A stretch of DNA of 64,000 bases from Candidatus Anaerotignum merdipullorum. Lineage in GTDB: Bacteria; Bacillota; Clostridia; Lachnospirales; Anaerotignaceae. The notes beneath the pieces are model-generated. The model did not search any database and was not told the DNA's origin. It saw only the letters and a program-made list of their open reading frames with translations. The DNA lies in contig DXEB01000023.1 in NCBI GenBank assembly GCA_019115165.1, positions 1-64,000 on the forward strand. The letters are read 5' to 3'. Position 1 is the stretch's first letter, and the number at the start of each line of letters is the position of its first letter. A program made the translations under genes and the position numbers. Shown here piece by piece: positions 1 through 64,000 of this stretch.

Positions 1-125
1 GTTTTTTCATTTTTTTCTGCATAATATATTCTAAGCTATTGGTTTTTTATAGGGGAAGATAAAAGACCAAGCAGTTTGTCATCATCTATTTTTTTCAGAG
101 AGAGAAAAAATAAGGAGGTAGTATT

Positions 126-1412
126 ATGGAAAAGAAATTTAAGGCAAAAGACATGCTGATCATCGGCGCAGCCCTGTTTGCCATGTTCTTTGGTGCCGGC
201 AACTTGATTTTCCCGCCTTTGCTGGGTCAGCAATCTGGGACATCATGGATCATCGGATTCCTATTCTTCTTCATCTTTGACGTAGGCTTGGCGCTGGTTG
301 CCATCCTTGCATTGATCGGAAAAGACACTTACTCTATCACCGGTTTGACCGGTCCAATGGGCAAAGTGCCCGGTTCTATTCTGGGTGCAGTCGGCGCACT
401 GTGTATCGGACCTTTCCTGGCCGTTCCCCGTACCGCTGCAACCACATTTGAAGTAGGTGTACTTCCCTTAGCTCCTAACTTCAATTCTTGGATCTTTACC
501 GCAATTTTCTTTGCAGTTGTATTGGTGTTGACCATTCGTCCTTCCAAAGTAGTCGACATCGTCGGCGGATATCTGACACCTATTCTGGTTATCTTCCTGC
601 TGATCATGATCGTTGTAGGTATTGTCAATCCATTGGGACCCATCGAGTCCGAACCGACAGTAAATGCAGTCAGAGAAGGTACATACAACGGATATCAGAC
701 TCTGGACGTTATCGCCGCTATGATCTTTATCATCATTATCGCAAACAGTGCGCGGGATAAAGGCTACACTGACAAAGGTTCTCTTGCCGGCGCGGTAATG
801 CGCTCTGCTGTTGTTGCAACGGTTCTGCTGCTGGTGATCTACGGCGGTCTGACTTTCCTGGGCGCTACCACCGGTACACTGGCTGATTACCAAGGTCTGG
901 ATCAGACCTCCCTGCTGGTTGCAATTACAAGAGGGCTGTTTGGCAACATCGGCGTTATTCTGTTGGGTATCATCGTATTGTTCGCATGCTGGACTACCGC
1001 AATCGGTCTGATTTCCGCTGTAAGCGAATACTTTGTGGAACTGTCCAACGGAAAACTGAAATACACCACATTGGTTACCGTTATGGTAATCTTCAGCTGG
1101 GTTGTTTCCAACTTCGGCGTTAGCACCATCATTCAGGTTTCCGCACCTTTGCTGAACCTGATTTATCCCGGTTTGCTGGTACTGATCATTCTGGCATTCT
1201 TCCACAAACAGATCAAAAACAACAACATTTACCGTTGTGCTGCTTACTTTGCAATGATTACCAGTGCACTGGAAATCCTGGCTGGTTTCGGTCTGCCGAC
1301 CGGATTTGTAAGCGCTCTGCCTCTGTCTGATATGGGCTTCGCTTGGATTATCCCTGCAATCGTAGGTGGTATCATCGGTAAATTCATTCCTTCCAAAAGC
1401 AGCGCAGCCTGA
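126..1412 (+). CDS. brnQ: Branched-chain amino acid transport carrier (LIVCS family)
   Basis: 428 aa polytopic membrane protein; N-terminal KDMLIIGAALFAMFFGAGNLIFPPLLG is typical of BrnQ; upstream aaggagg RBS. Confidence 0.95.
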   Translation: MEKKFKAKDMLIIGAALFAMFFGAGNLIFPPLLGQQSGTSWIIGFLFFFIFDVGLALVAILALIGKDTYSITGLTGPMGKVPGSILGAVGALCIGPFLAVPRTAATTFEVGVLPLAPNFNSWIFTAIFFAVVLVLTIRPSKVVDIVGGYLTPILVIFLLIMIVVGIVNPLGPIESEPTVNAVREGTYNGYQTLDVIAAMIFIIIIANSARDKGYTDKGSLAGAVMRSAVVATVLLLVIYGGLTFLGATTGTLADYQGLDQTSLLVAITRGLFGNIGVILLGIIVLFACWTTAIGLISAVSEYFVELSNGKLKYTTLVTVMVIFSWVVSNFGVSTIIQVSAPLLNLIYPGLLVLIILAFFHKQIKNNNIYRCAAYFAMITSALEILAGFGLPTGFVSALPLSDMGFAWIIPAIVGGIIGKFIPSKSSAA

Positions 1413-1476
1413 TCTTCCCTTTCATTGATTCAGCCCTGTCCTGCTTGGATGGAAATAACACCAAAATGATAACAAA

Positions 1477-1516
1477 AACACGGATAAACCATGGATCGGT
1501 TATCCGTGTTTTTTCT
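1477..1516 (+). terminator. Intrinsic terminator after brnQ
   Basis: acacggataaacc-atggat-cggttatccgtgt stem followed by a T tract. Confidence 0.8.
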
Positions 1517-2027
1517 ATATACTTTCATCTGTTCCGTCCGTTCTGTTCAGAAAAATACAATCCTTCCGGGGTTTCAGTACGGAATCACAATGTCCTACAA
1601 ATTTTTTCTTTTCTATAGAAAAATCACCACAACCATGCATATGCAGTTCGAAAAAATTTTTTGCCGATAAACCGCTATGCAAACACGCACTGCCGTTTTT
1701 TGATATCCCCACATTCCTTCCGAAAATGAAAACAGTGCCAACCATTCATGTTGCCACGATTTTGACACATGGAATCTCTGGACTTTCTTATATTCCGACT
1801 TCCTGCATCTGCAGACAGCAAATATGCATTATCCCAAAAAACTTCCAACAGAATACCTCTTCCCACAATGTCCACTTGATATCCACTTTGTACATCCAAT
1901 CTTCTGCTCTTTTCTCTGAAAAACCTGCACAAACAAGGAGAGCATCCTTTTTTCCTTGGATCCTCCCCTTGTTTGCTTCCATTTGGTTTCGTTCTTTTCT
2001 CAAGAAAATGGTACCGCACGTTCTGCC

Positions 2028-4673
2028 TTAACAGCCTAACTGTTCTGCAATCACCATTTTTGCCTTTTCCAAAGCATCCGATATCTTCGAGGCATCCTTT
2101 CCGCCTGCCTGTGCCATATTCGGACGACCTCCGCCGCCTCCACCACAGACCACAGCTGCCGCTTTGATGATATTACCGGCATGCGCGCCTTTTTTCACAG
2201 CATCATCCGTTGCCATTGCCATCAGGTTCACTTTTCCGGATGTTCCACTCACCAGTACAATCACACCGCTGCCCAGTTTCTGCTTCAACTGATCGCCCAT
2301 GGTACGCAGTGCATTTCCATCCGCGTCTTTCACTTCTGCTGCCAGCACGGTTACACCGCCAATTTCCTCCTTGGCATTCAGCAATTCATCTACTGCACTT
2401 CCTGCCATCTTTGCTTTCCATTTTTCCAGCTCTTTTGCCGTTTCTTTTTGTTCCGCCAAAATCTGATCCAGCCGTGCCAACAGCTTATCCGGTGTGGATT
2501 TCACTTTCCGGCAGATTTCTTTGATTTCTTCTTCCTGTGCTTGATAATATTTCAGCGCTTCTTTTCCTGTTAACGCTTCGATTCTTCTCACACCCGCAGC
2601 TACCCCGTTTTCAGACAAAATTTTGAACGAGCCAATCTGCGCTGTATTATGCAGATGCGCACCGCCGCATAATTCAATGCTGTAACCGCCCATATTTACC
2701 ACACGCACCACATCTCCATATTTTTCGCCGAATAGTGCCATTGCACCCATATTCCGCGCCTCTTCCAAAGACATTTCTTCTGCGTGCACTTCATAACTTG
2801 CAAAAATTGCGTCATTGACCAGCTGTTCCACTCTTTTGATCTCTTCTGTTGTCATGGCCGCAAAATGTGTAAAGTCGAACCGCAGCCGTTCCGCACTAAC
2901 GTAAGACCCCGCCTGTTCCACATGCGTTCCCAGCACCGTGCGCAGTGCCTGATGCAGCAGATGCGTCGCGCTATGGTTTCTGGCAGAAGCCATCCGCGTC
3001 GGTACGTCGATACTTGCACAGGCAATCTCTCCCACCTGTATCGTGCCTTCTGTCACTTCTCCGATATGGGCAATTTTCCCGCCAACAACCTTCACACAGT
3101 CTGTTACCTGCACCACACCGGTTTCCGTGCGAATCACGCCGTGATCGCCTACCTGTCCGCCGCTTTCTGCATAAAACGGTGTTCTGTCTAAAAATACCGC
3201 AACACTCTGCCCTGTCTGCGCCATGTCTGTCACAGCATCATCGGCTACCAATGCAGCCACCTTGGCATTTGCCACATCGTACGTATCATATCCCGCAAAT
3301 GCCGTTTCCAGCGTTACAGGTAATTCATTGTACACCGTATCCGCAGCGCCCATATAATTGGATTTTGCTCTTGCCGCACGCGCCCGCTCTTTCTGTTGCT
3401 GCATTTCTACTGCAAAAGCATCTTCATCAATCTCCATTCCTTCTTCTTCCAGGATTTCTTTCGTCAAATCCACAGGGAATCCATAGGTATCATACAGACG
3501 GAAAGACTTTTCGCCGCTCATCACGTTATCACCGGTTGCTTTCATCTCTTCCATATCTGCCCGCAAAATTTCCATTCCCTTATCAATGGTTTTGTAGAAA
3601 CTATTTTCCTCAATCGAGAGAATCTTGAAAATATAATCCTGTTTCTCCACCAACTCCGGATATGCTTCTCCACTGCATGCAATCACTGACTTGGATAATT
3701 CTGCCAAAAATTCGCCTTCGATCCCCAGCAGCTTGCCATGACGCGCAGCACGACGCAGCAAACGACGCAGCACATATCCACGTCCTTCATTAGAAGGCAG
3801 CACACCGTCCGCCGTCATCATGGTCACAGAACGGATATGGTCTGTAATGACGCGCACAGAAATATCCGTTTTTTGGTCTGCCCCATAGATTACGCCAGCC
3901 TTCATACAAACCGCATCTCGGATGGATTTCACGGTATCAATATCAAAAATGGAATCCACACCCTGCATAATGGTTGCCATACGTTCCAATCCCATACCAG
4001 TATCTACGTTTTTCTGAGACAGTTCCGTATAAGTGCCGTCTTCTTCTGCATTGAACTGAGTCAATACCAAATTCCAGAATTCCATATATCGGTCACAGTC
4101 ACAGCCGACACCGCAGGTAGGTTTGCCGCAGCCATATTCTTCTCCGCGATCATAGTAAATCTCTGTACACGGACCACAGGGACCCGTCCCATGTTCCCAA
4201 AAGTTATCCTCTTTGCCCAATCTGACAATTCTCTCCCAGGGCAGCCCTACCTTTTCATGCCAAATATTACCCGTCTCATCATCCTCCTGATAAATCGTCA
4301 CATATAATTTATCTTCCGGAATTTCCAGCACTTTGGTCACAAATTCCCAAGACCAAGGAATGATCTCATTTTTGAAATAATCCCCAAAAGAGAAATCACC
4401 CAGCATCTCAAAAAAAGTGCCATGGCGAGCAGTTTTCCCAACGTTGTCAATATCACCGGTACGAATACATTTCTGACAAGTCGTCACTCGTTTTCTGGGG
4501 GGAATTTCCTGTCCCGTAAAATATGCTTTCATTGGCGCCATACCGGAATTAATCAGCAGCAGGCTATTATCATTATGCGGCACCAGCGAAAAACTGGGCA
4601 GCCGCAAATGGTCTTTCCCTTCAAAAAAACGCAGAAATTCCTCACGAATCTCATTAACTCCTAAATATTTCAT
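2028..4673 (-). CDS. alaS: Alanyl-tRNA synthetase
   Basis: 881 aa; catalytic core, editing domain (HSATHLLHQALRTVLG) and C-terminal DHHA1 region GGGGGGRPNMAQAGGKD. Confidence 0.98.
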   Translation of the reverse strand: MKYLGVNEIREEFLRFFEGKDHLRLPSFSLVPHNDNSLLLINSGMAPMKAYFTGQEIPPRKRVTTCQKCIRTGDIDNVGKTARHGTFFEMLGDFSFGDYFKNEIIPWSWEFVTKVLEIPEDKLYVTIYQEDDETGNIWHEKVGLPWERIVRLGKEDNFWEHGTGPCGPCTEIYYDRGEEYGCGKPTCGVGCDCDRYMEFWNLVLTQFNAEEDGTYTELSQKNVDTGMGLERMATIMQGVDSIFDIDTVKSIRDAVCMKAGVIYGADQKTDISVRVITDHIRSVTMMTADGVLPSNEGRGYVLRRLLRRAARHGKLLGIEGEFLAELSKSVIACSGEAYPELVEKQDYIFKILSIEENSFYKTIDKGMEILRADMEEMKATGDNVMSGEKSFRLYDTYGFPVDLTKEILEEEGMEIDEDAFAVEMQQQKERARAARAKSNYMGAADTVYNELPVTLETAFAGYDTYDVANAKVAALVADDAVTDMAQTGQSVAVFLDRTPFYAESGGQVGDHGVIRTETGVVQVTDCVKVVGGKIAHIGEVTEGTIQVGEIACASIDVPTRMASARNHSATHLLHQALRTVLGTHVEQAGSYVSAERLRFDFTHFAAMTTEEIKRVEQLVNDAIFASYEVHAEEMSLEEARNMGAMALFGEKYGDVVRVVNMGGYSIELCGGAHLHNTAQIGSFKILSENGVAAGVRRIEALTGKEALKYYQAQEEEIKEICRKVKSTPDKLLARLDQILAEQKETAKELEKWKAKMAGSAVDELLNAKEEIGGVTVLAAEVKDADGNALRTMGDQLKQKLGSGVIVLVSGTSGKVNLMAMATDDAVKKGAHAGNIIKAAAVVCGGGGGGRPNMAQAGGKDASKISDALEKAKMVIAEQLGC

Positions 4674-4742
4674 ATCTTACCGCCTCCTTAACATATACCT
4701 TCCATTTTCCTTGCCGTCTTTCACAGGAAAGCTGGCAACCAT

Positions 4743-5005
4743 AAAAAAACGCCCCTGACAGTTTCAGTCAGGGACGAATGATTCCGTGGTACCACCCTTC
4801 TTACGCCTTCCGAAAAAGTGCGTCGCTCCAAGCCTTTAACGCAGGCATACGCTTTGACATACTCTTCTTTCCGCCAAAGAGCTGTGGTTCTTTACCCGAA
4901 AAGACTGCTTCAGCAATGTGCTGCGGAAAATCTCTCACCTAGCGACTTTCTCTCTGAAACGTCCACCCGTTGCATACTCCTTCTTTTCTTGGCTTGTTTC
5001 TGTAT
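4743..5005 (-). promoter_or_regulatory. T-box leader upstream of alaS
   Basis: Minus strand carries AGGGTGGTACCACGG (T-box core, plus 4785-4798) followed by terminator CGTCCCTGACTGAAACTGTCAGGGGCGTTTTTTT; lies directly upstream of alaS. 5' limit is approximate. Confidence 0.92.
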
Positions 5006-5135
5006 AAAAATATAATTAGATTATAGACAAGCCGTTTCCCTTTGTCAAGAAAAACAGCCGCCATCCTACAAAATTCCTTTTGCTTTTTTTCCGCCTACTG
5101 TCTTGCACCATCTTCTCAGAACGTCCGACCACCAT

Positions 5136-6554
5136 CTATATCCCCCGCAGCACTTCGCCCAGTCGTTTCATCCCCACTTCAATCCGATCATCTGTCAGCC
5201 CAGCAAAGCACAACCGAATATGCTGCCGTTCCGTTCCGTCAATGGAAAACTGACTGCCTGGTGAAATCAACACATGTTTTTCCAAAGCCCGATTGCATAG
5301 AATTTCTGCGTCTACCCTTTCTGGCAGATGCACCCAAAGACTGACACCGCCTTCTGGCAGCAAAAAGGAGGCGCCTGCAGGCAACAGATATTTTCTTGCC
5401 ATGGAAACCGCCTTATGATATTTGCCGCTGCCATATGCTCGCACTTTTTTGCCATGCGTTTCCCATCCGTTTGCCTGAAGGTATTCCTCCAGCGCTTTTT
5501 GAATAAAACCGGAGGTAGAAATATCCGTTGTATATTTCGCCTCCATCACCGCCGTCTTCATTTTCTTTGGCAGCACCATCAATCCCATACGCAGTCCAGG
5601 CATCAGAATTTTGGAAAAACTTTTGATATATACCACCCGGTTTTTATAATCCAACGCTTTGAGCGGAAGCAGTTTTTCCTTTCCATAATGGAAATCATAG
5701 AAATCATCTTCTTCTATAATATATGTATCATACTTTTCTGCTAAATCCAACAGACGACGTTTTTTCTCCATGGAATAAGATGCGCCGGTTGGCGTTTGAT
5801 AATACGCCATCATATAAATAAATTTGGGACGGTACAATTTCAGATAATTCTCCAATGCTGCCATTTCCATGCCGTCCATTTCCATCGGTATCCCAATCAG
5901 TTTTGCACCACGGGACAAAAATGCACCTGCGGCGCCATAAAACGTTGGGCTTTCCACAAAAACCACATCCCCATACTGCAGTACCGCTTTTGACATGATA
6001 TCAATCCCCTGCTGTGCGCCAGAAATGATTTGCATGGCGTCCACCGTAGTCTGAATGCCAAAGGAAGCCAAATAACGACACAATGTCTCTCGCAGCGGCA
6101 GATAACCCATACTGTCCGTATAACGGAACGCCCCGCCCTTTTCTCTCTCCAGCACGGTATCAAAAGCCTGTTTGAAGGCATCCACCGGAAATAACTCGTT
6201 GGGCAGCTGTGTCACCGTAAAATTGATGGCATTCTCCAATGCCGGCATCTTTTCAAACATCGCCAAGTTTTTCCGCGCTACCGGTGCAGGCACTTTCTCC
6301 ACTGGCAGCGGCGATATGTACGTACCGCTGCCTACACGAGAATATACCATTTTCTTTTGCTCTAAATATTTGTATGCTGTTACCACTGTCACTGGATTGA
6401 CCTGAAAATGTGCCGCCATTTTTCGAATCGGCGGCAACTTGCTGTCTGCTGGCAGCACACCATCTTCCGCCAGTGCTGCAATTCCATCCGCCAGCTGCCG
6501 ATAAATTGGGATATCCGAATCTTTCTTTAATGGGATTTGAAAGCAGTCCTCCAT
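5136..6554 (-). CDS. MocR/PdxR-type GntR-family regulator with PLP-dependent aminotransferase domain
   Basis: N-terminal wHTH (PIYRQLADGIAALAEDGVLPADSKLPPIRKMAAHFQVNPVTVVTAYKYLEQ) fused to fold-I aminotransferase domain. Confidence 0.9.
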   Translation of the reverse strand: MEDCFQIPLKKDSDIPIYRQLADGIAALAEDGVLPADSKLPPIRKMAAHFQVNPVTVVTAYKYLEQKKMVYSRVGSGTYISPLPVEKVPAPVARKNLAMFEKMPALENAINFTVTQLPNELFPVDAFKQAFDTVLEREKGGAFRYTDSMGYLPLRETLCRYLASFGIQTTVDAMQIISGAQQGIDIMSKAVLQYGDVVFVESPTFYGAAGAFLSRGAKLIGIPMEMDGMEMAALENYLKLYRPKFIYMMAYYQTPTGASYSMEKKRRLLDLAEKYDTYIIEEDDFYDFHYGKEKLLPLKALDYKNRVVYIKSFSKILMPGLRMGLMVLPKKMKTAVMEAKYTTDISTSGFIQKALEEYLQANGWETHGKKVRAYGSGKYHKAVSMARKYLLPAGASFLLPEGGVSLWVHLPERVDAEILCNRALEKHVLISPGSQFSIDGTERQHIRLCFAGLTDDRIEVGMKRLGEVLRGI

Positions 6555-6560
6555 CTTCTC

Positions 6561-7931
6561 TCACCGTCTCTCTCCATACTGTTTTCTGCCGGAAGCACCA
6601 GGAATACCCATATTCTCCCGATATTTTGCCACCGTTCTGCGGGAAATACGAATCCCTTCCGCCGTTAGCTGCTCTGTTAATTCCCGATCACTCAACGGAT
6701 GTCTCTTATCCTCCGTTTCCATCAATTCCGTCAACCGCTTTTGTATCTGTTGTACAGAAATCTCTTCTGCATGATCAGTTGCCACTGCTTTGGAAAAAAA
6801 GTCTGCCAAGGCAAACACGCCTTTTTCACACTGCAAATATTTATCTTTCACCGCACGGCTGACCGTAGACTCATGCACCTGCATCCACTCCGCCACATCT
6901 ACCATGCGCAGCGGCTGCAGACAACCGTCCGGATAAAGAAAAAACTCTTTCTGTGCTGCCACAATCTGCTGTGCCGTTTCCAGAAGCGTAGATTCTCTGC
7001 GATGTACACACTGCACGGTCCATTCTGCCTGTCGCAATTTCTGTGCGACATAGTCTTTGGTTTCCTTGGAACTGTCTTCTCGCAGTATTTTCTGATAAGA
7101 AGGATTGATATATAGTCTGGGAGTGGTATGACTGTTGATATGAACCGACAATTCGTCACCCCGCCGTTCCACAAACACATCTGGAATAACATATTCCAAT
7201 GGACGGTCATTGGCATATCCGCTGCCCGGCTTCGGAACACAGGATTTGATTTCTTCTAAAGCGTCCATCATTACTTCCATAGAAATATGCAGTTTCTTCG
7301 CCACAAAAGCCAGACGATTTTTCGCCACGTCCGGCAGATACTGTTCTACAATTTCCAACGCCTGGGGACAGGCGCCCTTTTGGCGCAGCTGAATTTGCAG
7401 ACATTCTATCAGCGTTCTCGCCCCCACTCCCGGCGGGTCCAGCGCCTGCATCTGTACAAGCAAACGCTCAGCTTCTTCCTGCGAGAGCTGATATCGCTGC
7501 ATCGCTGCTTCCAATGCTCCCGTTTCCAAATATCCGCTTTCTTCCGTACTTTCCGCCAAAAATGTCAGAATCTTTTTCTCCCGCTCTGTGATTGGCAGAA
7601 GATGAATCTGAAATTGCAGATATTCCCGCAGACTTTGGGCTTCCTTTTTCCCAAAGCGCAAGTCCTCCCGCTCCCGTTCACTGTCCATCTCCATCTGATA
7701 ATATCCGCGATTTTGTTCATCTGATTCCTGCAACCATTGCAGACGTTCCAGCAGACGCATTTCCTCCTGCTGCGGCGCACTTTCTTCTTTCCATTCCAAC
7801 AGCGGATTTTCCTCTGTCATTTCACGAATATATTCCGACAATGCCAATGTATTCATTTGCAGAATTTCCACAGATTGCTGCATCCTTTGCGATAACATTT
7901 GCCTCTGCTGCATTTGCAAGGATAAATCCAT
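6561..7931 (-). CDS. rpoN: RNA polymerase sigma-54 factor
   Basis: N-terminal LSLQMQQRQMLSQRMQQSVEILQMN; C-terminal RpoN box ISRRTVAKYRENMGIP (ARRTVAKYRE-like). Confidence 0.97.
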   Translation of the reverse strand: MDLSLQMQQRQMLSQRMQQSVEILQMNTLALSEYIREMTEENPLLEWKEESAPQQEEMRLLERLQWLQESDEQNRGYYQMEMDSEREREDLRFGKKEAQSLREYLQFQIHLLPITEREKKILTFLAESTEESGYLETGALEAAMQRYQLSQEEAERLLVQMQALDPPGVGARTLIECLQIQLRQKGACPQALEIVEQYLPDVAKNRLAFVAKKLHISMEVMMDALEEIKSCVPKPGSGYANDRPLEYVIPDVFVERRGDELSVHINSHTTPRLYINPSYQKILREDSSKETKDYVAQKLRQAEWTVQCVHRRESTLLETAQQIVAAQKEFFLYPDGCLQPLRMVDVAEWMQVHESTVSRAVKDKYLQCEKGVFALADFFSKAVATDHAEEISVQQIQKRLTELMETEDKRHPLSDRELTEQLTAEGIRISRRTVAKYRENMGIPGASGRKQYGERR

Positions 7932-8479
7932 ACTGTTCTCCTCCTTTCTCTATACCATTTCTATCTGCGCCATCCATATCATTCTGTCGCACAATTTCGT
8001 TTTCGATTGCTTTATTTTATCACTCCTCAAAAAATATAGCAAGTTTTATGCCAATCTTCTCCATTCCTTCCATATCTTACAATTCAAATTTGTGAAAGAT
8101 GATCGAAACACAAAAAAAATGTTGGTAATAAATAAGCATTTACAATTGTAAATAATAATAGTAAACTGAGATAGGAGAGTTGATTTGCATACAGAAAAGC
8201 TAGGAATTATGGGCTTTCAGCAAGTTTTTTCATAATCAAACGATCCACTCTTCTTTTGTCGTTTTCTTCACAAAAAAACCTTTTTTTCCTGTTTTTTCTG
8301 AAAAAAATATTGTGAAATCTTCATTTTTGTATTAAAATATTGCTGTTATATATAGCTATATTTTTATAAAGTATAACCAAATCAAGCGTTTTTGTGCAAA
8401 TGCTTGCCTTTTGTGCTGTAAACGCAACCAAAACCCGCGCCCCTACGGGCGCAAAAATCACTTGACAGAGGGGGATAAT

Positions 8480-9871
8480 ATGCAAGCTTTAACGTTCAAA
8501 CGTGGAGTTCACCCGCCCGATGGGAAGGCTTTGTCTGCAGAGCAACCCATTCAGGTGATACTCCCCAAAGAAAACTCTGAGTTGTTCTACCCTATGTCCC
8601 AGCATATCGGGGCTCCCTGTGAACCACTGGTAGCTGTTGGCGACTATGTAAAAGTAGGACAGAAGATCGCTGAGTCACCTGCGTTTATGTCTTCTCCCAT
8701 CTTTGCCAGCGTTTCCGGCGAAGTTGTGGATATCAGACCAATGCTGGTACCCGGCGGTGCAACCGTAAAATCCATTGTTGTCAAAAACGATGGCAAAATG
8801 GAAGAGATCGAAGGTCTCAACCAGGGCAGAGATTACACAACCATGTCCAACGAAGAAATTCTGGCTGCCATCAAGGACGCCGGTGTTGTTGGTCTGGGTG
8901 GTGCGGGCTTCCCCACACATGTAAAACTCAACCCTCCCAAAGACACGCCCATTGATTACATCCTCATCAACGCGGCAGAATGCGAACCTTATCTGACCTG
9001 CGACTACCGCCTGATGCTGGAAGAACCCGAACGGATTGTCAAAGGGCTGCAGATTATGCTGAAACTGCATCCCGGTGCAAAAGGCGTCATCGGTATTGAA
9101 ATGAACAAACCCAAAGCCATTGAATCTATGACAAAGGCTTGTGAAGGCGTCGAAAACATCAGTGTTCAGCCCCTGGTAACCAAATTCCCTCAGGGTTCTG
9201 AAAAACACCTGATTTATGCAATCACCAAAAGAGAAGTAAAATCCGGCGCTCTGCCTGCAAGTGCAGGCTGTATCGTAGATAACGTAGATACGGTTGTTGC
9301 CATCGAAAGAGCCATCTGCAAAGGCAGACCCCTGATGAGAAGAATCGTAACCGTTTCCGGTAACGCGATCAAAAACCCGGGCAACTACAAGATCCGTATC
9401 GGCATGACACTGAGAGATTTGGTAGATGCCATTGGTGGATTCAAAGAAGACAACCCTCCCGTAAAATTGATTGCCGGCGGTCCTATGATGGGTCCTACCC
9501 TGTACACACTGGACGTTGCATCCGTAAAGACCACTTCCGGTCTGCTGTGCTTTACCAAAGAAGAGGCTTATATTCCGGAAGAAAGAAACTGCATTCGCTG
9601 CGGTAAGTGCGTAGATCACTGTCCAATGGGCTTGATGCCGTTTATGCTCAATGCTCTTGCACTCAAAGGCGATGGCGAAGGTTTTGTAAAACATCATGGT
9701 CTGGATTGCATTGAATGCGGCAGCTGTTCCTATGAATGCCCCGCAAAACGCCAGTTGGCACAGTCCATCCGCGCAACCAAGAAAATCGAAGCAGGCAAAA
9801 AAGCAGCCGCAGCTGCAGCAGCAAGAGCAAAGGCTGAAGCAGAAGCGAAAGCAAAAGCCGCGCAGAACTGA
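8480..9871 (+). CDS. rnfC: Ion-translocating oxidoreductase (Rnf) subunit C
   Basis: RnfC fold, two CxxCxxC 4Fe-4S motifs (CIRCGKCVDHCP, CIECGSCSYECP), Ala/Lys-rich tail; ATG after gagggggat RBS. Confidence 0.96.
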   Translation: MQALTFKRGVHPPDGKALSAEQPIQVILPKENSELFYPMSQHIGAPCEPLVAVGDYVKVGQKIAESPAFMSSPIFASVSGEVVDIRPMLVPGGATVKSIVVKNDGKMEEIEGLNQGRDYTTMSNEEILAAIKDAGVVGLGGAGFPTHVKLNPPKDTPIDYILINAAECEPYLTCDYRLMLEEPERIVKGLQIMLKLHPGAKGVIGIEMNKPKAIESMTKACEGVENISVQPLVTKFPQGSEKHLIYAITKREVKSGALPASAGCIVDNVDTVVAIERAICKGRPLMRRIVTVSGNAIKNPGNYKIRIGMTLRDLVDAIGGFKEDNPPVKLIAGGPMMGPTLYTLDVASVKTTSGLLCFTKEEAYIPEERNCIRCGKCVDHCPMGLMPFMLNALALKGDGEGFVKHHGLDCIECGSCSYECPAKRQLAQSIRATKKIEAGKKAAAAAAARAKAEAEAKAKAAQN

Positions 9872-9889
9872 GAAGGGGGAGAGTAAAGA

Positions 9890-10858
9890 ATGTCTAATTT
9901 TGTAGTATCCGGTACCCCTCATGTGCGTTCGAAAGAATCTATTCAAAGCATCATGCGCGACGTAATCATTGCGCTGATTCCAGCAACAGCAGCGGGTATC
10001 TTTTTCTTCGGTATTCCGGCATTGATTTTAATTTTGGTTTCCATCGTGTCCTGCGTATTTTTTGAATGGCTGTATGAGAAACTGATGAAAAAACCTGTCA
10101 CCATCAGCGACCTGTCCGCAGTTGTAACCGGTCTGCTGCTGGCACTGAACCTGCCCTCCGGCGCTCCAATCTGGATCCCGATTGTCGGCAGTGCATTCGC
10201 AATTATTTTCGCAAAACAGCTCTTTGGCGGTCTGGGGCAGAACTTCATCAACCCAGCCCTGGCCGGTAGAGCATTCCTGTTGGCGTCCTATCCGACGGAA
10301 ATGACCACATGGCCTGCTCCGACCGGATTCAGCGGCGTAGACGCAACTACAGTAGCAACGCCTCTGGCAACCCTGAAAACAGGTGTAATGCCTGATGCAA
10401 GCCTGATGGATGTGATTTTGGGCACTAACATCGGCGGCTGTATCGGTGAAACCTGTGCTGTTGCACTGATCATCGGCGGTATCTATCTGCTGGCAAAACA
10501 TGTCATCAGCTGGAGAATCCCTGTGATCTACATCCTGACCGTATTTGTATTGACTGCTGCAATTGGCAGAGACGGTCTGCGCGTACCCGTATATGAAATT
10601 TTCACCGGCGGTTTGATGCTGGGTGCTTTCTTTATGGCAACAGACTATGCTTCCTCTCCCGTTACACCAAAGGGACAGGTGATTTTCGCCATTGGCTGTG
10701 GTCTGATTACCACACTGGTTCGTATTTTCGGCGGTTATCCCGAAGGCGTATCCTACTCTATCCTGATTATGAACCTGGCTGTGCCTCTGATTGAAAGATT
10801 TACAGAACCGAAGATCTTCGGCGCACTGCCCAAAGTGAAGGAGGCGAAAAAAGCATGA
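9890..10858 (+). CDS. rnfD: Rnf complex subunit D
   Basis: 322 aa NQR2/RnfD family membrane protein; position in operon. Confidence 0.95.
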   Translation: MSNFVVSGTPHVRSKESIQSIMRDVIIALIPATAAGIFFFGIPALILILVSIVSCVFFEWLYEKLMKKPVTISDLSAVVTGLLLALNLPSGAPIWIPIVGSAFAIIFAKQLFGGLGQNFINPALAGRAFLLASYPTEMTTWPAPTGFSGVDATTVATPLATLKTGVMPDASLMDVILGTNIGGCIGETCAVALIIGGIYLLAKHVISWRIPVIYILTVFVLTAAIGRDGLRVPVYEIFTGGLMLGAFFMATDYASSPVTPKGQVIFAIGCGLITTLVRIFGGYPEGVSYSILIMNLAVPLIERFTEPKIFGALPKVKEAKKA

Positions 10859-11394
10859 ACACAAAAGAAATCGTAAGACCTGCCATCGTGCTCCTGCTGA
10901 TCGCCGGTATCGCCGGCGGCTGCCTTGGCGCAGTTTCCGCGATTACGGAAGCGCCGATTGCAGCACAGGAAGAAAAAACACTGAATGAATCTCTTCAGGC
11001 GGTTATGCCGGAGGCAACCTCCTTTGAGGAGCTGACCGACGTGGAAAAAACCGGCACCATCTCCGGTGTTTATCTGGCGGATAATGGCGGTTATGTCATC
11101 ACCACCGAACCCGGCGGGTTCAGCGGCGCTGTATCCACTATGGTTGGGATTGATACCGAAGGCGTTATCACCGGTCTGCGCGTTACCAGCCATTCCGAAA
11201 CACCCGGTCTGGGCGCAAAAGCAACCGACCCTTCTTTCTATGAACAGTTTACTGGTAAATCCGGCAGTGTAGCCGTAACCAAAGACGGCGGCGAAATTGT
11301 GTCGATTACCAGCTCCACCATCACTTCCAGAGCAGTCTGCAGCGGTGCCCAGGAAGCGTTGGATTGGTTTGCAGCAAACGGAGGTGCTAACTAA
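10855..11394 (+). CDS. rnfG: Rnf complex subunit G (FMN-binding)
   Basis: FMN-binding domain with SITSSTITSRAV; operon position; overlaps rnfD by 4 nt. Confidence 0.95.
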   Translation: MNTKEIVRPAIVLLLIAGIAGGCLGAVSAITEAPIAAQEEKTLNESLQAVMPEATSFEELTDVEKTGTISGVYLADNGGYVITTEPGGFSGAVSTMVGIDTEGVITGLRVTSHSETPGLGAKATDPSFYEQFTGKSGSVAVTKDGGEIVSITSSTITSRAVCSGAQEALDWFAANGGAN

Positions 11395-11993
11395 TGGCGA
11401 ACCCTATTAAAATTATCAAAAATGGTATTATCGACGAAAACCCTACCTTCGTCCAAGTAATTGGTATGTGTCCGACGCTGGCTGTAACCAGTTCCGCAAT
11501 CAACGGCATCGGGATGGGCTTATCTACCATGGCGGTTTTGGTTTTCGCAAACTTGTTCGTTTCTCTGTTGAGAAAAGCAATCCCTGATACCGTAAGAATT
11601 CCTTGCTTTATCGTGGTAATCGCATCGTTCACAACCATTGTAGAATTTTTGCTCAAAGCATATCTGCCCGCTTTGAATGCATCCTTGGGGCTTTACATCC
11701 CCCTGATCGTAGTTAACTGTATCCTGTTGGCAAGAGCGGAATCTTTCGCTTCCAAAAATGGTCCGGTTGCTTCCATCTTCGATGGTATCGGTATGGGTCT
11801 GGGATTCACAATTGCACTGACCGTTATCGGTCTGATTCGTGAATTCATCGGTGCAGGCACATTGTTTGATATGACTGTACTGCCCGAAGCATTCCCCAGA
11901 ACATTGTTATTTGTTATGGCTCCCGGCGCATTCTTTACATTGGCTTGCCTGATGGCGCTGCTGAACTATTTCAAAAACAAAAAAAATGCATAA
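11394..11993 (+). CDS. rnfE: Rnf complex subunit E
   Basis: NqrD/RnfE family; operon position. Confidence 0.95.
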   Translation: MANPIKIIKNGIIDENPTFVQVIGMCPTLAVTSSAINGIGMGLSTMAVLVFANLFVSLLRKAIPDTVRIPCFIVVIASFTTIVEFLLKAYLPALNASLGLYIPLIVVNCILLARAESFASKNGPVASIFDGIGMGLGFTIALTVIGLIREFIGAGTLFDMTVLPEAFPRTLLFVMAPGAFFTLACLMALLNYFKNKKNA

Positions 11994-12006
11994 GGAGGGG
12001 TAGAGA

Positions 12007-12585
12007 ATGTATTTAATCTTATTATTGTTAGCCGGGATTTTCGTAAACAACTACGTATTATCCCAATTCTTAGGTATTTGCCCGTTCCTTGGCGTTTCCA
12101 AAAAAGTAGATACTGCTGCCGGCATGGGCGTTGCCGTAATCTTCGTTATTGTATTGGCCTGCGCGGCCTCCTGGTTGGTATATAACCTGATTCTGGTACC
12201 GTTGCAGATTGAGTACCTGTATAACATCGCGTTTATCTTGGTAATCGCTTCTCTGGTACAGTTCGTAGAAATGTTCCTGAAAAAATCAGCACCTGCACTG
12301 TATCAGGCACTGGGCGTGTTCCTGCCTTTGATTACCACAAACTGTGCCGTACTGGGCGTTGCCGTTTTGAACATGCAGAGAGAATACTCTTTCATTGAAT
12401 CCATCTTCAACGGTATCGGCGGCGCTGCTGGTTTCGCACTGGCAATCGTGCTGTTTGCCGGCATTCGTGAAAGAATTGCTGACAACGATACCCCCAAGGC
12501 ATTTGACGGTTATCCCATGGCATTGGTAACAGCAGGTCTGATGTCAATCGCATTCTTGGGATTCTCCGGTCTGATTAAACTGTAA
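12007..12585 (+). CDS. rnfA: Rnf complex subunit A
   Basis: NNYVLSQFLGICPFLGVSKK; NqrE/RnfA family. Confidence 0.95.
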   Translation: MYLILLLLAGIFVNNYVLSQFLGICPFLGVSKKVDTAAGMGVAVIFVIVLACAASWLVYNLILVPLQIEYLYNIAFILVIASLVQFVEMFLKKSAPALYQALGVFLPLITTNCAVLGVAVLNMQREYSFIESIFNGIGGAAGFALAIVLFAGIRERIADNDTPKAFDGYPMALVTAGLMSIAFLGFSGLIKL

Positions 12586-12604
12586 AACAAGGAGTGTGAC
12601 AAAA

Positions 12605-13528
12605 ATGGACATTATGAGTATTGTTTATCCGATCCTGAGCATCGGCGGCCTTGGTGTTGTTTTTGGAGCAGGCCTTGGCATAGCCAGCGAGGTTTTCAAA
12701 GTAGAAGAAGACCCGAAGATCGGTGAAATTCTGGAAGTTTTGCCCGGCGCAAACTGCGGCGGCTGCGGCTTCCCCGGCTGCGGCGGCTGTGCTTCCGCAA
12801 TTGCAGCAGGCAGCGCACCTGTAAATGCCTGCCCGGTTGGCGGTGCTGCAGTAGCAGAAAAAATCGGCGCCATTATGGGTATCGAAGCTTCCGCTTCCGA
12901 ACCCGTTGCTGCTTTTGTAAAATGCGGCGGTACTTGCGAAAAAGCAAAAGAAAAATATGATTACTTCGGCATTGATGACTGCAATATGGCAGTACAGCTT
13001 GCCGGCGGCGGTGCAAAAAGCTGTTCTTATGGCTGTCTGGGTCTGGGCAGCTGCAAAAAAGCCTGTGCATTCGGCGCAATTGAAATCATTGACGGCATTG
13101 CTGTCATTGACAAAGAAAAATGTGTTGCCTGCGGCAAATGCGTTTCTGCATGCCCCAAACATATCATTGAGTTGCTCCCCGCGAAGAAAAAAGTGAAAGT
13201 ACAGTGTTCTTCCAAAGATGTGGGCAAAAATGTAATGCAGAGCTGCTCTGTTGGCTGTATTGCTTGTAAAATCTGTGAAAAGAATTGTCCGTTCGACGCG
13301 ATTCATGTCATCGACAATTTGGCGGTCATCGACTACGACAAATGTAAAGCCTGCGGTATTTGTGCAAACAAATGTCCAAAAGGTGTTCTGACCGGTAAAA
13401 GACCTGCCGCTCCTGCGGCAGAAGCTAAACCTGCGGCAGAAGCTAAACCTGCAGCAGAAGCTAAGCCTGCAGCAGAAGCTAAGCCTGCAGAAGAAGCACC
13501 AAAAGCAGAAGAAAAACCTGCAGAATAA
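12605..13528 (+). CDS. rnfB: Rnf complex subunit B (polyferredoxin)
   Basis: Fe-S motif CGGCGFPGCGGCA plus ferredoxin clusters; start chosen at ATG 8-10 nt after aaggag. Confidence 0.95.
   Translation: MDIMSIVYPILSIGGLGVVFGAGLGIASEVFKVEEDPKIGEILEVLPGANCGGCGFPGCGGCASAIAAGSAPVNACPVGGAAVAEKIGAIMGIEASASEPVAAFVKCGGTCEKAKEKYDYFGIDDCNMAVQLAGGGAKSCSYGCLGLGSCKKACAFGAIEIIDGIAVIDKEKCVACGKCVSACPKHIIELLPAKKKVKVQCSSKDVGKNVMQSCSVGCIACKICEKNCPFDAIHVIDNLAVIDYDKCKACGICANKCPKGVLTGKRPAAPAAEAKPAAEAKPAAEAKPAAEAKPAEEAPKAEEKPAE
13415..13486 (+). repeat. 18-bp x 4 in-frame tandem repeat in rnfB encoding (AAEAKP)n tail
   Basis: gcggcagaagctaaacct units at 13415, 13433, 13451, 13469. Confidence 0.95.
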
Positions 13529-13576
13529 TTTGTTTCTTCCAATCGGATCCAAACTTTCTTTCCGATTGACACAAAA

Positions 13577-13609
13577 AAGAGATGCGTTTTCCAAACGCAT
13601 CTCTTTTTA
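13577..13609 (+). terminator. Intrinsic terminator of rnf operon
   Basis: agagatgcgttt-tcc-aaacgcatctcttttt. Confidence 0.9.
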
Positions 13610-13736
13610 TATCTTCCCTATGGTGATGTTTTCCGAAACCATTCCTGCTTTTCCTTTGTTTTTTTCTGTTTTGCGCCCTTTACCCCACCCGCAAAATATG
13701 ATATACTTTTGAAAAACAACGCGGGAGGAAAGCAAA

Positions 13737-13994
13737 ATGAAAGGTCGTACACAAAATATATGGGTCTTAATACTGCTGCTGTTGGCAGGCGTTGTTTTAG
13801 GCGGTTTTCTCGCACAGCTTTTGGGCGATAATCCCGCTTTGAGTTGGCTGGCATATGGGAAAAGCTTTGGACTTTCTTCTCCATTGGTGTTGGATCTGGG
13901 CGTACTGACTCTACACTTTGGCTTTACGATACGATTTACCATTGCCGGTATTCTGGGCATCGTCCTTGCCTTTTTGATCTACCGTAAGATATAA
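13737..13994 (+). CDS. DUF4321-like small membrane protein
   Basis: 85 aa, two hydrophobic segments, GGGAGGA RBS; directly upstream of mreB as in related Clostridia. Confidence 0.75.
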   Translation: MKGRTQNIWVLILLLLAGVVLGGFLAQLLGDNPALSWLAYGKSFGLSSPLVLDLGVLTLHFGFTIRFTIAGILGIVLAFLIYRKI

Positions 13995-14005
13995 ACGGAA
14001 CGTAC

Positions 14006-14052
14006 CGTCTATTTCGGGGGAGCAGTCCACGGGAGCGACGGTTTTTTTCTGT
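14006..14052 (+). terminator. Putative intrinsic terminator
   Basis: accgtc ... gacggttttttt stem and T tract. Confidence 0.55.
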
Positions 14053-14252
14053 CGTTTTTTGACTTGGAAAAATCGGAACTTTTGCCATTTCTCATTGCCT
14101 TTATATTGAAAAATCCGCCAAAAAAAGGTAAGATATCATAATAAGGCATGGGCGACAGATACCGCTTACATTGTTTGCAGCAAAAAACATCATAAAAATT
14201 ATCCGGCATTTGTTTTGCTGGATTCCAAAATAGAAAGGGGTTTATCACAGTT

Positions 14253-15281
14253 ATGTTTTCCAAAGATATGGGTATTGACTTAGGTACAGCCAATACACTG
14301 GTATATATGCGGGAGAAAGGCATTATCGTCAACGAACCTTCCGTCGTAGCTATCAACACACAAACCAAAGAAGTACTCGCCGTAGGCAATGAAGCCAAGG
14401 AAATGATCGGTCGTACCCCTGGCAATATCGTTGCCATCCGTCCGATGAAAGATGGCGTCATTGCAGACTTTGACGTGACACAAGCTATGCTGCGTTACTT
14501 TATCAACAAAGCATATGTGCGTTCTATGTTTGGTCCAAAACCAAGAATCGTCATTTGTGTTCCTTCCGGCGTAACAGAAGTAGAAAAACGGGCCGTATTA
14601 GAAGCTGCCATCGCCGCAGGCTCTAAGGTCAAAGACACCTATCTGATTGAAGAACCCATGGCCGCTTCCATTGGTGCCGGGCTGCCCGTCGCAGATCCCA
14701 CCGGCAGCATGGTCGTAGATATCGGCGGAGGTACTAGCGAAGTAGCAGTCATCTCTTTGGGTGGCATCGTAACCAGCACCTCTTTGCGGGTTGCCGGCGA
14801 TGCATTAGACAACGCCATTGTCGGCTATATCAAACGGGAATTTAATCTGGCTATTGGAGACCGCACTGCCGAAGAAATCAAAATCACGATCGGTTCTGCC
14901 TATCCGCTGGAGCAAGAAGAAAAGATGGAAATTCGCGGACGCGATCTGATCTCTGGCTTGCCCAAAACCATTGCAGTGAATTCTGTACACATCCGGGAAG
15001 CCTTAAGTGAACCGGTCAGCTCCATTATCGAAACCATTAAACAGACTTTGGAAGCGACTCCACCGGAATTGGCGGCTGATATTATGGAATATGGCATTAC
15101 CTTAACCGGAGGCGGCGCACTGCTGCGCGGTCTGGATGCCTTGATTACGGCAGAAACGGGTATGCCCGTCCATGTGGCAAAGGAACCGCTCAACTGCGTT
15201 GCCATGGGTACCGGATTGGTTCTGGAGCATATTGATACTTTGAAAAACGTATTGATCTCTCCCAGAAAAGCACTGTTTTAA
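14253..15281 (+). CDS. mreB: Rod shape-determining protein MreB
   Basis: 342 aa actin-like; [18 protein letters not shown]. Confidence 0.97.
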
Positions 15282-15323
15282 GATTATTCCATCCCTGAAT
15301 ATCATGACGAAGGAGCGTTTGCA

Positions 15324-16247
15324 TTGTTTTCTTTTTTTGAAAGACATAAAAAATTGATTCTCACAGGCGCCATTCTTTTGCTGGCTGCGCTTGCTTTGTT
15401 GACAAGCGGAAAAAAACTCAATGCTACTGTACTGGACAGTGCCATTGGCTTTGTGGTTACGCCCTTCCAAGATATCACCAGCGGAATTGGCAGTTGGGTG
15501 GAAAACACCACTTCCTCTCGCAGAGAAAAAACAGAACTGCTGGAAGAAAACGAAAAACTGCGAGAAGAAGTAGCTGCCTTACAAGCAGACAATCAACGAT
15601 TGGCGCTGTACGAAACGGAAAATGAAACCCTTTCTGGTCTGCTGCGTATTGCGCAGAAATATCCGCAGTACGCTTCTTTTGGTGCCACCATTATCGCAAA
15701 AAATCCCGGCGTCTTTTATGATGTGTTTACCATAGACAGCGGCTCTATGGACGGCATAGAAGCGAACATGGTTCTCGTTGCACCGGAAGGATTGGTCGGC
15801 AAAGTACTGGAAAGCGGCGCCACCTACGCCAAAGGGCAGTCCATCCTGGACAGCCGCAGTTCGGTTCCGGCGATGAGTCTGCGCACCGGCGATTTAGGTG
15901 TTGTTAAGGGCGATTATACTCTCATGAACAATGGACTTTGTATGATGGAGTATATTGACGCAGAGGCAGAAATTGCCGTTGGAGATGAAATCGTTACCTC
16001 CCATCTGAGCGATATTTATCCACCCGGTTTAACCATTGGAAAGGTGCGGGAAATCCAATCGGATGCCAACGGGCTGACCAAATACGCCGTGATCGAACCG
16101 GCGGTGGATTTGAAGCATCTGGATACCCTGCTTGTGATTGATAAGAATCAAACCACAGATGCAGCAACAGATCCTTCGCACTCCACAGAACTGCCCGCAG
16201 ATGACTCCCTTACCGAAAGCATCCCTCTGGAGGAGGAAGTAAATTGA
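15324..16247 (+). CDS. mreC: Rod shape-determining protein MreC
   Basis: TM + coiled coil + beta-barrel domain, between mreB and mreD. Confidence 0.93.
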   Translation: MFSFFERHKKLILTGAILLLAALALLTSGKKLNATVLDSAIGFVVTPFQDITSGIGSWVENTTSSRREKTELLEENEKLREEVAALQADNQRLALYETENETLSGLLRIAQKYPQYASFGATIIAKNPGVFYDVFTIDSGSMDGIEANMVLVAPEGLVGKVLESGATYAKGQSILDSRSSVPAMSLRTGDLGVVKGDYTLMNNGLCMMEYIDAEAEIAVGDEIVTSHLSDIYPPGLTIGKVREIQSDANGLTKYAVIEPAVDLKHLDTLLVIDKNQTTDAATDPSHSTELPADDSLTESIPLEEEVN

Positions 16248-16756
16248 GAATATTATTGACAAGCATCCTTGTTTTCGTCAATTTCATATTGCAGACTACG
16301 CTTCTGCCCTATTTGTCTATCGGCGGCGTGCTCCCGAATACGGCATTGATCATCGTCGTTTCTTATGCACTCCTGCGTGGGAGTATTTCAGGCGCAATGG
16401 TAGGGTTCTTCAGTGGTATGTTGATGGACATATTCTTCGGTACTTCCATTGGGTTTTACGCCTTGCTGTTTTTGTTGGCAGGGCTCGCCATCGGACGCAG
16501 TCAAAAAGAATTTTATCGCGAAAATTATTTATTGCCCGTCATCATTTGTTCCCTGACGGCAATGGTCTATGAAAGCATTGTTTTTATCACCGGTTTTGTG
16601 TTTCAGGGTGAAACCAATATTCTTTATTTCCTGCTGCGTCTGCTGATTCCAGAAGCCGTTTATACGGCTGTGGTTACTGTACCAATCTATCGACTTTTAT
16701 TTGGCGTCAACGAATGGCTGGAACTGAAAGAAAAATACAAATACCGGCTGTTTTAA
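16244..16756 (+). CDS. mreD: Rod shape-determining protein MreD
   Basis: 170 aa polytopic; TTG start overlapping mreC. Confidence 0.9.
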   Translation: MRILLTSILVFVNFILQTTLLPYLSIGGVLPNTALIIVVSYALLRGSISGAMVGFFSGMLMDIFFGTSIGFYALLFLLAGLAIGRSQKEFYRENYLLPVIICSLTAMVYESIVFITGFVFQGETNILYFLLRLLIPEAVYTAVVTVPIYRLLFGVNEWLELKEKYKYRLF

Positions 16757-16788
16757 CACGACTGCCTGTTTGTTTTTAGGAGGCTCCA

Positions 16789-19641
16789 ATGCAAAAATAC
16801 TGGGAACATTTTTTAGAACTATGCAAAAGCAGAATATTTGTCGTATTGTGCGGGATTTGTCTGCTTTTTTTCATATTGGCAGCACGATTGTTTACTTTGC
16901 AGGTCATCCACGGAGAAGATTATAATCAATCCCTGCTGACTAGTATTTCTAAGGAAGTCAATGTACCTGCTTCCCGCGGCAATATCTATGACCGTTACGG
17001 TCGTCCTCTTGCTGTAAACAAAGCTGCATACTCTGTTCAGATTGACGACAGCGTTACATTGGATTTGGAAGATCACCGCAATATGCTGATTCAGGATCTA
17101 TTGGATACTTTGTTTGCTGCAGGCGCACAGGCAAATGATGCTTTGCCCATTTCCCAATCCACTCCCGCCGCATTTCTATTTGACGGTACTGAGCGGGAAC
17201 AGCGCAAAGCAGAACGAGAATGGAAAACTTCTATCGGATTGGAACGCAGCCAAATGGACTGGTCCGCAGACGAATGTCTGGAATATCTATATGAATTGTA
17301 CGAAGCGCCTTCTGACTATACCACAGCGCAAAAACGTATGTACATCTATTATAGTCTGCAACTGACCGACCGAAATCTGATGTGTCTGACGCTGGCACAA
17401 AAACTGACGGAATTCGGCGAAACCTTGCAGGATGATATCCCAATGGATATGGAATATCCCTATACATTCCAATTTAATGGCAGCAAAACCCGAGAAGAAA
17501 ACTGGAAAAACACCTGGTGGATCAGCGGTGTAGACCAAACGGAACTGTACGGCTACAACTCTTTGGAAATGCTGGACTATCTGAGGGAATTGTTCGGATT
17601 CCCGGAATATCTGCCTACCGACCTGACCAGACAAGCTGTGGGGATTCGCAGTTCTATTTATGCTGTGCGCTATCAGCGATATCAATCCGTAACCATCGCC
17701 ACCGAGGTCAGCGACAAAACACTGGCATATGTAGAAGAAAACCAAGATATTTTCCCTAATGTACTGATTAGCACAGTTTCTCTGCGGGAATATCCCAACG
17801 GAGAGCAGTTTTCTCAAATCATCGGCTATATCCGCCAAATGACGGAATCCGATATTCCATTATATCAAGATATTGTGGATGCAGAAGGAAATCCTGTGTA
17901 CAGCAATACGGACATTGTTGGGCAATCCGGCATTGAAAAACTCTATGAACTGGATCTGAACGGTACTGATGGTAAAATCACCATGGAAGTGGACAGCCAA
18001 GGTCGTCGCATGAGTGTCATCAGCTCTACCGATCCTATCCCCGGAAAAGACGTTTATCTGACCATAGACAGCGAATTGCAGTCCACCGCATATACCGCTC
18101 TGGAAGAAGCACTGAGGGATGTACTGATCAATCGACTTTCTTCTGGAGGGCGATACGGCGTGTCTACCACAGAACTTTTTGCATCCATGCTCAATGCTAA
18201 CCATATCTCAGCGTCGCTGATGCTTTCTGCCAAGGAAGGCACCACCCAAAAACTGCTGGTAGAACGCTGTCAGGCATCCATTACGGACTTTACCACAGAC
18301 GGAGAAAACGCCTCTGAACAGCTGAAAACATTCCTGAACGACGGATTGATGAATGGCTCTGTTTCCGCACAGGAATTGCTGCTGTGCATGATTGAGCAAG
18401 AACGGGTGCCTGCTACACCCGAGGAAATCGAAGCAGTCAGAAGCGGCTCTTTATCCCCCGCTTCCTTTGTCATCCAAAAACTGGAAAGCGGAGAACTCTC
18501 TCCTTCTGACACCGCATTGGACCCCTCTACCGGTTCTGTCGTTGTTTCCGAAGTGGACAGCGGTCAAGTACTGGCATTGGTAACCTATCCGTCTTATGAC
18601 AATAATGAATTAGTGAATACGTTTAATAACAGCTATTACAATATGCTGTTGGAAGACACCAATACACCACTGGTGAATCGTCCATTGAAACAGAAAAAAG
18701 CACCCGGCTCTACCTTCAAAATGATTCCTGCGCTGGCAGGTCTGGAAACTGGCACCATCACAACCAGCACAATCATCACAGACCAAGGAATCTTCCGTGA
18801 TGCGGGAACGCCTTATGCCCGCTGCTGGATTTACAGCAATACGGGCGGTACACACGGCGCTGTGAATGTGTCTCACGCATTGGAAGTATCCTGCAACTAT
18901 TTCTTCTATGAATTGGCTTACCGCATGGGAAATGCCGAAAATGGAACAACAGAACAGGCAATTACAACACTGAACGAATATATGGCGGCGTTTGGGCTGA
19001 ATTCCGTTACCGGTATTGAACTGGAGGAATATGCGCCCACCATGGCATCACCGTATTATAAAGAACGTACTATCAAAACATACAACCCGGACGCTACCAC
19101 CAGTCAGACTCGTTGGACAGACGGGGATACCATCCGTGCATTCATCGGACAGTCCGTCAACAGCTACACTCCGGCACAGATGAACCGCTATATCGCTACA
19201 TTAGCCAACGGCGGCACGCTCTATCAGTATCATCTGGTCGATAAAGTGACAAATCCGGACGGTTCCATATACGAAGAAAAAGAAGAAGTGGTGGAAAACA
19301 TCCTGGAACTACAAGAGGAAAACCTGCAAGCGGTTTACGAAGGGATGTATCTGGTTGCCAACGGTTCCAGAGGTACGCTGCGTACCGCCTTTACGGATCT
19401 GCCTGTTACTGTGGCTGCAAAATCTGGTACTGCACAGGAAGATCTGTCCCGCAGCTCGCATACATGGCTGGTTTGCTTTGCACCTTATGAAGACCCGCAA
19501 ATCGCCATCACCATTATGATCCCATTTGGCGAAAACTACGGTTCTCCGGCACCACAGGTTGCCAAGGCAATCATCCGGGAATATCTGGGGTTGGATTACA
19601 CACCGACAAACACCAATATGGAAACCTTATTGACGCAATAA
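16789..19641 (+). CDS. Class B penicillin-binding protein (PBP2/MrdA type)
   Basis: 950 aa; SRGNIYDRYGRPLAVN dimerisation motif, KKAPGSTFKMIPALAGLE (SxxK), KSGTAQ motif. Confidence 0.94.
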   Translation: MQKYWEHFLELCKSRIFVVLCGICLLFFILAARLFTLQVIHGEDYNQSLLTSISKEVNVPASRGNIYDRYGRPLAVNKAAYSVQIDDSVTLDLEDHRNMLIQDLLDTLFAAGAQANDALPISQSTPAAFLFDGTEREQRKAEREWKTSIGLERSQMDWSADECLEYLYELYEAPSDYTTAQKRMYIYYSLQLTDRNLMCLTLAQKLTEFGETLQDDIPMDMEYPYTFQFNGSKTREENWKNTWWISGVDQTELYGYNSLEMLDYLRELFGFPEYLPTDLTRQAVGIRSSIYAVRYQRYQSVTIATEVSDKTLAYVEENQDIFPNVLISTVSLREYPNGEQFSQIIGYIRQMTESDIPLYQDIVDAEGNPVYSNTDIVGQSGIEKLYELDLNGTDGKITMEVDSQGRRMSVISSTDPIPGKDVYLTIDSELQSTAYTALEEALRDVLINRLSSGGRYGVSTTELFASMLNANHISASLMLSAKEGTTQKLLVERCQASITDFTTDGENASEQLKTFLNDGLMNGSVSAQELLLCMIEQERVPATPEEIEAVRSGSLSPASFVIQKLESGELSPSDTALDPSTGSVVVSEVDSGQVLALVTYPSYDNNELVNTFNNSYYNMLLEDTNTPLVNRPLKQKKAPGSTFKMIPALAGLETGTITTSTIITDQGIFRDAGTPYARCWIYSNTGGTHGAVNVSHALEVSCNYFFYELAYRMGNAENGTTEQAITTLNEYMAAFGLNSVTGIELEEYAPTMASPYYKERTIKTYNPDATTSQTRWTDGDTIRAFIGQSVNSYTPAQMNRYIATLANGGTLYQYHLVDKVTNPDGSIYEEKEEVVENILELQEENLQAVYEGMYLVANGSRGTLRTAFTDLPVTVAAKSGTAQEDLSRSSHTWLVCFAPYEDPQIAITIMIPFGENYGSPAPQVAKAIIREYLGLDYTPTNTNMETLLTQ

Positions 19642-19658
19642 CATTCAGGAGGGGAACT

Positions 19659-20291
19659 ATGAATCAGGAAAATTATGTGATCTTCAAAGGCACCAAAGAC
19701 GGCGTGACGGTACTCTTTCAGGAGGATGTGCCTTTTGAAACGCTTTGCGAACAGTTGGAAAAAAAGGTGGAAGAAGCCGGCAAATTCTTTGATCAAGTCA
19801 AAACTTCCCTCGCCTTTAAGGGCAGAAGTTTTACAGAAGAGGAAGAAGAAACACTGCTGCGCATCATTGCAGAGAAAACCACCATGCGTATCACATTTGT
19901 TAAAACGGAAAACAATGAACTCAAACAAATTTCCGAATTGCTGGAAAAAGACATCCGCAGCTTTAATCTGACGAAATTCCACAGAGGCTCCCTGCGCAAT
20001 GGACAAAAAATTGAATTTGACGGCAGCGTCGTTGTGGTTGGAGATGTCAATCCCGGCGCAGAAATCAAGGCAACCGGGAATATCATTGTTTTGGGACAGC
20101 TCAAAGGGATGGCACACGCTGGCTGCAAAGGCATGTCCGATGCTTTCGTTACAGCAGTATATATGGCGCCGGTTCAGCTGCGTATCGCTGATATCATTAC
20201 CCGCTTTCCAGAAGCCAACAAACGCGGACCCAAACCACCGGAATACGCTTTCGTCAAAGACGGACAAATTTTTGTCATGGCTTTGTCGTAA
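19659..20291 (+). CDS. minC: Septum site-determining protein MinC
   Basis: C-terminal beta-helix VVGDVNPGAEIKATGNIIVLGQLKGMAHAG; followed by minD. Confidence 0.95.
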   Translation: MNQENYVIFKGTKDGVTVLFQEDVPFETLCEQLEKKVEEAGKFFDQVKTSLAFKGRSFTEEEEETLLRIIAEKTTMRITFVKTENNELKQISELLEKDIRSFNLTKFHRGSLRNGQKIEFDGSVVVVGDVNPGAEIKATGNIIVLGQLKGMAHAGCKGMSDAFVTAVYMAPVQLRIADIITRFPEANKRGPKPPEYAFVKDGQIFVMALS

Positions 20292-20460
20292 AAGCGCAAA
20301 AGATTTTGTATTTTGCTAAAAAATTTTCGTGCAAATTCAGGATATTTTTGTTAAAATACAAATATATATGATATTTTCCCGTAAGGGCGCATAGAAGTAC
20401 CCGCCCTTCGGATTTTGGAAAATACACATGAACTGACGAAGAACTAGGGGGACAATATCC

Positions 20461-21258
20461 ATGAGTGAAGTAATCGTAATCACCAGCGGCAAAGGCGGTG
20501 TCGGCAAAACCACCACCAGCGCCAACATCGGCTGCGGTCTGGCTATACAAGGAAAAAAAGTAGCATTGGTAGACGCGGACATCGGGCTGCGTAATCTGGA
20601 CGTCGTCATGGGGTTAGAAAATCGTATCGTGTATGACTTGGTGGATGTAGTAGAAGGCAACTGCCGTCTGAAACAAGCGCTGATCAAAGATAAACGCTAT
20701 GACGGACTGTTTCTGCTGCCTGCAGCGCAGACCAGAGATAAAGACGCTGTTTCTCCAGAACAGATGCAGAAATTATGCGATAATCTGAAGGAAGAGGGCT
20801 TTGATTATATCATCATTGACTGCCCTGCTGGCATTGAACAGGGCTTCAAGAACGCCATCGCCGGTGCAGATCGTGCCATCGTCGTAACGACGCCGGAGGT
20901 ATCCGCTGTACGTGACGCAGACCGTATCATTGGTCTGTTGGAAGCCCATGGACTGAATAATCCTTCTTTGATTTTGAACCGTCTGCGCATTGATTTGGTA
21001 AAGCGCGGCGAAATGATGAATATTGAAGACGTGACGGAAATTCTTGCCGTTGATATAATCGGTGTTGTACCAGATGACGAAACCATTGTCATCGCCACGA
21101 ACAAAGGAGAACCTGCTGTCAGCAGTGAAACCTCCCGCGCAGGACAAGCATACCGCAACATTGTACAGCGCATATTGGGCGAAGATGTGCCGCTGATGAC
21201 ATTTGAGGAAGAACCGGAAAGTTTTATGGATAAACTCAAAAAACTGTTCCGCCGTTGA
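20461..21258 (+). CDS. minD: Septum site-determining ATPase MinD
   Basis: deviant Walker A SGKGGVGKTTTSAN; C-terminal amphipathic MDKLKKLFRR. Confidence 0.98.
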   Translation: MSEVIVITSGKGGVGKTTTSANIGCGLAIQGKKVALVDADIGLRNLDVVMGLENRIVYDLVDVVEGNCRLKQALIKDKRYDGLFLLPAAQTRDKDAVSPEQMQKLCDNLKEEGFDYIIIDCPAGIEQGFKNAIAGADRAIVVTTPEVSAVRDADRIIGLLEAHGLNNPSLILNRLRIDLVKRGEMMNIEDVTEILAVDIIGVVPDDETIVIATNKGEPAVSSETSRAGQAYRNIVQRILGEDVPLMTFEEEPESFMDKLKKLFRR

Positions 21259-21362
21259 GGTCTGCTCATTGCCAGATACAGATTGACTACGCAGCGATAC
21301 TGTATCATTTGTATGAGAGCCCTCCATACTGCGCCGTTATATGTTTGGAAAGGAGAGTCACG

Positions 21363-21650
21363 ATGGATTTCTTTAGTTTTTTCAGAAAGAAAAGCGCACC
21401 GCCCTCCGGCAGTGTGGCAAAAGATAGACTAAAACTGGTTCTGGTACACGACCGTGTGAATTGTTCCTCTCAGGTTTTAGAAATGCTGAAAACCGACATT
21501 ATCAAAGTGATTTCCAATTACATGGAAATTGATGAGGAAGAACTGGATATCCAAATCACACAAACGGAATCCGATGATAAAAGCGGTACCGTACCTGTAC
21601 TTTATGCTAATATTCCAATCAAAAGTATGCGTAAAGTCAACCAGGACTGA
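21363..21650 (+). CDS. minE: Cell division topological specificity factor MinE
   Basis: AKDRLKLVLVHDRVNCSSQVLEMLKTDIIKVISNYMEI; ATG after ggaaaggag. Confidence 0.95.
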   Translation: MDFFSFFRKKSAPPSGSVAKDRLKLVLVHDRVNCSSQVLEMLKTDIIKVISNYMEIDEEELDIQITQTESDDKSGTVPVLYANIPIKSMRKVNQD

Positions 21651-21765
21651 TATCACACCAACAAAAACAAAGCCGGGGGAGTGCGCAATGCGCATCTTTC
21701 CACCGGCTTTACTATGTTATAACCCTTGTAAACAAAATTCAATCAATCGGAGGTGCATCAGCCTG

Positions 21766-22914
21766 ATGCAAATGAAAAAATGGTTCCAAAATCTGGATCT
21801 GCTGCTGATCGGCGCCATTTGCCTGCTTGCCGTTTTTGGCATTCTTTGCATTGCCAGCGCACTGCATTTTAATTTGGGAGAGGGTTCTTCCGAAGTCTAT
21901 AAACAAATCGCATTTTTCCTGATCGGTCTGGTGCTGATGATTGTAGCAGCCAATGTAGACTATGAATATTTTTCACAATTTTATATTCCGATTTATTTTG
22001 TCAATCTCCTTCTGCTGTTGGCAGTTTTTTTGCTGGGAAATGAATCCAATGGCGCCACACGCTGGATCCAAATCGGTCCCTTAACCATACAGCCCTCGGA
22101 ATTTGCCAAAGTCATGATGATTTTCTTTTTAGCAAAGTATATCTCACTGCATCATTCCAAAATGAATCGCTTGGATTTTTTCCTGAAACTATGCGTCATT
22201 GGCGCTGTGCCTATTTTTCTGGTACTGAAGCAGCCGGCACTCTCTGCCAGTCTGGTATTGGTTACCATCTTCTGCGTTTTGGTGTTTGTTGCCGGAATGG
22301 ATATTCATTGGATTCGTAATACCGCCATTGTATGCGTTCCTTTGCTGATCTTCATTTTCTGGGATGTCAGTCGAGAAAATCCGTTGATTATGGACAAAAT
22401 TTTTGAACCCCATCAATTCAACCGGATTCTGTCTTTTGTAGACCCTACCGCCAATGCGGATTTGTACTATCAGACGGAAAAATCTATCAGTGCCATCGGA
22501 TCTGGGCAATTGACCGGAAAAGGACTATTTCAAGGTACGCTCAATCAGCTCAGTTATTTGCCAGAACCGCATAATGACTTTATTTTTTCTGTCATTGGGG
22601 AGGAATTTGGCTTTTTAGGTTGTATATTTACATTAGGGCTATTGCTTTTTGTTGTATTTCGTTGTATTATAATCGCATTATCCACCAGGGATACCTTTAG
22701 CCAACTGATTGTTGTCGGCATTGCTGGCATGATCGCTTTCCAGGCATTTGTTAATGCAGGTGTTGCCACAGGCATTGTCCCCAATACCGGAATGTCCTTG
22801 CCTTTTGTCAGCTATGGAGGAAGTTCCATGTGGACCAATATGATTGCGATTGGATTGGTATTAAATATTCGAAAAAAGGAAACCAGATCATTATTCGAGG
22901 GGGGTTTGTTATGA
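21766..22914 (+). CDS. rodA: FtsW/RodA/SpoVE family glycosyltransferase
   Basis: polytopic SEDS protein, HNDFIFSVIGEEFGFLG, NTGMSLPFVSYGGSSMWTNM. Confidence 0.94.
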   Translation: MQMKKWFQNLDLLLIGAICLLAVFGILCIASALHFNLGEGSSEVYKQIAFFLIGLVLMIVAANVDYEYFSQFYIPIYFVNLLLLLAVFLLGNESNGATRWIQIGPLTIQPSEFAKVMMIFFLAKYISLHHSKMNRLDFFLKLCVIGAVPIFLVLKQPALSASLVLVTIFCVLVFVAGMDIHWIRNTAIVCVPLLIFIFWDVSRENPLIMDKIFEPHQFNRILSFVDPTANADLYYQTEKSISAIGSGQLTGKGLFQGTLNQLSYLPEPHNDFIFSVIGEEFGFLGCIFTLGLLLFVVFRCIIIALSTRDTFSQLIVVGIAGMIAFQAFVNAGVATGIVPNTGMSLPFVSYGGSSMWTNMIAIGLVLNIRKKETRSLFEGGLL

Positions 22915-23303
22915 ACATCGCGCTGATCGCGGACGATAATAAGAAAAAATTGATGGAAAATCTCTGTATTGCCTACCGCCATATTTTGTGCAAGCACAAA
23001 TTGTATGCAACTGCTACCACTGGTCGACTGGTGGAAGAAGCTGCAAACCTGAGTGTACATAAGCACCTTGCCGGACAATTGGGCGGTTCGGAACAGTTGG
23101 GTGCGCAAATCATCAATAACGATTTGGACGTCATGATTTTTTTGCGTGACCCGTCCTCTCACCAATCTTATGAGATTTACAGCAATCTATTTCGTCTGTG
23201 TGACACACACAATATTCCAACTGCTACCAATTTGGCAACGGCAGAAGTTTTGTTGCTGGCTTTGGACAGAGGAGACTTGGACTGGAGAAACGTGGTGAAA
23301 TAA
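22911..23303 (+). CDS. mgsA: Methylglyoxal synthase
   Basis: MNIALIADDNKKKLMENLCIAYRHIL ... GRLVEEAANL ... GGSEQLGAQI; 4-nt overlap with rodA. Confidence 0.95.
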   Translation: MNIALIADDNKKKLMENLCIAYRHILCKHKLYATATTGRLVEEAANLSVHKHLAGQLGGSEQLGAQIINNDLDVMIFLRDPSSHQSYEIYSNLFRLCDTHNIPTATNLATAEVLLLALDRGDLDWRNVVK

Positions 23304-23304
23304 T

Positions 23305-23613
23305 ATGCCTTTTTCATTTCAAACCATACCGTTTTGCGTCATCACAGGCTATTATCTTTTCATCAATCTTCTGCTTTTTGGCGCAATGGCACTGGATAAA
23401 AGCCGTGCAGTCAGTAACCGCCGCCGAATCCCGGAAAAAAATTTGTTTTTAATGGCGATATTAGGCGGAGGTATCGGCGGCTTTGTTGGCATGTTTACCA
23501 AACGCCATAAAACCAAACATATTGATTTTATATTGGCTTATGCATTGACGACGGTTCTGCACGCATTTCTGTATGTGATGCTGATGCAGAAATTCGTATT
23601 TCTTACCGTCTAA
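23305..23613 (+). CDS. DUF1294 family membrane protein
   Basis: LLFGAMALDKSRAVSNRRRIPEKNLFLMAILGGGIGGFVGMFTKRHKTKH. Confidence 0.88.
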   Translation: MPFSFQTIPFCVITGYYLFINLLLFGAMALDKSRAVSNRRRIPEKNLFLMAILGGGIGGFVGMFTKRHKTKHIDFILAYALTTVLHAFLYVMLMQKFVFLTV

Positions 23614-23625
23614 TTTCACCTACGT

Positions 23626-23664
23626 GAGCGTTTTTGGAGAATCTCCAGCAAACGCTCTTTTTTG
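23626..23664 (+). terminator. Intrinsic terminator ending the mre/min/rodA/mgsA block
   Basis: gagcgttt...aaacgctctttttt. Confidence 0.85.
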
Positions 23665-23907
23665 ATCTCTATCACGCCTACCGATATATCCTGTTAGGCT
23701 CTGTATCCAAGCATTTTCTCTGCGCCACTTGTAACTACCGGTATGGGTTCTTTTCAGCCGCTGCGACCCAATCTTTCTGCATCTTCTATCTGTAAAGAAA
23801 CACTGCTGAAACCAAACTTCCGACATACCGAAGCAAATTCTCTCTTTTGACATTTCCTAACAAATCGCCCCATTTCGGTTTTGGTATGGAGACCATCCAA
23901 GATATTC

Positions 23908-24627
23908 TTATTTCACACCAAATACATGCCGTCCAATGGTTGTAGTAATGGGGACACTCCAAATCCATCGGCTGGTTGCCGTTGCAGGATTCCAGTAATA
24001 TAGCGCACCATTGGTGGGATCCCAGCCGTTTAATGCGTCCCGAGCAGCCCGAAATGCCGTTTCATTGGGCGTCAGGTAAAACTGATTATCCGCTACGGCA
24101 TCAAACGCCCCAGGCTGATAGATCACACCAGCGATGGTATTCGGAAAGTCCGGACTTGCCACTCGGTTGAGCACTACCGCACCGACTGCAACCTGTCCTT
24201 CGTATGGCTCCCCTCTGGCTTCCCCATGAATGATCGACGCCAATAGATACACATCTTCTTCATAATCACTGCTGCCGCTCTCTCCAACGCTGCTGGTTCC
24301 AGAACCAATGGAAATTCCCAGTCTCTCCAGCGTTGCACTGCCGGCAATACCATCTACCGTCAGTCCATTATCCGCCTGAAACTGCCGGATCGCTTCATAG
24401 GTGCGTGTTCCAAAAATACCATCCGGTGTCCCTACATCATATCCCAATTGCTCCAACCGCTCTTGCGTCTGACGCACCAACGCGCCGCGTGTGCCCCAAG
24501 ACACGAAATTCACCGCTGTGACTGCTTCCGGCGCTGCACTTTCTGACGGGTTCATATACCCGCTGTATAATGCAAAACAGCATACACCAATCCAGCACCA
24601 GATCAGCCACCTGCCTCCTCGCCCCAT
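23908..24627 (-). CDS. sleB: Spore cortex-lytic enzyme SleB-like (peptidoglycan-binding + cell wall hydrolase)
   Basis: PG_binding_1 motif GIFGTRTYEAIRQFQADNGLTVDG and hydrolase_2 domain ASIIHGEARGEPYEGQVAVGAVVLNR. Confidence 0.93.
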   Translation of the reverse strand: MGRGGRWLIWCWIGVCCFALYSGYMNPSESAAPEAVTAVNFVSWGTRGALVRQTQERLEQLGYDVGTPDGIFGTRTYEAIRQFQADNGLTVDGIAGSATLERLGISIGSGTSSVGESGSSDYEEDVYLLASIIHGEARGEPYEGQVAVGAVVLNRVASPDFPNTIAGVIYQPGAFDAVADNQFYLTPNETAFRAARDALNGWDPTNGALYYWNPATATSRWIWSVPITTTIGRHVFGVK

Positions 24628-24642
24628 ATCGTTTCCCCTTTC

Positions 24643-25317
24643 TTACTGATTTTGCCACCACTCCACGATTTTCAACTTCAGTTTTGGTACCGCCGTTTCC
24701 TGCTCCAATGCGGAAACCACCAAAAATTCTTCTCTTGTCAATGCATTTTCCAGCCGTATATGGCTCTCTGCCGTTGGCTTGCTGCATGCCGCATCCACAT
24801 AGCACATCTGCGGATACAACACGCACCACCAATTTTGCCCTTGGGCAGCGCCGATTTCCACTCGCAGTGCATCATATACGCCTGCCGGAAATACCAAATC
24901 TCCATACTGCTTCTGCGGAAAGTCCTCGCGCACCACAGATACCCGTACCGCATCCTGACGCCCCTGACGGACCACTTCTTTCGTTGCAATCACTGCAATT
25001 TCTTCTTTACTGTTCTGCAGTACCTGCAATGTCTCCTCTTTACTCGTACAACTCTCTAATTTCTCTCCAAACTCTGCTAAGATACGATCCCGCACCGCTA
25101 GCTTTAACGCCTGATCTTCTGTGCGATCACTGTTTGCCAATACGTGAAACCGTACGACCTTCGCAGAGATACCCGACTGGATTTGTGCAGCATATCCTGA
25201 CGTAATTAGGCATACCGTCCAAAGACAAACACTGCATAACAAAGCCACTGCCCAATACCGTCCTTCTTTTTTCCACAATACTTTCCCTTTTCCATACCAA
25301 AACCGCCATTGTTTCAT
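24643..25317 (-). CDS. spoIIR: Stage II sporulation protein R
   Basis: VVRFHVLANSDRTEDQALKLAVRDRIL ... FPAGVYDALRVEIGAAQGQNWWCVLYPQMCYVDAA. Confidence 0.95.
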   Translation of the reverse strand: MKQWRFWYGKGKVLWKKEGRYWAVALLCSVCLWTVCLITSGYAAQIQSGISAKVVRFHVLANSDRTEDQALKLAVRDRILAEFGEKLESCTSKEETLQVLQNSKEEIAVIATKEVVRQGRQDAVRVSVVREDFPQKQYGDLVFPAGVYDALRVEIGAAQGQNWWCVLYPQMCYVDAACSKPTAESHIRLENALTREEFLVVSALEQETAVPKLKLKIVEWWQNQ

Positions 25318-25378
25318 TACTCCTCACCTTCTTTTGTTTGATGGTGAGAGTATTGCCCGTTTTTTTCTGTTTCAAACG

Positions 25379-26446
25379 TCATCGCATGCGTCCGGTATCC
25401 TGCAAATTTATCCGGCAATCCACAGAAATTTCCCAATTCTGCCAATCTTGGACTGCAAATTCTGTTTTTCCCATCTGCCGTTGGATCGCAGCGCCAATGC
25501 CAAATACGTCTGCCGATGTGATTTCCTGTACTTCTTTTATTGTATTTTCCAAATCTGTTTTTATGATGTCTGCAAAAAAATTTTCCAATGCACGTCGTTG
25601 TGACGATTCCATCACCTTCTGCGTTCCGCCAACCAGTGCGCCGCTCAATTCCAACGAAATCCGGCAATCCGCTGTTCCATCTTCTTCTACGATAGCATGA
25701 TACGATACTTGATTTTTTCGAATTTCCATTGGAATGGACTCCCCTTGGTATTCTCCTTCCCATACAGCGCCGATCCCTTCTTCCAACAGTAACAAATGCG
25801 CCTGCTCCATTTCCGACGATAACGCAAACGCATATGCGCCGTCCGCCAGGGCAATCCCGCCTGCCAGTGTCAATCCTTCTTCTCTTGTCTCCATCCGCGG
25901 CAAAATGACATTCCCTTTTTGTACCCGCAAGTCCGTCAACAGCGTATCCAAATCCATTCCTCTGGTTACGGCAACCTCTTTTGCCGTGTTTTTATAAAAT
26001 TCCCATAAAAACAACCCGGTTGCCCCATCTGTTTCCCCAATGGCACGTACACAGTCCGCCGCACTGCCAGCACTGCCCAGAACCATTACTTTATCGGAAA
26101 CAGCCGTTCCACGTTCCAATTCTGCCAGTACCCCATCCAATGCCGTCGCATCTGCCAATAGGCTTTGTCCAAACACCACCGTCTTTAACTGTCCCAAATA
26201 CACCTCTCTGGAACTATGACTGTCTGCTTGTGCAACTGCCCCCGCTAATGTCTCTGCCGTCACTTGATATGCCTGCGGTGTTTGGCTTGTGGTTTTTGCC
26301 GGCAGCAGCGTAAAAGACAAGCCTTCTGCTGTTTGATCAATTCCCATGGTAATCACATATGCCCGATCCTCCGGATCTCTGCCATCCCAACAGCCTGTCA
26401 GCAAAAGCGGCAGCAATCCCAACAACATCCATTTGATCTTATGCAC
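25379..26446 (-). CDS. Ger(x)C family spore germination lipoprotein
   Basis: lipobox LLLTGCWDGRDPEDRAYVITMGID; likely GTG start after aaaggagga. Confidence 0.92.
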   Translation of the reverse strand: MHKIKWMLLGLLPLLLTGCWDGRDPEDRAYVITMGIDQTAEGLSFTLLPAKTTSQTPQAYQVTAETLAGAVAQADSHSSREVYLGQLKTVVFGQSLLADATALDGVLAELERGTAVSDKVMVLGSAGSAADCVRAIGETDGATGLFLWEFYKNTAKEVAVTRGMDLDTLLTDLRVQKGNVILPRMETREEGLTLAGGIALADGAYAFALSSEMEQAHLLLLEEGIGAVWEGEYQGESIPMEIRKNQVSYHAIVEEDGTADCRISLELSGALVGGTQKVMESSQRRALENFFADIIKTDLENTIKEVQEITSADVFGIGAAIQRQMGKTEFAVQDWQNWEISVDCRINLQDTGRMR

Positions 26447-27545
26447 GGCGTCTCCTCCTTTCTGAAGCAATATGCACACCGATACAAATCAATGGCAAAA
26501 TCCCTACATAAACAGCACTGACATACGGCTGTATCCCATTGCGAAAGGCATAAGCAGAAGCAATATCTCGAGGCAGCAGAGTACCAACCAATATCAGCGG
26601 CAGCCAAACCCACAGCCATTTCCGCCAAATTGTTTCTTTCTGACGAAAGATTCGTCCGCAGCAGACGCTGCCAAAAAACAACGCACCCGACAAGTATAAA
26701 AAAACAGAAGCCATCCAAAACCAAAGCAGCAGCACATCCTGTCTGCCCAAATAAATACCAGAAAATCCAACCCTCTCCATCAGCTGCAGTGTCGGAAACA
26801 GTTTCCGTGTCAAAGTGTCCACGCCATAGACTGTTAGGCACAGAAAAACCGTTGCCGTCATCAGCAGCGTGATACACAGACATACCCCAAAAACACTTTT
26901 CCCCGCTTGTTTGGGACGCTGTAAAAACGGAGAAAGAAAGAATAAAAATATCATTCCCTGAAAGAGCGGCTGTATCACAGCAGCACCTTTGTATATCTGT
27001 CCTGCTGTCGGCATTTCCAGCGGCAGGTAATAGGCATGTTCCGCGGATAAGGCAGCGGTCAGCAGCACCAGCACCAAAGGAAGAAAAACAAAGAAAAACA
27101 GAATTTCCGCCGTTCTTGCCTGCCCTTCCATACCGCCAAGCACTGCAAACACACACAACAGCAACAGCACGCCAACAACCAGCCACAGCGGCGTATGCGG
27201 CAATACTGTACTGCGCAAAACTTCTGCAAACACCCTTGCCTCTACGATGGCATCCAGCGCAATCTTTCCAGCAAACCCAATCGCAAGGACTGACCCTAAC
27301 GCACTGCCGCATAATCGACGCAGCCACTCTACCCCTGTCCAACTGGGTTCCCATTTCCATAGTATCGTTATCACCAATGAAAATACCGTTGCCGCCAAAC
27401 CGCCCAGAAGCATAACCACCCAACAGCCTCTCCCGCTTTCTCCTGCCAGTTCTGCGGGCAAAAGCAGTGCTGGTGTCCCCCAAAAATAGAGAAACAATAA
27501 TGCCTGCAATTGCCGCAGCGATATTTTTTGATTATCCGAAAACAT
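26439..27545 (-). CDS. GerAB-type germination permease
   Basis: 368 aa, 10 TM-like segments, between GerAA- and GerAC-type genes. Confidence 0.92.
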   Translation of the reverse strand: MFSDNQKISLRQLQALLFLYFWGTPALLLPAELAGESGRGCWVVMLLGGLAATVFSLVITILWKWEPSWTGVEWLRRLCGSALGSVLAIGFAGKIALDAIVEARVFAEVLRSTVLPHTPLWLVVGVLLLLCVFAVLGGMEGQARTAEILFFFVFLPLVLVLLTAALSAEHAYYLPLEMPTAGQIYKGAAVIQPLFQGMIFLFFLSPFLQRPKQAGKSVFGVCLCITLLMTATVFLCLTVYGVDTLTRKLFPTLQLMERVGFSGIYLGRQDVLLLWFWMASVFLYLSGALFFGSVCCGRIFRQKETIWRKWLWVWLPLILVGTLLPRDIASAYAFRNGIQPYVSAVYVGILPLICIGVHIASERRRRRA

Positions 27546-29002
27546 TAGTGTCTGCCTCCTTTTTTTTCAAAGATCGAACATCCTTTCAACCATGGCAGCG
27601 GCAGACGCAGCAAACTGTCCCGCAAATCTCGATACTGATTCACCGAAGCGGAACAAAACGGATACAAATACGGAATACCATAAGAAGATAACCCCGCCAG
27701 ATGCACCAATAACAACAGCATGCCGACCCAAAAACCAAACAATCCCAAAGCAGCCGAAAGCGCAATGACAATATATTTGCTCAGCCGTAAGCCGGATACC
27801 ACGGAAATATTCGGGATCACAAACGTACAAATTCCTGTCAGTGCAGAGATAATAACCACTGCCGGAGAAACCAGACCCGCTTCCACTGCTGCAGAACCAA
27901 TGATGATGCCACCCACGATGCCAATGGTGGAACTGATGGCAGAAGGCAGTCGAACTCCCGCTTCTCGCAGCAATTCAAACGCCAATTCCATTAGAACGAC
28001 TTCCCAAACCACAGAAAAGGGAATATTCTGTCTCGTTTCTGCAATTTTCAGCGCCAAAGACGTAGGTAAAAGCTGCGGATGATATACCGTCAGCGCAATG
28101 TACAATCCCGGGAGTGCAGTCGCCGCCAATGCTGCTACATACCGCAGAAAGCGAATAAGACTCATCATTTCCCATCGGTCATAATAATCTTCCGCTGCCT
28201 GAAAGAACAGATTCCATGTTGCCGGCAACAGAACAACAAACGGCGTATTATCCACCGCAATCACCACACGCCCTTCCAACAGCGCCGCTGCCGCTTTATC
28301 CGGGCGTTCCGTCATCTGCAGCTGCGGAAACGGTGAAAATTGTCGCTTCTCCAACAACTGCTCCAAATATCCGCTGTCATATATCGTTTCCAGCTGCAGC
28401 CTATCCAGCTGTGTTTTTACACTCTCTAGTACTTCCGGGCGTACCAAATCTTCTAAATACAGCAGCGCAATATCCGTTTTTCCACGAGAACCCACCTGTT
28501 TTCGAACAACTTTCAGACGGGTATCGCGTATGCGCCGGCGAATCAATACCAAATTGAATGCCAGCAATTCGGTAAATGCATCCTTTGGTCCTTGCACCAC
28601 CATTTCCGTTTCGACATGCCCTACTCCTCTGTTTGGAAATCCACGGGTGGATGCCTGCAGCGCATACGGGCTGCCTTCCATAAAAATGACCGTATCCCCT
28701 ACCATGACACCATCTGCCGCTTCTTCCATGGTATATACCCGCCGCACATCACGATTTGCAATCACACTTTCCATCAAGTCCCCTAGATTGCCCTCCGCTT
28801 CCGCAAAATCACATCGATTCATGATATTCGTCAGTATGGCGTCTTCCACCGCAGAGGTGTTTACCATATTATCCGCATAAACCAAAAACAGTCGTCCCCG
28901 TCCGTCCGCCGCTGCAAATTCCCGAAACACAATATCGCCACAGTCTGTGAATATGCTCTGCATCGTCATCAGGTTGGTTTGCAATTCTTTTCCAATATTC
29001 AA
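27545..29002 (-). CDS. GerA-type spore germination protein (GerAA)
   Basis: VGDTVIFMEGSPYALQASTRGFPNRGVGHVETEMVVQGPKDAFTELLAFNLVLIRRRIRDTRLK. Confidence 0.95.
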   Translation of the reverse strand: MNIGKELQTNLMTMQSIFTDCGDIVFREFAAADGRGRLFLVYADNMVNTSAVEDAILTNIMNRCDFAEAEGNLGDLMESVIANRDVRRVYTMEEAADGVMVGDTVIFMEGSPYALQASTRGFPNRGVGHVETEMVVQGPKDAFTELLAFNLVLIRRRIRDTRLKVVRKQVGSRGKTDIALLYLEDLVRPEVLESVKTQLDRLQLETIYDSGYLEQLLEKRQFSPFPQLQMTERPDKAAAALLEGRVVIAVDNTPFVVLLPATWNLFFQAAEDYYDRWEMMSLIRFLRYVAALAATALPGLYIALTVYHPQLLPTSLALKIAETRQNIPFSVVWEVVLMELAFELLREAGVRLPSAISSTIGIVGGIIIGSAAVEAGLVSPAVVIISALTGICTFVIPNISVVSGLRLSKYIVIALSAALGLFGFWVGMLLLLVHLAGLSSYGIPYLYPFCSASVNQYRDLRDSLLRLPLPWLKGCSIFEKKGGRH

Positions 29003-29331
29003 AACCTATTTCACCACCTTTTTGGGATATAGTGTTGCGCAAATGCCGCGGAATATACCTGTTTTTTCCCAGAAAACAGGTAATTCTGCCTTTCTAAGTG
29101 CAAGCAGTTGCATATCGCTCTGTACCTGCTTTCCCAAAGGAAACCAATGTGTATCCGTTGTTTGGATGATAATTTTCCTCTCACCCTTGGCTTTCTTTGT
29201 CACAACTTCCACCCATACGCATTTCGCCGCCCTTTTAGCAATCCACGTCCGTCATTTCCTTTTTCCGCCAACTGCAGCTGCTTACAGAGAACCCTATATT
29301 GGGATGTTGGGACAGGAGATTTTTACGCAAC

Positions 29332-29360
29332 AAAAAAAGGCGCCGACATTGTCGGCGCCC
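29332..29360 (-). terminator. Intrinsic terminator of surface paralog A
   Basis: minus strand GGCGCCGACAATGTCGGCGCC-TTTTTTT. Confidence 0.92.
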
Positions 29361-29385
29361 TGAGGCAATCTGATGTTTGCAGCAT

Positions 29386-31851
29386 TTACCGCTTCGCATT
29401 TGCATTCATGTAAACAACTGTCGTCTTTCCTGTCTTGGTATCGGTATCCCAAGTCAAATCGGTAACCCCCAGAGCTGTTGCCAGATCACGCATAGGCAGG
29501 AAAGATCTGTCTGCGGTCAATTCCAATGTAGCACTGGTCGGAACTGCGCTGCCATTGACATACATGGTACGCGCATCTGCCGTCATAGAAATGATCCGAT
29601 CGCCATACAGTATCGTTACCGTTCTACTGGAAGGATCCCACAACACGTTATTGTTATTGATACCCAACGCAGTAGAAACCGCACGAATGGGCAGCATGGT
29701 ATATCCAGTTGCATTGACATAAGCAGGTGCGTCCAATTGTACAGTCGCTTCGCCCGCCATCATCTGTTTCTGCCCAATGGGAACGGTCAATTTCGTTGTA
29801 AAACCATTGACGTCTCTTCCGCCTGTCACAATATTGATAAATCCGGCTTTTTCTCGATAACTAATATCATCCGCTTCTTTCCCAGCATATACGGTTTCTT
29901 CCGCAAACAGGGTCTGCATCAAATATCCTTTATCTTTAGCAGTGCGGCGATCCGCATTGAAATTTTCCGCTTCTTTTGCAGAATCTGCTCCCAACATCGT
30001 CAGCGCATAGGCATACAAATCATAGGCACCCGCAGGCAGGTTTCTATCCATATACAGTGTCAAGTTAGAGATCGTTACCGATGCCGGCTCGTCATCACTT
30101 CTGGAATCTACCGTAAAGATCACTTCCCCATTGCTGGTTTTTACATTCTTGACTTTCAGACCGCTTTTCTTATCTGCTTCTACCGCTGCATCATTATCAA
30201 AATCAATTTTCTCCAGACGCAGTGCAAACTGAGTGCCTTTCTCCCACAAACCGGCTTCTGCCTCTGTAATCACAACGTTGGTGGGAATTGCTGTATTTCT
30301 ATAGTCGATAGACAAATCATTCTGTTCCGCTTTCACCGTATAAGGCTTTACAAATTTCGCAATCGTCACTTTCTGTGTCTCCAGTGCACCGCCTTCCAGT
30401 GTCAGCACCGCATCACCGGCAAAATCGGGATTTGCCACCAGAGTAAAGGTAATCCGCAGTTCATACGCGTCTTTTCCAACCTTGCTTTCTTCAAAAATAC
30501 GTTTGCCAAAAGAAAATTCTTCATATTTGCCGTCTTTATAAGCTTTTTTGAAATCTGTCTCCTGCAGAGGATCTCCATTGACTTCCACTTTTGTTGCAAA
30601 CACACCTTCCGGCAGACGAAGGGTAAAGCTCTTGGCATTATCCCATGCACCTGCAAATGTTTCTTTGATGGTTACTTCCAGGGATTCGTGATCGCTGTCA
30701 TCCGTAATCCCGGTATTGTTCACATCTACGCCACTGTAAATCACTGGAATATTCCGATCTGCATCTACTGTCATCTGTACGGTGTGATCTACCACTTTTG
30801 CTACTTCCACAGATACCGTATCATTTCCTGTTGCCGATACCTTAATGGTTGCCGAGGCGCCTTTTTTTGCTGAAGTTGCTTCTACCTGGATCCCAATCAG
30901 GGTCAACTCATCTGCTTCTGCAGACGCCATGTCTTCATTGACTTTAATGATGATTTCATCCTCGTCATAGGTGACTTCCGGTGTCACTTCTTTTCCATCC
31001 GCCTGAATCGTAATGGCGCGACTCTTGCTATTGGCAAATTCAAATCCGCTGCTCAGCTTCAGCGTAATGCTGTCCTTTTCTCCCAGCACCGCGCTGATAT
31101 TTGCACCAACAGAAGGCTTGATCTTCATATCCGAAATGGTGACCACTTCTTCCACCGCTACATCTTTCAGCTTCTTCACAGATACGGTGATCCCCTTATT
31201 GGCTACTGCCGCATACACCAGATCATCCCCATTGTTAATGGTCATATCTTTGGAGGAAACACTTACTGTTGCTTTGGTGTTCTTCGATGTCTTTTCCAAC
31301 TGGGAAGTCAAGTTATAAGACAGTACCCAACCACGCTGCATTTTCCCTTTCAATGTGATTGTCACTTCCTCTGTGCCGCTGACATCCACATCAGTGATTT
31401 CAATGGCTTTTCCATTGTCATCTACCAACACTTCGTCTTGTTTATTCATAAAAACATACTTGGATTGATAAGTGTCTTTGCCTTCTTGCAGCATATACTG
31501 AGAACTGTCTGCCCGCAGACCAATCAGTCCCGCCAAATGCTCTGCCTTTGTATTTTTACTGATTTTATTTTTATCCTTATCCAAAAATTCTGCTTTTTCC
31601 AGCTCCAATGTGATTTCTGCCTCCGGTTCACTGCTGCTGGAATAATCCGCTGTCGTAAAGGTTAACTGCAATTCTGGCGCATCTTTTGCCGCAATAATCC
31701 CCTTTTCTTTCTGTATCTCACTGACGGTATAATTCTCCGCCCCTACCACTTTGGCGCTGGCTTTTACATTTTTATTCGCCGCAAACGCCGTTGCTGGCAG
31801 CAATGATGTAGCTAGGATGCCAATCATTGCCAATGAAACTAATCTCTTCAT
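29386..31851 (-). CDS. Surface paralog A: secreted protein with C-terminal copper amine oxidase N-terminal-like (stalk) domain
   Basis: Signal peptide MKRLVSLAMIGILATSLLPATAFAA; C-terminal AYVNATGYTMLPIRAVSTALGINNNNVLWDPSSRTVTILYGDRIISM (PF07833-type pattern); 2466 nt from MKRL start. Confidence 0.88.
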   Translation of the reverse strand: MKRLVSLAMIGILATSLLPATAFAANKNVKASAKVVGAENYTVSEIQKEKGIIAAKDAPELQLTFTTADYSSSSEPEAEITLELEKAEFLDKDKNKISKNTKAEHLAGLIGLRADSSQYMLQEGKDTYQSKYVFMNKQDEVLVDDNGKAIEITDVDVSGTEEVTITLKGKMQRGWVLSYNLTSQLEKTSKNTKATVSVSSKDMTINNGDDLVYAAVANKGITVSVKKLKDVAVEEVVTISDMKIKPSVGANISAVLGEKDSITLKLSSGFEFANSKSRAITIQADGKEVTPEVTYDEDEIIIKVNEDMASAEADELTLIGIQVEATSAKKGASATIKVSATGNDTVSVEVAKVVDHTVQMTVDADRNIPVIYSGVDVNNTGITDDSDHESLEVTIKETFAGAWDNAKSFTLRLPEGVFATKVEVNGDPLQETDFKKAYKDGKYEEFSFGKRIFEESKVGKDAYELRITFTLVANPDFAGDAVLTLEGGALETQKVTIAKFVKPYTVKAEQNDLSIDYRNTAIPTNVVITEAEAGLWEKGTQFALRLEKIDFDNDAAVEADKKSGLKVKNVKTSNGEVIFTVDSRSDDEPASVTISNLTLYMDRNLPAGAYDLYAYALTMLGADSAKEAENFNADRRTAKDKGYLMQTLFAEETVYAGKEADDISYREKAGFINIVTGGRDVNGFTTKLTVPIGQKQMMAGEATVQLDAPAYVNATGYTMLPIRAVSTALGINNNNVLWDPSSRTVTILYGDRIISMTADARTMYVNGSAVPTSATLELTADRSFLPMRDLATALGVTDLTWDTDTKTGKTTVVYMNANAKR

Positions 31852-32099
31852 GTTTGTTCCTCCTTCAATTGCAAAAACTCCGTTGAACCTGATATAAAAC
31901 GAAAAAACGAAACGATCCGCACATCCGATTTGCCTGGTGCTCCCAATCGGGGCGGCTAATGAACCGAAACACATCCCCCAACGTAACCGCTTGATGTCTT
32001 TCGGCAAGAAGCAAAACCTTCCAACTCGTTTTCCACTTTCGTTTCCTTTCCCCAAAACGAAGCCATGAAACACAAAGTTGTTTTTTGCTTTGCACCGCC

Positions 32100-32181
32100 A
32101 TTATATCTGGCAGTATCTTCCTTGGCAATAGGGACAGCGGAATCTTAACTTCATTGTAAACACCTCGTAAGTTTTTCGTAA
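32100..32181 (-). promoter_or_regulatory. Promoter and phased direct repeats of paralog A
   Basis: Minus strand: -35 TTGCCA (32123-32128), 17 bp, -10 TATAAT (32100-32105); upstream repeats TTAAGA, TTACAA, TTACGA, TTACGA starting at plus 32143, 32154, 32165, 32176. Confidence 0.8.
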
Positions 32182-32709
32182 ACAATTCGCGATTTTCTTT
32201 CGAAAAATGTTCGTTTATTGTTTTTTTATCGATTCCTTATCAATTTCTTATTCTTTTTTAATTTAATTTTTATGTTTATCTCATATTTCACTGAATTCTT
32301 TGTTTTATAGAACCAAGTCCTTTTTGTATTCCCAACCATCTCAGATTCCTTTCTGCATCCATCTCTTTTCCCACTCTCAGCGTCTTTCGTCCATCACGCT
32401 CTCTGTCCTGAAACCGCATCCCTATCCTTCTCCTGCACAAAATTTCAATCTTTACCAGTTGATCCACAAAAGAACTGCTATTCGCGCCATCTTACTGCAG
32501 TTCCATCTTTTCATTACCACCGTCTTGTCCCATGCAACACCTTGCAGTACGCACTGCCTTTCAATCATTCCAAAGGGTTTCTTTCCTCCGTCAGACCAAA
32601 ACATACATACCAATAGGGAGGTATCCTTTGGATACCTCCCTGTCATCGTCAGAAAAGAAAATTTGGAAGTTGGTTACATAACCGCAGCAATCTTACATGT
32701 TCGCCAGCT

Positions 32710-35175
32710 TTACGCATTGGCATTCATATACACTACTGTTGTTTTTCCTGTATTGGAGTCAGAATCCCAAGTCAGATCTGTCACGCCCAAAGCGGTTGCC
32801 AAATCCCGCATCGGCAGGAACGCTCTATCACCGGTCAACTCTAATGTTGCACTAGTGGGAATGGCACTGCCATTGACATACATCACACTTGCGCCTGCTG
32901 TCATAGAAATAATACGGCTTCCATACAGAATCGTAACCGTTCGACTTGCCTGATCCCACAGTACATTACTGTTATCCGTACCCAATGCAGTTGCTACTGC
33001 ACGGATCGGCAGCATGGTATATCCATTGCTGTTGATGTATGCCGGCACATCCAGCTCTATGTTCTTCTCTCCCGCAATCAGATAAGCCTCGCCAATTGGC
33101 ACAATCAACTTCGTGGTAAATCCATCTACATCTCTGCCTCCAGTAATAATATGAACAAATCCAGTTTTTGCTACATAACTGATATCTTCCGCTTTTTCTC
33201 CGACAAATACAGTATCATCAGCATATAAGGTCTGTACCAGATATCCGTCTGCACCAGCGCTGTATCTGCTTGCCCGGAAGTTTTCCGCATCATCGGCGGT
33301 ACTTACGCCTAACATCGTTAACCCATATACAGATAAGTCATACGCGCCTGCCGGCAAATTTCTGTCCATATACAAGGTCAAATTGGAAATGGTTACCTCA
33401 GCGGGTTCTTCGTCACTTCTAGAATCTACCGTAAAGGTAATTTCACCATTGCTGGTCTTTACATTTTTTACAGTCAAACCACTGTCTTTATTCGCAGTAA
33501 TTACGGCATCATCATCAAAGTCGATTTTATCCAGACACAAGGCAAATTTGCTGCCCTTGTCCCACAAACCTGCTTCCGCTTCTGTAATGACAATATTGGT
33601 AGGGATTTCTGTATTTCTATAATCAATCGCCAAATCATTTTGTTCCGCTGTTACTGTAAATGGTTTGACAAACTTTGCAATGGTCACTTCCTGTGTTTCC
33701 AAAGCAGCGCCTTCCAACGTTAGTTCTACGTCTCCTTCAAAATCCGGATCTGCCACCAATGTAAATGTCACTGTCATTTCATATGGATCATCGCCAATTT
33801 TACTTTCCGCAAAAATGCGTTTTCCAAAGGAGAATGCTTCGTATTCCCCGTCCTCATACGCTTCTAAGAAGTCCGCTTCTTCCAGTGGATCCCCGTTTAC
33901 AGCCACCTCTGCCGCATATACGCCTTCCGGCAAACGCAGGATAAACGCTTTGCTGTTATCCCATGCGCCTGCAAACGTCTCTTTGATCGTCACTTCCAAG
34001 GATTCATGATCGCTGTCATCTGTAATGCCAGTATTTTCCGTGTCTACACCGCTGTACATCACCGGAATATCTTCCTCTTCGTCCACGCTCATTTGTACCG
34101 CATACGCAACCACCTTCGCGACTTCTACCGATACGGTGTCGTTGCCCGTAGCCAGAACGCGGATGGTTGCCGTCGCACCTTCTTTTGCTGTTGTTGCTTC
34201 TACCTGGACTGCACCAATGGTCAGCTCTTCCACATCCGCAGAAGCCATTGCTGCATTGACTTTGATGACCATTTCGTCATCGTCATAAGTGATCTCCGGC
34301 GTCGTTTCCGTATTTCCCGCTTTTACGGTAATGGCGCGGCTGTTGCTGTTGGCAAATTCAAATCCGCTGTTCAACTTCAACGTAATGGTATTGCCTTCGC
34401 TCAAAACAGCGCTCATGTTTGCACCGACAGATGGCTCCAACTTCAAATCAGAAATGGTAACCACTTCTTCTACCGCCACATCTTTGAGCTTCTTGACAGA
34501 AACTTGGATGCCTTTTGCCGCTACCGCTGCATAAACCAAGTCATCTCCGCCCGTAATCGTCATATCACGAGATTCCACCGTTACTGCAGCCTGTGTATTC
34601 TTAGATGTCTTTGTCAGCTTAGACGTCAAATTATAGGAAAAGACCCATCCGCGCTTCATCTGTCCTTTCAACGTAACTGTGATATCGTCTGTATCATCCA
34701 CCTCCAAGGCAGTAACTTCCACAGTTGTACCAATGGAATCTGTCAGAATGTCTCCCTGTCTATTGATAAAAACATACTGCCCTTCCTGTTCCGTCCCTGC
34801 TTCTCCTGCTGTCAGGATATACTGTGCACTGTCTGCCCGCAGTCCAATCAAACCCACCAGATTCTCCACAGTGGTCTGGCTTCCGACTTTGTCCCCATTC
34901 CTGTCCAGAAACTCTGCTTTGTCCAGTGTCAGCGTAATCTCCGCTTCCGGTACCTTTGTGCTGGCATAATCCGCTGTGGTAAACGTCAACTGCAGCTCTG
35001 CAGCTTCATCAGCAGAAATCACACCGTTTGTTCCCTGGATCTCGCTAACGGTATAATTCTCCGCACCGACGATTTTTGCCGTTGCCTTGACATTTTCATT
35101 CGCACCAAAAGCTGTTATTGGCAGCAATGACAGTATGAGGATGCCAGTCATTGCCATAGAAAATAATCTCTTCAT
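32710..35175 (-). CDS. Surface paralog B: secreted protein with C-terminal copper amine oxidase N-terminal-like (stalk) domain
   Basis: Signal peptide MKRLFSMAMTGILILSLLPITAFGA; strongly similar to paralog A throughout; also exactly 2466 nt. Confidence 0.88.
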   Translation of the reverse strand: MKRLFSMAMTGILILSLLPITAFGANENVKATAKIVGAENYTVSEIQGTNGVISADEAAELQLTFTTADYASTKVPEAEITLTLDKAEFLDRNGDKVGSQTTVENLVGLIGLRADSAQYILTAGEAGTEQEGQYVFINRQGDILTDSIGTTVEVTALEVDDTDDITVTLKGQMKRGWVFSYNLTSKLTKTSKNTQAAVTVESRDMTITGGDDLVYAAVAAKGIQVSVKKLKDVAVEEVVTISDLKLEPSVGANMSAVLSEGNTITLKLNSGFEFANSNSRAITVKAGNTETTPEITYDDDEMVIKVNAAMASADVEELTIGAVQVEATTAKEGATATIRVLATGNDTVSVEVAKVVAYAVQMSVDEEEDIPVMYSGVDTENTGITDDSDHESLEVTIKETFAGAWDNSKAFILRLPEGVYAAEVAVNGDPLEEADFLEAYEDGEYEAFSFGKRIFAESKIGDDPYEMTVTFTLVADPDFEGDVELTLEGAALETQEVTIAKFVKPFTVTAEQNDLAIDYRNTEIPTNIVITEAEAGLWDKGSKFALCLDKIDFDDDAVITANKDSGLTVKNVKTSNGEITFTVDSRSDEEPAEVTISNLTLYMDRNLPAGAYDLSVYGLTMLGVSTADDAENFRASRYSAGADGYLVQTLYADDTVFVGEKAEDISYVAKTGFVHIITGGRDVDGFTTKLIVPIGEAYLIAGEKNIELDVPAYINSNGYTMLPIRAVATALGTDNSNVLWDQASRTVTILYGSRIISMTAGASVMYVNGSAIPTSATLELTGDRAFLPMRDLATALGVTDLTWDSDSNTGKTTVVYMNANA

Positions 35176-35463
35176 GTTCTTTCCTCCTTTGTTTTTCCAA
35201 TCTGTTGCCGCTTGCGCCTCCGTTGTGCTGCATCTTCGTTGCACGATATAAAACGAAACGTTCTGCTGTTCTGTTGCTGGCAGAACAACAGGAAATGATG
35301 ACCGTCCTCACCAGAAAGCATAACCGCTGCCACCGTGCCCAACCGTGTACCGGTCGATGTTTTCCGGTAAGGATGCTCTGGAGTCCATAGGTATCTTGTC
35401 ATCCATTTGTCTTCCCCCGGACGTTTCTGGAATCAAGATACACTATGTTTTCCTTGCACCGCC

Positions 35464-35534
35464 ATTATATCTGCCAAAATTTTCAATTGCAAGAGGCGTC
35501 ATCGAACGCTAACCAAATTGTAAACGCTTAGAAA
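35464..35534 (-). promoter_or_regulatory. Promoter and phased direct repeats of paralog B
   Basis: Minus strand: -35 TTGCAA (35487-35492), 17 bp, -10 TATAAT (35464-35469); repeats TTAGCG, TTACAA, TTTCTA at plus 35507, 35518, 35529. Confidence 0.72.
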
Positions 35535-35606
35535 CGTCTATGCAAACAATCTGAAATGTTCTTTCGGAAAATGTTGGTTTTTTGTATTTTGTTCTACACA
35601 AAAAAG

Positions 35607-35645
35607 AAAACGAATGCCTTTTTTCAAAGACATCCGTTTTCCCGA
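35607..35645 (-). terminator. Intrinsic terminator of TolC-like gene
   Basis: minus strand AAAACGGATG...CATTCGTTTTCTTTTTT. Confidence 0.7.
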
Positions 35646-35673
35646 AAATCGCTTTGGATTTTTTCTCCTTGTC

Positions 35674-36870
35674 TTACTGTGCAGAACCACTGCTGGACAA
35701 CAGCTCCGTATTTTCAAACTGATAAATCTGCATGTCATGCGCATATTCCAGCTGGCGAACCGCATTTTCCGCCTGTTCTACAGCCAATTTCGCCTGTTCT
35801 ACTGTAATCGCCGTGGTATTGCCGGCTTCCAGATTGATCTGTGCAACACGATAAGCTGCTTCTGCCTGCGATAAGGCAGTTCGTGCTGATTCATGCTGAG
35901 ATTCCAGTGATAGAATCGTATTATATGCATTTTGGATCGCCAGCGTTTTGCTGTCCTTCGCCGTTTTCAGGCTGCGCTTTGCCGTATCATACGCATTTTC
36001 ATTGGTCGCAGAAGTCGCATTGGTGGAGGAAATAGACAAATAGTTCTTGTTGAATTCCGCATCGTCTACTGCCTGTTCCTGTAGTTTAATCGTATAATCC
36101 GAGTTCAATTTGCTGTTGATGTACTGATCCATGGTCTGATTCATGGTATACGGCTCATACTCTGTGTCATCGATCAAAATATACGCTGCATCGCTGTCTG
36201 CGCCAATCAAGTCATAGAACGACAAATATTCCTGTGCCAGCGCCATTTCCAATTTCGTCACATTATATTGCGCCTGTTCATAATCACTGCGCAGGGTATC
36301 CAAATCATAATCACTGAGCAATCCCAGGCGATTCTTCAGCCTGCCCTGTTCATACAGCGTTTTCTTGACTGCGGTATCCTGCTTTGCCAGCTCCAGCGAG
36401 CTTTCATCACTGAGAATGGACGTAAAGGAATTCTTTACCGTTGCTTCTATGGTCAACTTGGTGATTTCTCTGGAATAGCTGTTTTTGGTCATATTACTGC
36501 CAATCGTTTGGATGGAGGAATAGATACTGTAAATATCATCATCCACCCATTGTTGATAAGATACCGTCGGCACGCTGAAGGAACCAGTAATATCCCAGAT
36601 ATCTTCTTTCAACTCCTGCAAATATTCCGCCGTATCCGCTACATTCCGCAGTTCTGCGCTGTTGTCCATGGCCATATCCACTGCTTCTTCCAGCGTCAGT
36701 TCTTTTTCCTCCTGTGCTGCTTTGGCAGCCGCCTCTTCTGCCGTCAAAATTTCGACAGCAGGCACTGTTTCTTCCGTTTCCTGCGCTGCAAAAGCCGATG
36801 TGGAAAGCATCAGCGACAATCCCAGCGCCACCGCCGCCGCGACTTTTCCTTTATAGAACAAATATTTCAT
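35674..36870 (-). CDS. TolC-family-like secreted coiled-coil protein
   Basis: Signal peptide MKYLFYKGKVAAAVALGLSLMLSTSAFAA; ELTLEEAVDMAMDNSAELRN, long helices, GLLSDYDLDTLRSDYEQAQYNVTKLE and LEAGNTTAITVEQAKLAVEQAENAVRQLEYAHD are TolC-like repeats. Confidence 0.78.
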   Translation of the reverse strand: MKYLFYKGKVAAAVALGLSLMLSTSAFAAQETEETVPAVEILTAEEAAAKAAQEEKELTLEEAVDMAMDNSAELRNVADTAEYLQELKEDIWDITGSFSVPTVSYQQWVDDDIYSIYSSIQTIGSNMTKNSYSREITKLTIEATVKNSFTSILSDESSLELAKQDTAVKKTLYEQGRLKNRLGLLSDYDLDTLRSDYEQAQYNVTKLEMALAQEYLSFYDLIGADSDAAYILIDDTEYEPYTMNQTMDQYINSKLNSDYTIKLQEQAVDDAEFNKNYLSISSTNATSATNENAYDTAKRSLKTAKDSKTLAIQNAYNTILSLESQHESARTALSQAEAAYRVAQINLEAGNTTAITVEQAKLAVEQAENAVRQLEYAHDMQIYQFENTELLSSSGSAQ

Positions 36871-37265
36871 TTCTCCAAACCTCCCGAACAGGATTTTCAA
36901 AAATATGTTTATGATAAAACGAATTATACCATAAAATCTGCGAAAAAAATAGGTATTTTATCATTTCTTAAAAAAACCTTCAAAAAAAATAAAGCACACA
37001 ATGGAATGCCTTTGCTCTCGCTTGTTTTTGCATCCGTTTCGGTTTATCGCGCAAAATATCATGTATTATGATGTTTTTGATGCAATTTATCTCCTCCAAA
37101 AACAAGACCTGCCTTTCTCTGTCCAAATCATCTTTTATTTTCTGATATCTTGTGAAACACGCTGGCTTTTTGGAACTGCCTCCTGCCAAAAGCTTCTTTG
37201 TTCTTTCATAAAAATCTTCACAATTCGCAAAATTTTATGTTTGAAACGCGCTGTTGTATTTGCAC

Positions 37266-37308
37266 GCAAAAAAGAACCCTCCTCAGAGGATTCTCCAAGA
37301 AGGGTTCT
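37266..37308 (-). terminator. Intrinsic terminator of paralog C
   Basis: minus strand AAGAACCCTTCTTGGAGAATCCTCTGAGGAGGGTTCTT-TTTTT. Confidence 0.88.
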
Positions 37309-37363
37309 TCTATTTGCTTTTCAAACCGCGTCACTGCCAAGGCAGATTTGCCGATGGGGCAAA

Positions 37364-39874
37364 TTATTTGCTGCCGTTCAGTGTAGCTGTTCTGGTAGCT
37401 GCGTCCCAAGCGATATCGGTTACGCCCAGAGCTACGCCCAGGTCTCTCATCGGGATGAATGCTCTGCCGTCTACGATTTCAACTGCTGCACTCATCGGGA
37501 TAGCCTGACCACTTACATACATTACGGACTGACCGTTCTGCATGGAGATGATTCTGCTACCATACATGATGGTTACCGTTCTGGAAGGCTGATCCCACAG
37601 TACGCTGTTTGTGTTGATGCCCAGAGCATATGCAACGGCTCTGATGGGCAGCATGGTGTAACCGTCTGCGCTGATGTATGCGGGTACATCCAGAGCGATC
37701 TGGTTTTCACCAGCGATCAGGTAGTTTTCGCCAACAGGTACAACTACTTTGGTTGTGAAGGAGCTGTCGTCATCTTCACGACCTGCGGTTACGATGTTCA
37801 CGAAACCAGCTTTTGCTGTGTAAGATACGAAATCATCGTTGATGTCTGCGATGCAATCTACATCACCATCGCTCAGAAGCATACCCAGAACTTCTTCTTG
37901 CAAGTAACCTTCTCTAGCATCGTCCGCGCCAAATTTATCCTTTTCTACGCCCAGCATGGTAGAAGAATATACATCCAGGTCATATGCACCTGCAGGCAGG
38001 CTTCTGTCCATATACAACTGCATACCGGAGATGGTTACTTCTGCGGGTTCGTCGTCACTTCTGCTGTCTACTGTGAAATACAGAACATCATTGTCATGAT
38101 TTCTGCCGTCCAGTTTCACTTCGTCGTCTTTGATTTCCAGACCACTCTTGTCATCTACTGTGATTGTACCTTCATCATCGAAGTTAATTTTATCCAGTTC
38201 CAGAACAAACTCTGTATCTTTATCCCACAGACCAGCTTCTGCTTCTGTAATCACGACAGAAGTCGGAATTTCTGTATTTCTGTAGTCGATCTTCATATCG
38301 TTCTGTTCTGCTGTTACGGTAAAGGTTTTTACAAATTTTGCAATGGTTACTTCCTGTTCTTCCATAGCGTCGCCGGACAGGGTCAGAACAACGTCACCTT
38401 CGAAGTTGGGGTCTGCTACCAGTACCAGCTGGAAGGTCAGTTCGATGGGATCATCGTTGTCAGGATCATCCGGATCGCTTTCGTCCCAGCTTCTCTTTTC
38501 GAAGGTCAGGTTCACATAGTCACCTTCGTTATAAGCTGCTTCGAACCAAGGATATTCACCATTGTCAACACCACCCGTTCCAATATCGAAAGTCGGGCTA
38601 ACCACATCTACAATGTATACACCTTCGGGAACAGACAGGGTAAAGTCTTTGCTGTTATTCCAAGCACCAGCGAAGGTTTCTTCAATGGTTACTTCCAGAG
38701 ATTCGTGATCGCTGTCATCTGTAATACCATCGTTGTCAACGTTTACGCCGCTGTAGATCACAGGTACGTCTTCGTCTTCATCCACGCTCATCTGTACAGC
38801 ATATTCTACTATGGTTGCAACTTCTACGGAAACAGTGTCAGAACCGTCCAGAGTCACTCTCAGGGTTGCAACAGAGCCAGCTTTTGCATCCGCGGAGTCG
38901 ATCTTCAGCCCAGTGATTTCCCATTCGTCAATACCATCAACACCATCAACAATCATAGCATCATCCATAGGAATCACGATTTCATCGTCATCCACCTGCG
39001 CACCCCAACCGTTCAGAGTTCTGGTTGTTGTACCTGCTGTCAGCTCTGCCTCAGCCATGTTGCTGGTTACAAATTCAAAGCCGTTGTTCAGTCTCAGGGT
39101 CAGTTCATCTTCCGGATCAACTGTGCTCAACCCAAAATCATTGAAATCGCCAACAGTTGCTTCGATGGTGATATCTTCCAGGGTTGTGATTTCGTCTTCT
39201 GCTACGTCAACAGTATCCTTTACGGATACGTCAATGCCTTCTCTCTCAATAGAAGCGTATACCAAATCATCACCGTTGTTGATTTCGATATCATCGGATT
39301 CTACGGTAACGGTAGCTGTTTTGCCTCTGTTGGCATTGTCAATCAGGGAATCCAGAGAGATCAACAGTTCCCAACCAGCCGTCATTTTGCCAGAAAGGGT
39401 AAATGTCAGTACATCTTCGTCAGCATTAAGCTCAACATCTGATACCACGATAGTGTGATTATCACTATCTGTTAACTCATCAGTGTTATCGTCTACAGCT
39501 ACAAACTTACCAGAAGCACCATTTCGATAATTCGCAGTACCATCTTTGTCAGTGTTAATATAGAACACGTTTGGTGCCGCACCACTCACCCCAGCCTGGC
39601 TGAGTATTTTATCCGCGTCCCATGTAGCATTCTCCAAAGTCACTTCGATCTCTGCAGATGCAGTTGCAGATGAATAACTTGCTGTGGTAAAACGCAGCAT
39701 CAACTCTGCGTCGCCACCGATTGGATCTTCGTCATCCAAATCACCGTCGGCGTAGCTTTCCGCTTCCACCACACTCGCTCTGGCTTTTACGTCGCCGCTT
39801 GCCGCAAATGCCGTTGCGGGCACCAGGGATACGACCATAGCCGCAGCCATTACCATGGAAAGAAATTTTTTCAT
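37364..39874 (-). CDS. Surface paralog C: secreted protein with C-terminal copper amine oxidase N-terminal-like (stalk) domain
   Basis: Signal peptide MKKFLSMVMAAAMVVSLVPATAFAA; C-terminal AYISADGYTMLPIRAVAYALGINTNSVLWDQPSRTVTIMYGSRIISM; homologous to A, B and D. Confidence 0.88.
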   Translation of the reverse strand: MKKFLSMVMAAAMVVSLVPATAFAASGDVKARASVVEAESYADGDLDDEDPIGGDAELMLRFTTASYSSATASAEIEVTLENATWDADKILSQAGVSGAAPNVFYINTDKDGTANYRNGASGKFVAVDDNTDELTDSDNHTIVVSDVELNADEDVLTFTLSGKMTAGWELLISLDSLIDNANRGKTATVTVESDDIEINNGDDLVYASIEREGIDVSVKDTVDVAEDEITTLEDITIEATVGDFNDFGLSTVDPEDELTLRLNNGFEFVTSNMAEAELTAGTTTRTLNGWGAQVDDDEIVIPMDDAMIVDGVDGIDEWEITGLKIDSADAKAGSVATLRVTLDGSDTVSVEVATIVEYAVQMSVDEDEDVPVIYSGVNVDNDGITDDSDHESLEVTIEETFAGAWNNSKDFTLSVPEGVYIVDVVSPTFDIGTGGVDNGEYPWFEAAYNEGDYVNLTFEKRSWDESDPDDPDNDDPIELTFQLVLVADPNFEGDVVLTLSGDAMEEQEVTIAKFVKTFTVTAEQNDMKIDYRNTEIPTSVVITEAEAGLWDKDTEFVLELDKINFDDEGTITVDDKSGLEIKDDEVKLDGRNHDNDVLYFTVDSRSDDEPAEVTISGMQLYMDRSLPAGAYDLDVYSSTMLGVEKDKFGADDAREGYLQEEVLGMLLSDGDVDCIADINDDFVSYTAKAGFVNIVTAGREDDDSSFTTKVVVPVGENYLIAGENQIALDVPAYISADGYTMLPIRAVAYALGINTNSVLWDQPSRTVTIMYGSRIISMQNGQSVMYVSGQAIPMSAAVEIVDGRAFIPMRDLGVALGVTDIAWDAATRTATLNGSK

Positions 39875-40102
39875 GGCAATCATTCCTCCTTTTTTCTTTT
39901 CATCTCGTCTCTTCGTTTTATAATTATACAACGAACCTGCATATTTCTCCGCACCCCTCTCTCTACCGTCCGCCGCCTCCGAAAGCGGCTCCGCAGTCAC
40001 TTCAGTCATTCCCCCACTCCACGAAGTTCCCTTGGATTCTTTGGTGCTGCTCTCATCCGCGCCGAAGCGATACAGAGAAAGCGCAATTTCGTATGCAAGG
40101 TT

Positions 40103-40172
40103 ATTATATCTATGCATTCTTGTTTTTGCAAGCGAATTTTGCAGATGTAACAGAACTGTAATTTTACGGTAA
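40103..40172 (-). promoter_or_regulatory. Promoter and phased direct repeats of paralog C
   Basis: Minus strand: -35 TTGCAA (40126-40131), 17 bp, -10 TATAAT (40103-40108); repeats TTACAT, TTACAG, TTACCG at plus 40145, 40156, 40167. Confidence 0.8.
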
Positions 40173-40763
40173 CATAAAAAAAGAATGGAAAATCGGTAGA
40201 AATGGCTATTTTGCAGCATTTTACGGTATGTTATCAGAGAAAAAGGAGACTGGATGGCTGTCATATTACATCGGAAATCTGATTGGAATTCTCTCTTTGT
40301 TTACGTATAATATACATATATATACATTTATAATACAAGTGTAACGCTTTAACACTGCATTCGTACACTTTTGTATTCATTTTGTATTTTTCTGTTTTTT
40401 TACTGTTTTCTTCCATCATGTGTATGCATTCTTCTGTATGGTAACAGATAGAGGGAGCTTTTGCAAGCGTATTGAAGGGACGATTATTTGCATTTGATGT
40501 ATGGAACAGAATAAGTATACATTTGTAGTTTATTTGTGTTCTAACGAGGTGCGGGATGGGCGCGGTTTGCAGCCTTCGCTCTGCGTTTTCAGGATTTGCG
40601 GCTGATTCGCTGCGCTTACCATTTCCCAGCTGGACGTCACAAGGCGATTCCTTTCTGCCGCCCAATGGCAGAGCATCTATGCTCCCGAGCGCAACCTCCC
40701 CAACCGCCTCTTCCCGCTTTTGAAAAAGAGGTGAATCCATCCGCCGTTTTCCGCAGCGAAACA

Positions 40764-40806
40764 AAAAAAGAACCCTCCTCAGAGGATTCTCCAAGAAGGG
40801 TTCTTC
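40764..40806 (-). terminator. Intrinsic terminator of paralog D
   Basis: same hairpin sequence as the paralog C terminator, followed by a T tract on the minus strand. Confidence 0.88.
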
Positions 40807-40859
40807 TATTTACTTTTCAAACCGCGTCACTGCTAAGGCAGATTTGCCAATGGGGCAAA

Positions 40860-43325
40860 TTATTTGCTGCCGTTCAGTGTAGCTGTTCTGGTAGAAGCAT
40901 CCCATACGATATCGGATACACCCAGAGCTACGCCCAGGTCTCTCATCGGGATGAATGCTCTGCCGTCTACGATTTCAACTGCGCCGCTCATCGGAATAGC
41001 GGAGCCGTTTACATACATTACGGACTGACCATTCTGCATGGAGATGATTCTGCTACCATACATTACTGTTACGGTTCTGGATGCCTGATCCCACAGTACG
41101 CTGTCGGTTGTGATGCCCAGAGCATAGGATACGGCTCTGATGGGCAGCATGGTGTAGCCGGCTGCGCTGATGTATGCGGGTACATCCAAAGATACTTGCT
41201 GTTCCCCAGCGATCAGGTATTTTTCGCCAACAGGTACAACTACTTTTGTTGTGAAGGAGCTGTCATCCTGATCTCTACCTGCGGTTACGATGTTCACGAA
41301 ACCAGCTTTTGCTGTTGTGCTGTAGAAATCGTCATTAACGTCTTCTACTTCTTCAACATTCAAATCAGTGCCTTTATTGTCTTTGTCTTTTGCAAACAAC
41401 TCTTGAGCCTGATAACCGTTATCCATCCATACATCCAAGTCGTATGCACCTGCAGGCAGGCTTCTTTCCATGTACAGCTGCATGCCGGAGATCGTTACAG
41501 ATGCGGGTTCATCATCACTTCTGCTGTCTACTGTAAAGGACAATACACCGTTATTTTCTTTGATCTCATCGTCTTTTACTTCCAGACCGCTCTGATCATC
41601 AATTGTCAGAGTACCTTCATCATCGAATTCAATCTTATCCAGTGCCAGAACGAATTCTGCATTCTTATCCCACAGACCTGCTTCTGCTTCAGTAATTACT
41701 ACGGAAGTCGGAATTTCAGTATTTCTGTAGTCGATCTTCATGTCGTTCTGTTCTGCTTTTACTGTGAAAGGTTTTACAAATTTTGCAACCGTTACTTCCT
41801 GTTCTTCCATAGCGTCGCCTGTCAGTTTCAGAACAACGTCGCCTTCAAAGTTCGGGTCTGCAACCAGTGTCAGTGTGAAGTTTACTTCGATCTTGTCACC
41901 AGTACCAGGTTCTGTTTCTTCCCAAGTTCTTCTTTCAAATGCCAGTTCCAGATATTCACCTTCATAGTAAGCATCTGCAAACCATGTTGTTACTTTATCT
42001 CTGCCAGCATCAGGTGTGATCTTCAGATCGCCATCGCCAACCCAGTTTGCATCTACATCAGTAATGTAAACGCCTTCCGGTACAGAGATTGTGAAGTCTT
42101 TGCTATCGCTCCAAGCGCCAGCAAAAGTTTCTTCCAGAGTTACTTCCAGAGATTCGTGATCGCTGTCATCTGTGATACCGTCGTTGTCAACGTTTACACC
42201 ACTGTAGATAACAGGTACATCTTCGTCTTCATCCACGCTCATCTGTACAGCATAATCAACCACGTTGATTGCTTCTACAGATACAGTGTCAGAACCAGTC
42301 AGAGTTACTCTGATTGTGCCTGTGCTGCCTGCTTTTGCAGAAGTAGCTTCCACTTCCAGACCTGTAATTTTCCATTCATCAACGCCGTTAATCAGACCTG
42401 CGCCTTCCAGATCGTCAACCATAATTGTGATTTCGTCGTCATCTCTGTCAAAATCAACATTCTGACCATTGATTTCTACATCGGTTGCTTTTGTGAATTC
42501 ATAACCGCTGCTCAGTCTCAGTGTCAGTTCCGCTTTGTCATTGTTTGTATCCACAACTGCTGCAAAATCACTGCCTACGGAAGGTTCTACTGTGATTTCT
42601 TCCAGTTCAGCAATTTCTTCTTCTGCGATATCAGTTGTGTCTTTGATAGAAACATCAATGCCTTCGCTTTCCACGGAAGCGTAAACCAGATCAGCACCAT
42701 CATTGGAAATGGTGATATCGCTGGAAGAAACGCTTACTGTAGCTTCTTTGCCTTTGGATGTTTTATCCATTTCTGTTTCCAAATCAACGTACATCATCCA
42801 GCCACGGTCGAATTTGCCTTCGATTGTCAGAATCAGTTCATCATCGCCGTCTACTTCAATCTGTTTCAATCTCAGAGCCTGACCATCAACACCAATCAAA
42901 GAATTATTGTGATCTACATAATCACTACCTGCTGCTCTGGTGTTCTGGAACCAACCATCAGCATTAACAGGGAAAGAATAGTTGCCTGCTGTGATGGATA
43001 CCAAATTTGCTGGAATTTCACTTCTATCAGCTTCATAAACAGTGTCTGCATCCAATCCATTTTCTGTAAAGAATGCATTGTCCAGTGTCAATGTAATTTC
43101 TGCTTCTGCAGCAGCGCTACTGTAGTCTGTTGCGGTAAATCTCAACTGCAGTTCAGGACCGGAGATTACTTTGTTATTTGTATCTTCGATTTCATCCTGA
43201 GTGTAGTTTTCTGCATCTACCACTCTAGCTGTGGCTTTTACGTCGTCGCTTGCCGCAAATGCAGTTGCGGGCACCAGGGATACGACCATAGCCGCAGCCA
43301 TTACCATGGAAAGAAATTTTTTCAT
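40860..43325 (-). CDS. Surface paralog D: secreted protein with C-terminal copper amine oxidase N-terminal-like (stalk) domain
   Basis: Signal peptide near-identical to C; 2466 nt; AYISAAGYTMLPIRAVSYALGITTDSVLWDQASRTVTVMYGSRIISM. Confidence 0.88.
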   Translation of the reverse strand: MKKFLSMVMAAAMVVSLVPATAFAASDDVKATARVVDAENYTQDEIEDTNNKVISGPELQLRFTATDYSSAAAEAEITLTLDNAFFTENGLDADTVYEADRSEIPANLVSITAGNYSFPVNADGWFQNTRAAGSDYVDHNNSLIGVDGQALRLKQIEVDGDDELILTIEGKFDRGWMMYVDLETEMDKTSKGKEATVSVSSSDITISNDGADLVYASVESEGIDVSIKDTTDIAEEEIAELEEITVEPSVGSDFAAVVDTNNDKAELTLRLSSGYEFTKATDVEINGQNVDFDRDDDEITIMVDDLEGAGLINGVDEWKITGLEVEATSAKAGSTGTIRVTLTGSDTVSVEAINVVDYAVQMSVDEDEDVPVIYSGVNVDNDGITDDSDHESLEVTLEETFAGAWSDSKDFTISVPEGVYITDVDANWVGDGDLKITPDAGRDKVTTWFADAYYEGEYLELAFERRTWEETEPGTGDKIEVNFTLTLVADPNFEGDVVLKLTGDAMEEQEVTVAKFVKPFTVKAEQNDMKIDYRNTEIPTSVVITEAEAGLWDKNAEFVLALDKIEFDDEGTLTIDDQSGLEVKDDEIKENNGVLSFTVDSRSDDEPASVTISGMQLYMERSLPAGAYDLDVWMDNGYQAQELFAKDKDNKGTDLNVEEVEDVNDDFYSTTAKAGFVNIVTAGRDQDDSSFTTKVVVPVGEKYLIAGEQQVSLDVPAYISAAGYTMLPIRAVSYALGITTDSVLWDQASRTVTVMYGSRIISMQNGQSVMYVNGSAIPMSGAVEIVDGRAFIPMRDLGVALGVSDIVWDASTRTATLNGSK

Positions 43326-43563
43326 GGTCATCATTCCTCCTTTAGAATTTTTGTTTCGTTTGTTTTGGTTCGTTTTATAATTATACAACGAAGATGTTTG
43401 CATTTCATCCAACCTTCGCCGTACCCTCCTCCCGTTTGGAGCCGTCCCGCAGGCGTCTTTGGTTCCCTCTCCCCCATTCCTTGAGTTCTCCTCCGCCGTC
43501 TTTGGCACCGCCCCGCCCGTTTGCAAGGAACGGACAAAACGTTCAGATTTACTTTGCAGGATT

Positions 43564-43634
43564 ATCATATCAGGGTGTATACTTTTTGGCAAGCGATTTT
43601 TTCTAATTGTAATATAACTGTAATTTTACTGTAA
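43564..43634 (-). promoter_or_regulatory. Promoter and phased direct repeats of paralog D
   Basis: Minus strand: -35 TTGCCA (43587-43592), 17 bp, -10 TATGAT (43564-43569); repeats TTACAA, TTACAG, TTACAG at plus 43607, 43618, 43629. Confidence 0.8.
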
Positions 43635-43675
43635 ATCAAGCGTTTACTTTTGTAACATAAGCATGCATTGGAAAG

Positions 43676-43718
43676 TTGTCCACGAAAAGTTATCCACTTT
43701 TCCACAGAGTTATCCACA
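43676..43718 (+). promoter_or_regulatory. Cluster of four DnaA-box-like 9-mers
   Basis: TTGTCCACG 43676, TTATCCACT 43690, TTTTCCACA 43698, TTATCCACA (perfect consensus) 43710, all in the same orientation. Confidence 0.7.
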
Positions 43719-43739
43719 GGACAGCACGGATTTTGCCAC

Positions 43740-43768
43740 TTGTATTTTTTTCCATTTGGTAGGATAAT
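43740..43768 (+). promoter_or_regulatory. Putative promoter of the flavin-binding split-barrel gene
   Basis: TTGTAT - 17 bp - GATAAT. Confidence 0.5.
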
Positions 43769-43825
43769 AGAATATATAGGTATATCAGAATCCAACAAAA
43801 GAGTAAGAAAGGTGGAAGTGCGTTT

Positions 43826-44221
43826 ATGAAACAACCAGTAGAGTATTTAAGAGAATGCAACGTGTTTTTCTTGGCAACCTGTGAACGGGATCAGCCGCAT
43901 GTACGTCCCTTTGGCGCGGTGGCGCTGTATCAGAATCATGTGTATCTGGTAACTTCCAACCAGAAAAAGGTATATCGCCAATTACAGGCAAACAACCGGG
44001 TGGAGTTGTGCGGCATGCATCCGGATGGCACCTGGATGCGCATTCGCGGCAAAGTCCTTTGGGATGACAGCAAAGAAGCCAAAATTGCCATGTTGGAACA
44101 AAATCCGGATCTGAAACGCTTATATCAGGCAGATGACGGCAAAATGGAAGTTTGTCATTTGGTTGAGGCCGAAGCAACCTTATATTCCTTTACCGCCGAT
44201 CCGATCTCCGTCGCCCTCTAA
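43826..44221 (+). CDS. Pyridoxamine 5'-phosphate oxidase family (FMN-binding split barrel) protein
   Basis: 131 aa; YLRECNVFFLATCERDQPHVRPFGAVALYQNHVYLVTSNQKKVYRQLQANNRVELCG. Confidence 0.85.
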   Translation: MKQPVEYLRECNVFFLATCERDQPHVRPFGAVALYQNHVYLVTSNQKKVYRQLQANNRVELCGMHPDGTWMRIRGKVLWDDSKEAKIAMLEQNPDLKRLYQADDGKMEVCHLVEAEATLYSFTADPISVAL

Positions 44222-44245
44222 GTAACGGCTGATCCATTGCAAATC

Positions 44246-44285
44246 AAAAAGGACGTTTCTCCTTTCGATCAGAAACGTCCTTTTT
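44246..44285. terminator. Bidirectional intrinsic terminator between convergent genes
   Basis: aaaaaggacgtttct-cctttcgatc-agaaacgtccttttt. Confidence 0.9.
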
Positions 44286-44336
44286 CGCTGTTTTTTTACT
44301 GCCTTATTCCCATATCTGCACCGGCAGCTCCTCTGC

Positions 44337-44837
44337 TTATTCTTCAGAGGAAGATTCTTTTTGTTTTGCTTTCTTATGAAACCTAGGAATGAATTCAAAC
44401 GCACGGTACGGAAGCACCAGAATCAGCAAAGAACCAATACCGATGGCGCCTGCCAACTTAAAACCGGTCAGTGCATTGGAATAGGTAGAAAGAATATTTC
44501 CAGAAATGGCCGCCTGCATCGTATTATAGACAGCCGCCCCTGGCACCAACGGCAAAATACCGGGGATATGGTACAGAATCGACGGCGCTTCCCGTTGGTA
44601 GGACAAAAATCGTGCAATTGCCGTTACCGCCATCGTCGCAATCAATGTCGCATTCACAGATTGCCCATGGGGCACGAATACCAGCAGATAAATCAACCAA
44701 CCCAAAAAGCCGTTTATCCCACAGTAAATCAGTTCCCGTCTGGGTGCGTTGCAGACAATGGAATATCCAAAACAGGCAACAAAAGAAAAGGCAGATTGAA
44801 ACAAAACATCATACATCGTATATTCTGGCATGATCAA
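44337..44837 (-). CDS. Threonine/serine exporter, ThrE_2-type subunit
   Basis: 166 aa polytopic; FLSYQREAPSILYHIPGILPLVPGAAVYNTM. Confidence 0.87.
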   Translation of the reverse strand: MIMPEYTMYDVLFQSAFSFVACFGYSIVCNAPRRELIYCGINGFLGWLIYLLVFVPHGQSVNATLIATMAVTAIARFLSYQREAPSILYHIPGILPLVPGAAVYNTMQAAISGNILSTYSNALTGFKLAGAIGIGSLLILVLPYRAFEFIPRFHKKAKQKESSSEE

Positions 44838-44852
44838 ACACCTCCTGCTCTC

Positions 44853-45677
44853 TTAAAATGAAGGAAATAATCCCAAAGCAATCGCCACACCGCCGGCAAT
44901 GGCACAGGCCACCAGAAGCGCTTCCATCAATTTGGAGTTGCCGCTGATAAAGTTGCCTTCCAGGATATCTCGGATCGCCTTGGTCATCGTGATACCGGGC
45001 AGCAACGGCATAATACTGCCGATAATGATCATACCTATCTGCGTTTGCGGCAGCAACAAATGAAACAGCGCGGCAAACACGCCAGTCACCACACCGCCGG
45101 AAAATGAACCAAAAAAATACGGCGCTTTCCAACGGCTGTTCCATAATGCCGTCAGCCCCAGCAGCATCCCAATGACAAACGCCGCTACGCCATCCAATGG
45201 CGTACCGTTATAAACCAATGTAAATCCGCCGGATGTCATACCATATGCCAGAACGCGCATCCACGCGGGAAAAGACGGCGTATGGTGAATTTCCGACAAC
45301 CGCTGAGAAGCCTCTTCCAACGTAATCTCTCCTGCCACAAACGAACGGCTCATGGCATTGACCGCGCAGATTTTCTCAAAATTCACAGATCGGTCCGATA
45401 CGCCCCTTGCCATTGACAGTGGTCCTTTTTCTTCTCTGGGCAAGCTGACAATCAGCATGGTAGAAAGCGCAAGCGCTTCTATTTTCTGCCGTCCGCTGAC
45501 AGATAATATCCGCAGCATGGTATCCTGCACCCGATGCGTTTCCGCCCCGGACATCAGCATAATTTCCCCTGCGTCCAATGCCAGATTCAACAGCTTGGTA
45601 TCCTTATCCATTGACCAAACCCCCGTTTCTTTGCCGAAAATTGTTATTTTTATACTAAGTGTATTCTTTTTTCTCAA
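44853..45677 (-). CDS. Threonine/serine exporter, ThrE (DUF1212)-type subunit
   Basis: LALDAGEIMLMSGAETHRVQDTMLRIL ... IGSIMPLLPGITMTKAIRDILEGNFISG; start may be the MDKDTKLLNL ATG downstream of the ORF start. Confidence 0.87.
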   Translation of the reverse strand: MRKKNTLSIKITIFGKETGVWSMDKDTKLLNLALDAGEIMLMSGAETHRVQDTMLRILSVSGRQKIEALALSTMLIVSLPREEKGPLSMARGVSDRSVNFEKICAVNAMSRSFVAGEITLEEASQRLSEIHHTPSFPAWMRVLAYGMTSGGFTLVYNGTPLDGVAAFVIGMLLGLTALWNSRWKAPYFFGSFSGGVVTGVFAALFHLLLPQTQIGMIIIGSIMPLLPGITMTKAIRDILEGNFISGNSKLMEALLVACAIAGGVAIALGLFPSF

Positions 45678-45761
45678 AATGTAAAGTAAAATTATTGGAA
45701 TCCAGACGATTGTTTTTTGTGCGAAAGTGATGGTTCTAATGCGATGTATCCAAAAAAATGG

Positions 45762-45790
45762 TTTACACCGGAAGTCTTTTGTACTATAAT
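45762..45790 (+). promoter_or_regulatory. Promoter of the TPP-riboswitch operon
   Basis: TTTACA - 17 bp - TATAAT. Confidence 0.7.
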
Positions 45791-45802
45791 AAACGAAACT
45801 GA

Positions 45803-45895
45803 ATAATCAGCTGGGGGTGCCGTTGCAAACGGCTGAGAGGATAGACAATCCAACCCTTTGAACTTGATGTGGTTCGTACCAACGGAGGGAAGCGA
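45803..45895 (+). promoter_or_regulatory. TPP riboswitch (THI element)
   Basis: GCTGGGGGTGCCG...CGGCTGAGAGGATAG...AACCCTTTGAACTTGATGTGGTTCGTACCAACGGAGGGAAGC, followed by terminator-like gtctttc...gaaaggcttttttt. Confidence 0.96.
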
Positions 45896-45990
45896 AATAA
45901 AGAAACAACACAGAGACAGGGTCTTTCTCCATGGGGGGAAAGGCTTTTTTTGATTGCAAAATGATGGCACAATCAAGGAGGAAAAACGAT

Positions 45991-46650
45991 ATGAGACTAA
46001 CAGATCGACTGTACCGCAGCGTAGAAGACATTTGGATGGGATATCTGCAGCAGCCGTTTGTCAAAGAACTGGGCGATGGCACGCTGGATGTGGAAAAGTT
46101 CCGTTTTTATATGATTCAGGATTATCGATATCTGCTGCAATATGCCAAGGTGTTCGCCTTGGGTGTGGTCAAAACAGAAGAGGAAGGGCTGATGCGCCGC
46201 TTTGCCTGCATGGTGCATGATGTGCTGGACGGAGAAATGCAGGTACACAAAGCATATATGTCCCGTCTGGGTATTACCGAGGAAGAAGTTGCAAAAACGC
46301 CGTCCGCGCTGGCAAACCAATCCTACACCTCTTACATGTTGGATGTGGCGCACAAAGGCGGACCGCTGGACATTCTGATGGCAGTACTTGCCTGCGCGTG
46401 GAGTTATCAGGTCATTGGAGAACACCACGCCGCCATTTCCGGCGCACTGGAGCATCCGCTCTACGGGGAATGGGTGGAAGGATATGCCAGCGAAGCATAT
46501 CGAAAAAGCACACAAGAAATTATCGACTGCGTCAACCTGCTGAGTGAAGGAATTTCGGCTGCAGAAGAAGCCAAATTGACAGAGATTTTTGTCACCTGCA
46601 GCCGATATGAGCAGGAATTTTGGGAAATGGCATATCATATGACCATGTAA
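45991..46650 (+). CDS. tenA: Thiaminase II / TenA family
   Basis: FRFYMIQDYRYLLQYAKVFALG ... ACAWSYQVIGEH ... WVEGYASEAY; downstream of TPP riboswitch. Confidence 0.94.
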   Translation: MRLTDRLYRSVEDIWMGYLQQPFVKELGDGTLDVEKFRFYMIQDYRYLLQYAKVFALGVVKTEEEGLMRRFACMVHDVLDGEMQVHKAYMSRLGITEEEVAKTPSALANQSYTSYMLDVAHKGGPLDILMAVLACAWSYQVIGEHHAAISGALEHPLYGEWVEGYASEAYRKSTQEIIDCVNLLSEGISAAEEAKLTEIFVTCSRYEQEFWEMAYHMTM

Positions 46651-46675
46651 TCCCTCAGACAAGGAGAGCGAGGAT

Positions 46676-47428
46676 ATGCTGCGATTTGAAAATGTATCAT
46701 TTTGCTATGCCCAGGATGACATCAGCATGATGGAACATCTGCATTTTGAAGTACAAGATGGAGAATTTGCATCCATCATCGGTGCCAGCGGCTGTGGCAA
46801 GAGCACCATTTTCCGTCTGATCAACGGGTTGGAAAAACTGCAGGAAGGCAGCATCACCGTGGATGGAAAACCAGTGCAGGAATTGAAACATTACAGTGCG
46901 TTTATGCCCCAGAAAGATCTGCTGTTTCCATGGCGCACCATCGAAAAAAATATTTGCCTGCCGTTGGAGATTGCAAAAGTACCAAAAGCAGAACAGGAAC
47001 AACGCTGCCAGGAAGTACTGGCACAAGTCGGATTAACGGAATATCGGAAAAAATACCCTAAGGACTTGTCCGGCGGTATGAAACAGCGGGTAGCCTTTGC
47101 CAGAACACTGCTCTCTGGCGCAGATCTGCTGCTGTTGGACGAGCCGTTCAGCGCGCTGGATTATTTGACGCGAGTGGATATGCAGGAATGGCTGCTGCGT
47201 CAATGGAGTCATTACCATAAAACCATCTTGTTTATTACCCACGATGTAGAAGAAGCAATTTTTCTGTCCAAAACCATTTTTATTATACAAGACCGCCCAT
47301 TTTCTGAAATGGAGCGAGTGGAAGTCCCTCTTGCTTATCCACGTAACCGGGAAGACTTGAAGCGTCCGGATATTGTGGAATTAAAGGAGTGTCTGATCAA
47401 GAAACTCAGAAGGAGTGTGACGCTATGA
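46676..47428 (+). CDS. ABC transporter ATP-binding protein (thiamine precursor type)
   Basis: Walker A GASGCGKSTIF, signature LSGGMKQRVAFAR; operon with tenA. Confidence 0.93.
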   Translation: MLRFENVSFCYAQDDISMMEHLHFEVQDGEFASIIGASGCGKSTIFRLINGLEKLQEGSITVDGKPVQELKHYSAFMPQKDLLFPWRTIEKNICLPLEIAKVPKAEQEQRCQEVLAQVGLTEYRKKYPKDLSGGMKQRVAFARTLLSGADLLLLDEPFSALDYLTRVDMQEWLLRQWSHYHKTILFITHDVEEAIFLSKTIFIIQDRPFSEMERVEVPLAYPRNREDLKRPDIVELKECLIKKLRRSVTL

Positions 47429-48168
47429 AAAAGCATCTTCCCGCCGTCGTACTAGCTGTAGCACTACTGCTGCTGTGGCAGATCATCGCCATGCTGTTGA
47501 ATGCGGCGTATATCCTGCCTTCTCCCGCACAGATTGCCGCCAAGCTGTGGGAACTGAGAGAACCTCTGTTTTTGGTACATCTGCCGGCAACCATGCGGGT
47601 GACTTCCGTCGGGCTGTTGATTTCTATTGTCCTTGGCGTTGGGCTCGCCATTGCCATGGATTGGAATGAAAAATTGAGACGGGCGTTATATCCGGTAATT
47701 GTCGCTTCTCAGACCATACCTACGACCGCCATAGCACCGCTGTTTATTCTCTGGTTTGGTTATTCCATCTGGAGCAAAGTGCTGGTAACCATATTGATTA
47801 CGTTTTTCCCCATTGCCATCACGGTATTTGACGGATTTCAGGCAACCAAACGGGAAATGGAAGAGCTTTTGGATACCTATGGCGCGACCAAAGGCGAAAT
47901 TTTCTGCAAACTAAAGCTGCCTACAGCGCTTCCTCATTTCTTTTCCGCAATCAAAATGGCAATTCCCATGAGCGTCATTGGTGCTGCCATTGCGGAATGG
48001 TTAGGCGCACAGGAAGGACTGGGATATTTCAGCAAACGGATGATGTCACAGCTGGACGGCGCCGGCGTATTTGCGCCTGTGGTACTGCTGTCAATCGTGG
48101 CCATGTTAGCGGTAAGCGTCATTACCGTGATTGAGCATAAATGTATCCATTGGAGAAAGGAGATTTAA
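47425..48168 (+). CDS. ABC transporter permease (thiamine precursor type)
   Basis: BPD-type permease EAA loop ELLDTYGATKGEIFCKLKLPTALPHFFSAIKMAIPMSVIGA. Confidence 0.92.
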   Translation: MKKHLPAVVLAVALLLLWQIIAMLLNAAYILPSPAQIAAKLWELREPLFLVHLPATMRVTSVGLLISIVLGVGLAIAMDWNEKLRRALYPVIVASQTIPTTAIAPLFILWFGYSIWSKVLVTILITFFPIAITVFDGFQATKREMEELLDTYGATKGEIFCKLKLPTALPHFFSAIKMAIPMSVIGAAIAEWLGAQEGLGYFSKRMMSQLDGAGVFAPVVLLSIVAMLAVSVITVIEHKCIHWRKEI

Positions 48169-48172
48169 ACAC

Positions 48173-49210
48173 ATGAAACAAAAATTGTTGGCAATGACTC
48201 TGGCGTGTGTTCTGGCACTTGGCGCAACCGCCTGCAGCACCACACAGGAAAACACACCAACCGAACCCGACGGAACCCAAACAGCAGAATTGGAGGATTT
48301 CTCCATTGTGCTGGACTGGTATCCCAACGCGATCCATGCTTTTTTGTATACCGCTATGGAAAAGGGATATTTTGCACAGGAAGGGCTGAACCTGGTCATT
48401 CAATTCCCTGCCAATACCAATGACGGCATTTCTCTACCGGCTGCAGGTCAGGCAGATGTTGGAATGTATTATCTGCAGGATGCAATTTTGACTTCCGTAG
48501 AGGAAAATGTTCCCATTGTTTCCATTGGCGCAGTGACCCAAAGCTCGCTAAATGTGGTCATTTCCCAGAAGGACAGCCAAATCACTTCTGCGGCAGATCT
48601 GAAAGGCAAAAAGATCGGCTATGGCGGAACGGTTCTGGCGGAAGCACAGATTGCGGCAATGCTGGAATATGCCGGGCTGTCTGCGGAAGATTGCGAATAC
48701 ATTGATGTCGGTTTTGAATTGATGTCGGCACTGACCACCGGACAGGTAGATGCGACCATCGGCAATATGGTCAACCATGAAGTACCCCAAATGCAGGAAC
48801 AGGGATTGGAAATCAATTATTTCTATCCGAGAGATTTCGGTGTACCAGAGGTATATGAACTGGTATTCTTAGCCAATCGGGATGCCGTTGCTCAGAATCC
48901 GGAGAAATATCAGGCATTTTTACGCGCCTGCCAAAAAGGATTTGCAGATATGAAAGCAAATCCGGCGGAATCTTTGCAAATTCTTTTGGACCACCAAAAT
49001 GCAGCTAACTTCCCGTTATCCGAAGTCGTAGAACAACAAAGCATGGAAATGCTATTGCCGGTCATGGAAACAGAAAACGCAGCATTCCTGCATCAGGAAA
49101 CGTCGGTATGGCAAAACAACGCAGATTGGCTGTATGAAAGAGGCGTATTGTCACATCCTGCGGATGTCAGCGATCTGGTTGTGTCATTACTGGAAGACAC
49201 AGCAGCGTAA
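48173..49210 (+). CDS. ABC transporter substrate-binding lipoprotein, NMT1/ThiY-like
   Basis: lipobox LALGATACS; FSIVLDWYPNAIHAFLYTAMEKGYFAQEGLNL. Confidence 0.92.
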   Translation: MKQKLLAMTLACVLALGATACSTTQENTPTEPDGTQTAELEDFSIVLDWYPNAIHAFLYTAMEKGYFAQEGLNLVIQFPANTNDGISLPAAGQADVGMYYLQDAILTSVEENVPIVSIGAVTQSSLNVVISQKDSQITSAADLKGKKIGYGGTVLAEAQIAAMLEYAGLSAEDCEYIDVGFELMSALTTGQVDATIGNMVNHEVPQMQEQGLEINYFYPRDFGVPEVYELVFLANRDAVAQNPEKYQAFLRACQKGFADMKANPAESLQILLDHQNAANFPLSEVVEQQSMEMLLPVMETENAAFLHQETSVWQNNADWLYERGVLSHPADVSDLVVSLLEDTAA

Positions 49211-49239
49211 CGGTATCTTTTCAAAATACACATAAGTCG

Positions 49240-49276
49240 CAAGCGGTTTTTCTCAAACGGAAAAACCGCTTGTTTT
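49240..49276 (+). terminator. Intrinsic terminator of the thi operon
   Basis: caagcggtttttc-tcaaacg-gaaaaaccgcttgtttt. Confidence 0.85.
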
Positions 49277-49373
49277 GTCTGATTGCACTGGAATTTGCGT
49301 TTGGAATTTCGTTGAAAAAAGGGAATGCTGACGCTATAATGGAAAGAAAAACCAAGGAAAGGAGTGTTCGCCG

Positions 49374-50126
49374 ATGCGTGCATTGATTACCGGAGCAACC
49401 GGCGGCATTGGGCGAGAATTTGCCTGTCTGCTCAGCCATCGCGGCTTTGACTTAATTCTGGCCAGCCGGGACACGGCAAAAATGCAGCGGCTGCGCCGGC
49501 TTTTGCCCACACAGGTAGATATTATCACAGTGGATTTATCCAAAGAAGCCGACTGCCAACGGTTGTATGCATTTGCAAAAACAAAATCAATAGATTTGGT
49601 CATTCATAACGCAGGCTTTGGCGCCTGGGGTCGCTTTACGGATATCCCGCTTCAAACCGAACTGGATATGCTCAATGTAAACGTGCGCGCCGTCCACATG
49701 CTGACCAAATGGTTCCTGCAGGACTTTGTGCAGCGGGATTACGGATATATTTTGAATGTAGCTTCCTCTGCCGGTTTTCTTGCCGGACCATTGATGGCGT
49801 CTTATTATGCAGGAAAAAATTATATTCTGCGTCTGACCGAAGCCATTGATATGGAGTTACGGCAGACAGGCAGCCGGGTGCGCGTCTGTGCCCTGTGTCC
49901 CGGACCGGTGGATACTCCATTTCATGACCGCGCCCAAATTCGGCAGGCAGTACGCGGACTCTCCCCCAGACAAGTCGCAAAAGCTGGTTTAGACGGCGTA
50001 TTTGGTAAAAAAACCATTGTGCTGCCCGGAATCACGACCAAAACAGCGCATCTGTTCCAGCGATTTCTGCCGGAGGAAATGCTCTTACGCATCAATTATG
50101 CAATACAAAAAAGGAAAGAAGGCTGA
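49374..50126 (+). CDS. Short-chain dehydrogenase/reductase family protein
   Basis: ALITGATGGIGREFA, NAGFG, SSAGFLAGPLMASYYAGKN (YxxxK). Confidence 0.9.
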   Translation: MRALITGATGGIGREFACLLSHRGFDLILASRDTAKMQRLRRLLPTQVDIITVDLSKEADCQRLYAFAKTKSIDLVIHNAGFGAWGRFTDIPLQTELDMLNVNVRAVHMLTKWFLQDFVQRDYGYILNVASSAGFLAGPLMASYYAGKNYILRLTEAIDMELRQTGSRVRVCALCPGPVDTPFHDRAQIRQAVRGLSPRQVAKAGLDGVFGKKTIVLPGITTKTAHLFQRFLPEEMLLRINYAIQKRKEG

Positions 50127-50129
50127 CCC

Positions 50130-50984
50130 ATGGATCTGCAGTCCAAGTTTTCAGACAAACACGGTATTTGGGGCGTATTGCTGTCGACCATACAAGGATA
50201 TTTTTCCAATCGCATCGGCAGAAGCGCAGCGGCAATGACTTATTATTTGTTGTTTGCTATGTTTCCATTTTTAATTTTTATTACCTCCCTACTAGGGCTT
50301 CTGCATCTGCCCATGCTGTCTTTGGACGGAGATGTCGCTCGGTTTCTGCCGGAAGATGTCATCCGTTTTTTGAATCTTGCCATTTCCCATATTACTGCAA
50401 ACAGCAACAATGCTCTGTTGACCTTTGGGTTGGTTTTTACGGTTTGGTTCCCGCTGCGCGCTGTCTCCAATCTCATGGCGGCGGTCAAAGATATTTATGG
50501 AAATACCGACGGCATTGCGCACCGCAGCAGCCACGGCATACGCAGCGGCATCCTGACGATGTTATTGATTCTTCTGATTCCTGCTTTGATTTTACTTTTG
50601 GTATTGGGAGAACGCGCACTGTCTTTTGTCGGGCAGTATCTGCCCATTTCCGAATCTTTTATCCATGTTTGGGCAACCCTGCGGTTTCTGCCGATGGCAG
50701 CAGCGCTGCTGTTCGTTCTTTCTGCCGTCTATTACCTCTCTCCGGCGCAAAAACAACCGCCCCGCTATGTTTTGCCAGGTGCCGTACTATCTATGGTAAT
50801 CTGGATGGCATTCTCTCTGCTGTTTTCCCTGTATGTGGACCATGTGGGACGCTATTCCCTGATTTATGGTTCAATCGGGGTGATCATTGCTCTGCTGGTC
50901 TGGATGGACTGCAGCGCAACGGCAATGCTGATGGGTGCAGTATTCAATGTAGCACTAAAACAGAATCAATCAAAAAACCCATGA
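50130..50984 (+). CDS. YihY/BrkB family inner membrane protein
   Basis: RSAAAMTYYLLFAMFPFLIFITSLLG ... YYLSPAQKQPPRYVLPGAVLSMVIWM. Confidence 0.9.
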   Translation: MDLQSKFSDKHGIWGVLLSTIQGYFSNRIGRSAAAMTYYLLFAMFPFLIFITSLLGLLHLPMLSLDGDVARFLPEDVIRFLNLAISHITANSNNALLTFGLVFTVWFPLRAVSNLMAAVKDIYGNTDGIAHRSSHGIRSGILTMLLILLIPALILLLVLGERALSFVGQYLPISESFIHVWATLRFLPMAAALLFVLSAVYYLSPAQKQPPRYVLPGAVLSMVIWMAFSLLFSLYVDHVGRYSLIYGSIGVIIALLVWMDCSATAMLMGAVFNVALKQNQSKNP

Positions 50985-51012
50985 GGGCAGCACACTGTCT
51001 CATGGGTTTTTC
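50972..51012. terminator. Bidirectional terminator overlapping the YihY stop codon
   Basis: aaaacccatgag-ggcagcacactgt-ctcatgggttttt. Confidence 0.85.
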
Positions 51013-51026
51013 CAATTGATTTTCCG

Positions 51027-51149
51027 TTACGCCTGTGCAAGGATCTGTTGGTACTGCTCCTCTGTCAGTTTTCCCAACGCAACATAGCGCGCCAGCTGAT
51101 CTTTGCGCAGATATCCCCGCAAATATCTTTGCTTGAGCTGCTCATACAT
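51027..51149 (-). CDS. XkdX-like small phage protein
   Basis: Own translation: MYEQLKQRYLRGYLRKDQLARYVALGKLTEEQYQQILAQA; matches the XkdX pattern and sits next to a tail-fibre-like gene. Below the supplied ORF length cutoff. Confidence 0.75.
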   Translation of the reverse strand: MYEQLKQRYLRGYLRKDQLARYVALGKLTEEQYQQILAQA

Positions 51150-51437
51150 TTAGGATGCACCTCCTTCCAAAATCAACAGTTCCAAATCCGCAAGCCCCTG
51201 CATCAAAATCTGCAAATCACTGTACACTGGCTCCGGTTCCGGCTCATAGTCATACGTCAGTGTTTTCTCCTCTGTCAAACGCAGTCTTGGAACAAATCCA
51301 TCTTTGTGCGGCGGAATCGCTGGCAGCGAAATATCCAGCCAGACTGTGTTTTCATCCAAATATGCGGCAGCCGCCTCTTGGGTCAGCACATTATTGTACC
51401 ACTCGACCCATCCATTTTCTCCCGTATGTATCAGCAT
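51150..51437 (-). CDS. Hypothetical phage tail-associated protein
   Basis: 95 aa ORF with good RBS (aaggagga) between tail-fibre-like and XkdX-like genes. Confidence 0.6.
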   Translation of the reverse strand: MLIHTGENGWVEWYNNVLTQEAAAAYLDENTVWLDISLPAIPPHKDGFVPRLRLTEEKTLTYDYEPEPEPVYSDLQILMQGLADLELLILEGGAS

Positions 51438-51455
51438 CCTGCATTCCTCCTTTTC

Positions 51456-52130
51456 TTATGCTTCCTCCGTGCCGTCTTCATAGGCAAGGATAAACTCATT
51501 GAGCACCGCTTCATCCTGACGATATCCATAGTACATGAATACATAGTCCACTCCGCCTTGCACAGGGATTGCCAATTCCAGAACTACGTTTCTCGCAGTC
51601 GTTCCTGTATTATTGTACTCGTCCACATATGCTGCGTATGCCTCCAGCATTCGATGCGTGTAAGTGTTGTATCCACTTATCGTTGTCTGGTCAGGCATAT
51701 CATGTATTGCCGCACCGACAGAGTGAAAAATACCAAAATGGGTTTGTCCTTTATCCTTAGAATCAATCTTGACGTAGACCATACCGTCTTTTTCTGCATG
51801 CAATGTCGTCAGCTTTCCGTAAAACGATACATCCGGTTCTTCCCCAGGCGGCAATATCGTCCAGTTTTGAATCCGTTTTTTGATCGCCGTTTTGGAGTAT
51901 TGATATACATCATTTCCGCTTTGATTTTTAGACGGATGCAGCAGCCCAAACAGCGTATCGTCTCCGGAATCCCCCGGTTCTCCGATTTTTCCCCCAATAT
52001 CTGTCACATTTGCTTCTGTCTGTGCCATTTGCGTGTCAATGACATCCATATTCTCATTAAAATCTGCCACATCATAGTAATCGTCAGTACTGGGTTTAAT
52101 CAGGTCATAATGTTCCGTAAAAGTAGCCAT
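51456..52130 (-). CDS. Phage tail fibre-like protein
   Basis: MATFTEHYDLIKPSTDDYYDVADFNENMDVIDTQMAQTE resembles N-termini of Firmicutes prophage tail proteins. Confidence 0.65.
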   Translation of the reverse strand: MATFTEHYDLIKPSTDDYYDVADFNENMDVIDTQMAQTEANVTDIGGKIGEPGDSGDDTLFGLLHPSKNQSGNDVYQYSKTAIKKRIQNWTILPPGEEPDVSFYGKLTTLHAEKDGMVYVKIDSKDKGQTHFGIFHSVGAAIHDMPDQTTISGYNTYTHRMLEAYAAYVDEYNNTGTTARNVVLELAIPVQGGVDYVFMYYGYRQDEAVLNEFILAYEDGTEEA

Positions 52131-52526
52131 TTTCCTTCTCTCCTTTCTGTTGTTTTCGGTTACGCTGTTATCCTAACAAGAAACTGGTCTCAAAAAGTCC
52201 CAACCTGAAAAAATGTCCTTCCCGCTCCAAGTCCCTATTCGCCTTATATAGAGAACCCACAGATTTTAGATTTTTGCTGCATTCCGGCACAGATCCTATG
52301 ACAGCAAAGCATGTTCCGGTTTTGACAGCCTCACGTTCCGCCGTTTCTTCTCCCGAACAGAAAAACAAAAAGGCAGAGGTGATAACATACCATCTAACAG
52401 GAACGTCATCCCGCTTCTTATCTACAGCCATTTTGTATGGAACAAACTTCCAATCCTTCCTGTCCAAAACAAAAAAACAGAAGCATTCCTCGGACTGTTC
52501 CGAATCTTGCTTCTGTTTCTTTCTTG

Positions 52527-53123
52527 TTATAGTTCCCTTCTGCCTTCCAACGCACGGGATAACGTAATTTCATCCACATATTCCAAATCGCCGCCTACCG
52601 GCACGCCATTGGCAATACGCGTTACCTTTACGCCCAAAGGCTTCAGCAACCGACTGATGTACATTGCCGTTGCCTCCCCCTCTACATTGGGATTGGTCGC
52701 CAGAATGACTTCTGACACTGTATCTTCCATCCGTTTGAGCAGCTCCGCTATGCGAATATCGCTCGGTCCTACCCCCGTCATGGGAGAAATTGCACCATGC
52801 AGCACATGATATACGCCATGGAATTCCCTCGTACGTTCATATGCTGCCATATCTCTGGGGTCTTCCACCACCATAATGGTACTGTGGTCCCGTTTGGGAT
52901 TGGCACAAACCGGACACGGATCTGTATCTGTCAGATTGCAGCAGACCGAACAGTAATGCACCTGTTGTTTTGCCTCTAGGATCGCATGCGCCAAATCAGC
53001 AACCTTCTCCTCTGGCATATGGATGATATGAAATGCCAGCCGCTGTGCCGACTTGCCGCCGATTCCCGGCAATCCTGCCAACTGCTCAATCAGTCTGGTG
53101 ATGGGATTTCCATAATAATTCAT
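52527..53123 (-). CDS. recR: Recombination protein RecR
   Basis: [20 protein letters not shown], zinc finger [22 protein letters not shown]. Confidence 0.97.
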
Positions 53124-53139
53124 CCTATCCCTCTTTTAC

Positions 53140-53475
53140 TTAGAACATACCGCCCATTCCGCCAGTCAATTTCCCCATGGCATTGGTATACATTTCATCT
53201 GCCTGTCGAATGGCTTCGTTCACTGCTGACAAAATCAGGTCTTCCAGCATTTCCACATCATCCGGATCTACCACATCAGGATTGATTTTCAGCTCTTTGA
53301 TTTCTTTTTTGCCGGAGATGACCACTTTCACTGCACCACCGCCACTGGTCATTTCCAGTGTTTTCTCATTCAGTTCTTCCTGCATGGCAGCCATCTGCTT
53401 CTGCATTTTCTGCGCCTGTTTCATCAGATGATTCATATTCATGCCGCCCATACCGGGAAATCCGCCTTTTGCCAT
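53140..53475 (-). CDS. YbaB/EbfC family nucleoid-associated protein
   Basis: [28 protein letters not shown]; between dnaX and recR. Confidence 0.95.
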
Positions 53476-53556
53476 CGTTTCCTAACCTCCTGCAAATATC
53501 CTTTATTTCGTATCGGTTCTATTGTAGTATAAAATCCCGTTTTTTCGCAAGTCTTT

Positions 53557-55161
53557 TTATGGCTCCATTTCTGCTTCCGGGAAATATTCTGACATAATAC
53601 TCGTCCATTCCGAGTCGTCACCTGCGCCATCTGCTTCGATGCTGCCGTAATTCGCCTCCCGCCAGCTCTCATAAGCAGCTTTTTCGATGGTCTGCAATGT
53701 AAACGACTTTCCATAAGCCTGCTCCAATTCTGCTGCAATCGTATCCAAGTATTTTTGCAGCATATCCGCTAGTGCACCATAAGGACAAACCAAATAAACC
53801 GCATCATCCTCTTTGAATCCAATTTCCACATTGGACAACTTGCTGCGCAACACCGGATCAGCGATCCTGCTGCAAAACGCCTGCCATTCCTGTCGCAGCT
53901 TTTCTTTCTCTTCTGAAAGCGCCGGCGGTTTGCGTTTGGGCTTTTCCTTCTGCCCCACGGACGCTTCCTGCGTCATGGCAACTTGTGCTGCAGAAATGCT
54001 AACTCCCTCTGACACTTTCCGTTCCAACATTGCCAGTCTGGCAGCCAACGCCGTCAGATCGGTATCCGCCCAGTCAGAACATAATCGAAGAATTTCCACC
54101 TCCAATAGGATCCGTTCCTTTGCCGCATATCTGATATCGCTTTGCAGGGCAGAGAAGCGTTCCATCCAATAGGTCAGTTCCGCCGCTGAAAGTGCTGCCG
54201 CCTGTTGGCGCAGACGTTGAATATGTTCTGCGGACAAATCCAATATGCGTGTTGCTTCCGATACAGTTGCCGTCACCAGCAAATTACGCAAATGCACCAA
54301 CAAATCCGTCACAAATTGTTTCACGTCTCTGCCTGCCAGTAGCATTTCCTCCGTCAGTGCCATTGCCCTTGCGGCATCTTTTTCCTTCAGCGCGTCGACC
54401 ATATCAAAAAACACTGTCTGATCCACCGCGCCAACCACATCCTGAACCTTTTCCAGCGTTACTTCTTCTCCACTGTAAAACGCCAGGCACTGATCCAATA
54501 TGCTCAACGAATCCCGCAGAGAACCATCCGCCAGCTGCGCTACATATCGCACAGCATCCTCCGTTGCCGACAATCCTTCTTCTGCCAAATACCTCATCAG
54601 GGTATGCGCGATATCTTCTGCAGTAATCCTGCGAAAATCAAACCGCTGACAACGTGATAATATGGTCGGCGGTACCTTCTGCGGGTCTGTGGTCGCCAAA
54701 ATAAATACCACATGCGCAGGCGGTTCCTCCAGTGTTTTCAACAGTGCGTTAAACGCACTATTAGAAAGCATATGCACCTCGTCAATGATATAGACCTTAT
54801 AGACGCCTTCCGTCGGCGGATATTTCACTTCTTCTCGAATTTCCCGGATATTATCTACACTATTATTGGATGCTGCGTCGATTTCCATCACATTCACGCT
54901 GCGTCCCGCCAGAATCTCCTGACACAAACGGCATTGGTTGCACGGTTCGCCTTCCGCAGTGGGATGCAGGCAATTGATGGCACGGGCAAAGATCTTCGCC
55001 GTAGATGTTTTTCCTGTACCTCTTGTGCCGCAAAACAGATACGCATGAGACACCCGTCCTGTTTTCATCTGATTTTTTAGTGTCTTGACAATTGGATCCT
55101 GCCCTACCACGCCGGAAAAGACATTCGGACGATATTTTCTGTATAACGCCGTGTATGACAT
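53557..55161 (-). CDS. dnaX: DNA polymerase III subunit gamma/tau
   Basis: MSYTALYRKYRPNVFSGVVGQDPIVKTLKNQ, CGTRGTGKTSTAKIFARAINC. Confidence 0.97.
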   Translation of the reverse strand: MSYTALYRKYRPNVFSGVVGQDPIVKTLKNQMKTGRVSHAYLFCGTRGTGKTSTAKIFARAINCLHPTAEGEPCNQCRLCQEILAGRSVNVMEIDAASNNSVDNIREIREEVKYPPTEGVYKVYIIDEVHMLSNSAFNALLKTLEEPPAHVVFILATTDPQKVPPTILSRCQRFDFRRITAEDIAHTLMRYLAEEGLSATEDAVRYVAQLADGSLRDSLSILDQCLAFYSGEEVTLEKVQDVVGAVDQTVFFDMVDALKEKDAARAMALTEEMLLAGRDVKQFVTDLLVHLRNLLVTATVSEATRILDLSAEHIQRLRQQAAALSAAELTYWMERFSALQSDIRYAAKERILLEVEILRLCSDWADTDLTALAARLAMLERKVSEGVSISAAQVAMTQEASVGQKEKPKRKPPALSEEKEKLRQEWQAFCSRIADPVLRSKLSNVEIGFKEDDAVYLVCPYGALADMLQKYLDTIAAELEQAYGKSFTLQTIEKAAYESWREANYGSIEADGAGDDSEWTSIMSEYFPEAEMEP

Positions 55162-55517
55162 GGCGATTCCTCCTTCGTTATGTCTGCCAGATGCAGACGA
55201 AACTGTCCAACCTCAGACAGATACAGTATAGCATAGAGAAAGAAAAATGAAAAGCGGCGAAAACCAGTTTGCTCGTCCATTTCCCAACTTCCAGTTCCAC
55301 CACCTCTTACTTGCCGCCGTTTCTGTGTCCCCGCAAAACGAATCCTTTGTCGTTTTCTTCCTCCGCATCTGCCCGCCGTGCTTGACAACGGTTTTCTAGC
55401 CCTTTTCTTACAAATACGGCGCCGCAGCAATTCCGCTGACAAACAGCAGACCATCATGCCCTTTCCCTCCGGTCTTTGAAAAAAAACAGCGGTATCCGTC
55501 TGTTCCATCATAGTATC

Positions 55518-55557
55518 AAAAAACCGGAAATTCCGTTCAAAGAATTTCCGGTTTTTC
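55518..55557. terminator. Terminator downstream of SRP RNA
   Basis: aaaaaaccggaaatt-ccgttcaaag-aatttccggttttt. Confidence 0.85.
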
Positions 55558-55564
55558 TAATTCT

Positions 55565-55840
55565 ATAGGAATCCGTGCATCCGCTGTTGTCGCCGCCAAC
55601 CATGCGGAACCTCCTTCCAAAGCTCCATCCAAGCGCCCTTGCGACACACAAGAAGTAGACTGCTTAGTGCTGCTGCCTTCCGACCCTGACACGGTTCACA
55701 GGCTTCTGTTGTGCAAGACTTGAACTTCAACGCTCCTTCCAAAGGGCAGACCATTTTTGCCGACGCCGAAAGCGGACGTCACCCCCACTCTAGCGGATTG
55801 TGGGTACAGGGTGCCGCTACTCCCCCGGCTAGCACGGAAA
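55565..55840 (-). ncRNA. ffs: Signal recognition particle RNA, large (Alu-domain-containing) type
   Basis: Minus strand contains GTGAACCGTGTCAGGGTCGGAAGGCAGCAGCACTAAG (domain IV) and 5' GCCGGGGGAGTAGCGGCACCCTGTACCC Alu-domain segment; ends approximate. Confidence 0.93.
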
Positions 55841-55932
55841 TATTACCGCTTCCATTCCCATCTCAAAATGCCATTATAGTATACAGAACAATCCATCTGC
55901 TGTCAATGCAAAATTTCCGCATGCCGCCAAAA

Positions 55933-56436
<504 letters not shown>

Positions 56437-57777
56437 CTATTCCGCCTGTGCCATGCACAATGCGCCATTCCTTTCTTCCACGTCCGTTACCAGCCAATAA
56501 TCGTCCAAACCGTCATCGTTCAGATCACAGGGATAAATACACTGCCCATATGCAATATCTTCATTGGAGGAGCGCAACCCATTTTCCGTTAGGATATAGC
56601 GGATGGTCGTACCTGTCATATCACAGACATAAACTTCTTTTACACCGTCTCGATTCAAATCCCCGCTGGTGATCGGACCATACAGACTTTCCACTCCCAA
56701 ATGAGTAGACCAGATTTTTCGGAAATTTTCCCCGTTTTTCTGATATACATATAAGTCCAGACCATCGCTCATGAAATATTCCTTTGTTCCATCTCCATCC
56801 AAATCCGTAATATGGATATACTGTGCCGTATGTTTCAAACGGGTAAAGCTGGTGCTTGTCCATCCTTCCTGCCCTCGTGTATAATATCGCACCGCCTGGT
56901 CATCCGAAAGCAGCAGCTTTCCATCATCTGCAGCCAGCGCTCCCGCATTGTTGGATTCCAGCGGAATTTCTTCCGCCGTCTGCTGTAGATTACGATCAAA
57001 AAACACGATTTTTTCCGAACGGGCAAAAATTTGCTCCCCTTCTCCTTCTCCCTGTTCGTCAATGCTGGAAAGCAGCACTGCCAATTCGCTGCCCTCTGCC
57101 CCATCTAAAAACGCCGCTGATGTCGCTTCCAGTCCACTTGCAAAACCCAATGTGCGCCATAAGCGCAAACGATCATTCTGATAACGGTATATCTGTACGA
57201 CGCCTTCCTGTATGGAAGCTGTCAGTACATTGCCATCCGCATCTTTGCCCACGGATTCAAATCCATCCGCCGGAAAAGATGCCGCAGTAGACGACACTTC
57301 TGCCGCCATGCCCGCCCAAGCTTCGTATGCCTGAAATCCACCATCTGCCAGAAATGGATTTCTTGCATTCAAACTGTAATATCCATTATTGTATCCCCCT
57401 TGATAGCAAACGCCAATCAACGCATTTCCAGAGAAATAGCACAGCAGCTGTCCTGCTGCATCTCCGTTGTAATGCACCAGTGTTGCACTTCCAATCACTG
57501 CCTCTGAACCGGCATAACCATCCAGTGGATACTCACAATCGGCGCTTGCCGCGAATAATGCTTGGCTTTCTTCGCTGTCCTGCGGCACGATACCGGCAGA
57601 AAAGCGCAGACTGTCTCCGTCAAAATCCCAATAATATGTATCGGCAACCGTCTCCATCAGCTGTGTGTAGTGCTCCTGCTGTGCTGCGGTCAGTGTCAGC
57701 TGCGGCGTTTCCGTGTTTCCGCAGGCACACAGCGTCAGTACACACATTGCCGCCAGACAGAGTATTTTTTGCTTCAT
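56437..57777 (-). CDS. Lipoprotein with VCBS/FG-GAP-like repeats
   Basis: lipobox MCVLTLCACGN; DLDGDGTKEYF, DLNRDGVKEVYV, DLNDDGLDDYW repeats. Confidence 0.75.
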   Translation of the reverse strand: MKQKILCLAAMCVLTLCACGNTETPQLTLTAAQQEHYTQLMETVADTYYWDFDGDSLRFSAGIVPQDSEESQALFAASADCEYPLDGYAGSEAVIGSATLVHYNGDAAGQLLCYFSGNALIGVCYQGGYNNGYYSLNARNPFLADGGFQAYEAWAGMAAEVSSTAASFPADGFESVGKDADGNVLTASIQEGVVQIYRYQNDRLRLWRTLGFASGLEATSAAFLDGAEGSELAVLLSSIDEQGEGEGEQIFARSEKIVFFDRNLQQTAEEIPLESNNAGALAADDGKLLLSDDQAVRYYTRGQEGWTSTSFTRLKHTAQYIHITDLDGDGTKEYFMSDGLDLYVYQKNGENFRKIWSTHLGVESLYGPITSGDLNRDGVKEVYVCDMTGTTIRYILTENGLRSSNEDIAYGQCIYPCDLNDDGLDDYWLVTDVEERNGALCMAQAE

Positions 57778-57873
57778 AGATCCCTTCCCTCTTTTCGCAG
57801 CAGTATTTTTGCATATAGATAGCTTTATTATAAAGCAGGGAAGTGTTTTTTTCAAACCCCATTTTTCGGCATC

Positions 57874-58407
57874 CTATCTGCCGAATACTTCTGCCACCAG
57901 TACTAGGGCAATCCAAACTCCGACCAGATTTGCCGCCAGTGCACAAAAGAGGGTATGTCTGGTTTTGGTAATATGTACGGACAAAAAATATAAGCTCATC
58001 GTATAAAACACCGTTTCTGTGCAGCTCATCATCACCGAGGCTACTCGCCCCAAAAAAGAATCTGGTCCAAACTGCGTAAACAAATCCGTCATCAGCCCCA
58101 TCGCTGCTGAAGAAGAAATCAAACGCACTAAAGTCAGCGGTGCCAATTCTGCTGGAAATCCAAACCAATCCTCCAACGGACGCAACAAATACGTCATACA
58201 ATCCAACAATCCGCCTGCCCGAACCACTTCCACCGCAACCAACAGACCGATCAATGTCGGCAGAATATCCACCACTGTCTGCAAACCTTCTTTTGCTCCC
58301 TCCAAAAATGCCTCATACAAATTCACCCGTTTGAAACACCCAAACACGATAATCATCAGCACCGTCACTGGTATAATAAAATTTGATAACCACAGCAGGA
58401 AGTTCAT
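57874..58407 (-). CDS. spmB: Spore maturation protein B
   Basis: SSSAAMGLMTDLFTQFGPDSFLGRVASVMMSCTETVFYTMSLYFLSVHITKTRHTLFCAL. Confidence 0.93.
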   Translation of the reverse strand: MNFLLWLSNFIIPVTVLMIIVFGCFKRVNLYEAFLEGAKEGLQTVVDILPTLIGLLVAVEVVRAGGLLDCMTYLLRPLEDWFGFPAELAPLTLVRLISSSAAMGLMTDLFTQFGPDSFLGRVASVMMSCTETVFYTMSLYFLSVHITKTRHTLFCALAANLVGVWIALVLVAEVFGR

Positions 58408-58985
58408 TTTTTCTCTCTCCCTTCCAGCAGCTTCGCCAGCATAATGCCCACAAACGTCGTAACCAGTGTCGCTGCAATCCCTACCCCTACGATTTCCGCA
58501 GGTGCCGCGGAACCATATTCTGCACGATATGCGATGATATTCACTGTCACCAATTGCAGGGAGGACATATTCACCACCAAAAACATGCACATGGCGTTGC
58601 TGGCTCTGCCTGTTTCCCCATTCAGTTTTGCCAGTTCTTTCATCGCCAGCAGCCCTGCCGGTGTTGCCGCCCAACCCAGTCCCAGAAAATTTGCCACGAA
58701 ATTTGCTGCAATATATCGTCTGGCAGGATGTCCGGACGGCACAGTCGGAAAGAGAAAATTCAAAAACGGCGCCATCTTTTCCTCTAACAAGTCGATCATG
58801 CCGCCCTTCTCCGCAATTTTCAAAATTCCGGCCCACGTTGCCACTACGCCCGCCATGGTGAACGCCAATTCCAGTGCGCTCCTGCCGCCGCTAATCACCG
58901 CGTTGGTCACCAAATCCATCCGCCCCAAAAACGCCCCCATTAGGATACCGCCTATCAGGAAAAATCCCCAAATCACATTCAGCAT
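58404..58985 (-). CDS. spmA: Spore maturation protein A
   Basis: AANFVANFLGLGWAATPAGLLAMKELAKLN ... NAMCMFLVVNMSSLQLVTVNIIAYR. Confidence 0.93.
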   Translation of the reverse strand: MLNVIWGFFLIGGILMGAFLGRMDLVTNAVISGGRSALELAFTMAGVVATWAGILKIAEKGGMIDLLEEKMAPFLNFLFPTVPSGHPARRYIAANFVANFLGLGWAATPAGLLAMKELAKLNGETGRASNAMCMFLVVNMSSLQLVTVNIIAYRAEYGSAAPAEIVGVGIAATLVTTFVGIMLAKLLEGREKK

Positions 58986-59169
58986 GCCGTTTCCCTCCCT
59001 TTGAGCCAGTCTATGCAGCCAACTCCAAAAATATCCGTTTTTCCCGCTTTTTGTCGCACGCTTTCCGCATTTTCTGATTTCCACAGATTTCTGTTGTATT
59101 TTTACAAAAACTGTGTTAAAATTTTGCTAAGAAAATACAGACCATCTGGTCTAGTCTGGAGGTACCTGG

Positions 59170-59433
59170 ATGAAATCAACAGGCATTGTACGGAAAGTGG
59201 ATGAATTAGGGCGGGTTGTGCTGCCCATTGAACTGCGCCGCCATATGGGAATTGAGATCAAAGATTCTCTGGAAATCTTTGTGGCGGATAATATGATTAT
59301 CTTGAAAAAATACGAACCTGCGGATATTTTCACAGGCAGTATGGAAGATTTGATTGACTACAAAGGCAAAAAAATCTCCAAACAATCGATTTTGGAGATG
59401 GCAAAACTTGCCGGCTTGGATGTCCGCTCCTAA
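59170..59433 (+). CDS. AbrB/SpoVT-family transcriptional regulator
   Basis: MKSTGIVRKVDELGRVVLPIELRRHMGIEIKDSLEIFV. Confidence 0.94.
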   Translation: MKSTGIVRKVDELGRVVLPIELRRHMGIEIKDSLEIFVADNMIILKKYEPADIFTGSMEDLIDYKGKKISKQSILEMAKLAGLDVRS

Positions 59434-59639
59434 CCTTTATTGCTAAAGCGCGCTTTGTGGCATCAAAAAAGGCTTTTCTAAGGCAAACCATCCTGTCTGG
59501 ATCACATGCAGACAAACGGGAATGGACACAACCATCGAAAACGAACAACCACTTGCCAAAATTGTTTCTAGGAGAAAACCGTTTCTATCTATGCTGATTG
59601 GAAGGATTCACTCTGTATCTCCCTTTGTTGGCAGTCACA

Positions 59640-59660
59640 GCCGCATAAGCGGCTTTTTTT
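59640..59660 (+). terminator. Intrinsic terminator
   Basis: gccgc-ataa-gcggc-ttttttt. Confidence 0.75.
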
Positions 59661-59695
59661 CTGCCCAAAAAGCCGGGATTTCCTCGCTTTTTTTA

Positions 59696-59724
59696 TTGAC
59701 ATCCTGCCCTCCCTTCACTACAAT
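59696..59724 (+). promoter_or_regulatory. Sigma-A-like promoter of MoxR/VWA operon
   Basis: TTGACA - 17 bp - TACAAT. Confidence 0.7.
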
Positions 59725-59759
59725 AATACCCATAATCCATATCAGAAAGGCGGTATTGT

Positions 59760-60572
59760 ATGACCTCAACATTTCAAGGCAGTCAAAACTATGTTGCAAG
59801 CGAAGAACTGATGCGTTCTGTCAATATTGCCATAGCACTGCAAAAACCTCTGCTGATCAAAGGAGAACCCGGTACGGGCAAAACCATGCTGGCAGAAGCA
59901 ATTTCGCAAGCGCTGGGCAAAAAATTGATTATCTGGAACATCAAGTCCACCACCAAAGCACAGGATGGACTGTATGTCTATGACGTAGTACAGCGCCTGT
60001 ATGACAGCCAATTTGGCAATGAAGGTGTAGACGACATTGCCAAATATGTCAAATTAGGCAAGCTCGGAGAAGCATTTGCCTCCGAAGAGCAAGTCATACT
60101 GCTGATTGACGAAATCGACAAAGCCGATTTGGAATTCCCCAACGACCTGCTGTGGGAGTTGGATAAAATGGAATTCTATATTCCGGAAACCAAAGAGACC
60201 ATCCGCGCAAAGCAGCGCCCCATTGTGATTATTACCTCCAATGCGGAAAAAGAACTGCCGGATGCGTTTTTGCGTCGTTGTATTTTCCACTATATTGAGT
60301 TCCCGGACGCCGAACAGATGGAGGAAATCATCCATGTACACTTTGCCCATGTGGAAGAACATCTGCTTCAGCAAGTACTGGATACTTTCTACTGGATCCG
60401 GGGGTTATATAACATACAGAAAAAACCCAGTACTTCAGAAGTCATCGATTGGATTCAGGCATTGGTACTGGGCGGTATGGATCCGGACAAAATCCGGCAG
60501 ACCGTACCCTTTGCCGGCGTACTGCTCAAAAAGAATGAAGACATTGATACGCTGAACAGATATTTGCGATAA
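59760..60572 (+). CDS. MoxR-family AAA+ ATPase
   Basis: LLIKGEPGTGKTMLAEAISQALGK, ILLIDEIDKAD. Confidence 0.93.
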   Translation: MTSTFQGSQNYVASEELMRSVNIAIALQKPLLIKGEPGTGKTMLAEAISQALGKKLIIWNIKSTTKAQDGLYVYDVVQRLYDSQFGNEGVDDIAKYVKLGKLGEAFASEEQVILLIDEIDKADLEFPNDLLWELDKMEFYIPETKETIRAKQRPIVIITSNAEKELPDAFLRRCIFHYIEFPDAEQMEEIIHVHFAHVEEHLLQQVLDTFYWIRGLYNIQKKPSTSEVIDWIQALVLGGMDPDKIRQTVPFAGVLLKKNEDIDTLNRYLR

Positions 60573-60584
60573 GCGGGTGATACC

Positions 60585-61781
60585 ATGTTTACAGCATTTT
60601 TCTACTTGCTGCGGGCAAGAGGGCTGAAGGTTTCCATGAATGAATGGATGACACTGATTGAAGCACTGGATAAAGGACTGCACCAGTCCTCCTTCACAGG
60701 CTTTTATTACCTGTGCCGCAGTATCCTGGTCAAAAGCGAAGCGGACTTTGACAAATTTGACGGCGCGTTTTTGGAATTTTTCAAAGATATGGAATTTTCC
60801 GACGAACTTCCGCAAGAATTGCTGGATTGGCTGGAAAATCCAAAGGACAAGCCCGGCGATTCCTTCGATCTGGATCGCGCCATGCAGAACGAATGGCTGT
60901 CTCAGGCAGAAATCCAGCGAATGTTTTTAGAACGACTGGAAGAACAAAAAGAAGAGCACAACGGCGGCAGCTACTGGATCGGTACCGGCGGTGTTTCCGT
61001 ATTTGGCAATAGCGGATTCAGCCCGCGAGGGATTCGTGTCGGCGGAGAAGGCGGTAAGCGCCGTGCATTCCAGGTAGCGGGAGAGAGGAAATTCCGAGAT
61101 TTTAGACAAGACAACACGCTGGATACCCGGCAGTTCCAGATGGCGTTCCGCCGTCTGCGGCAATTTTCTTCCCGCGCGGAAGAAGCCAAGACGGAATTTG
61201 ATATAGACGGCACCATTCGTGAAACCTGTGATAATGCAGGCAATTTGAAGGTGGTATATGAACGTCCGCGCAAAAACACCGTGAAAGTTCTGTTGTTGAT
61301 GGACAGCGGCGGTTCTATGGAATATTACAGCAGACTATGCTCCATGCTCTTTCAGGCAGTCAGCAAGTCCAGTCATTTCAAAGATTTGCAGGTTTTTTAT
61401 TTCCATAACTGCATTTATTCCAAAGTCTATACAGATCCGCATCTGCGTCCCAAATCCGTAATTCCTACAGAATGGATTCTCAAAAACATCAGCAGCGAAT
61501 ATAAAGTAATCATTGTGGGCGACGCACAGATGGAGCCTTCCGAACTGCTGGATGCCAGCTATTACAATTACGGCGTCCGAGACGCTGTACCGGGCATCGA
61601 ATGGCTGACCCGGTTTCGGGAAAAATATCCTCATCTGGTTTGGCTCAATCCCTCGGATCGCCCCTACTGGGGCGGCTGGTGGGCAAAAACATACGATATC
61701 ATCCACAAAGATTTTGATATGTATGATTTGAGCATCGACGGACTGAATGCTGCACTGAAAAAGCTCATGGTCAGCCGATAA
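60585..61781 (+). CDS. VWA (CoxE-like) domain protein
   Basis: VKVLLLMDSGGSMEYYSRLCSMLFQAV (MIDAS-like DxGxSM variant); directly downstream of MoxR-type gene. Confidence 0.9.
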   Translation: MFTAFFYLLRARGLKVSMNEWMTLIEALDKGLHQSSFTGFYYLCRSILVKSEADFDKFDGAFLEFFKDMEFSDELPQELLDWLENPKDKPGDSFDLDRAMQNEWLSQAEIQRMFLERLEEQKEEHNGGSYWIGTGGVSVFGNSGFSPRGIRVGGEGGKRRAFQVAGERKFRDFRQDNTLDTRQFQMAFRRLRQFSSRAEEAKTEFDIDGTIRETCDNAGNLKVVYERPRKNTVKVLLLMDSGGSMEYYSRLCSMLFQAVSKSSHFKDLQVFYFHNCIYSKVYTDPHLRPKSVIPTEWILKNISSEYKVIIVGDAQMEPSELLDASYYNYGVRDAVPGIEWLTRFREKYPHLVWLNPSDRPYWGGWWAKTYDIIHKDFDMYDLSIDGLNAALKKLMVSR

Positions 61782-61945
61782 CAGCCAATTCCGCATTACG
61801 TTTCCAAAAAGAACAGCCGGAACGCGCTTGCCTGCAACAAGATGCGACTCCGGCTGTTCTTTTCCATATGAGATTCCATGCTGATAAATTGCATCCTGCT
61901 GCAAAAAATATCCATATTTCTATGACAAAGGAGGAATTCATCCAG

Positions 61946-62569
61946 ATGAACGTAGAACAATTCGTCATGGCTTATGGCGTAGAGCAAGACAGACTGCGGG
62001 CAATGCTGCCAGAAGGGTTTCATTCCCTCCGCCCGGTGCTTCGTATCAACGCAGAAATTTGGGACGGGCGCGTTGGCTGGCTTGAACTGAATACCGCAGT
62101 GGAAGCAGACGGAAAACGGGGCTGGCTGAATATTGATTTCTGGCAGAATATTCCATTTATAAAGCAAGGGGATACCGTTCTGTTTCAAACGGACTTTCTG
62201 CGCATTTCCTTTACTCGTACTGGTGCTGTTGGCTCCTGCCCAGCAGAACGAGATAACGATGGCTGCTTTTTCTTGGGAACCTCCCCTGCCCTTAGACCGC
62301 CGGAACCCATCTTAGCAAACAAAGCGTTCTGCTCTTGCACCTTCTCTTGGCACTTCGGTCCAAAAGACGCCCACGGTGTCAGCATCGACAAAACATTGCC
62401 TGCCATCCCGACAGCAATCAAAACGCATTATCCCAAACAAGCCTGCAGCGCCAAGCACGCGGCGGCAATTCCCTGTGAACAGGTGCTTGGAAGTTATGCC
62501 GTTACCTTTCAGCGGAATTCCGCTTATGCACCATATCCAGGCTTTCCGGCTGCAACCGATATTCTCTGA
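61946..62569 (+). CDS. Conserved hypothetical protein
   Basis: 208 aa from ATG after aaaggagg; MNVEQFVMAYGVEQDRLRAMLPEGFHSLRPVLRINAEIWDGRVGWLELNTAVE. Confidence 0.65.
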   Translation: MNVEQFVMAYGVEQDRLRAMLPEGFHSLRPVLRINAEIWDGRVGWLELNTAVEADGKRGWLNIDFWQNIPFIKQGDTVLFQTDFLRISFTRTGAVGSCPAERDNDGCFFLGTSPALRPPEPILANKAFCSCTFSWHFGPKDAHGVSIDKTLPAIPTAIKTHYPKQACSAKHAAAIPCEQVLGSYAVTFQRNSAYAPYPGFPAATDIL

Positions 62570-63171
62570 CATCCCAGATCCAACAGCAGAAAACCAAAGC
62601 AATCCCCACACAACCGCATTCCGCCTCTGCAGTTTCGGGTCTTGTGCACATCTCTTGCTTTTCCTCAGCTCACCATATTTTTACAGCATTTGGATAAAAC
62701 GGCGGGATCCGTACTGCCTTATTCTGTTCTGCCGTTTTCACAACTGCCTCTCCATTGATCCCCTCTCCAGTATACCATATACAAAAACATCCGCCGTTTG
62801 GAGGTATTCGCATCTCTCTGCAAATTCCAAACCTGCGGATGTTTTGAACCAGTTAAGATGGTGCAGCGGCATCCGTACCGCTGCTTTCCATTTTGGGATT
62901 TCCTGCTTCCAAATCTCTTTTAAAAACCTTTCCAAACGCTCTGGAAACATCAAGCACCGATGCCTTTCCCGTTTCCGACATCCATAGATCACTGGATGTA
63001 ATCGTTCCCAATCATTTCTGTCCACATTGCCTGTACCATCGTCTGATTGCTCTGCACAATACACTGACCGTCTCTTCCGAGATCCAAAACTATCTCAAGC
63101 AGTGTTTTTCCGCTTGCGGTCAATATACAATCCGTTCTTTCGCCATCTGCATTCTCACAAAATCGCTTCTA

Positions 63172-64000
63172 TCATTTCTTATTTTTCCAATGCAGCAGCC
63201 ATGCAGAATGTAAAATTACCACTACGGAACCCGCATTGTGTACCAGTGCTCCCAGCACCGGATGCAGTACCCCTGTCATCGCCAGCAGGATTGCAACAAA
63301 GTTCAGCATCATAGAAAAAGTCAGATTACACCGAATGGTCAGCATCATTCGTTTGGACAAGCGCAGCAGATGCGGAATTTCCCGAATATCATCCTGTACC
63401 AGCACAATATCTGCCGCATCAATGGCAATATCGCTTCCAATCCCTCCCATCGCGATGCCGACGTATGCCTTTTTCAGCGCCGGTGCATCATTGATACCAT
63501 CTCCGATCATACAAACTTGCGTATGCGTCGTCTGGTTTTCCGCAATCCAACGCAGTTTGTCTTCCGGCAAACATTCTGCATGCACCTCTGCAATCCCCAA
63601 TCCATCCGCAATATGCCGCGCTGCATTTTCATGATCTCCCGTCAGCAATACCGGTGTCACACCCGCGCGTTTGACTGCTTCTATGGTTTGCACCGCATCT
63701 TCCCGCAGCGTATCCGCCAGCGCAAAAAAACCGGCATACCGGTTGTCCTCTGCCGCTAAAATCAAAGTACAGCCTTCTTGTACATAACGCTGCATCTCTG
63801 CTTTTGCCTGTTCTGGAATCGGAACGCCGGCTTCCTCCAACAATTGTGCATTTCCTGCTAAAATCCAAACTCCTTTCACCTCTCCGCTGACTCCTCTGCC
63901 CGGAATCATCCGAAACGCTGAAACAGACGGCATGTCTCCTGATTCCCGCTCCTGGCAGCAGCGAACAATCGCTTTTCCCAGCGGATGCTCCGAGCGAGCC
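63172..64000 (-). CDS. Heavy-metal P-type ATPase (C-terminal part; continues past window)
   Basis: ARSEHPLGKAIVRCC reads in from the window edge; MIGDGINDAPALKKAYVGIAMGGIGSDIAIDAADIVLVQDDI. Confidence 0.93.
   Translation of the reverse strand, partial: ARSEHPLGKAIVRCCQERESGDMPSVSAFRMIPGRGVSGEVKGVWILAGNAQLLEEAGVPIPEQAKAEMQRYVQEGCTLILAAEDNRYAGFFALADTLREDAVQTIEAVKRAGVTPVLLTGDHENAARHIADGLGIAEVHAECLPEDKLRWIAENQTTHTQVCMIGDGINDAPALKKAYVGIAMGGIGSDIAIDAADIVLVQDDIREIPHLLRLSKRMMLTIRCNLTFSMMLNFVAILLAMTGVLHPVLGALVHNAGSVVVILHSAWLLHWKNKK

Follow-up and report, generated by a model that had tools for sequence, protein, structure and literature searches.

PhoB-type regulators of E. coli and B. subtilis recognise pho boxes, which are direct repeats with a period of 11 bp. 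In the Firmicutes, WalR (also called YycF or VicR) controls envelope genes through a single dimer site upstream of the -35 box, for which the consensus TGTWAH-N5-TGTWAH has been published (PMC4168254, PMC9210968). In S. aureus, WalR sites that lie upstream of the -35 go together with activation, in either orientation (PMC10746227). For C. difficile, the available text of an RNA-seq study reports that WalR raises each of the S-layer genes in its Wal-ON set, six in number (cwp2, cwp5, cwp12, cwp16, cwp17 and cwp66), and this text mentions neither slpA nor a direct-repeat array at an S-layer promoter (PMC9210968).

The locus described here shares with the Firmicutes WalR regulon the type of direct repeat, envelope genes as predicted targets, an identical recognition region in the regulator and the placement of sites upstream of the -35; with C. 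difficile it shares the raising of surface-layer protein genes by WalR, which we predict here from the DNA. It differs from the known regulon in having three or four repeat units instead of one dimer site, in having major surface proteins as targets, and in an array that lies within the wal operon itself. From PhoB-type pho boxes, in turn, it is set apart by the sequence of the repeat unit and by a pst operon that lacks the motif.

Repeat arrays ahead of four surface-protein genes

The window, by which we mean the whole 64-kb stretch of DNA analysed, contains four related genes, A to D, each of which is preceded by a repeat array and a core promoter. These features are given below, together with scores from a matrix (the wal matrix) for which 49 wal-type arrays, all taken from other genomes, served as the training set.

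40860-43325, minus strand: gene D, a secreted 821-aa multi-beta-domain surface protein with a C-terminal Cu_amine_oxidN1 domain
43607-43634, minus strand: D array, TTACAG-N5-TTACAG-N5-TTACAA, with units at 43634-43629, 43623-43618 and 43612-43607 (TGTAA-type on the plus strand); top match to the wal matrix in the window, 17.7 bits
43564-43592, minus strand: D core promoter, TTGCCA-N17-TATGAT, beginning 14 bp after the array and ending at 43564
37364-39874, minus strand: gene C, encoding an 836-aa paralogue of D with 65% identity
40145-40172, minus strand: C array, TTACCG-N5-TTACAG-N5-TTACAT, first unit at 40172-40167; 15.8 bits
40103-40131, minus strand: C core promoter, TTGCAA-N17-TATAAT, beginning 13 bp after the array and ending at 40103
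32710-35175, minus strand: gene B, a paralogue, 821 aa
35507-35534, minus strand: B array, degenerate, TTTCTA-N5-TTACAA-N5-TTAGCG; 5.6 bits, weak
35464-35492, minus strand: B core promoter, TTGCAA-N17-TATAAT, beginning 14 bp after the array and ending at 35464
29386-31848, minus strand: gene A, a paralogue, about 820 aa
32143-32181, minus strand: A array, TTACGA-N5-TTACGA-N5-TTACAA-N5-TTAAGA, four units with the last decayed, first unit at 32181-32176; 2.9 bits, weak
32100-32128, minus strand: A core promoter, TTGCCA-N17-TATAAT, beginning 14 bp after the array and ending at 32100

The 11-bp repeats, the gaps of 13-14 bp and the 17-bp promoter spacers, all of which had been described in a first-pass annotation of this DNA, can be read on the minus strand at these places. 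The exact pattern TTAC-N7-TTAC-N7-TTAC occurs three times in the window, at A, C and D, and among periods of 7 to 16 bp the 11-bp period alone yields any triple TTAC in the window, all others giving zero matches. When one mismatch is allowed, four instances are seen against 0.15 expected, a number that was reached in 0 of 100 shuffles. Frequent occurrence at unrelated genes, which the annotation had named as an observation that would speak against its reading, is not what we find: the motif is rare elsewhere, with six exact matches in the whole assembly of 2.22 Mb, comprising A, C and D, two overlapping instances in the walRK operon (contig C61) and one on contig C23. These and the other genome-wide scans reported here are pattern searches.

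The four arrays are unequal. In the promoter-proximal register, agreement with three TTACA units amounts to 15/15 positions for D, 14/15 for C, 12/15 for A and 11/15 for B, so the arrays are strong at C and D. The three good units of A lie one step upstream of this register, its proximal unit being decayed, while B possesses a single good unit and would not stand out by itself. The effective number of codons is lowest, among the window genes compared, for D (34.3) and C (39.8), as against 46-48 for A and B, in line with D and C having the strongest arrays. Directly upstream of the D array, three DnaA-box-like 9-mers (TTATCCACT, TTTTCCACA and TTATCCACA) are clustered at 43690-43718 on the plus strand.

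The proteins A to D are mutually paralogous (50-65% identical) and combine signal-peptide-like starts with a C-terminal Cu_amine_oxidN1 domain, the only domain detected in a domain scan, which found no S-layer anchoring domain (SLH, CWB2). Homologues are present in 58/58 family genomes searched. A structure model of D is all-beta and of modest confidence (mean pLDDT 67, pTM 0.43), and a structure search with it returned only loose matches to multi-Ig-like surface proteins, with low TM-scores. Electron microscopy has revealed a surface layer in two Anaerotignum species (PMC10053330); together with the signal-peptide-like starts, the low effective codon number and the all-beta model, this makes it plausible that C and D constitute the S-layer. 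Between B and C, at 35674-36870 on the minus strand, lies an ORF for a protein with an outer-membrane-efflux-protein domain (PF02321), in a genome that has spore genes; similar ORFs are also present within the L052, L053 and L055 clusters.

WalR and the array inside its operon

Read on the opposite strand, the surface-gene array becomes TGTAAN-N5-TGTAAN and fits the WalR consensus, with at most one mismatch in the arrays of C and D and weakly in those of A and B. Weaker arrays, with two mismatches each, are located at NlpC/P60-SH3, G5-3D and SLH-CAP genes of the same genome. The genome encodes 11 OmpR-type regulators, and in an NCBIfam scan of ten of them a single one, encoded on contig C61, scored above the YycF/WalR equivalog cut-off (345.8 versus 340). 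The gene of this WalR orthologue (G000:C61:4930-5625), on a contig other than the window's, belongs to the walRK-yycHI operon, whose products are a response regulator, a HAMP-PAS-HisKA kinase and a small exported protein, followed by a YycH-like protein and YycI. Its recognition region is identical to those of B. subtilis YycF (2d1v), E. faecalis VicR (2hwv) and two further PDB chains. With an assembly completeness of 87%, this inventory may lack another regulator.

The same operon carries a four-unit array of the WalR type (L018, G000:C61, about 3010-3064, minus strand), situated between walK and the genes for the small exported protein and yycHI. Here a -10 box is present, no -35 is recognisable, and exactly 10 bp separate the array from the -10. 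E. coli pho boxes are laid out in the same way, taking the place of a -35 at a distance of 10 bp from the -10. Within the family, an array follows directly 3' of walK in 21 of 29 walK loci, its last hexamer always separated from the -10 by 10 bp, and across the order TGTAA-N6-TGTAA-N11-TATAAT is found in 116 of 295 genomes, versus 2 control matches. Among the order-level matches fetched from other families (n=40), 22, spread over seven further families, sit on the 3' side of walK at a distance of 23-131 bp. At other loci outside the family (mainly f12; L257, L258, L259, L261, L283, L290 and L292, YycH having been scored in all but L283 and L290), the array precedes a unit of small exported protein and YycH-type protein with walK undetected upstream, so that it seems to be linked to the yycH unit. 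The clearest novelty of this analysis is a conserved, putatively WalR-responsive promoter within the wal operon, given that this operon is reported to lack autoregulation in S. aureus and C. difficile (PMC9210968, PMC4801191).

In the genus (7 genomes), 25 near-perfect three-unit arrays stand against 1 for a reversed control pattern, and they cluster in three settings: at A-D-type genes, on the 3' side of walK, and in the interval from rplQ to ecfA. The array of this last setting, where a long gap separates rplQ from the gene of the ECF transporter ATPase, is kept in three genus genomes (G000:C40:1085-1122, G001:C53 and G003:C20). The composite pattern of an array, 13 or 14 bp and TTGNNA-N17-TANNNT has 38 matches in 58 family genomes and 0 in the control; about 27 of these are at A-D-type genes, and LysM-G5 genes of relatives show the same combination of array and promoter. 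A lack of conservation at orthologous loci was another observation that the first-pass annotation had named as speaking against its reading; the repeats are kept at homologous promoters.

Applied to the window, the wal matrix returns the D and C arrays as its four best matches, compared with at most 12.5 bits in 20 Markov windows, while B ranks sixth and A thirteenth, both below this null. On homologous leaders, 25 of 29 score above the 99% null; every one of these matches is on the antisense strand, and 24 of the 25 fall 267-308 bp ahead of the start codon. The matrix takes the wal arrays to be WalR sites; it shows the wal arrays and the surface-gene arrays to be one motif, and it is silent on which protein binds. 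What the DNA shows directly is that the arrays exist, how they are spaced, that they are conserved and that they coincide with the published WalR motif.

Proposed control of the surface genes and its rivals

A regulator of the OmpR/PhoB family would occupy such an array in the form of head-to-tail dimers, placing a monomer every 11 bp along a single helix face, and the most likely candidate is WalR from the walRK-yycHI operon on contig C61. At C and D, and to a lesser degree at B and A, WalR~P positioned some 13-14 bp ahead of an intact sigma-A promoter would help to recruit RNA polymerase, and the synthesis of abundant surface (S-layer-type) protein would thereby track the cell-wall growth signal of WalK. 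The array in the wal operon, which replaces a -35, would drive yycHI and thus create a feedback loop on WalK. WalR binding, activation by this binding and the existence of feedback are what we infer from the motif and its placement; that WalR~P, encoded elsewhere, activates C and D, and B and A more weakly, we consider likely. There is good support for the earlier proposal that the regulator belongs to the OmpR/PhoB family and is encoded outside the window, as the site matches the published WalR motif and a WalR orthologue with an array in its own operon lies on another contig. Coordinate activation of the whole set by one regulator, as also proposed, is evident by motif only at C and D, the scores of A and B being weak.

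Given that the arrays match the WalR site and that WalR's own operon carries the same repeats across the order, production of the surface coat is probably tied to the control of cell-wall growth. This would constitute a concrete candidate circuit for matching coat supply to wall growth, in which the essential WalR acts directly at coat-protein promoters. We also lean towards a broader scenario, in which WalR feedback through a pho-box-like promoter 3' of walK, driving yycHI, is an order-wide feature, and the Anaerotignum group has captured the promoters of its major surface layer for WalR, coupling S-layer supply to peptidoglycan growth.

It is conceivable that the arrays are bound not by WalR but by a WalR-like paralogue (L007, G000:C44), the mechanism being otherwise the same. 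This protein has the second-best YycF score (287 bits) and a recognition helix that is nearly WalR's, with T to H at one position, and its conservation in 54 of 57 family genomes is so near universal that presence and absence cannot tell the two regulators apart. However, it remains below the YycF equivalog cut-off, differs from WalR in the wing (K-W against K-R) as well as at the one recognition-helix residue, and is encoded in an operon with no array within the surrounding 8 kb, whereas the wal operon contains one across the order, and we therefore regard it as an unlikely regulator of these genes. No more probable is a role for WalR in which it binds and yet represses, or merely tunes, promoters that are already near consensus. 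C and D do carry good -35 and -10 boxes, and WalR represses some targets in other genomes (PMC10746227), but the arrays are located wholly upstream of the -35, at a fixed phase of 13-14 bp that corresponds to the activation-linked position, and the S-layer genes of the C. difficile Wal-ON set all rise.

The similarity of A to D could also stem from shared ancestry alone, with inherited upstream DNA, possibly an A/T-phased UP-like element, and no dedicated regulator. While the paralogy of the four genes would fit this, their N5 spacers and surroundings have diverged with units and phase kept, and the same motif turns up in many families at wal operons, which are unrelated loci, and is predictive of the surface-gene promoters, which makes ancestry alone very improbable. 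Phosphate control, a lead of the first-pass annotation, would make the repeats pho boxes bound by PhoB or PhoP and the surface proteins phosphate-responsive. These regulators share the protein family and the 11-bp repeat mode, and B. subtilis pho boxes resemble TTAACA-N5. Yet the 12-kb stretch with pstS-pstCAB-phoU-PhoB-PhoR, which includes the operon's own PhoB (L010) and kinase, contains no array within three mismatches, and the genome-wide array matches are envelope genes and the wal operon. The Pho regulon was ruled out on the absence of the motif from the pst operon, and phosphate control of the surface genes is hardly credible.

A palindrome in the leaders

The leaders of three of the genes contain a further element:

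43369-43392, minus strand: 24-bp near-palindrome TTCGTTGTATAATTATAAAACGAA in the D leader
39912-39935, minus strand: 24-bp near-palindrome in the C leader, identical to that of D
35235-35257, minus strand: gapped form of the palindrome, TTCGTTTTATATCGTGCAACGAA, in the B leader

At C and D, the palindrome is positioned 37-44 nt ahead of the start codons. It was found in 20 of 58 family genomes, almost exclusively in A-D-type leaders. An Rfam scan of the leaders detected no known RNA element at E<0.5, and an RNA hairpin found no support for the 24-bp element, single-strand folding being no better than that of shuffles (z -0.9 to +0.4). In genome G020, the palindrome has undergone a symmetric double change at dyad positions that are too close for hairpin pairing. 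Both observations suggest that the element is likelier to be a DNA dyad than an RNA hairpin, perhaps a binding site for a dimer.
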